A DNA stretch of 38,485 nucleotides from Mycobacterium sp. UM_WGJ (GTDB taxonomy: Bacteria > Actinomycetota > Actinomycetes > Mycobacteriales > Mycobacteriaceae). Shown here piece after piece: positions 1-38,485 of this stretch. The stretch lies in the NCBI RefSeq assembly GCF_000455125.1, contig NZ_AUWR01000061.1, positions 1 to 38,485 on the forward strand, written 5' to 3'. A program made the position numbers and the translations under genes. Each line of letters begins with the position of its first letter. Within the stretch, counting starts at the first letter, position 1. The notes beneath the pieces are model-generated. The model searched no databases. It was not told where the DNA came from and saw nothing but the letters and a program-made list of their open reading frames with translations.

Positions 1-2
1 CC

Positions 3-767
3 CCAGGGGACTTACCCGACGTGTTCGACCGGCAGTGGCCGCTGCGGGTCGCCGACATCGACCGGCTGGGCCGCCTGCGGATGGACGCGGCTGCCCGCCA
101 CATCCAGGACATCGGCCAGGATCAGCTGCGCGAGGGCGGATATCAGGAGACGCACCCGCTGTGGATCGTACGGCGCACCATGATGGACCTGATTCGTCCG
201 ATCGAGTTCCAGGACATGCTGCGGATGCGCCGGTGGTGTTCGGGCACCTCCAACCGCTGGTGTGAGATGCGGGTCCGCATCGATGGCCGCAAGGGCGGGC
301 TGATCGAATCCGAGGCGTTCTGGATCAACATCAACCGTGAGACGCAGGGGCCGGCGCGGATCTCCGAGGACTTCCTGGCCGGGCTCAAGCGCACCACCAC
401 CGTCGATCGGTTGCGCTGGAAGGCCTACTTGAAGGCCGGGGGTCGGGAGGACGCGGACGAGATCCACGAGTACCCGATCCGGTTCACCGACATCGACCTG
501 TTCGACCACATGAACAACTCGGTGTACTGGAGCGTGGTCGAGGACTACCTGTCGAGCTATCCCGAACTGCTCGCGGCGCCGCTGCGGGTCAACCTGGAAC
601 ACGAGGCGCCGGTCGCCCTGGGGGACAAACTAGAGATCGTCTCCCATGTCCACCCGGCCGGATCGACCGATCAGTTCGGCCCCGGACTGGCCGATCGCAC
701 TGTTAGAACGCTCACATACCTGGTGGGCGAAGAGGTCAAGGCCCTCGCCGCGATCTTCCCGCTGTAA
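3..767 (+). CDS. acyl-ACP thioesterase family protein, 5' end outside window
   Basis: Predicted acyl-ACP/acyl-CoA thioesterase with two hotdog-fold halves, cleaving acyl thioesters in the cytoplasm. The reading frame is open to the left edge with no stop. The first in-window start-like codon is GTG at 21, but the residues before it (PGDLPD) continue smoothly into VFDRQWPLRVADIDR, which resembles my memory of M. tuberculosis Rv0466, so the true start is probably upstream. The second half contains the thioesterase signature RFTDIDLFDHMNNSVYW (nt about 481-530), including the HMNN core typical of FatA/4-hydroxybenzoyl-CoA thioesterase relatives. In M. tuberculosis the gene lies between ramB and icl1. 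The family call is good; the substrate is unknown. Confidence 0.85.
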   Translation, partial: PGDLPDVFDRQWPLRVADIDRLGRLRMDAAARHIQDIGQDQLREGGYQETHPLWIVRRTMMDLIRPIEFQDMLRMRRWCSGTSNRWCEMRVRIDGRKGGLIESEAFWININRETQGPARISEDFLAGLKRTTTVDRLRWKAYLKAGGREDADEIHEYPIRFTDIDLFDHMNNSVYWSVVEDYLSSYPELLAAPLRVNLEHEAPVALGDKLEIVSHVHPAGSTDQFGPGLADRTVRTLTYLVGEEVKALAAIFPL

Positions 768-778
768 CACGTTCTAGT

Positions 779-794
779 CAGTACGGGCGTACTG
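779..794. promoter_or_regulatory. inverted repeat CAGTAC-GGGC-GTACTG
   Basis: Perfect 6-bp arms around a 4-nt spacer, 12 nt after the thioesterase stop codon. It could be a weak transcription terminator or an operator for the isocitrate lyase promoter region. No T-tract follows it. Confidence 0.4.
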
Positions 795-825
795 CTAAAA
801 CGGGCGTTGACCTGTGCGGATATGT

Positions 826-837
826 TACCGGCCGGTA
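826..837. promoter_or_regulatory. 12-bp perfect palindrome TACCGGCCGGTA
   Basis: Self-complementary 12-mer in the roughly 300-bp region between the thioesterase and isocitrate lyase genes. The position suggests an operator or promoter element, but no regulator can be named for it. Confidence 0.3.
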
Positions 838-880
838 GCTTTCCGGCGGATTTCGTGACGGGCTTTCCCGATGGTTCTTC

Positions 881-893
881 GCAAACTTTGCAA
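881..893. promoter_or_regulatory. candidate RamB/PrpR-type box upstream of isocitrate lyase
   Basis: The sequence GCAAACTTTGCAA contains the ACTTTGCAA core reported for RamB/PrpR-type regulators of acetate, glyoxylate and propionate genes in actinobacteria. It lies about 175 bp upstream of the isocitrate lyase start. In M. tuberculosis ramB (Rv0465c) is the neighbouring gene just beyond the left edge of this block, which fits. The assignment rests on motif resemblance only. Confidence 0.45.
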
Positions 894-1003
894 TTTGGCC
901 GTGATGCATGGCGGAAATTGGCAAAGGAAACGGCTGGACCAGGGCAGATGTCCTGTGCCAAGGTCGCGTTAACACACCAGTGAATTGATCGGGGTGTTAG
1001 CAA

Positions 1004-1025
1004 AGCCGAGAAGCAATTCTCGGCT
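1004..1025 (+). promoter_or_regulatory. 5' leader hairpin of isocitrate lyase
   Basis: Perfect 9-bp stem (AGCCGAGAA with TTCTCGGCT) closed by a GCAA tetraloop of the GNRA class, ending 42 nt before the icl ATG. A purine-rich ribosome binding site (AAGGAG) follows before the start. If the transcript begins upstream, this would be a stable 5' stem-loop affecting mRNA stability or translation. A partly overlapping weaker inverted repeat, TAACAC...GTGTTA, spans 970-999. Confidence 0.5.
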
Positions 1026-1067
1026 CCGGCGACCCCGACCGATCGAGAACGCAAAGGAGCGCATCCT

Positions 1068-2354
1068 ATGTCGACCGTTGGCACGCCGAAGAGCCCCGAG
1101 CAGATCCAGCACGACTGGGACCACAACCCGCGGTGGAAGGGTGTCACCCGCACCTACTCCGCGGAGGATGTCGTCGCGCTCCAGGGCCATGTCGTCGAGG
1201 AGCACACCCTGGCCCGTCGTGGCGCCGAGGTGCTGTGGGAGCAGCTGCACGACCTGGACTACATCAACGCCCTGGGCGCGCTGACCGGCAACATGGCCGT
1301 CCAGCAGGTTCGGGCCGGCCTGAAGGCCATCTACCTGTCCGGGTGGCAGGTCGCCGGTGACGCCAACCTGTCCGGCCACACCTACCCCGACCAGAGCCTC
1401 TACCCCGCCAACTCGGTGCCGCAGGTGGTGCGCCGGATCAACAACGCGCTGCTGCGTGCCGACGAGATCGCCAAGGTCGAGGGCGACACCTCGGTGGACA
1501 ACTGGCTGGCCCCGATCGTGGCCGACGGCGAGGCCGGCTTCGGTGGCGCGCTCAATGTCTACGAGCTGCAGAAGGCGATGATCGCCGCCGGTGTCGCGGG
1601 TTCGCACTGGGAGGACCAGCTGGCCTCGGAGAAGAAGTGTGGCCACCTCGGCGGCAAGGTGCTGATCCCCACCCAGCAGCACATCCGCACCCTGACCTCG
1701 GCTCGTCTGGCCGCTGACGTCGCCGACGTGCCGACCGTGGTGATCGCCCGGACCGACGCCGAGGCCGCCACGCTGATCACCTCCGACGTCGACGAGCGCG
1801 ACCGGCCGTTCATCACCGGTGAGCGGACCGCGGAGGGCTTCTACTACACCAAGAACGGTCTGGAGCCGTGCATCGCGCGTGCCAAGGCCTACGCGCCCTA
1901 CGCCGACCTGATCTGGATGGAGACCGGTACCCCGGACCTGGAGCTGGCCCGCAAGTTCGCTGAGGGCGTCAAGTCGGAGTTCCCGGACCAGATGCTGGCC
2001 TACAACTGCTCGCCGTCGTTCAACTGGAAGCAGCACCTGGACGACGCGACCATCGCGAAGTTCCAGAACGAGCTGGGCGCCATGGGCTTCAAGTTCCAGT
2101 TCATCACGCTGGCCGGCTTCCACGCCCTGAACTACTCGATGTTCGATCTGGCCCACGGCTACGCCCGCAAGCAGATGAGCGCCTATGTCGAGTTGCAGGA
2201 GCGCGAGTTCGCCGCCGAGGAGCGCGGCTACACCGCCACCAAGCACCAGCGCGAGGTCGGTGCCGGCTACTTCGACCGGATCGCCACCACCGTGGACCCG
2301 ACCTCGTCGACCACGGCGCTGGCCGGTTCCACCGAAGAGGGCCAGTTCCACTGA
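1068..2354 (+). CDS. icl: isocitrate lyase
   Basis: Isocitrate lyase (EC 4.1.3.1) splits isocitrate into succinate and glyoxylate in the glyoxylate shunt and, in mycobacteria, also acts as methylisocitrate lyase for propionyl-CoA detoxification. The 428-residue length equals M. tuberculosis Icl1. The signature [10 protein letters not shown] is present with the catalytic Cys at residue 191, the known mycobacterial numbering. The substrate-binding motif SPSFNW is also visible. ATG at 1068 is preceded by AAGGAG at suitable spacing. It is followed by two strong hairpins before fadB2. A RamB/PrpR-type box and a leader hairpin upstream suggest carbon-source control. Confidence 0.97.
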
Positions 2355-2420
2355 GCCGAGTGGCGCCAGCCACGAGGCGAGGTGGAACCGAAGGTGTGAG
2401 CCACTGAGCCGCTGACATTT

Positions 2421-2450
2421 CCCGCGGTGGAAGTCGGATTGCACCGCGGG
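2421..2450 (+). terminator. hairpin 1 downstream of icl
   Basis: Perfect 9-bp arms CCCGCGGTG and CACCGCGGG around a 12-nt loop, 66 nt after the icl stop. There is no U-tract, as is common for mycobacterial terminators, so it may instead be a processing or stability element. Confidence 0.5.
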
Positions 2451-2464
2451 GGAGTTGACAGCGC

Positions 2465-2495
2465 AGGCCCCGTCCAGCCAGCCTGGGCGGGGCCT
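2465..2495 (+). terminator. hairpin 2 between icl and fadB2
   Basis: AGGCCCCG pairs perfectly with CGGGGCCT. The stem continues inward through a T.G pair and CCAG/CTGG to a 5-nt loop, giving about 13 paired positions. It ends 28 nt before the fadB2 start. With hairpin 1 it forms a tandem pair that could end icl transcription or attenuate read-through into fadB2. Confidence 0.55.
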
Positions 2496-2523
2496 GTTGC
2501 TGCCGTTGACTGAAAGGGAGATC

Positions 2524-3378
2524 GTGTCGATCCAACGTGTAGGTGTTATCGGAGCCGGGCAGATGGGCGCCGGAATCGCCGAGGTGTCGGCGCGTGCCGG
2601 CGTCGAGGTGAAGATCTTCGAGACCACCGACGCACTGGTCACCGCGGGCCGCAACCGAATCGTCAAGTCGCTGGAGCGCGGCGTGAGCGCCGGCAAGATC
2701 ACCGAGCGCGAGCGCGACGACGCGCTCGCGAACCTGACCTTCACCACCGACCTCGGTGACTTGGCGGACCGTCAGCTGATCATCGAGGCCGTCATCGAAG
2801 ACGACACGGTCAAGTCGAAGATCTTCGCCGAGCTGGACCGGGTGATCACCGACCCCGACGCCGTGCTCGCGTCGAACACCTCGTCCATCCCGATCATGAA
2901 GATCGCCGCTGCCACGCAGAACCCGCAGCGGGTGTTGGGCCTGCACTTCTTCAACCCGGTTCCGGTGCTGCCGCTGGTCGAGCTGGTCAGCACGCTGGTC
3001 ACCGACCCCGCCGCCGCGGACCGCACCGAGGACTTCGCCAGTGCGGTGCTGGGCAAACAGGTGGTGCGCTGCTCGGACCGCTCCGGCTTCGTGGTGAACG
3101 CCCTGCTGGTGCCCTACCTGCTGTCGGCGGTGCGCATGCTCGAGTCGGGTTTTGCCACCGTCGAGGACATCGACAAGGCCATCGTCGCCGGCCTGTCGCA
3201 CCCGATGGGCCCGCTGCGGCTGTCCGACCTGGTCGGCCTGGACACGCTGAAGCTGATCGCGGACAAGATGTACGAGGAGTTCAAGGAGCCGCTCTACGCC
3301 GCGCCGCCGCTGCTGCTGCGCATGGTCGAGGCCGGCCAGCTGGGCAAGAAGTCCGGCCGGGGCTTCTACACCTACTGA
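2524..3378 (+). CDS. fadB2: 3-hydroxybutyryl-CoA dehydrogenase
   Basis: NAD(P)-dependent 3-hydroxyacyl-CoA dehydrogenase interconverting 3-hydroxybutyryl-CoA and acetoacetyl-CoA in fatty-acid breakdown and C4 metabolism. The N-terminal Rossmann motif GVIGAGQMGAGIAE is at residues 6-19, followed by the family motif LGLHFFNPVPV and a C-terminal 3HCDH domain ending KKSGRGFYTY. The GTG start at 2524 was chosen because GAAAGGGAG precedes it and it gives 284 residues, close to M. tuberculosis FadB2. The upstream in-frame extension would run through the hairpin. Placement after icl matches the mycobacterial order and suggests shared use on fatty-acid carbon. Confidence 0.93.
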   Translation: MSIQRVGVIGAGQMGAGIAEVSARAGVEVKIFETTDALVTAGRNRIVKSLERGVSAGKITERERDDALANLTFTTDLGDLADRQLIIEAVIEDDTVKSKIFAELDRVITDPDAVLASNTSSIPIMKIAAATQNPQRVLGLHFFNPVPVLPLVELVSTLVTDPAAADRTEDFASAVLGKQVVRCSDRSGFVVNALLVPYLLSAVRMLESGFATVEDIDKAIVAGLSHPMGPLRLSDLVGLDTLKLIADKMYEEFKEPLYAAPPLLLRMVEAGQLGKKSGRGFYTY

Positions 3379-3382
3379 TCCG

Positions 3383-3829
3383 CTAGTGCGTGGGGGTCAC
3401 GCCGAAGACGAACCAGCACGGCTTGCCCTCCATGGGAGAGTCGAACGGCGTTGCGGTGCGGGACAAGCCCTCCGGCGGTAGCAGGGTTGGGGCCCCGTTG
3501 AAGATGACGCACTTCGTGCTGGTGATCAGGTCCTGCGGCGGACGGTCCCCGGGCGGGGTGTTCTGACCGTTCTGGCCGGCGGCGCGCGCTGCCTGGTCGG
3601 CGGCTTTCGGCGCCTCGCCAATGGCGCGATTGGCGATACCGGCACCGCATGCCTGCGGATCCTGCGGTTGCTGGCTTTGGTCGCCGCTTGCGCAGGCGTC
3701 CTGCCCTTGCCCGCCCGGCTGATCCGGGTCGTCCGCGCCGGCCAGTGACGCACCGCTGAGGAATGCTCCGGCAGCGATCAGCGCCGACACGACCGTCTTG
3801 GCGGCCTGCCGGTAGCCCGTTGTGGCCAT
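3383..3829 (-). CDS. small secreted protein of unknown function
   Basis: A 148-residue protein that I cannot assign to a family. Residues 1-32 look like a Sec signal peptide: a basic start (MATTGYRQAAK), a hydrophobic core and an ASLAGA-D cleavage region. The mature part begins with a Gln/Pro/Asp-rich, probably disordered stretch with two cysteines, followed by a more ordered C-terminus with two more (KCVIF, KPCWF), so two disulfides are possible. The ATG is preceded on the minus strand by GGAAGGCAGG. It converges on fadB2, with stops 4 nt apart. In M. tuberculosis this interval holds umaA and pcaA, as I recall. The upstream 144 bp (3830-3973) have no other visible gene. Confidence 0.75.
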   Translation of the reverse strand: MATTGYRQAAKTVVSALIAAGAFLSGASLAGADDPDQPGGQGQDACASGDQSQQPQDPQACGAGIANRAIGEAPKAADQAARAAGQNGQNTPPGDRPPQDLITSTKCVIFNGAPTLLPPEGLSRTATPFDSPMEGKPCWFVFGVTPTH

Positions 3830-3973
3830 GGTGAGGCACCTGCCTTCCGTCGATGGGACTGCGCGTCACAACAGGTCGGTTCTGACGTCCCGTTTGCGAC
3901 GGTAGGAGATTGCGCCGTCGAGAGATACAGGGATTTCCCTGGTAATCGGCAGTGTCCGATGGGGGAGGCCAGG

Positions 3974-4723
3974 TCAGTGCGCGGACCGCGCCGATGCGTC
4001 GGCGGTGCGCGCCTGCACGCTGGCCGCCCGCCGCCACGGCAATATCGGTGACGGGTGCGGCCCGGCGTTGAACTTTTCCAGCGATCCGCCCACCTCGACG
4101 ATCCCGCACAGCGCGTTCCAGGTCATCATCGTCAGGTAGTCGATCAGGTCGCCGGCGCTCATCCGCGGGTCCAGCAGCCACGAGTGAGTGGCCAGCTGCA
4201 CTCCGCCGACGGTCATGTACGCCCACGGCTCCACCCCGCGGGTGTCCATCCCGACCGCGTTCATGCGGCGGCGCAGCATCACCGCGAGCATCCTGGCGAT
4301 GATGCGCTCGGAGTCGGCGATCACCTTGCTCTTGCTGGCCGAGCTGTTGGCCATCACGAACCGGTAGGGCTCGGGTTCGTTGGCGACGGTCTGCACGTAT
4401 ACCCGGATGATCTCGCGAACCAGGTCGAATCCGTCCAGGTTCGCCGACAACGCCGACGCCATGTTCGGGATCAAGGTGGTCTGCGCGAAGCGCATCATCA
4501 CCGCGGTGGTGAGGTCGTTCTTGTCGACGAAATACCGGTACAGGACCGTCTTGGACACGCCGATCTCTGCGGCGATCTCGTCCATGCTCACATAGCGGCC
4601 GCGGCGCCGGATCGCCTCGATCGTTCCGTCGATGAGGTCGTTGCGGCGGTCGACCTTGTGCTGGTGCCAACGCCGCTTACGACCGTCTGTCTTGGCGGTG
4701 CCGGCTTGGAGCTGCTCTGCCAC
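3974..4723 (-). CDS. TetR family transcriptional regulator
   Basis: TetR-type repressor resembling M. tuberculosis Rv0472c. The N-terminal helix-turn-helix is clear: GTIEAIRRRGRYVSMDEIAAEIGVSK then TVLYRYFVDKNDL, followed by a helical ligand-binding domain of unknown ligand. The GTG at 4723 is preferred over an upstream TTG at 4777 because the extra 18 residues are not family-like. A minus-strand hexamer TATTAT at about 4757-4762 could be a -10 lying inside that extension. The 249-residue length fits the family. It is divergent from the DUF445 gene, and tandem 57-bp repeats with palindromes between them are candidate operators. Confidence 0.88.
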   Translation of the reverse strand: MAEQLQAGTAKTDGRKRRWHQHKVDRRNDLIDGTIEAIRRRGRYVSMDEIAAEIGVSKTVLYRYFVDKNDLTTAVMMRFAQTTLIPNMASALSANLDGFDLVREIIRVYVQTVANEPEPYRFVMANSSASKSKVIADSERIIARMLAVMLRRRMNAVGMDTRGVEPWAYMTVGGVQLATHSWLLDPRMSAGDLIDYLTMMTWNALCGIVEVGGSLEKFNAGPHPSPILPWRRAASVQARTADASARSAH

Positions 4724-4800
4724 TATCGCGGATTCCCATTCCCTAGACGCAATAGATAATACGGGCTGGTGCAGCAAACTCTGTGGTCCGGTAACAGTTA

Positions 4801-4914
4801 CCGGCGGTTTGGCGAGGCTCGCCGGAGGTGAGGCGAAGCTGGAACTGCCGCATACATCCGGCGGTTTGGCGAGGCTCGCCGGAGGTGAGGCGAAGTTGAA
4901 ACTGCCGCATATGC
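4801..4914. repeat. two-copy 57-bp tandem direct repeat
   Basis: Copies are 4801-4857 and 4858-4914. They differ at two positions in the first 53 bases, plus the last few bases. Each contains the palindrome GGCGAG-G-CTCGCC (4811-4823 and 4868-4880) followed by a GGTGAGGCGAAG segment. The period is a multiple of three, but no convincing coding frame belongs to it. It lies in the divergent TetR/DUF445 promoter region, so repeated operator sites are the simplest reading; a recent slippage duplication of unknown function is the alternative. Confidence 0.85.
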
Positions 4915-4926
4915 CCAGCCGCGTAG

Positions 4927-6279
4927 TTGGCGGATGATGGTGGTGTGGTGCATCCAGAGAACCAGTCGAGTTGGCCGGGCGCCGCGCGAACCGTGCAGTC
5001 GTTGGCGGAGTCGTTCGCGGGCGCTGATCCGGACGCGGACGCGGTCCGATTGCGTGATCTGCGCCGGATGAAAGTGGTGGCGCTGAGCTTCCTGCTCGGC
5101 GCCACTGTGGTCTTCCTGCTGTGTCGGTGGGCGCAGGCTGACGGTACAGCTCCCCTCTGGGTGGGTTACGTCGGCGCCGCCGCCGAGGCCGGCATGGTCG
5201 GCGCGCTTGCGGACTGGTTTGCGGTCACCGCACTGTTCAAGCATCCGCTGGGTATACCCATCCCGCACACCGCGATCATCAAGCGCAAGAAAGACCAGCT
5301 CGGGGAGGGGCTGGGCACTTTCGTGCGGGAGAACTTCCTGTCACCGCCGGTGATCGAGACCAAGCTGCGCGACGCGCAGATCGCCGGCCGGGTGGGCAAA
5401 TGGCTGTCGGAGCCGACGCATGCCGAGCGGGTGGCCGCCGAAACCTCGACCGTGCTGCGGGTCCTGATCGAGATGCTGCGCGACGACGATGTCCAGGATT
5501 TGATCGACCGGATGATCGTGCAACGCATCGCCGAGCCGCACTGGGGCCCGCCGGTCGGCCGGGTGCTGGGTTCCCTGCTGGCGGAGAACCGGCAGGAGGC
5601 GCTGATCCAGCTGTTGGCCGACCGGGCCTTCCAGTGGTCGCTCAATGCCGGCGAAGTCATCCAGCGGGTCGTCGAGCGTGACTCGCCGACCTGGTCGCCG
5701 CGATTCGTCGACCACCTGGTCGGCGACCGCATCCACCGTGAACTGATGGATTTCACCGACAAGGTGCGACGTAATCCTGATCACGAACTGCGGCGCAGCG
5801 CGACCCGATTCCTGTTCGAATTCGCCGATGATCTGCAGCACGACCAAGCGACCATCGCGAAGGCCGACGCGGTCAAAGAGCAGCTGATGGCCCGCGAGGA
5901 AGTCGCCAAGGCTGCGGAGACTGCCTGGCGGACGCTCAAGCGACTGGTGCTCGAAGGCGTCGACGACCCGTCCAGCGCGCTGCGGACGCGGGTGGCCGCG
6001 ACCGTGGTCCAGGTCGGAGAATCGTTGCGTGACAAGGCCGAACTGCGCGACAAGGTCGACAACTGGATCGTGCGGGGAGCCCAGCATCTGGTGGGTCGCT
6101 ACGGGGTGGAGATCACCGCAATCATCACCGAGACCATCGAGCGCTGGGATGCCGCCGAAGCGAGCCGGCGAATCGAACTGCACGTCGGGCGTGACTTGCA
6201 GTTCATCCGGATCAACGGCACGGTAGTCGGCTCGCTGGCCGGCCTGGCGATCTACGCCATAGCTCAACTTATGTTCTGA
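4927..6279 (+). CDS. DUF445 family membrane protein
   Basis: About 450 residues resembling M. tuberculosis Rv0473. The DUF445 signature is clear: a first membrane helix (VVALSFLLGATVVFLLCRW, residues about 50-68), then GYVGAAAEAGMVGALADWFAVTALFKHPLGIPIPHTAII with KRKKDQLGEGLG. A long charged helical region follows and a C-terminal membrane helix (VVGSLAGLAIYAIAQLMF) closes the protein. The molecular function of DUF445 is unknown. Start choice is uncertain: TTG at 4927 lacks a clear ribosome site, and in-frame GTGs at 4945 or 4948 are equally possible. Confidence 0.88.
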   Translation: MADDGGVVHPENQSSWPGAARTVQSLAESFAGADPDADAVRLRDLRRMKVVALSFLLGATVVFLLCRWAQADGTAPLWVGYVGAAAEAGMVGALADWFAVTALFKHPLGIPIPHTAIIKRKKDQLGEGLGTFVRENFLSPPVIETKLRDAQIAGRVGKWLSEPTHAERVAAETSTVLRVLIEMLRDDDVQDLIDRMIVQRIAEPHWGPPVGRVLGSLLAENRQEALIQLLADRAFQWSLNAGEVIQRVVERDSPTWSPRFVDHLVGDRIHRELMDFTDKVRRNPDHELRRSATRFLFEFADDLQHDQATIAKADAVKEQLMAREEVAKAAETAWRTLKRLVLEGVDDPSSALRTRVAATVVQVGESLRDKAELRDKVDNWIVRGAQHLVGRYGVEITAIITETIERWDAAEASRRIELHVGRDLQFIRINGTVVGSLAGLAIYAIAQLMF

Positions 6280-6291
6280 CCTGCGCTAGCA

Positions 6292-6325
6292 AGTGCTTGC
6301 AAAAGTTAGCACTAGGCCGTATCGT
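6292..6325 (+). promoter_or_regulatory. promoter with overlapping inverted repeat for the XRE regulator gene
   Basis: A -35 TTGCAA (6297-6302) and -10 TATCGT (6320-6325) are separated by exactly 17 nt. An inverted repeat AGTGCT (6292-6297) / AGCACT (6308-6313) overlaps the -35 and spacer, and a second repeat GCAAG-TG-CTTGC (6289-6300) overlaps its left arm. This layout is typical of an autoregulatory operator. The expected transcript start near 6332 supports the start codon at 6367. Confidence 0.6.
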
Positions 6326-6366
6326 GGCACGTGCCAGCAATCGCAAGTCCACGAAAGGGGTCACCG

Positions 6367-6759
6367 GTGTCGCAGGATGACAAGCTCGCCGCGGTGGTCT
6401 CCACGGCAGCGGCGGATATCGGTAGCTTCATCCGGTCCCAGCGCGAAGCCGCGCAGGTGTCCATGCGTCAGCTGGCCGACAAGGCCGGCGTCAGCAACCC
6501 GTATCTGAGTCAGATCGAACGTGGACTGCGTAAACCTTCCGCTGACGTCCTCAACCAGATCGCCAAGGCCCTCAGGGTTTCCGCCGAGGTGCTCTACATC
6601 CGGGCGGGAATTTTGGAGCCGAGCGAGAAGAGCGAGGTCCGTGACGCCGTAATTGCCGATGCAGCGATCACGGAACGGCAAAAGCAGGTTCTGCTCGACA
6701 TCTACACGTCTTTCGTCCAGCAGAACGAAGCCGACGGTGAGGAGATGCCACCTGACTGA
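6367..6759 (+). CDS. XRE family transcriptional regulator
   Basis: A 130-residue Cro/C1-type regulator similar to M. tuberculosis Rv0474. The helix-turn-helix spans IRSQREAAQVSMRQLADKAGVSNPYLSQIERGLRKPSADVLNQIAKAL (residues about 23-70). The helical C-terminus may mediate dimerisation. GTG at 6367 was chosen because GAAAGGGG ends 6 nt before it; an in-frame GTG at 6331 lies about where transcription should start. hbhA follows 61 bp downstream, making it a plausible co-transcribed gene or target. The palindromic promoter suggests self-regulation. Confidence 0.9.
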   Translation: MSQDDKLAAVVSTAAADIGSFIRSQREAAQVSMRQLADKAGVSNPYLSQIERGLRKPSADVLNQIAKALRVSAEVLYIRAGILEPSEKSEVRDAVIADAAITERQKQVLLDIYTSFVQQNEADGEEMPPD

Positions 6760-6820
6760 TCCTCTGTCGTTCTCCTGACCGAATTACCTACGCACGATTT
6801 CAACCTGAAAGGAACCCGAC

Positions 6821-7435
6821 ATGGCCGAGAACCCGACCATCGATGAACTGAAGGCCCCGCTGCTCGCCGCGCTCGGCGCCGCCGACCTGGCGCTGGCCAC
6901 CGTGAACGACCTCGTCGCCAACCTGCGCGATCGCGCCGGCGAAGCGCGCGAGGACGCCAGCACCCGGGTTGAGGAGAGCCGCGCTCGCCTGAACAAGCTG
7001 CAGGAGGAACTGCCCGAGCAGCTCGCCGAGCTGCGGGAGCGCTTCACCAGCGAGGAGCTGCGCAAGGCCGCCGAGGGCTACGTGGAGGCGGCCAGCGAGC
7101 GGTACAACGACCTGGTGGCGCGCGGTGAGGCCGCCCTGGTGCGGCTGCGCAGCCAGTCCGGTCTGGACGACGCCTCGGCGCAGGTGGAGGGCTATGTCGA
7201 CCAGGCCGTCGAGTTGACCCAGGAGGTGCTGGGCAACGTCGCGTCGCAGACCCGTGAGGTCGGCGAGCGCGCCGCCAAGCTGGTCGGCATCGAGCTGCCC
7301 AAGAAGGACGAGCCGGCGCCGGCCCCCGCCAAGAAGGCTCCGGCTGCCAAGAAGGCTGCTCCGGCTGCCAAGAAGGCTCCGGCCAAGAAGGCCGCCGCCA
7401 AGAAGGCTCCGGCCAAGAAGGTCACCCAGAAGTAG
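6821..7435 (+). CDS. hbhA: heparin-binding haemagglutinin
   Basis: Surface-associated adhesin binding sulfated glycans on host cells, also linked to lipid inclusions. The 204-residue protein has no signal peptide, as known for HbhA. The N-terminal region ([24 protein letters not shown]) is followed by a long coiled coil (residues about 35-110). The C-terminus from about residue 165 is a Lys/Ala/Pro repeat tail with [10 protein letters not shown] units, the heparin-binding part, which is methylated on lysines in M. tuberculosis. GGAAC after GAAA gives the ribosome site for the ATG at 6821. The tail is low-complexity DNA and could vary in length between strains. Confidence 0.95.
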
Positions 7436-7466
7436 TCGCAGTTCGACGCCCGGGACGGTGCCCGCC

Positions 7467-7472
7467 TAGGCT
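7467..7472 (+). promoter_or_regulatory. -10 hexamer TAGGCT, leaderless start of DUF2516 gene
   Basis: TANNNT-type -10 with 6 nt to the GTG at 7479. No ribosome binding site is visible, consistent with a leaderless transcript. Confidence 0.4.
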
Positions 7473-7478
7473 TGCAGC

Positions 7479-7760
7479 GTGATCGCTGCGAACCTGGTGG
7501 GTACCGTCCTTGGCGTTTTGCAGATAGCTGTCTTCGCGACGTCGGTGTACGCCTTTGTGCACGCCGCGATGCAACGCTCCGACGCCTACCCCGCCGCTGA
7601 CAAGCTCACCAAGCCGGTCTGGCTGGTGATCCTCGGGGTGTGCGGGCTGCTGGCATTGCTGTTGCAGGTGATGGGGATGGCGATCGCGGCCTGCGCGGCA
7701 GGGGTCTACCTGGTGGACGTGCGGCCCCGACTCCTTGAGGTCCAAGGCAAGTCCCGCTAG
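7479..7760 (+). CDS. DUF2516 family small membrane protein
   Basis: A 93-residue protein resembling M. tuberculosis Rv0476. Two or three hydrophobic segments are visible: residues about 5-27 ([23 protein letters not shown]) and about 47-77 ([20 protein letters not shown], then [14 protein letters not shown]). A charged loop ([13 protein letters not shown]) separates them. No catalytic motif is seen and the function is unknown. The GTG at 7479 lacks a ribosome site but has a -10-like hexamer just upstream. The next gene starts 4 nt after its stop, so the two are probably co-transcribed. Confidence 0.82.
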
Positions 7761-7764
7761 CCCC

Positions 7765-8172
7765 ATGCTGCGTGCGTTCGTCCTTGCGGCCTCGGGTGCC
7801 ACAGCCGCGGTGTTGGGCGCGGCGCCGGCCACCGCTGACACCACGTTGTCCGGCTATGTCGACCACACCGAGTGGGTCAGCTACGACGGCCAGTCGAGTC
7901 TGCGGGTGTACCCGACCCCCTCCGCGCGGGCGGCGGCGCTGCGACTCGACACCGACGGGGCGGGTGAACAGGCTTGGCGCGAGGTGCTCGCCAGCACCCC
8001 CGAGGCCGATACGCCCGGCATGCGCGACCAATTCCTCTGCCACTGGAGCTACGCCGAGTTCGCCCGACCCGGCAAGACCAGCTGGAACCTTGAGCCGTGG
8101 CGCCCCGTCGTCGACGGCGTGACCATGCTCGAATCCGGGTGCAATCCCGGCGCCGCCGAGGAGGCCTTCTGA
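7765..8172 (+). CDS. DUF2599 family secreted protein
   Basis: A 135-residue exported protein like M. tuberculosis Rv0477. The signal peptide is [25 protein letters not shown] (residues about 2-26). The mature part is Trp-rich and ends with a DUF2599-type region ([28 protein letters not shown]...ESGCNPG) with two cysteines that could form a disulfide. The ATG at 7765 was chosen as it puts the signal peptide at the N-terminus and lies 4 nt after the previous stop. Its stop overlaps the deoC ATG by one base (TGATG), implying translational coupling. Function unknown. Confidence 0.83.
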
Positions 8173-8864
8173 TGTCCGTGACTGCCGCCGGCCGCTGGGG
8201 CCGTGACCAGGTGGCGCGACTGGTCGATCACACGCTGCTCAAACCTGAAGCCACCGCGCAGCAGGTGGTGGCCGTCGTCGCCGAAGCCGCCGAACTCGGT
8301 GTGGCCGCGGTGTGCGTATCGCCGTCGATGGTGGCGATTGCGGCTGAGGCCAACCCCTCCGGCGTCCCGATCGCGGCGGTCGCGGGCTTCCCGTCCGGCA
8401 AGCATCTGTCGGTGGTCAAAGCACAGGAGGCGGCACTGGCCGCCGCCGACGGGGCGGCCGAGATCGACATGGTCATCGACGTCGGCGCGGCACTGGCCGG
8501 TGATTTCGCCGCGGTGGGCGCCGACATCGCCACCGTGCGGGCCGCGGTACCCCAGGTGGTGCTCAAGGTGATCGTCGAATCCGCCGCGCTGCTGGAGTTC
8601 GCCGGCGACGCCGCCCTGATCGCTGTCTGCCGGGCCGCTGAAGATGCCGGCGCCGACTTCGTCAAGACCTCCACCGGATTTCACCCATCCGGCGGCGCGA
8701 GTGTGCACGCGGTGGCGCTGATGGCCGCCACGGTCGATGGCCGGCTGGGAGTCAAAGCCAGCGGCGGTATCCGCAGTGCGGAGGATGCGCTGGCCATGCT
8801 CGAGGCAGGAGCGACGCGATTGGGGCTGTCCGGCACCCGCGGGGTGCTCGACGGATTGGGGTAG
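8172..8864 (+). CDS. deoC: deoxyribose-phosphate aldolase
   Basis: Class I aldolase (EC 4.1.2.4) converting 2-deoxyribose-5-phosphate to glyceraldehyde-3-phosphate and acetaldehyde in deoxynucleoside catabolism. It is a 230-residue TIM barrel. Visible motifs are [10 protein letters not shown] near the N-terminus, [19 protein letters not shown], the Schiff-base lysine K165 in DFVKTSTGF, and K195 in VKASGGIRS. The ATG at 8172 overlaps the previous gene's stop by one base, and a 25-codon upstream extension would run into that gene. The order DUF2516-DUF2599-deoC is the normal mycobacterial one. Confidence 0.95.
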
Positions 8865-8901
8865 CCCGCCTGGGTGACTACCCAAGTCCGCAGACCGCCG
8901 A

Positions 8902-8907
8902 TAGCCT
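8902..8907 (+). promoter_or_regulatory. -10 hexamer TAGCCT before the calpain-like gene
   Basis: TANNNT hexamer 8 nt before the ATG at 8916. It forms one arm of a small inverted repeat TAGCC-TTTGC-GGCTA (8902-8916). Another inverted repeat GGGTAG...CTACCC (8858-8883) lies after the deoC stop and may end deoC transcription. Together they suggest an independent, leaderless transcript for the protease gene. Confidence 0.4.
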
Positions 8908-8915
8908 TTGCGGCT

Positions 8916-10076
8916 ATGCCCGATGTGCGTGGTGCATTCGCCGACGCCGCGCGTGCGCGCGAGCAGGATTTGGTGCAGCGCCTCGCGACGGCCGTCGAGG
9001 TGGACCGCGCGTTCGCCGAGGCGCTGCGGGGGGCATGTCGAAAGGTGGCGTGGGGCCGCGGGCGCCTTGATGCCATTGAGGGCGAGATCAGCGACGTCGT
9101 TGCCCGGCAAGGCCTGCTCGGCCTCGACACCCCGGCCGGCGCTCGGCAGTTCCAGGCGTTCCTTGCCGCCAAGGCCAGGGAGATCCACCGGGTGGTCGGC
9201 GAGGTCTCCACTGACAGCACCAGCAGGACGGGGATGCTGCAGTCGCTGCGGTATCCGATGGGCGTCGGCGCGCCCCTGTCTCCCGCGATCGGCGCGGGCG
9301 CCGGCGAGCGCCGGTGGACCGACAACGATCTCTACCCGCATGATCCGACCGCCGCAGACGTGAAACAGGACAGCGTCGGGGACTGCTATCTGGATGCCAC
9401 CATGGGCGCCATCGCCAACGCCAACCCGCAGTGGATCAAAGATCGCATTCATTTCGACGACGGCACAGGCAATTTCGATGTCACCCTCTGGGACGGGCAT
9501 GCGTGGAAACACGTGGACGTCACGCAGGCCGACATCGACACCGACATCAAACACAACGGCGCAAGTTGGCTCGACAATGGCCGCCCCGACGCCGCGCTGT
9601 GGCCGGCGGTGCTGGAGTCGGCGTACGCGAAACTCAAATACCCGGGAACGGATCTCGCCGATGCCCTTGGCAACGAAGTGGGGATCGGGCAGGGCGGCTA
9701 TGCCAAGGACGCGATGGAGGCGCTGACCGGCAATCGCGGCACCGTGATCAACCCGCAGAGCGTCTGGTTCACCAATCAGCATATCGACCAAGCGATTTCC
9801 GGGGCCCTGACCAATCATCAGCCGGTGACGATCTCAACTTCTCCGGAAGGAGCACCCTTGACGCAAAGTCATGTGTATGTGGTCGAAGGCATCAGCGGTA
9901 CCGGCAGTGACGCCATGGTGACGCTGCGCAATCCCTGGGAGAACAATACCGGCACGCCGATCGACACCCCCGATGCGCTGGTCACCGTTCGGCTCGGCGA
10001 CCTTATCGGGTCCGGGCTGCCCGGCCCCCTCGGCACGCATCCGATGTCGGGCGTCAACATCGGTTCACTCGGATGA
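8916..10076 (+). CDS. calpain-like (C2 family) cysteine protease with DUF4226-like N-terminal domain
   Basis: Predicted papain-fold protease of the calpain family. With ATG at 8916 the protein is 386 residues. The triad is visible: C157 in QDSVGDCYLDATMGAIA, H319 in QSHVYVVEG and N339 in RNPWENN, spaced as in calpains. The N-terminal ~100 residues are helical (AREQDLVQRLATAVEVDRAFAEAL...LDTPAGARQFQAFLAAKAREI) and resemble DUF4226, a domain of mycobacterial proteins suspected of secretion; that link is from memory. There is no Sec signal. A GTG at 8874 would add 14 residues. The stop overlaps the next gene's ATG. A secreted effector or toxin is plausible but unproven. Confidence 0.72.
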   Translation: MPDVRGAFADAARAREQDLVQRLATAVEVDRAFAEALRGACRKVAWGRGRLDAIEGEISDVVARQGLLGLDTPAGARQFQAFLAAKAREIHRVVGEVSTDSTSRTGMLQSLRYPMGVGAPLSPAIGAGAGERRWTDNDLYPHDPTAADVKQDSVGDCYLDATMGAIANANPQWIKDRIHFDDGTGNFDVTLWDGHAWKHVDVTQADIDTDIKHNGASWLDNGRPDAALWPAVLESAYAKLKYPGTDLADALGNEVGIGQGGYAKDAMEALTGNRGTVINPQSVWFTNQHIDQAISGALTNHQPVTISTSPEGAPLTQSHVYVVEGISGTGSDAMVTLRNPWENNTGTPIDTPDALVTVRLGDLIGSGLPGPLGTHPMSGVNIGSLG

Positions 10077-10582
10077 AGGCAAGCAAGGCGATGGCAATAA
10101 GCGCAGCAGTGGTGATGGGGCTCGTCATAGCCCTTGCCGGATATGTCTTCTGGCAATACCGAAGCGCTGCACCACCCGCGCTGGCGGATATTCGGGAGTA
10201 TGCCCAGAGCGCTGATGTCCCCGTCACGTCGGTGCCCGATCACGCCGGAGCCGAGCAGCAGCTACGGCAATTCGCCGACGGCATACAACCCGGCTACCGG
10301 GTCGCTGAGGAGCGGTTTCTCGCTTCCGGTGCCCCGCTGGTCTGGGATGCGTTGCGGCACTTCGTTGGGCCCTGCCTCGCGCCCTACGGCTATGAGCTGA
10401 CGGCGGACGGCTTCTCGAGCGACTTCGCCGTCGAATACAGCGTGTACGGACACAGCGGCGGGCTTCGGAGTTGGTTCAACGACGACCTGATCCTGGTCGC
10501 CGGGCTCAACCCCGCTGGGGTGCCGGGAGCGGCACACCCGGCCGCTTATCTGTACGGGTACTTCCGGCTGGTCCGGGTCTGA
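10073..10582 (+). CDS. membrane-anchored protein, possible partner or immunity protein of the calpain-like protease
   Basis: A 169-residue protein of no family I recognise. An N-terminal membrane anchor (AMAISAAVVMGLVIALAGYVFW, residues about 6-27) is followed by an extracytoplasmic domain with PPALADIREYAQSADVPVTS and an aromatic-rich C-terminal half (VYGHSGGLRSWFNDDLIL...AAYLYGYFRLVRV). It has a single cysteine (GPCLAPYG). Its ATG overlaps the protease stop as ATGA, so the two are co-translated. Such coupling with a predicted protease suggests an inhibitor, immunity protein or secretion partner; this is inference from context only. It converges on the DUF2993 gene. Confidence 0.7.
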   Translation: MKASKAMAISAAVVMGLVIALAGYVFWQYRSAAPPALADIREYAQSADVPVTSVPDHAGAEQQLRQFADGIQPGYRVAEERFLASGAPLVWDALRHFVGPCLAPYGYELTADGFSSDFAVEYSVYGHSGGLRSWFNDDLILVAGLNPAGVPGAAHPAAYLYGYFRLVRV

Positions 10583-10586
10583 CGCC

Positions 10587-11354
10587 TTACAGCGAGTCGA
10601 AGCAGCGACTCGACGAGGTCCCCTGCTGGATGGCGGCATTCTGGGTTGAGAACTTAACCACCACACCGGAATCGGTGACTTCCACGCTGTCGAGGTGGAT
10701 GCCCAGCGGAAGGTCGTCGGTCACCTTCGCGGTGAGCTCATCGAGATTGCGCTGCACACTGTCGCGGTCCAGATCACGGCCCAGCAGTTCCAGCTCGGTC
10801 ACCTGCAGCGACAACCCGTTGTTCACCAGCTGCGGTTTGACCGTCGCCTTGTTGAGCAGGCCCTTGAGCTGCACGGTGCCGGCGTCGGGATCGGCGGTGA
10901 CACTGCCGGTGACGATGCTGCCGATCACCGGGACGACTTCTTGGATGGACTCCTTGATGCCCTCGGCCGGCCAGGTGATGGTGCCGTCCAGTGACCCGAT
11001 AGTGCCCTTGGAGTCCGAGGCGCCAGCGTCCTTGTTCAGCCGGACGTTGCGGATGTCCAGATCGAGGCGCATGCCCTTGGCCTGCCGGATCTGATTGCCC
11101 GCGGTCTTGACCGAGATGTGGGAGTACTCATCGTTGAAGTACTGCGCCAGCACCGGGGGAGTGGTCCCGAAGGACACGGTGGCACTGTCCTGCGCCTCGC
11201 ATTTGACGGCTTCGGCGACCAAGGTGTTCGCCCGGTGGCGCGCGTAAAGCTCACCGCCGAGCATCCCGACCAGTGCTATTGCGAGCACCGCGGTCAGGGC
11301 CAGCATGATCGCCGGCAGGCCGGAAAACCGATGGGTGGGTCCGGGTGCGCTCAT
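10587..11354 (-). CDS. DUF2993 (LmeA-like) membrane-anchored protein, copy 1
   Basis: A 255-residue protein with an N-terminal membrane anchor (LPAIMLALTAVLAIALVGMLGGELYARHRA, residues about 13-42) and an extracytoplasmic DUF2993 domain (VSFGTTPPVLAQYFND...ISVKTAGNQIRQAKGMRLDLDIRNVRL). LmeA, the characterised member of this family, binds phospholipids and supports lipomannan mannan elongation; whether this copy does so is unknown. It lies 9 nt after an evident paralogue and shares a C-terminal CF-x-x-L ending with it. The four-gene minus-strand unit continues upstream through the nitrilase and DUF2505 genes. Confidence 0.85.
   Translation of the reverse strand: MSAPGPTHRFSGLPAIMLALTAVLAIALVGMLGGELYARHRANTLVAEAVKCEAQDSATVSFGTTPPVLAQYFNDEYSHISVKTAGNQIRQAKGMRLDLDIRNVRLNKDAGASDSKGTIGSLDGTITWPAEGIKESIQEVVPVIGSIVTGSVTADPDAGTVQLKGLLNKATVKPQLVNNGLSLQVTELELLGRDLDRDSVQRNLDELTAKVTDDLPLGIHLDSVEVTDSGVVVKFSTQNAAIQQGTSSSRCFDSL
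10593..10612. terminator. hairpin at convergent gene ends
   Basis: CGAGTCG / CGACTCG arms with a 6-nt loop, just inside the 3' end of the minus-strand DUF2993 gene and 10 nt beyond the plus-strand stop. It is placed to act as a terminator for the rightward genes, but there is no U-tract. Confidence 0.35.
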
Positions 11355-11363
11355 TGTGCAAGG

Positions 11364-12416
11364 TTACAGATGAGCGAAGCAGGGGTCATCCGACCGTGGA
11401 ATGGAGGCGTTGCTGGTGGAGAACCGCGCCACCACACCGGTATCGGTGACCTCGATGCTGTCGGCGCGCAGACCGAGCGGGTAACGCTTGGTCAACTCCG
11501 AGGCGAACCGGTCCAACTCGGGCTGCAGGGACTCTCGCGGCAGGGTCAGAGTGCCCAGGCCGGTCAGCTTCTGCACTTGCAGGGACAGGCCCCCGTTGAC
11601 GACTGCGGGCTTGACCACAACGGTGGCCAGACCGAACGCACCGCGCAGTTCGACGGTGCCGTCCTGCGCATTGGTCTTGAGGTCTGAGACCAGGTTGCCC
11701 AGAATCGGCACCATGTTCTGAACGGTCTCTTTGATCCCGGCTGACGGCCAGGTCAGCGTCGCCTGCAGCGAACCGATAGTGCCACGCGAGTCGCCGGTGC
11801 CGTGCAGATCGACATCGGAGATGCTCAGGTCGGCCGTCATCTGTTTGGCGTCTTTGACCTGGTTGCCCGCGGTGTGGATGGAGATGTTGGTGTAGTTGCC
11901 GGTGATGTGCTGCCACAGGAACGGTGGCGTCACCCCGAACGAGGCGCTGGCCTTGTCGTTCACCACGCACTCGGTCGCCTTGGCCACCTTGCTGTCGCCG
12001 ATACGTCGGGCGATCAGTTCGGCCCCGATCAACCCGGCCAGCGCCAGCGCGATCACCGTGACCAGGATCAGGACCACGGCCAGCGGATCACGCAGCATCG
12101 ACGCCGACCGCGACGGGGAATCCGTGGTTTCGATCACGGTGGTGGGCGCCTCACCGGCGGTTCCCGGCCGCGGGTCGGCGGGCGGCGGCGCGGCGGCCTG
12201 CGCGGTTGGCGGGGCCTGCGGGGGCACCGGAGGTTGTGCGGGCGCTGCGGGGATTCGACTGGTGGACTCTTCATGACCGCCCGCCGGCATCTGCTGGGTG
12301 GGCGATGCGGACGGCTCCGGTGGGCGAGACGGTGTAGCGCCGTCTTGCGGTTCGGGTTGGTCGGCGGGGCGAGCCCAGGGGGACTCGCCGGGGGGAGGTC
12401 CGGGCGGATTGCTCAC
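11364..12416 (-). CDS. DUF2993 protein with proline-rich cytoplasmic tail, copy 2
   Basis: A 350-residue protein resembling M. tuberculosis Rv0479c. Residues 1-105 are Pro/Ala/Gln-rich and probably disordered (MSNPPGPPPGESPWARPADQPEP...). A membrane helix follows (DPLAVVLILVTVIALALAGLIGAELIARR), then a DUF2993 domain with SFGVTPPFLWQHITGNYTNISIHTAGNQVKDAKQM. It aligns along its whole outer domain with copy 1, indicating tandem duplication, but only this copy has the long tail. The GTG start overlaps the nitrilase stop as GTGA, so translation is coupled. Confidence 0.87.
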   Translation of the reverse strand: MSNPPGPPPGESPWARPADQPEPQDGATPSRPPEPSASPTQQMPAGGHEESTSRIPAAPAQPPVPPQAPPTAQAAAPPPADPRPGTAGEAPTTVIETTDSPSRSASMLRDPLAVVLILVTVIALALAGLIGAELIARRIGDSKVAKATECVVNDKASASFGVTPPFLWQHITGNYTNISIHTAGNQVKDAKQMTADLSISDVDLHGTGDSRGTIGSLQATLTWPSAGIKETVQNMVPILGNLVSDLKTNAQDGTVELRGAFGLATVVVKPAVVNGGLSLQVQKLTGLGTLTLPRESLQPELDRFASELTKRYPLGLRADSIEVTDTGVVARFSTSNASIPRSDDPCFAHL

Positions 12417-13231
12417 CCGCGCGATTCTGCCTTACCGACCTGAAGGAAGGCCGCACGATTGCTCAACACGGCCAGCGTCCGGCGGGCCGCGGAGACCGCG
12501 TCGAGGTCGATGTCGCATACCAGTAGCTGCGGCGATGCACCGGCCGCCGCGATCACCTCGCCCCACGGTGAGACGACCATGCTGTGGCCCACTCCGGTCG
12601 GCGCCCCGGAGGGATCCTTCGGAGCGCCCGGGTCGGCTTGCCCTACCGCGACGACGTAGCTCGTCGAATCCAGCGCTCGGGCCCGAGCCAGCAGCTCCCA
12701 CTGAGACAGCTTCCCCGGACCGGCGCCCCACGAGGCGCCGACCACGATCAGCTGCGCGCCACGGTCGGCCAGCTCGGTATACAGCGCCGGGAACCGGATG
12801 TCATAACAGGTGGACAACCCCACGCCGACTCCGTTGACATCGATCACCGCCGGCTCGGATCCCGGTGCCACCGTGCGTGATTCAGTGAAACCGAAGGCGT
12901 CGTAGAGGTGGACCTTGTGGTAGTGCGTGTCGGTTCCGGGGCCGACCGCCAACAACGTGTTGGTGACGCGTCCATCCTCGGCCGGAGTGAACATCCCGGC
13001 CACCACGGTGATCTGAGCCCGCGCGGCCATTTCTCGCACCTGCGTGGCCCACGGCCCATCGAGCGGTTCGGCAACCGGGCCCAGCGGCACCCCGAACCGG
13101 CACATCGCTGCCTCCGGGAACACCACCAGCGATGCTCCCTGATCGGCGGCCCGCTCGGTGTAGTCGGTCACCAGTTGAAGATTCGCGGCCGGGTCGGCGC
13201 CGCTGAGTATCTGCGCACAAGCAATCCGCAT
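12413..13231 (-). CDS. carbon-nitrogen hydrolase (nitrilase superfamily)
   Basis: A 272-residue member of the nitrilase/omega-amidase superfamily, like M. tuberculosis Rv0480c. The Glu-Lys-Cys catalytic set is complete: E40 in VVFPEA, K106 in HYHKVHLYD and C142 in LSTCYDIRFP. Length and motifs are closest to the Nit/omega-amidase branch that hydrolyses small amides such as deaminated glutathione or alpha-ketoglutaramate; the substrate here is not determined. ATG at 13231. It is upstream of, and overlaps by 4 nt, the DUF2993 copy 2 gene, and lies 9 nt after the DUF2505 gene, suggesting one operon. Confidence 0.92.
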   Translation of the reverse strand: MRIACAQILSGADPAANLQLVTDYTERAADQGASLVVFPEAAMCRFGVPLGPVAEPLDGPWATQVREMAARAQITVVAGMFTPAEDGRVTNTLLAVGPGTDTHYHKVHLYDAFGFTESRTVAPGSEPAVIDVNGVGVGLSTCYDIRFPALYTELADRGAQLIVVGASWGAGPGKLSQWELLARARALDSTSYVVAVGQADPGAPKDPSGAPTGVGHSMVVSPWGEVIAAAGASPQLLVCDIDLDAVSAARRTLAVLSNRAAFLQVGKAESRG

Positions 13232-13240
13232 GGATCCAGC

Positions 13241-13762
13241 CTATGCCGTCGGTGTGGTGCCGCCCTGGCTCAGCCACGTGGAGGTGAACCGCTGCTCGGT
13301 GGTCATCAGCTCGGCCAACTGCCCGCCGATGAAACTCTCGATCTTGCCGCCCACCAGCGGGATGTCGACCTGCACGGTCGCGGTCAGCCGCAGCTCACAG
13401 CCGCCGGCCGCCGGCGCCAGGACGGCATCGCCGGACAGCTTCGCCGGTGCGCCGACGACCTTGCCGGTCACCTGGGCGCGTGCCCTCCCGTCGCGCACCG
13501 GATGCCAGGTCTCGTGCCGCGCGACATCCAGATTCCCGGGATGGAACTGGGCCGCCAGCGCGGGCAGCTTCTCCCGGTGAATGCCCTGCGTGGTGGCGAC
13601 GTCGACGCCGCCGTCGGGGCCGACGGTCATCGAGACCAACGCCACCACGTCGGCTCCGGATTCGGCCAAGCGGGACCGCCAGTAGTGCTCGTCGGCGAAG
13701 ACGGCATACACCTGCTCGACGGTTGCCGGGTAGAGCTCGGAGAGCGTGAATGTACGCGGCAT
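13241..13762 (-). CDS. DUF2505 (SRPBCC-fold) protein
   Basis: A 173-residue cytoplasmic protein resembling M. tuberculosis Rv0481c. The START/SRPBCC-like pattern is visible: a start region [30 protein letters not shown], a beta-rich middle and a C-terminal long helix ([27 protein letters not shown]), as in polyketide cyclase/lipid-binding folds. No catalytic residues can be assigned. The ATG at 13762 has no obvious ribosome site; a minus-strand TAGCGT (13771-13776) 8 nt upstream suggests a leaderless transcript. It is divergent from murB and heads the minus-strand unit to 10587. Confidence 0.85.
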
Positions 13763-13770
13763 ACCTGGTC

Positions 13771-13780
13771 ACGCTACCGT
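13771..13780. promoter_or_regulatory. overlapping divergent -10 elements for DUF2505 gene and murB
   Basis: On the minus strand TAGCGT (13771-13776) lies 8 nt from the DUF2505 ATG. On the plus strand TACCGT (13775-13780) lies 8 nt from the murB GTG. Both match TANNNT, and the two hexamers overlap by two bases in an intergenic gap of only 26 nt, so the promoters would be mutually exclusive. Confidence 0.4.
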
Positions 13781-13788
13781 TACCGGCC

Positions 13789-14847
13789 GTGGCGGGTTCC
13801 AGGTTCGCGGGCGCGCGTGTCGCTGAGGCGGTGCCGCTGGCGCCCTTGACCACCCTGCGGGTGGGACCGATCGCCCGGCGGGTCATCACCTGCACCGACA
13901 CCGCACAGATCGTGGCGACGCTGGGCGAACTCGACGCGGCCGGTGACCGCCCGTTGCTGCTGGCGGGGGGCTCCAATGTGCTGATCGCCGACGACCTCGA
14001 AGACCTGACCGCTGTCGTGCTGGCCAACGACGGCATCACCGTGGACGGCAATCTGCTGCGGGCTGAGGCCGGCGCCGTCTGGGATGACGTGGTGGCCCAC
14101 GCTGTCGCAGCGAAGCTGGGCGGACTGGAGTGTTTGTCGGGCATTCCCGGCTCGGCCGGCGCCACGCCGGTGCAGAACGTCGGGGCCTACGGTGTCGAGG
14201 TCGCCGACCGCCTGACCCGGGTTCGGCTGCTGGATCGGCGCACCGGGGAGGTGCGCTGGACACCGGCCGACGAGTTGGCGCTCGGCTACCGCACCAGTGT
14301 GCTCAAGCACTCGGATGCGGCGGTGGTGCTGGAGGTCGAATTCGCACTGGATGCGGCCGGGCGCAGCGCGCCGCTGCGGTACGGCGAGTTGACTGCTGCG
14401 CTGCAGGCCGCCGAGGGCGAGTGCCGCGAGCCGGCGGCGGTGCGCGCCGCGGTGCTCGCGCTGCGCGCGGCAAAGGGCATGGTGCTCGATGCGAATGACC
14501 ACGACACCTGGAGCGTCGGTTCGTTTTTTACCAACCCTGTTGTGCCGCAAGATGTCTACCGCAGCATGGCTGATCGGGAGGACGGTTCGGTGCCGCATTG
14601 GGAAGCTCCCGATGGGGTGAAGCTGGCCGCCGGCTGGCTGGTGGAGCGGTCCGGCTTCGGCAAGGGCTACCCCGGGCCGGATGCGCCGGCGCGCCTGTCC
14701 ACCAAACATGCCCTGGCACTGACCAACCGGGGTGGCGCCACTACCGCCGACATCGTGAGCCTGGCCCGCATCGTGCGGGACGGGGTGCGCGATGCGTTCG
14801 GCATCACCCTGCATCCCGAGCCGGTGCTCGTCGGCTGCGCGCTGTAA
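13789..14847 (+). CDS. murB: UDP-N-acetylenolpyruvoylglucosamine reductase
   Basis: FAD- and NADPH-dependent reductase (EC 1.3.1.98) making UDP-MurNAc in cytoplasmic peptidoglycan precursor synthesis. FAD-binding motifs are clear: [39 protein letters not shown] and the [11 protein letters not shown] region. The catalytic serine lies in [10 protein letters not shown], and the C-terminus contains [19 protein letters not shown]. The GTG at 13789 was chosen because the following [24 protein letters not shown] matches the start of mycobacterial MurB. An in-frame ATG at 13750 would overlap the divergent gene. The L,D-transpeptidase gene follows, so two cell-wall genes are adjacent. Confidence 0.95.
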
Positions 14848-14890
14848 ACCCGGCGCAATCTTCCCGCAGGTGGTCAGGCGACTGGGCCGG

Positions 14891-14896
14891 TATCTT
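14891..14896 (+). promoter_or_regulatory. -10 hexamer TATCTT, leaderless start of the L,D-transpeptidase gene
   Basis: TANNNT hexamer 8 nt before the GTG at 14905, with no ribosome binding site between them. Confidence 0.4.
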
Positions 14897-14904
14897 GGAA
14901 TGCC

Positions 14905-16218
14905 GTGACCCTGAACCGGCGGCGTGCCTTGGCGGCGCTGGCTGCCGGGGTGGTGGCGCCGTCCGCGCTGGCCGGGTGTTTCGGCCGGCCCGGGAAGAGC
15001 GCCGAGAACGCGCCACAGGCTGCGCCCGCTCTGACGTTCGAGCCCGCTCTGGAACACGGAGCGGTGGCCGACGTGCTGCCCACGGCCGCCGTCGGCGTCA
15101 CGGTCCGTGACGGCTGGTTCCAGCGGGTGGCGCTGACCAGCCCCGCCGGAAAGGTGCTCACCGGAACCTTCAATCGGGAGCGCACCCGTTACACCGTCAC
15201 CGAACCACTGGGCTACGACTCCGTCTACACCTGGAGCGGGTCGGTGGTGGGCCACGACGGCAACGCGGTGCCGGTCAGCGGCAGCATCACCACGGTCGCG
15301 CCCAGCACCGTCATCGACGGGGGCTTTCAGCTGGCCGATGGACAGACGGTGGGGGTCGCCGCGCCGGTGATCCTGCAGTTCGACGGACCGATCGCCGACA
15401 AGGCGGCCGTCGAGCGGGCCCTGACCGTCGTCACCGAGCCACCGGTGGAAGGCAGCTGGGCCTGGCTGCCCGACGAGGTGCAGGGAGCCCGGGTGCACTG
15501 GCGCAGCCGGGAATACTTCCCGGCCGGAACCAAGGTCAGCGTCAACGCCAAGCTGTACGGACTGGCGTTCGGCGACGGCGCCTACGGGGCCCAGGACATG
15601 TCCCTGGACTTCGCGATCGGCCGACGCCAGGTGGTGCGCGCCGAAGTCTCGTCGCACCGCATTCAGGTGGTCCGCGACGAGGGCGTGATCATGGACTTCC
15701 CCTGCAGCTACGGCCAGGCCGACAAAGCCCGCAACATCACCCGCAACGGCATCCACGTGGTCAGCGAGAAATACGCGGACTTCTACATGTCCAACCCGGC
15801 CGCCGGCTACAGCAACATCCATGAGCGCTGGGCGGTCCGGATCTCCAACAACGGGGAGTTCATCCACGCCAACCCCGCCAGCGCGGGCGCGCAGGGCAAC
15901 ACCAACGTCACCAACGGCTGCATCAACTTATCGACCGAGGACGCCGAGCAGTACTTCCACAGCGCGATCTACGGCGACCCGGTCGAGGTGACCGGCAGTT
16001 CGATCGAGCTGTCCTACGCCGACGGCGATATCTGGGACTGGGCGGTGGACTGGGACACCTGGGCCTCGATGTCGGCGTTGTCGAGTTCCGAACAGGCGCG
16101 AACCTCGCTGCCCAGCGTCGCGCCGGCCACCCCGACGGACGCGCCGACGTTGTCGGGCACGCCTACGACTACCACCAGTACGCCGACGACGACGTCCAGT
16201 ACTGGGCCCGGCGGCTGA
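14905..16218 (+). CDS. lprQ: L,D-transpeptidase lipoprotein (LdtMt5/LprQ type)
   Basis: Cell-envelope enzyme forming 3-3 peptidoglycan cross-links. The 437-residue protein has a lipobox SALAGC with Cys25 as lipidation site, Ig-like domains (residues about 45-240) and a YkuD catalytic domain. Catalytic residues are H321 (GEFIHANP) and C339 in [10 protein letters not shown]. As I recall for M. tuberculosis LdtMt5 (Rv0483), the usual SHGC motif is replaced by TNGC and the C-terminal [14 protein letters not shown] segment is shared. A Thr/Ser/Pro-rich tail (residues about 405-437) ends the protein. It sits 57 nt after murB and converges with an SDR gene 4 nt away. Confidence 0.93.
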
Positions 16219-16222
16219 CGCG

Positions 16223-16984
16223 TCAACCCTCCCGGTGGGCCCGGGTCGCCGATGCCTGGTCGCGGGGGCGGATGACGATCTGGTCGAGGTCGACGTGCGG
16301 CGGCCGCGAGGCCACGAACCCGATCACCTCGGCGATGTCGGCTGCGGTCAGCGGAGTCAGGCCGGAATAGACAGCGTCGGCGCGGTCACGGTCACCGTCG
16401 AAGCGCACCAGGGAGAACTCGGTGTCCACCATGCCGGGAGCGATTTCGGTGAGCCGCACCGGCTTTCCCAGCAGTTCGCCGCGCAAGGTGCGATGCAGTG
16501 CGCTCTGGGCGTGCTTGGCCGAGGTGTATCCGGCGCCGCCGTCATAGATTTCGAACGCCGCGATCGAGGTCACCGTGACCACCAGGCCATCGCCGGACGC
16601 CACGAGTTTCGGCATCAGCGCGCGCGTCACCTGCAGGGTGCCCAGCACGTTGGTCTCCCACATCCAGCGCCAGTGCTCGAGATCGGCCTGCTCCACCGAC
16701 GCCAGCCCTCTGGCGCCGCCGGCGTTGTTGACCAGCACGTTTACTGAGCCGCCGACCCGGTCGCATGCCTCGGCCAGTGCCGCGACCGCCACCGGGTCAG
16801 TGACGTCCGTCACTATGGCGGTGCCGCCGATCTCGTCGGCCAGCGCCATGAGCCGGTCGGCGCGACGGGCCGCAGCGATCACATGAAAGCCTTGTGCGGC
16901 AAGGGTTCTCGCGGTCGCCTCGCCGATGCCTGAGCTGGCGCCGGTGACCACGGCAATGCGCTGATCGCGCGCAGGTGTCGTCAT
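16223..16984 (-). CDS. short-chain dehydrogenase/reductase
   Basis: A 253-residue classical SDR like M. tuberculosis Rv0484c. The Rossmann motif TGASSGIG is at residues 14-21, NNAGG follows, and the catalytic YxxxK is in AGYTSAKHAQSAL, with a preceding serine in VTSIAAFE. The cofactor is probably NADP(H), given the RRADR segment after the second beta strand. The substrate is unknown. ATG at 16984. It is transcribed away from the ROK region, and its start is 36 nt from the leaderless cysteine-rich ORF, so the two share a divergent intergenic region. Confidence 0.9.
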   Translation of the reverse strand: MTTPARDQRIAVVTGASSGIGEATARTLAAQGFHVIAAARRADRLMALADEIGGTAIVTDVTDPVAVAALAEACDRVGGSVNVLVNNAGGARGLASVEQADLEHWRWMWETNVLGTLQVTRALMPKLVASGDGLVVTVTSIAAFEIYDGGAGYTSAKHAQSALHRTLRGELLGKPVRLTEIAPGMVDTEFSLVRFDGDRDRADAVYSGLTPLTAADIAEVIGFVASRPPHVDLDQIVIRPRDQASATRAHREG

Positions 16985-17004
16985 CGCGTCAACCTTAGTG
17001 ATCG

Positions 17005-17013
17005 TGATAGATT
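17005..17013 (+). promoter_or_regulatory. extended -10 promoter of the cysteine-rich leader ORF
   Basis: TGA-TAGATT: a TGN extension followed by a TANNNT hexamer at 17008-17013. Exactly 7 nt separate the hexamer from the ATG at 17021, so transcription is predicted to begin at the start codon. Confidence 0.6.
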
Positions 17014-17020
17014 CTCAGCT

Positions 17021-17101
17021 ATGTCTCGCAGTGCCCGCTTTCTGACAGCGGTCTGTCTGGTCGCCCACGGCGCGTGTTGTCGCGCGTGTTCCTGCGCCTG
17101 A
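17021..17101 (+). CDS. cysteine-rich leader peptide (26 aa), putative cysteine-responsive attenuator
   Basis: A 26-codon ORF starting MSRSARFLTAVCLV and ending GACCRACSCA, with five cysteines (positions 12, 19, 20, 23, 25), four of them in the last eight residues. It has no ribosome binding site and starts at the predicted transcription start, i.e. leaderless. Polycysteine leaderless small ORFs that act as cysteine-sensing attenuators are described in mycobacteria upstream of sulfur-assimilation operons. Here the downstream genes are a ROK regulator and mshA, whose pathway makes cysteine-containing mycothiol. Scarce Cys-tRNA would stall ribosomes near the end of this ORF and alter the folding of the hairpins that follow. 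Confidence 0.6.
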   Translation: MSRSARFLTAVCLVAHGACCRACSCA

Positions 17102-17117
17102 CCTGCTGCGATTAGCG

Positions 17118-17176
17118 CTCCTTAGGAGAATCCGCCGGGTCGTAGGCGTAAACGGCTCTCATTCGGATTTTTCTCC
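17118..17176 (+). promoter_or_regulatory. mutually exclusive hairpins between leader ORF and ROK gene
   Basis: The GGAG at 17125-17128 can pair with CTCC just before it (17118-17121). Alternatively GGAG-AATCCG (17125-17134) can pair with CGGATT-ttt-CTCC (17164-17176), which ends 4 nt before the AAGGA ribosome site (17181-17185) of the next gene. Two competing structures after a Cys-rich leader is attenuator-like. Folding energy was not computed. Confidence 0.4.
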
Positions 17177-17191
17177 AGACAAGGACATCGC

Positions 17192-18475
17192 GTGCGTACT
17201 ACCTCTCTCACCGCTCACCTGGCCAGCCACCGCACCGGCCGCCTCCGTTCCCACCCGCGGGTAGTAGCCCCGGCCCTGCAGCTGGCCGACAGCGCCGGTG
17301 CCGAGGTCTTCGCCGCGGTTCGCCAGCACGGCCCCGTCGCGCGTGAAGCCATCGCGGGCGCCACCTCGCTGAGTGTGGCGACCGTCAACCGCCAGGTCAG
17401 TGCGCTTCTGGAAGCCGGACTGCTGCTGGAGCGCGCCGACCTGGCCACGTCCGGGGCGATCGGACGGCCGCGTCGGCCGGTGGTGGTCAACCACGAACCG
17501 TTCCTCACCCTGGGCCTGCACATCGGGGCCAAGACCACCAGCATCGTGGCCACCGATCTGCTCGGCCGCACGCTCGACGTCGTCGAAACTCCGACGCCGA
17601 ACAACGGTGCGACGCCGGCGCTGGCGTCGCTGGCCGCCAGCGCCAGTCGGTATCTGACGCGCTGGCAGAAGCGCCGGCCGCTCTGGGTCGGCGTGGCGAC
17701 CGGTGGCGCAGTGGACGGGGCCACCGGCCACGTCGACCACCCGCGGCTGGGCTGGACGGCGGCGCCGGTCGGGCCGGTGCTGGCCGAAGCGCTGGGCCTG
17801 CCCGTATCGGTGGCCTCCCACGTGGACGCGATGGCCGGGGCGGAACTTCTGTTCGGAGTGCGGCGGCCCACGGCGAACAGCACCACCAGCCTCTACGTCT
17901 ACGCCCGCGAAACGGTCGGCTACGCCCTGGTGATCGGCGGCCGGGTGCACAGCCCGGCCAGTGGTCCCGGCACCATCGCCGGTCTGCCGGTCTACTCCGA
18001 ACTGCTCGGGGGCACCGGACATCTCGAGTCCACCGTCAGCGATGAGGCGGTGTTGACCGCGGCTCGTCGGCTGCGGCTCCTGCCGGAGGGCAAGGGCGCG
18101 GTGTCGGCGGCGGTGACCACTCTGGTGCGCGAGGCGCGCGGCGGCGACGAGCGAGCCGTGGCACTGCTGACCGAGCGGGCCCGCGCACTGGGCGAAGCGG
18201 TGGCGCTGCTGCGCGACGTACTCAACCCCGACGACCTGGTGGTCGGCGGCCAGGGTTTCACCGAGTACCCCGAGGGCATGGCCGAGGTGGAGCGGGCCTT
18301 CGCGCAGCGCTCGGTGTTGTCAGCGCGCAGCATCCGCGTCACCGCATTCGGCAACCGCGTCCAAGAAGCCGGCGCCGGCACCGTTTCCCTGGGCGGGCTC
18401 TACGCCGACCCGGTCGGGGCGATGCGGCGTTCCCGCGGGCCGGTCGCCCGCGTGGTCCCGGAAGTGTCCGCCTGA
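17192..18475 (+). CDS. ROK family transcriptional regulator
   Basis: A 427-residue NagC/XylR-type regulator corresponding to M. tuberculosis Rv0485. The N-terminal winged helix is visible ([42 protein letters not shown], residues about 40-85), then a ROK sugar-kinase-like domain starting [21 protein letters not shown]. The usual ROK zinc-binding CxCGxxGC motif is absent: the region reads [24 protein letters not shown] without cysteines, so metal and sugar binding may be lost. GTG at 17192 is preceded by AAGGA. mshA starts 22 nt after its stop, so co-transcription is likely. Confidence 0.9.
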
Positions 18476-18497
18476 CCGAACCTGTAAAGATGACGGG

Positions 18498-19844
18498 GTG
18501 GGCTATGGCGTCGGAGGGGTCGCAGGCAGCAGAGCCGATGTGCACCGGGTAGCGCTGCTGTCGGTACACACCTCGCCGCTGGCCCAGCCCGGCACCGGCG
18601 ATGCCGGCGGAATGAACGTCTACGTCCTGCAGAGCGCACTGCATCTGGCCCGCCGCGGGGTGGCCGTGGAAGTGTTCACCCGCGCGACGTCGTCGATCGA
18701 TCCGCCGGTACAACACGTCGCGCCAGGCGTGTTGGTGCGCAACGTGGTGGCCGGGCCGTTCGAAGGCCTGGACAAGAACGACCTGCCCACCCAGCTGTGC
18801 GCGTTCGCTGCCGGGGTGCTGCGCGCCGAGGCAGCCCACGAGCCCGGCTACTACGACGTCGTACATTCGCACTACTGGCTGTCGGGTCAGGTCGGCTGGC
18901 TGGCCGCGGACCGGTGGGCGGTGCCGCTGGTGCACACCGCGCACACCCTGGCCGGGGTGAAGAACGCCGCGCTGGCCGCCGGGGACGCCCCGGAACCGCC
19001 GCTGCGCACGGTCGGCGAGCAGCAGGTCGTCGATGCCGCGGACCGGCTGATCGTCAACACCGACGACGAAGCACAGCAACTCGTCGCCCTGCATGCGGCG
19101 GACCCGCGCCGGATCGACGTGGCGCACCCGGGCGTCGACCTGGAGGTGTTTCGGCCCGGCGACAAGCTGGCGGCCCGGCAGACGCTGGGGTTGTCGGCAG
19201 GCGAACCGATCGTGGCGTTCGTCGGCCGCATCCAGCCGCTCAAGGCGCCCGACATCCTGCTGCGCGCGGCCGCGAAACTGCCCGGGGTACGGGTGGTGGT
19301 GGCCGGTGGTCCGTCGGGCAGCAGCGGTCTGGCCGAACCGGGCGGCCTGGTTCGGCTGGCGGCCGAACTGGGTATCGGTGACAGGGTGACGTTCCTGCCG
19401 CCGCAGTCCCGTGAGGATCTGGCGACGCTGTTCCACGCCGCCGACCTGGTGGCCGTGCCGAGCTACTCCGAATCGTTCGGTCTGGTGGCGCTGGAGGCGC
19501 AGGCCTGCGGGACGCCGGTGGTGGCCGCGGCCGTCGGCGGTTTGCCGGTGGCCGTGCGCGACGGGGTCACCGGACGATTGGTCGACGGGCACGGGACCGA
19601 CGCCTGGGCAACGGCTCTCGATGAGCTACTGCGGTTGGGTTCGGGACCTCGCGGATGGGCGATGCGCCGGGCCGCGGTCAGCCACGCGGCGCAGTTCTCC
19701 TGGGAGCGCACCGTGGACGCCCAGTTGGCCAGTTATAGCCACGCCATAGCAGACTTCGCCGCGGCTCGGGGAGGGCGGATGCGGGTGCTCGGATCCGCGC
19801 GGCGGCCTCGCCGCTGGCCGACGCGGCGCGGGGCGCGCGCGTGA
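18498..19844 (+). CDS. mshA: D-inositol-3-phosphate glycosyltransferase
   Basis: GT4-family glycosyltransferase transferring GlcNAc from UDP-GlcNAc to 1L-myo-inositol-1-phosphate, the first step of mycothiol synthesis in the cytoplasm. The 448-residue protein has the N-terminal MshA motif [22 protein letters not shown], the [19 protein letters not shown] segment, and the donor site [14 protein letters not shown]. The GT4 EX7E motif is in [22 protein letters not shown]. The C-terminus is basic and probably disordered ([14 protein letters not shown]). The GTG at 18498 has a GACGG-like site only. Its stop overlaps the next start as GTGA. Confidence 0.96.
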
Positions 19845-20353
19845 ACCGGGGCGACGTCCAGGAGCTCATCGAGCGCACGCTGCAGGCCGCCGAGCTCACC
19901 TACTCACCGACGCCGGGCTCCCACGGCGGGCTGCCGGGGCTGGTCGTGGAGCTGCCCGGCGAGCGCAAACTCAAGACCAACACCATCCTCAGCATCGGCG
20001 AGCACTCGGTGCGTGTCGAGGCGTTCGTCTGTCGCCAACCCGACGAGAACCACGCCGGCGTCTACCGCCACCTGCTCAAGCGCAACCGCCGGCTGTACGG
20101 GGTGGCCTACACCCTCGACAACGTCGGCGACATCTACCTGGTCGGCCGGATCTCGCTGGCGTCGGTGACCGCTGAGGAGATCGACCGGGTGCTCGGGCAG
20201 GTGCTCGAAGCCGTCGACTTCGACTTCAACACGTTGCTGGAGTTGGGATTTGCCACTTCGATCCAGAAGGAATGGGAGTGGCGGGTGTCCACCGGGCAGT
20301 CGCTGAAGAACCTGCGCGCCTTTGAGCATTTGATCGACGGCGGCGGTGACTGA
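19841..20353 (+). CDS. YbjN domain-containing protein
   Basis: A 170-residue cytoplasmic protein like M. tuberculosis Rv0487. It has the YbjN/type III secretion chaperone-like alpha-beta fold pattern: [15 protein letters not shown]..., a beta-rich centre with [50 protein letters not shown], and a C-terminal helix containing [16 protein letters not shown]. Function unknown; YbjN proteins may act as chaperone-like factors. The GTG start overlaps the mshA stop by 4 nt, so it is translationally coupled to mycothiol synthesis. Confidence 0.9.
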
Positions 20354-20366
20354 GACACTGGCGGCC

Positions 20367-21116
20367 ATGTCTGACTCTGCCACCCTGGTGCTATTGCGCC
20401 ACGGCGAAAGCGAATGGAACGCCAGCAACCAGTTCACCGGTTGGATGGACGTCAACCTGACCGACAAGGGCCGCACCGAGGCGATCCGCGCCGGCTCACT
20501 GCTGGTCGAGCACGACCTGCTTCCGGACGTGGTCTACACCTCGCTGTTGCGCCGGGCCATCACCACCGCGAACCTGGCGCTGGACGCCGCCGACCGGCAC
20601 TGGATCCCGGTGCACCGCACCTGGCGGCTCAATGAGCGCCACTACGGCGCGCTGCAGGGTCTGGACAAGGCCGCCACCAAGGCGCGCTACGGCGACGACC
20701 AGTTCATGACGTGGCGGCGCAGCTACGACACCCCGCCGCCGATGATCGAGGCCGGCAGCCGGTACAGCCAGGACACCGACCCCCGTTACGCCGACATCGG
20801 CGGTGGCCCGCTGACCGAGTGCCTGGCAGACGTGGTGGCGCGCTTCCTGCCGTATTACACCGACGTCGTCATCCCGGACCTGCGGTGCGGCAAGACAGTG
20901 CTGATCGCGGCGCACGGCAACTCGCTGCGGGCACTGGTGAAGTACCTCGACGGAATGTCGGACGAGGATGTCGTCGGGCTGAACATCCCGACCGGCATCC
21001 CGTTGCGGTACGACTTGGATGCCGACCTGCGCCCGAAGGTTGCCGGCGGGGTCTATCTGGACCCCGAGGCCGCGGCCGCCGGTGCTGCAGCGGTCGCCAG
21101 CCAGGGCGCCAAGTAG
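20367..21116 (+). CDS. gpmA: 2,3-bisphosphoglycerate-dependent phosphoglycerate mutase
   Basis: dPGM-type phosphoglycerate mutase (EC 5.4.2.11) interconverting 3- and 2-phosphoglycerate in glycolysis and gluconeogenesis; called gpm1 in M. tuberculosis. The phosphohistidine is H12 in [10 protein letters not shown]. The substrate motif [14 protein letters not shown] and second histidine motif [11 protein letters not shown] are present. The ATG at 20367 gives 249 residues, the same as the M. tuberculosis enzyme; a GTG at 20346 would overlap the previous gene. It precedes the senX3 promoter region. Confidence 0.96.
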
Positions 21117-21136
21117 CGGTTTTGGGTCCGCCCAGT

Positions 21137-21169
21137 GTGAATGCCGGGTGGAGACCGGGTGAAATCTTC
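21137..21169 (+). promoter_or_regulatory. three 11-bp direct repeats, candidate RegX3 (PhoB-type) boxes
   Basis: GTGAATGCCGG, GTGGAGACCGG and GTGAAATCTTC follow each other with no gap, each beginning GTG. An 11-bp period is typical of PHO boxes bound by PhoB/PhoP-type OmpR regulators in actinobacteria. They lie 78-110 nt upstream of senX3, a suitable position for autoregulation by RegX3. A further TTCAC (21178-21182, opposite strand GTGAA) follows. Confidence 0.6.
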
Positions 21170-21234
21170 GCGTTGAATTCACATTCGGCGCACGTCACGG
21201 TCGAACGCTGGTCAGCTCACGGTGCCGGACTAAG

Positions 21235-21240
21235 TACGAT
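21235..21240 (+). promoter_or_regulatory. -10 hexamer TACGAT, leaderless start of senX3
   Basis: TANNNT hexamer 6 nt before the GTG at 21247, with no ribosome binding site. The repeats at 21137-21169 lie upstream at activator distance. Confidence 0.45.
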
Positions 21241-21246
21241 TTTGCC

Positions 21247-22428
21247 GTGGCTGCGACCTCGGCGCTGACGCTTGCTGCGGCGTCGGCGATTCCTGCGCTG
21301 GCGGCAGGCGTGGCCGCCGGCGTGTGGCTGTCGCCGCGACTGGCCGAGCGACGCCGCAAGGCGGCGACCGAGCGATCCGGGATCACCGTTGCGGAGATGC
21401 TGCGGCAGATCGTGTCGCACGCCTCGCTGGGGATCGCGGTGGTGGATTCGCACCGCGACGTCGTCTACCTCAACGAGCGCGCCACCGAGCTGGGACTGGT
21501 GCACGGCCGGCTGCTCGACGACGAGGCCTGGGCGGCCGCGCAACGCGCCCTGGCCGGCGACGACGAAGTCGTCTTCGACTTGACGGTGGCCAAGCGGGCT
21601 CCCGGGGCCACCCGGTCGGATCTGTCGGCCGTGCGCGGCTACGCCCGGTTGCTGTCGGAAGAGGATCGCCGGTTCGCCGTGGTGATCGTTGACGACCAGT
21701 CCGAGCAGGCCCGTATGGAGGCCAGCCGGCGCGACTTCGTGGCCAACGTCAGCCATGAGCTGAAAACGCCGGTGGGAGCGATGGGGCTGCTCGCCGAGGC
21801 ACTGCTGGCGTCGGCTGATGACCCCGAGGCGGTACGCCCGTTCGCCGAGCGGGTGTTGGTGGAGGCCAACCGGCTCGCCAGCATGATCGGTGAGCTGATC
21901 GAGCTGTCCCGGCTGCAGGGCGCCGACCCGCTGCCGGACCTGGGCGTCGTCGACGTCGACGCGGTGGTCAACGAGGCGATCTCGCGGCACAAGGTGGCCG
22001 CCGACAACGCCGAGATCACGATCACCACCGATGCGCCGAGCGGGCTACGCGTGCTCGGCGACGAACCACTACTGGTCACCGCCCTGGCCAACCTGGTGTC
22101 CAATGCGATCGCCTACTCACCGCACGGTTCCCCGGTGTCGATCAGCCGGCGTCGCCGCGAGGGGTTCGTCGAGATCGCCGTGACCGACCGCGGCATCGGT
22201 ATTGCGCCCAAGGACCAGCAGCGGGTGTTCGAACGGTTCTTCCGCAGCGACAAGGCCCGCTCGCGGGCCACCGGGGGCACCGGTCTGGGATTGGCGATCG
22301 TCAAACACGTGGCGGCCAACCACAACGGCACCATCACGTTGTGGAGCCAGCCGGGCACCGGATCTACGTTTACCTTGGCGATTCCCGCATACCAAGGCAG
22401 TGTGGACCAGAAGAGGGACGAGCAGTGA
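21247..22428 (+). CDS. senX3: sensor histidine kinase SenX3
   Basis: Membrane-linked sensor kinase of the SenX3-RegX3 two-component system responding to phosphate limitation and redox cues. The 393-residue protein has an N-terminal hydrophobic segment ([22 protein letters not shown]), a PAS-like region (residues about 50-150), and a HisKA domain with phospho-acceptor H170 in [14 protein letters not shown]. The ATP-binding domain has [11 protein letters not shown] (N box), DRGIGI (G1) and [11 protein letters not shown] (G2). The single N-terminal hydrophobic stretch matches M. tuberculosis SenX3. Its stop overlaps a mini-ORF before regX3. Confidence 0.95.
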
Positions 22429-22481
22429 TGACACCCACTATCGATAATGCAGAGGGTAGCTACGGCGAAGGGCAGCGCTGA
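22428..22481 (+). CDS. 17-codon coupled mini-ORF between senX3 and regX3 (MIRU-like)
   Basis: ATG at 22428 shares its A with the senX3 TGA, and the mini-ORF TGA at 22479-22481 shares its A with the regX3 ATG. The peptide is [17 protein letters not shown]. In M. tuberculosis the same junction holds MIRU repeats of 77 and 53 bp whose ORFs overlap both neighbours in this TGATG way. Here one unit of about 53 bp occupies the gap. Its probable role is to carry ribosomes from senX3 to regX3. Sequence identity with known MIRUs was not checked. Confidence 0.6.
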   Translation: MTPTIDNAEGSYGEGQR

Positions 22482-23164
22482 TGACACATGTCTTGATCGT
22501 TGAGGACGAGGAATCGCTCGCCGACCCGTTGGCGTTTCTGCTGCGTAAGGAAGGTTTCGAGGCCACCGTGGTGGGCGACGGAACCGCCGCTTTGGCCGAA
22601 TTCGACCGGGCCGGCGCCGACATCGTGCTGCTGGATCTGATGCTGCCGGGGATGTCGGGCACCGACGTCTGCAAACAGTTGCGCGCGCGTTCCAGCGTGC
22701 CGGTGATTATGGTCACTGCCCGCGACAGCGAGATCGACAAGGTCGTCGGCCTGGAATTGGGCGCCGACGACTATGTGACCAAGCCGTATTCGGCCCGCGA
22801 GTTGATCGCCCGCATCCGGGCGGTGTTGCGCCGCGGCGGTGACGATGAGGGTGGCGTCGGCGAGGGCGTGTTGGAGTCCGGCCCGGTGCGCATGGATGTC
22901 GAGCGGCATGTGGTGATGGTGAACGGCGAGCAGATTACCTTGCCGCTCAAGGAATTCGACCTGCTCGAGTACCTGATGCGCAACACCGGTCGTGTGCTGA
23001 CCCGCGGTCAGTTGATCGACCGGGTCTGGGGTGCGGATTACGTCGGCGACACCAAAACGCTGGATGTCCACGTCAAAAGACTTCGGTCCAAGATCGAGGC
23101 CGACCCTGCCAATCCAGTGCACCTGGTTACCGTGCGTGGCCTCGGGTACAAGCTGGAGGGCTAA
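22481..23164 (+). CDS. regX3: response regulator RegX3
   Basis: OmpR/PhoB-family response regulator of 227 residues, phosphorylated by SenX3 and controlling phosphate-starvation genes. The receiver domain has the acidic pair in VEDEES, phospho-acceptor D52 in LLDLMLPG, T79 in VTARDS and K101 in TKPYSARELIARI. The C-terminal winged helix contains LPLKEFDLLEYLMRNTGRVLTRGQLIDRVWG and TLDVHVKRLRSKIE. The ATG overlaps the mini-ORF stop. In M. tuberculosis the gene is followed by Rv0492c; here the polyketide/peptide cluster follows instead. Confidence 0.96.
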   Translation: MTHVLIVEDEESLADPLAFLLRKEGFEATVVGDGTAALAEFDRAGADIVLLDLMLPGMSGTDVCKQLRARSSVPVIMVTARDSEIDKVVGLELGADDYVTKPYSARELIARIRAVLRRGGDDEGGVGEGVLESGPVRMDVERHVVMVNGEQITLPLKEFDLLEYLMRNTGRVLTRGQLIDRVWGADYVGDTKTLDVHVKRLRSKIEADPANPVHLVTVRGLGYKLEG

Positions 23165-23270
23165 GCCCCTCGGGCCCTCCTGCGCCCTCCCGATAGCCCC
23201 TTGATGGGGTCTCCTAACTTGCTCGGCGGGGTCGTCGTCGCCGAAAATCACGGACTGGACGCCTGACTCC

Positions 23271-23285
23271 TTAAGGTAGCCTTAA
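23271..23285. promoter_or_regulatory. 15-bp palindrome TTAAGG-TAG-CCTTAA upstream of the PKS gene
   Basis: Perfect 6-bp arms with a 3-nt centre, 73 nt before the PKS ATG, and followed by a related AAGGTTGCCT (23289-23298) that repeats the central AAGGTAGCCT. The 193-bp gap is otherwise featureless apart from a weak CCCC/GGGG hairpin near 23197-23211. It overlaps possible -10 hexamers (TAAGGT, TAGCCT), so it is a candidate operator for the cluster promoter. The cognate regulator is unknown. Confidence 0.45.
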
Positions 23286-23357
23286 TCAAGGTTGCCTACG
23301 GAATCCTTGGGCCCCATCCAGAACCCTTCTTCGCCAGTAACACGGGAGACGCGATCG

Positions 23358-30499
<7,142 letters not shown>

Positions 30500-30503
<4 letters not shown>

Positions 30504-33500
30504 CGGAGCGTCCGGACGTGCCCACCGACATCTCCAGCCTGTCGCCGGAGAAAAAGCGTGAGTTGCTTGCCCAGTTGCTGATGGCCAAGGCGCAGGACGC
30601 GGCAGCTGAGCATGAGCTGTCCTACGGGCAGCGCTCGATGTGGTTCATGCACCGGCTCGCGCCCGACAGCGCGGCCTACACCGTCGCCTACGCCGGACGC
30701 ATCGACGGCGGCCTGGATGTGCCGGCCCTGGAGCGGGCCGCGCAGGCGTTGGTGGCCCGGCACCCGATGCTGCGGACCACCTACACCGAACGGGACGGCC
30801 AGCCCGTCGCCCTGGTCCACGCACAGTGGCCGCTGCGGATCGCCACGCATCGCATCGGTGCGGACGCGGCCGAACTCGACCGGTGGGTCCAGGCGGAGAT
30901 CGACCGGCCCTTCGATCTGCGCACCGGCCCGGTGCTGCGGCTGACTCTCCTGCAGCGGCCGGACGACCACGTGCTGCTGCTGACGGTGCACCACATCGCG
31001 GTCGACTTCTGGTCCATCGACATCATCCTCGATGAACTGCGTGCGCTCTACGCCGCCGAACACGGAGCCACCCCTCCAGAAGAGACCGCAGACCGCTACG
31101 TCGACTACGCCGCTCAGCAGTCCCGGATGCTGGCCGGGCCCGAGGGCGAGCGGCTTTGGGAGTACTGGCATGAGACGCTGGGCGGCGAACTGCCGACCCT
31201 GGCCCTGCCCACCGATCGCCCGCGGCCCGCGATCCAGACCTACGACGGTGCGCTGCACCGGTTCAGCGTCGACGCCCAGGTCACCGCCGGGCTCAAGCAG
31301 GTGGCGCGGACCGTCGGAGCGACGCCTTACATGACCCTGCTGGCGGCCTATGCGGTGCTTTTGCACCGCTACAGCGGGCAGGACGACCTCATCATCGGTT
31401 CGCCGTTCGCCTGCCGCGACCGGGCCGGGCTGATGGGCATGGTCGGCTACGTCACCAACCCGCTGCCGCTGCGTGTCGACGTCAGTGACGACCCGAGCTT
31501 TGCTGCGTTGCTGGGGCAGGTCAAAGACACCGTGCTGGGCGCGATCGGCCACCAGGAGTACCCGCTGCCGCTGCTCGTCGAGCGGCTGCGGCCGGTGCGT
31601 GACGCCGGGCGCACCCCGCTGTTCCAGGTGTCGTTCGCCTGGCAGCAGGTCCGGCTGTTCGAAGACAACGTGTCGGGTGGGGACGGCGTCCTGCATCTGG
31701 AAACCCTCTACATCGGCCAGGGCGGCTCACCCTTCGACATCACCATGCAGGTCGGCGAGCAGGGCCCCGACGACGCTCGGGAACTTCAGCTTGCCCTGCA
31801 GTACAACACCGACCTGTTCGACGCCGCGACCATGCAGGCCCTAGCGCAGCACTTCACGCTGCTGCTGACCGAGCTGGCCCAGCCCGGGGCGGCGCAGCTC
31901 CCGGTCTCGCAGCTGAGGTTGCTCACCGACGCCGAGCGCGCCGCGCTGGCAGCCTGGAACGACACCGCGGTCGACTACTCGTCCGCTCCGGCCACCCTGC
32001 ACGAGATGGTCGCCGCAAGCGCCGCGCGCACCCCGGAGGCCGTCGCGGTCAGCTACGACGGCCGCGATATCAGCTATGGCGAACTGGACCGGCGGGCCAA
32101 CGGGCTGGCACACCGGTTGCGCCAGTTCGGTGTTGGCGCCGGCCCGGGTCCCGCTGTGGTTCCGGTGCTGCTCGAGCGCTCCGAGGACCTGGTGATCGCG
32201 CTGCTCGGCGTGCTCAAGGCCGGTGGGGTATTCCTGCCGCTGGACCCCGCGCAGCCCACCGGCCGGATGGAAGCGATGCTCGCCGACGTCCCCGATGCCC
32301 CGGTATGCGTCACGCACCGTGAGCATTTGCCGCATGTGCCAACGGGTTTCACCGGTGCCCGGCTGTGCCTGGATCAGCCGTCTACGGCGCCCGCCGAGGA
32401 AATGTCGGCTCCCGAGACGGGCACGACGTCCGCAGACCTGGCCTACCTGATGTACACCTCGGGTTCCACCGGGGCGCCCAAGGGCGCGCTGAACAGCCAC
32501 GCCGGCATTCGCAACCGGCTGCTGTGGATGCAGGACGCCTACCAGCTGACCGCCGAAGACCGGGTGCTGCACAAGACCCCGATCAACTTCGACCCGTTCG
32601 TCTGGGAGATCTTCTGGCCGTTGACGGTCGGCGCCCGGGTGGTGATCGCCAAACCCGAGGGCCACAAGGACGCCGCGTACCTGGCGCGCACCATCGTGGA
32701 ACAGCACGTCACCACAATGCATTTCGTTCCGTCGATGCTGCGCCGGTTCCTCGCGGAACCCCAGGCGGCCTCCTGTACCGGCCTGCGCAAGGTGTTCTGC
32801 AGCGGCGAAGCGCTCACCGCGGACCTGCGCGACAGCTTCTTCGCCACGCTGCCCGCCGAGCTGTACAACCTGTACGGCCCGACCGAAGCCGCCATCGACG
32901 TCACCCATTTCCATTGTGTGCGTGGGGAAACCGATCCGATCATCCCGATCGGCCGGCCGATCGCCAATATCGCGATCCACTTGCTGGACGCGGTGGGCAA
33001 CCCGGTTCCGATCGGAGTACCCGGCGAACTGCACATCGGCGGCGTGGGTGTCGGCCGTGGCTACCTGAACCGGCCCGAGGCCACCGCGGCCGCATTCGTG
33101 GAAGACCCGTTCAGCTCTGCGCCGGGTGCCTTGCTCTACCGCACCGGCGATCTGGCCCGCTACCGCCCAGACGGCACCATCGAGTATCTGGGCCGTCGCG
33201 ACGACCAGGTGAAGATCAACGGCTTCCGGATCGAACTCGGTGAGGTGGAGGCCGCGCTGGCCAAACACCCCGGTATCGCCGAGAACGCCGTCGTGGCACG
33301 CAAAGACGCCTCCGGCCACACCCAGCTGATCGCCCATATCGTGCCGGTCGCCGCGGCTCCGGGCACGGCCGAGTTGCGCCGCTTCCTGCTGGACCTGGTG
33401 CCGGCGGCGATGGTTCCGGCGGTGTTTCGCGCAGGCGATCTGCTGCCGTTGTCGGCCAGCGGCAAGGTGGATCGCCGGGCGCTGCTGGCCCTCGACAAGG

Positions 33501-35902
33501 ACCTGGACGCCGCGCCTACGGTGTTCGTCGCGCCCCGCGACGCCACCGAAGAGGCACTGGCCCAGATCTGGCGCGAGGTGCTCGATGTGGAGCGAGTCGG
33601 CGTGACCGATGACTTCTTCGCTCTTGGCGGCGCCTCCACCCAGGCGCTCGAAGTCGCAGTGCGCGTGGGGGAGCTCGGCCTGGAACTGCGGCCGGAGTCC
33701 CTGTTCGTCTACGGCACCATCGCTGAGCTGGCCGCCGAGTTCGGCCCGATCGGCGGGGCCGAGGCCGAGCAGGCAGGCGGGCCGCCCGCGCCACAGCCCG
33801 AACCCGTGGTGGTCGCGCCCCAGCCTGCTGCAGCGCCCAAGCCGGCCGCGGCACCGGCGATCAAACCCGTGCAGAACGGTCCGGCGCGCAACGTCGTGAT
33901 CGAGAGCCTCGGCGTGTACCTGCCGCCGCGGGCGGTCTCCACCGAACAGGTCCTGGCCGACTGCGTCAACGAGGTGAAGATCCCGCTGGAGCGACTCACC
34001 GGCATCAAGAACCGGCGGATGGCCGGCCAAGACGAGTTCTCGATCGACTTGGGCCGCAAGGCGATCGCCGACTGTTTGTCGCGGTCGAGCTACGCCCCCG
34101 AAGAGATCGACCTGGTGATCGCGTGCAACATCTCGCGCTGCGACGGCCCGGAGCACATGTTCACCTTCGAGCCGAGCACCGCGTCGCAGTTCCGTGACCA
34201 GCTGGGGCTGACCAACGCCGTCTGCTTCGACATCAACAATGCCTGCGCGGGCATGTTCACCGGCGTGAGCGTGGCCCAGGACTTCCTCAAAACCGGCCTG
34301 GTGCGCAACGCGTTGGTGGTCAGTGGCGAATACATCAGCCACATCACCGAAACCGCGCAGCAGGAGATCGAAAGTGCGATGGACCCGCGGCTGGCCTGCC
34401 TGACCGTCGGCGACGCCGGCGCGGCCGCGGTGCTCGAACTCGGGCCCAACGACCGGGTCGGTTTCCACGATCTGGATCTGGCCACGTTCAGCGAATTCGC
34501 CAAGCTGTGCATCGCCAAGGCCACCGAAGGTCCGCACGGCGGCGCCATCATGGTCACCGACTCGGTCACCCAGACCGCGATCGCGGTAAAGCACTCGGTG
34601 CCGTATGTGGCGGCGGTCATGCAGCGGCACGGCTGGCGTCCCGAGACGGCTGATCAGTTGCTCATGCATCAGACCTCCGAGGCGTCGATCAACGACGCCA
34701 TCCTGACCATCAACCGGGTCTTCGGTGCCGGGGCCGCAAGCCGGGCCAACACCATCTGCAACCTCGCAGAGCGCGGGAACACCGCTACCACGACGCATTT
34801 TGTTGCGCTGTATGACTACATCAACGCTGGGCGTATCAACTCCGGTGACAACGTCGTACTGTCCATCACCGGCTCCGGGCAGACCATCGGAACCGGCCTC
34901 TACACATTCGACGACCTGCCCGACCGGATGCGGCGGGCCGGCAACGCCCGCTCCGGCAGCGGCACGCGCGGCGGCCGCTCCGGCGGCGGTCGCCGGGAAC
35001 TCCCGGCGACGCCGCGCGTGCGCATCGAGGGCATCGGCATCGCTCCAGAGGGGCAGACGCCGCCCAGCTCGATCCAGTTCGCCGTCGACGCCGCTACCGC
35101 CTGCCTGGCCGACAGCGGTGTCGACCGCACCGACGTCGGCCTGGTGATCCACGCCGGCATCTACCGCGACGACTTCCTGTCCGAGCCGGCCGTCGCGACC
35201 CTGGTCGCCGGGGAGGTCGGAATCAACGCCGAGCCGGAGTCCGCGGACGCCCCCAAGACCTTCGCGTTCGACGTCCTCAACGGCGCGGTCGGTTTCCTCA
35301 ACGGCTGCCATGTGGCGGCCGGCATGATCGGTGCCGGGCGGACCGGACATGCCATGGTGCTGGCCTCCGAAGTGGAGAACAACACGGCGGAGAGCGGGTA
35401 CCCGCGCAACGGTATCGCCGAGACGGGTTCGGCACTCATGCTGAGCCCCAGCCACGGACCAGAAGGCTTCGGCCGGTTCGTCTTCGGCCACCACCCGGAG
35501 TATCGGGGCGCACTGGCTACCTACACCCAGGAGCGCGACGGCCGGATGTGGCTGCGGATCGACCGCGACCCGAACCTGGCCGCGATCTACGTCAGCTGCC
35601 TGCCCTCGTCGGTCAAGGAGTTGCTGACGCTGGAGGGTCTGGCGCCCCAGGACATCGCGTTGGTGTTCCCGCCGTACCTGCCCGGTGCGGCCCTCGATGA
35701 GCTGGCCGCGCACATCGATGTGGAACGGTCGCGGTTCGTCGACCTCGAAGCGCAGGGCCAGACCAGTGACCCGTTCACCTCGACGCTGCCCTACCAGATC
35801 GTCGACGCCCGCCGGCGCGGCCTGGTCAAGCCGGGCGACATCGCGCTGATCATGGCGGTCGGCTCGGGTGTCGAGGTCGCTTGCACGACCTACCGGTTCT
35901 GA
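30500..35902 (+). CDS. nonribosomal peptide synthetase C-A-PCP fused to a tandem KAS III didomain
   Basis: An 1800-residue megasynthase. The N-terminal docking helix (LSPEKKRELLAQLL) suits the upstream C-terminus. C domain (about 36-470) has HHIAVDF at 164-170, with F in place of the usual final G. A domain (about 490-1010) has TSGSTGAPKG, YGPTE and K989; its pocket residues D698, P699, W702, H741, F766, S768, L791, I799, D800 read as a serine-type code. PCP S1046 lies in GGASTQ. After a Pro/Ala linker come two KAS III-fold domains. The first (about 1131-1478) has C1249 (NNACAGMF), H1390 (LLMHQTS) and N1427 (RGNTATTT). The second (about 1508-1800) has A1596 at the Cys position and lacks the His and Asn. 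No thioesterase or reductase is present. Release probably uses the KAS III unit. Confidence 0.9.
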
Positions 35903-35907
35903 TCGGC

Positions 35908-36897
35908 ATGCGCGCATTCGTCACCGGGGGAACCGGATTCGTCGGCTCGAACCTGGTCGCCGCGCTGTTGGAGCGGGGCATGCAGGTGCGGGTGTTGCGT
36001 CGCTCGACCTCGCCGATGGCCGCGCTGGAGGGTTTGGACTGCGAGACCCGAATCGGCGACGTCAATGACGGCGTCGAGGCACTGACCGAGGCGATGGCCG
36101 GCTGCGACTGGGTGTTTCACACCGCGGCGATTTCCGACTACTGGCGTTACCGGACGCAGACCCGGCTCTACCGCACCAATGTCGACGGCACCCGCGATAT
36201 GGCCACCGCCGCTGCGCGCGCCGGGGTTCAGCGATTTGTCTACACCAGTTCACTTGCCGCACTGGGGGTCCCGGAACGGGGACATGAGCTGGTCGAGACC
36301 GATGAATTCAACATCCGCCCGAGGCAGTTCCCCTACGCGCACAGCAAGCACCTCGCCGAGGCTGAGCTGCAGAGGGCCGCTGCTGCCGGTCTGCCGGTGG
36401 TGATCGTGAACCCGTCCGCGGTCATCGGTCCTCGCGATGTCAACCGCATCGCCAGCGCAATGCTCGTCGAAGCGCAACATGGGCGGTTGTGGTTCGCCGC
36501 ACCCGGCGGCACCAACTTCGTCTCTGTCGACGATGTCGTGGCCGGCCACATCGCCGCCGCCGAGCGGGGACGCATCGGGGAGCGCTACATCCTGGGTGGG
36601 GAAAACCTACTGTTCCGTGAGGCGTTCACGGAAGCCTGCGCGCTCTTCGGGCGTCCCGGGCCGTCGGTGATGTTGCCGCGCTGGTTCATTCCGGTGGCCG
36701 CGGCCGGGGTCAGCGTCGCCCGCGTCGTGGTGGGACCGCGGCTGCCGATCGACGCCCGTCAGATGCGGCTGTCGACGGCCGAGATCTTCGCCGACGCCAG
36801 CAAGTCGCGTGAGGAGCTGGGGGTGCCGTTCACGCCTTTCCGCACCGCGCTGCGGGCCGGCTACGAGTGGTACCGCGCCAACGGCTATCTGGACTAG
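35908..36897 (+). CDS. NAD(P)-dependent extended SDR, epimerase/3-beta-HSD type
   Basis: A 329-residue extended short-chain dehydrogenase. The cofactor motif VTGGTGFVGSNL starts at residue 5, HTAAISDYWR follows, the serine is in VYTSSLAALG, and the YxxxK pair is Y143 and K147 in FPYAHSKHLAE. Its resemblance is to hopanoid-associated epimerases, dihydroflavonol reductases and 3-beta-hydroxysteroid/2-alkyl-3-ketoacid reductases rather than sugar epimerases proper. ATG 35908 lies 5 nt after the synthetase stop; a TTG at 35881 would overlap it. Tight spacing makes it the third gene of the biosynthetic operon, probably reducing or otherwise tailoring the released keto product. The substrate is not known. 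Confidence 0.88.
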   Translation: MRAFVTGGTGFVGSNLVAALLERGMQVRVLRRSTSPMAALEGLDCETRIGDVNDGVEALTEAMAGCDWVFHTAAISDYWRYRTQTRLYRTNVDGTRDMATAAARAGVQRFVYTSSLAALGVPERGHELVETDEFNIRPRQFPYAHSKHLAEAELQRAAAAGLPVVIVNPSAVIGPRDVNRIASAMLVEAQHGRLWFAAPGGTNFVSVDDVVAGHIAAAERGRIGERYILGGENLLFREAFTEACALFGRPGPSVMLPRWFIPVAAAGVSVARVVVGPRLPIDARQMRLSTAEIFADASKSREELGVPFTPFRTALRAGYEWYRANGYLD

Positions 36898-36915
36898 CCC
36901 AGTCGCCACGGGCAT

Positions 36916-38292
36916 CTAGTCCTCGTCGTCATCCTCGCCGCTGGAGTCCTTGTCGCTCAACAGTTTTTCTGGGTGGTGGTAGTGGTTGGTGCGGGGTTGA
37001 CCGTGGTCTAGATGCGGTGGGGGCAGGGTTTGGGTGGTGCCGTCGTGGCGTTTGCGGGTTTTCCAGCCGCCGGTGGTGATGAGTTGGTGGTGGGGGCCGC
37101 AGCGCAGGGTGAGGTCGGTGATGCCGGTGCGTCTGGTTTTGGCGTAGTCGTTGTCGTGATGCACTTCGCAGTGGTAGCCGGATATGGGGCAGTTGGGGTG
37201 CGAGCATCCGCGTTCTTTGGCGTAGAGCACGATGCGTTGGGCGGGGTTGGCGAGGCGTTTGGTGTGGAACAGGGCGAGTTCTTGGGCGCCTTGGTAGATG
37301 CGTAGATAGTGGTGGGCGTGAGAAGCCATCGACACCACGTCACGGATGGGTAGCCAGGTGCCCCCGCCGGTGTGGGCTTTGCCGGTGCCGTTTTCCAGGT
37401 CGGCCAGGGTGACCGAGACGATGATGGTGGCCGGTAAGCCGTTGTGCTGTCCCAGTTCCCCGGAGGCCAGGAGGGCGCGGCCCATGGCGGTCAGGGCGTC
37501 GTGGTTGCGTTGCGCGGCACTGCGGGTGTCGGTGTCGATCTGGGTTTGGGAGGGGGTGCCGCCGGTACAGGGGGTGTCGTCGTGGGGGTTGCACATGCCG
37601 GGGGCGGCCCAGCGGGCCAGGACGGCATCAAGGGTGGCGCGGGCTTGGGGGTCGAGGTAGCCCTTGATCGGGCTCATGCCGTCACGGTCTTGGGGGCCGA
37701 GGACTACACCGCGGCGTTTGGCGCGGTCGTCTTCGGTGTAGTTGCCGTCGGGGTGCAGGTGGTCGGCGAGGCGTTGGGCGAGTTTGGCGAGTTCGTCGGG
37801 GCGACAATCCGTGCCCAATGCGGTGAGGTGTTGTTCGGCTTGGGTCAAGGTGCCGGCATCAACGGTGTCGGGTAGGTAGTGGAAGAACGAGCGGATCACC
37901 GCGATGTGGGCGGCGCCGATCTTTCCCGCACGTTGGGCAGTGGCCACGCTCGACAATGTCGGTGCCAGGGTTTCGCCGGTCATGGACCGGCGGGGCCCCA
38001 GCTCGGCGGCCTCGGTGATACGCCGGCCGGCTTCACCGCGGGTCAGATGTAACTCGTCTGCCAGCACCCAGCGGGGTTTGCCGCCCAACTCGGCGGGGTC
38101 AGTGGCGGCGAGGCGGTTGACCAGCGGGTGCTCCACCGCGGGAAGGCGCCGTCGCAGCCGCTCGCAGCGCCGCAGCAGGGCAAGGCATTCCCGCGGGGTC
38201 AGTGCGTCGAAGTCCAGTTCCAGCGCTCGATCCAGGTCAGCGGACAGGGTGTCGAAGACTTCGACGACCGCTTCCCGGGTATTCGAACGCAT
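36916..38292 (-). CDS. DUF222/HNH endonuclease of the 13E12 repeat family
   Basis: A 458-residue protein of the mycobacterial REP13E12 type. The DUF222 region spans most of the N-terminal two thirds ([27 protein letters not shown]... then [34 protein letters not shown]). The C-terminal HNH nuclease motif is [20 protein letters not shown], then [10 protein letters not shown], with zinc-type Cys and HNH histidines intact. The tail is acidic (SSGEDDDED). These repeated genes are associated with genome rearrangement and phage-like insertion in mycobacteria. It converges with the SDR gene, 18 nt between stops. A minus-strand TACTAT 6 nt before the ATG suggests a leaderless transcript. Confidence 0.9.
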
Positions 38293-38298
38293 GTGCTA

Positions 38299-38304
38299 AT
38301 AGTA
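38299..38304 (-). promoter_or_regulatory. -10 hexamer TACTAT for the 13E12 gene
   Basis: Minus-strand TANNNT hexamer with 6 nt to the ATG at 38292 and no ribosome site, i.e. a leaderless start. Confidence 0.45.
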
Positions 38305-38485
38305 GCGCCGGCCCCCGACAAGCTGCAGAACTTATCCACAACCAAAAATACTGTGACACAAGTGAATACAGTGAAAAATCGAGCGGTGTTGAGATTGCAT
38401 CTCGGTCCCATTCGCGGCACAGAGGCTAACTAGATATTGCACGAGCATCGGTGTCATCTGCTCTATCGGGGCGTGTCTCATTGAC
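38305..38485. other. less GC-rich non-coding flank of the 13E12 element
   Basis: About 180 bp with visibly lower GC than the rest of the window and no credible coding frame. It contains a TTATCCACA nonamer (38332-38340), identical to a DnaA-box consensus, and A-rich runs (38341-38385). It probably belongs to the upstream flank or boundary of the 13E12 repeat. No further gene is seen up to the window end. Confidence 0.5.

Follow-up and report, generated by a model that had tools for sequence, protein, structure and literature searches.

A mycobacterial NRPS that ends in a fused KAS III didomain, probably a single-chain condensing pair of the LstAB/OleA type

Gene order and domain architecture of the locus

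The analyzed stretch of DNA, here called the window, comprises 38,485 nucleotides on contig C61 of a genome with a size of 4.47 Mb in 116 contigs, for which the nearest records belong to Mycolicibacter with 94-95% identity in the best segment. Judged from their translations, the genes upstream of the PKS and NRPS presumably correspond to the mshA-gpm1-senX3-regX3 region; the product of 22481-23164 was assigned to the OmpR-type response regulators by NCBIfam. Downstream follows a trio of genes on the same strand, which encode a FAAL-ACP-KS-AT-KR-ACP protein, a C-A-PCP-KAS III-KAS III protein and an extended SDR. The features are as follows:

23292..30503, + strand: PKS with the order FAAL-ACP-KS-AT-KR-ACP, 2403 aa (Pfam, NCBIfam, motifs)
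30500..35902, + strand: NRPS with the order C-A-PCP-KS3a-KS3b, 1800 aa, single open frame
30611..31948, + strand: condensation domain, HHxxxD intact (Pfam, motif)
32015..33466, + strand: adenylation domain, code DPWHFSLIDK (Pfam, code reading)
33554..33736, + strand: peptidyl carrier protein, LGGAS with its Ser (Pfam, motif)
33890..34924, + strand: KS3a, catalytic KAS III domain, LstA/OleA-like (Pfam, alignments, profile, model)
34244..34246, + strand: C1249, nucleophile (invariant, 29/29 KS3a rows)
34667..34669, + strand: H1390 (invariant, 29/29 KS3a rows)
34778..34780, + strand: N1427 (invariant, 29/29 KS3a rows)
34949..34993, + strand: disordered KS3a-KS3b linker, model residues 354-368, pLDDT <50 (AlphaFold2 model)
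34985..35899, + strand: KS3b, KAS III fold without Cys/His/Asn, LstB-like partner (alignments, profile)
35183..35185, + strand: E1562, proposed general base in the KS3a site (invariant, 30/30 KS3b rows)
35908..36897, + strand: extended SDR, YAHSK motif, HpnA-like (Pfam, NCBIfam, motifs)

All catalytic motifs that were sought in the PKS, the C domain, the PCP and the SDR have been found intact. In the PKS, the start codon of which is uncertain with a later in-frame ATG being possible, these are TACSS, HGTGT and NIGH in the KS, GGLGAVG and YGAAN in the KR, GHSLG in the AT, and GLDSI and GVDSL in the ACPs. The specificity motif of the AT reads VASH, which we take as a hint of methylmalonyl. Judged from this domain order, the PKS would activate a fatty acid and then perform one extension with ketoreduction. 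The SDR likely starts with the ATG at 35908, 5 nt past the NRPS stop, and scored 292.6 bits with the NCBIfam model of HpnA, which is under the cut-off of 367.65; its identification as OleD (2-alkyl-3-oxoalkanoate reductase) was rejected with 104 of the 580 bits. Beyond the SDR an ORF of 458 aa lies on the other strand (36916-38292, -), for which NCBIfam gave no match at 0.01 and which by eye we take to encode a DUF222/HNH-type repeat protein.

On the NRPS, Pfam placed Condensation at residues 38-483, AMP-binding at 506-856, AMP-binding_C at 915-989, PP-binding at 1019-1079, ACP_syn_III at 1243-1324 and ACP_syn_III_C at 1374-1468, the latter being the better of two stretches. This order, together with C1249, H1390 and N1427 at their positions, bears out the first-pass annotation, in which C-A-PCP was followed by a KAS III domain in the same polypeptide. 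The adenylation code is Ser-like in our reading, in agreement with the serine named there. Thioesterase, thioester-reductase and second condensation domains were sought in the PKS and the NRPS by Pfam at an E value of 0.001 and none was found, while the gene after the NRPS showed the SDR fold only at the same threshold. The claim that the operon holds no TE, R or terminal C domain was thus upheld, and the KAS III tail occupies the position in which a TE would be expected.

The catalytic half and its Cys-less partner

The domain KS3a combines the Cys/His/Asn residues of an active KAS III enzyme with the strongest constraint in the protein, since among C, A, PCP, KS3a and KS3b it had the lowest dN/dS in five of five comparisons with relatives (0.022, 0.033, 0.066, 0.170 and 0.183); the linkers of the NRPS reached 0.24-0.99 across the five relatives, with one linker value not computable. 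When the KS3a profile was compared with PDB chains, FabH came out on top, and OleA was therefore rejected as top sequence match; it reached 116 bits, PqsD 105 and PqsC 78. The fold scores of the model, in rows that cover its residues 1-354 at most, place OleA in a tie with PqsD and FabH, and no solved KAS III fits KS3a better.

The profile of the second half, KS3b, matched 2ebd_A with 110.5 bits over the aligned profile positions 16-301; by enzyme the scores were 110.5 bits for FabH, 78.8 for OleA, 50.7 for CorB, 45.9 for CerJ and 38.4 for ChlB3. The fold assignment of KS3b rests on this sequence profile and on the two-domain AlphaFold2 model, in which KS3a and KS3b together obtained a mean pLDDT of 86.8 and a pTM of 0.92. 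Hence, the C-terminus proved to be KAS III-like and not an unrelated fold, and the second thiolase-fold domain that had been proposed to precede the stop is present. Its identity had been left open; according to the alignments it is probably an LstB-like partner without Cys but with a conserved Glu. In the window, NGAVG stands where NACAG is expected, and Cys, His and Asn are all lost. The KS3b alignment consists of 30 rows, 20 from didomains and 10 from standalone proteins, and contains six fully invariant columns, two of which are the Glu and the Pro of a Glu-Pro motif. In the standalone proteins this Glu is residue 57-59 in 10 of 10 cases, counted from mechanically chosen starts.

In a joint alignment, the KS3b Glu shares its column with the Glu of all six OleA proteins taken from oleA-oleB/C-oleD clusters, and the FabH-like protein of the window's genome (L002), which is the sole FabH-like row, has Thr-Pro there. 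A plain FabH identity was discarded on this basis, with Glu-Pro present in KS3b and Thr-Pro in the one FabH-like row. The Glu of the OleA column is also kept in 12 of 13 KS3a rows; if the analogy to LstAB holds, KS3a's own Glu would face the dead site. In a tree calculated without FabH rows and with OleA rows from oleA-oleB/C-oleD clusters, the seven OleA rows are set apart on a side of their own (100/100), another side (97/98) consists of KS3a together with the unfused pairs described below, and the KS3b side is supported by 100/100. The KS3a and KS3b halves appear as mirror-image groups, within each of which the fused didomains form a cluster (98/99 and 100/98). Filing the tail as a member of the OleA family was rejected, because KS3a branches away from the cluster OleA, though it would work like OleA.

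The end of KS3a carries the short stretch FDDLP (window:34907-34921), which is invariant in 19 rows of the fused alignment and missing from all nine unfused KS3a rows; two further fused rows vary, with LDDLP in L094 and MDGLA in L093. Judged from these alignments, FDDLP is a candidate for a fusion-linked motif.

Relatives, adenylation codes and cluster context

Full-length homologues (>800 bits) were found in 33 of 297 genomes of a genus-level set at 34 places, the window's genome included, and C-A-PCP-KS3a-KS3b stands in one frame at 30 of the 33 loci examined. Hence, the fusion is not a matter of chance, and the architecture noticed in the window, C-A-PCP-KAS III-KAS III, recurs in other proteins. 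Matches at 1e-30 exist in 120 of the 297 genomes, the other 87 of which matched one KAS III domain or a part of it with 33-39% identity. Beyond the genus, the didomain occurs in Nocardia, Chloroflexota and Bacteroidota. In even draws at phylum level, the window's phylum gave matches at 1e-30 in 9 of 396 genomes, with the window's genome holding the only full didomain, the phylum of L060 in 2 of 395 and the phylum of L059 in 4 of 201, the centre genome being counted in the latter two. One genome contains two distinct full-length didomain copies (G245:C7 and G245:C78), which are 59% and 58% identical to the window.

Seven of the single-domain matches were inspected, and in every case the match is the leading gene of an adjacent KAS III pair, with a KS3a-like gene followed by a KS3b-like one; one of these genomes also has the didomain, and one first gene is split in two frames (L069). 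These LstAB-like pairs of other mycobacteria are located at L065:4133-6110, L066:4793-6776, L067:4929-6903, L068:4935-6897, L069:4938-6948, L070:4923-6918 and L071:4878-6918, and their frames overlap by 17 nt when starts are chosen mechanically. Their neighbors include a GAF histidine kinase and PfkB (L068), WS/DGAT (L066), a NiFe hydrogenase (L065) and an AMP-ligase (L070), a neighborhood that in our view resembles a hypoxia/dormancy region. In total, 11 loci with unfused pairs were collected from actinobacteria (L065-L071 and L097-L100). OleC- and OleD-like genes adjoin two of them (L098, L099), and in the DNA examined around each of the other nine no ole-like neighbor was seen.

Adenylation codes were read from 71 domains including the window, with some places present under two locus ids. 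We take 59 of these codes to be Ser-like, 2 Gly-like (L101, L102) and 2 Ala-like (one place counted twice), while 8, all of them mycobacterial, are of another type. Among 58 mycobacterial loci, an orthologue of the SDR (>60% identity) lies near the NRPS stop in 40 and a different SDR in 7 (same strand in 2, opposite strand in 5), and no SDR was present within 1600 nt of the NRPS stop in 11; L001 and L003-L031 cover only about 1.1-1.5 kb downstream, and some loci may duplicate species because two collections were used. The SDR was rejected as a universal part on account of the 7 loci with a different SDR and the 11 without one. Where the code is Ser-like, an SDR lies close to the NRPS in 47 of 49 loci, vs none of 8 with another code, these 8 being mutually related, and the 11 loci without SDR comprise these 8, 2 of the 49 Ser-like ones and 1 with an unreadable code. 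The association suggests the serine-derived product as the substrate of the SDR, read with the relatedness of the 8 and the short downstream DNA at many loci in mind. In L053 (12037-13404) and L055, a gene of 455 aa is found at the NRPS stop where Mycolicibacter has the SDR; Pfam, run for L053 alone, identified it as a berberine-bridge-like FAD oxidase. After the fused NRPS of Nocardia amamiensis (L062:12031-14190) a gene for an MMPL-family transporter was observed, which suggests an exported lipid.

In two of four Bacteroidota loci, represented by L060 with L102 and by L064 with L101, the didomain is a free protein of 681-688 aa accompanied by oleB-, oleC- and oleD-like genes, a P450, a FAAL and an LLM oxygenase, next to ACP-KS-AT-KR-ACP and a free C-A-PCP. 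NCBIfam scoring, which covers the L060 copies, gave the OleC-like protein 700 bits to PRK09274 (cut-off 478) and 630 bits to the olefin beta-lactone synthetase, where the cut-off of 850 was not reached; the OleD-like protein obtained 416 bits (cut-off 580) and the OleB-like protein 171 bits to haloalkane dehalogenase (cut-off 241). From its gene content, each of these loci has the look of a cluster for olefin or beta-lactone lipopeptides that has so far gone undescribed. L060 also contains an adenylyl-sulfate kinase. In a third locus, L093, the free didomain is accompanied by FAAL, LLM oxygenase, ACP-KS-AT and P450, with no ole-like gene in the 18 kb covered, and the fourth, L063 (5.3 kb), holds of these parts the didomain alone. 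The C-A-PCP-KS3a-KS3b fusion was seen in three genomes of the Chloroflexota; in another one, L096 encodes a 2516-aa protein from FAAL to PCP followed by a free didomain of 669 aa. In L094-L096 no ole-like gene was seen, and in L094 a thioesterase gene (PF00975) follows. Since free didomains still accompany FAAL, PKS and C-A-PCP, the link between these parts and the didomain is kept whether fused or unfused. Directly upstream of the fused NRPS in two Chloroflexota loci lie proteins that join an LLM-oxygenase-like stretch and KR-ACP in one chain (L094:13403-17407, 1334 aa; L095:829-4596, 1255 aa), and L059 shows a similar start.

Proposed chain release and comparison with known systems

The occurrence of Cys, His and Asn in KS3a together with the Cys-less, Glu-bearing KS3b corresponds to the pattern of LstA and LstB, by which the assignment of the didomain to the LstAB/OleA enzyme class is well supported. 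With a probability of about 0.64 in our estimate, the didomain unites both subunits of an OleA/LstAB-type condensing heterodimer in one polypeptide and frees the NRPS chain by forming a C-C bond. FAAL would load a fatty acid, KS-AT-KR would extend it to a 3-hydroxyacyl chain, and C-A-PCP would amidate serine to give N-(3-hydroxyacyl)-Ser-S-PCP. The acyl group accepted by C1249 of KS3a would most likely be the N-acyl-seryl chain carried by the PCP. E1562 of KS3b would deprotonate a second acyl thioester at its alpha carbon, and the attack of this thioester would represent a non-decarboxylative Claisen condensation. The alpha-alkyl-beta-keto acid thus released might become a ketone by loss of CO2 or be reduced by the adjacent SDR. 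The electrophile and nucleophile roles, the nature of the second acyl chain and the reduction by the SDR are what we infer from LstAB and from gene order. The genome of the window contains no OleC over the cut-off (best 161 bits vs 478 for PRK09274) and no match to OleD at 1e-60. A beta-lactone cluster was consequently rejected for the window, and without an OleC over cut-off a ketone or a beta-hydroxy acid is expected as product, and not a beta-lactone.

The combination of a live and a dead domain with Glu coming from KS3b points to intermolecular head-to-head condensation and not to tetramate closure or O-acylation. Of the three release reactions that the first-pass annotation had offered, C-C bond formation is thus favored over cyclisation and O-acylation. 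An FabH-type decarboxylative condensation of the N-acyl-seryl group with a malonyl thioester would lead to a gamma-amino-beta-keto acid, statine-like after action of the SDR. It would agree with the triad kept in KS3a, with the FabH chains leading its PDB profile search and with the SDR adjoining the NRPS; however, the Glu invariant in KS3b is absent from the FabH-like protein, the same protein has no later carrier protein or TE to receive or release such a product, and oleB/C/D-like genes stand beside the didomain in two Bacteroidota, which makes this route unlikely. Dieckmann ring closure within the chain, leading to a tetramate or pyrandione as has been suggested for the KS of TAS1, would fit a KS-fold domain that ends an NRPS module in an analogous position, but the intact KR motifs upstream predict a 3-hydroxy acyl group and not the 3-oxo group needed for easy closure, and the tail is of the KAS III type, in which the partner domain conserves a Glu; we regard such a closure as very unlikely.

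Acyl transfer of the CerJ/ChlB3 type, by which the seryl hydroxyl or an external alcohol would be esterified (or a nitrogen acylated) to yield an ester lipid, is highly unlikely in our estimate: KAS III acyltransferases do exist and CerJ and ChlB3 are among the matches of the KS3b profile, yet this profile is closer to FabH and OleA, and a Cys-less partner with Glu is the LstAB pattern. The probability of a PqsBC/PqsD-like condensation with a small non-lipid partner appears the slightest, although PqsBC is likewise a live/dead KAS III heterodimer and PqsD scored 105 bits with the KS3a profile and ties OleA and FabH in fold score. Against it stand the lower score of PqsC (78 bits vs 116 for OleA) and the oleB/C/D-like neighbors in two Bacteroidota. 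The LstAB/OleA-type reading is itself weakened slightly, and PqsBC-like condensation raised slightly, because most of the Bacteroidota ole models stayed below cut-off, 9 of 11 unfused pairs have no ole neighbors, and FabH and PqsD tie OleA by fold.

If the LstAB/OleA-type reading is true, an in-line pair that replaces the thioesterase or reductase would be added to the nonribosomal release modes, and the chain would be ended by head-to-head joining to a second fatty chain. Mycolicibacter and other mycobacteria would then be predicted to contain a two-chain amino-lipid, and those Nocardia, Chloroflexota and Bacteroidota that have the same domain set to make related products. With serine as amino acid, a ceramide-like product becomes testable. 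It might be that the didomain joins N-(3-hydroxyacyl)-Ser on the PCP to a fatty acyl-CoA and that the fatty acid's own carboxyl is lost as CO2; serine and decarboxylation together would give HOCH2-CH(NHCOR)-CO-CH2R', the skeleton of 3-ketodihydroceramide, with a C18 base if the acyl-CoA is C16, which the adjacent SDR would reduce to a dihydroceramide-like lipid. In this case, mycobacteria would arrive at sphingolipid skeletons convergently, by way of a thiotemplated NRPS line and without serine palmitoyltransferase. We consider this rather unlikely as a whole; the association of the SDR with Ser-like codes (47/49 vs 0/8, the 8 mutually related) is consistent with it, and searches of open-licence papers aimed at such a product gave no lipid data for or against it, none of the papers listed being on mycobacteria by its title. 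Among open-licence papers, no description of an NRPS ending in a KAS III pair was found, in line with the first-pass annotation, to which the architecture was unfamiliar. The parts are known already; what would be new is an NRPS that ends in an LstAB/OleA-type pair.

Several known systems share single aspects with the didomain. PqsBC is a live/dead KAS III heterodimer, in which PqsB is the dead subunit, and the fungal NRPS-KS TAS1 has a module that ends in a KS-fold domain. The KS of TAS1 differs, as we understand it, by the lack of a KAS III pair and by ring closure within one chain. CorB and MxnB resemble the didomain in being KAS III homologues by which two chains from assembly lines are joined head-to-head, but we take them to be free-standing and pyrone-forming. 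CorB reached only 50.7 bits with the KS3b profile. Joining of two polyketide chains by these KAS III enzymes is described in PMC12304814. OleA has in common with KS3a/KS3b the E-C-H-N pattern, in which Glu (117 in X. campestris) is followed by Pro; however, OleA works as a homodimer on two acyl-CoAs and branches apart from KS3a in the tree (100/100), whereas the didomain is a single chain. According to an mBio paper (PMC7064751), the general base in an OleA active site is a Glu that comes from the other subunit, and Glu-Pro is present in all but two of the OleA proteins aligned there.

The closest likeness is that to LstA/LstB of Streptomyces toxytricini, with a subunit bearing Cys, His and Asn and a Cys-less partner with Glu near residue 60. 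According to a review (PMC12141560), LstA of the lipstatin pathway bears C128, H271 and N305, E60 of LstB is essential, and neither subunit was obtained soluble alone. Natural fusion chimeras are mentioned in the same review with the LstAB paper cited, so that LstA-LstB fusions as such may already have been noted in the LstAB literature. The likeness was drawn from the published residues, with the pairs of L098 and L099 standing in for lst sequences. In difference to the lst context, the window's genome has no OleC over the cut-off, and the known LstAB is a heterodimer, whereas here both halves form one chain behind C-A-PCP. As a single-chain LstAB, the didomain would open the cross-subunit Glu mechanism to study without a heterodimer of subunits that are insoluble on their own.
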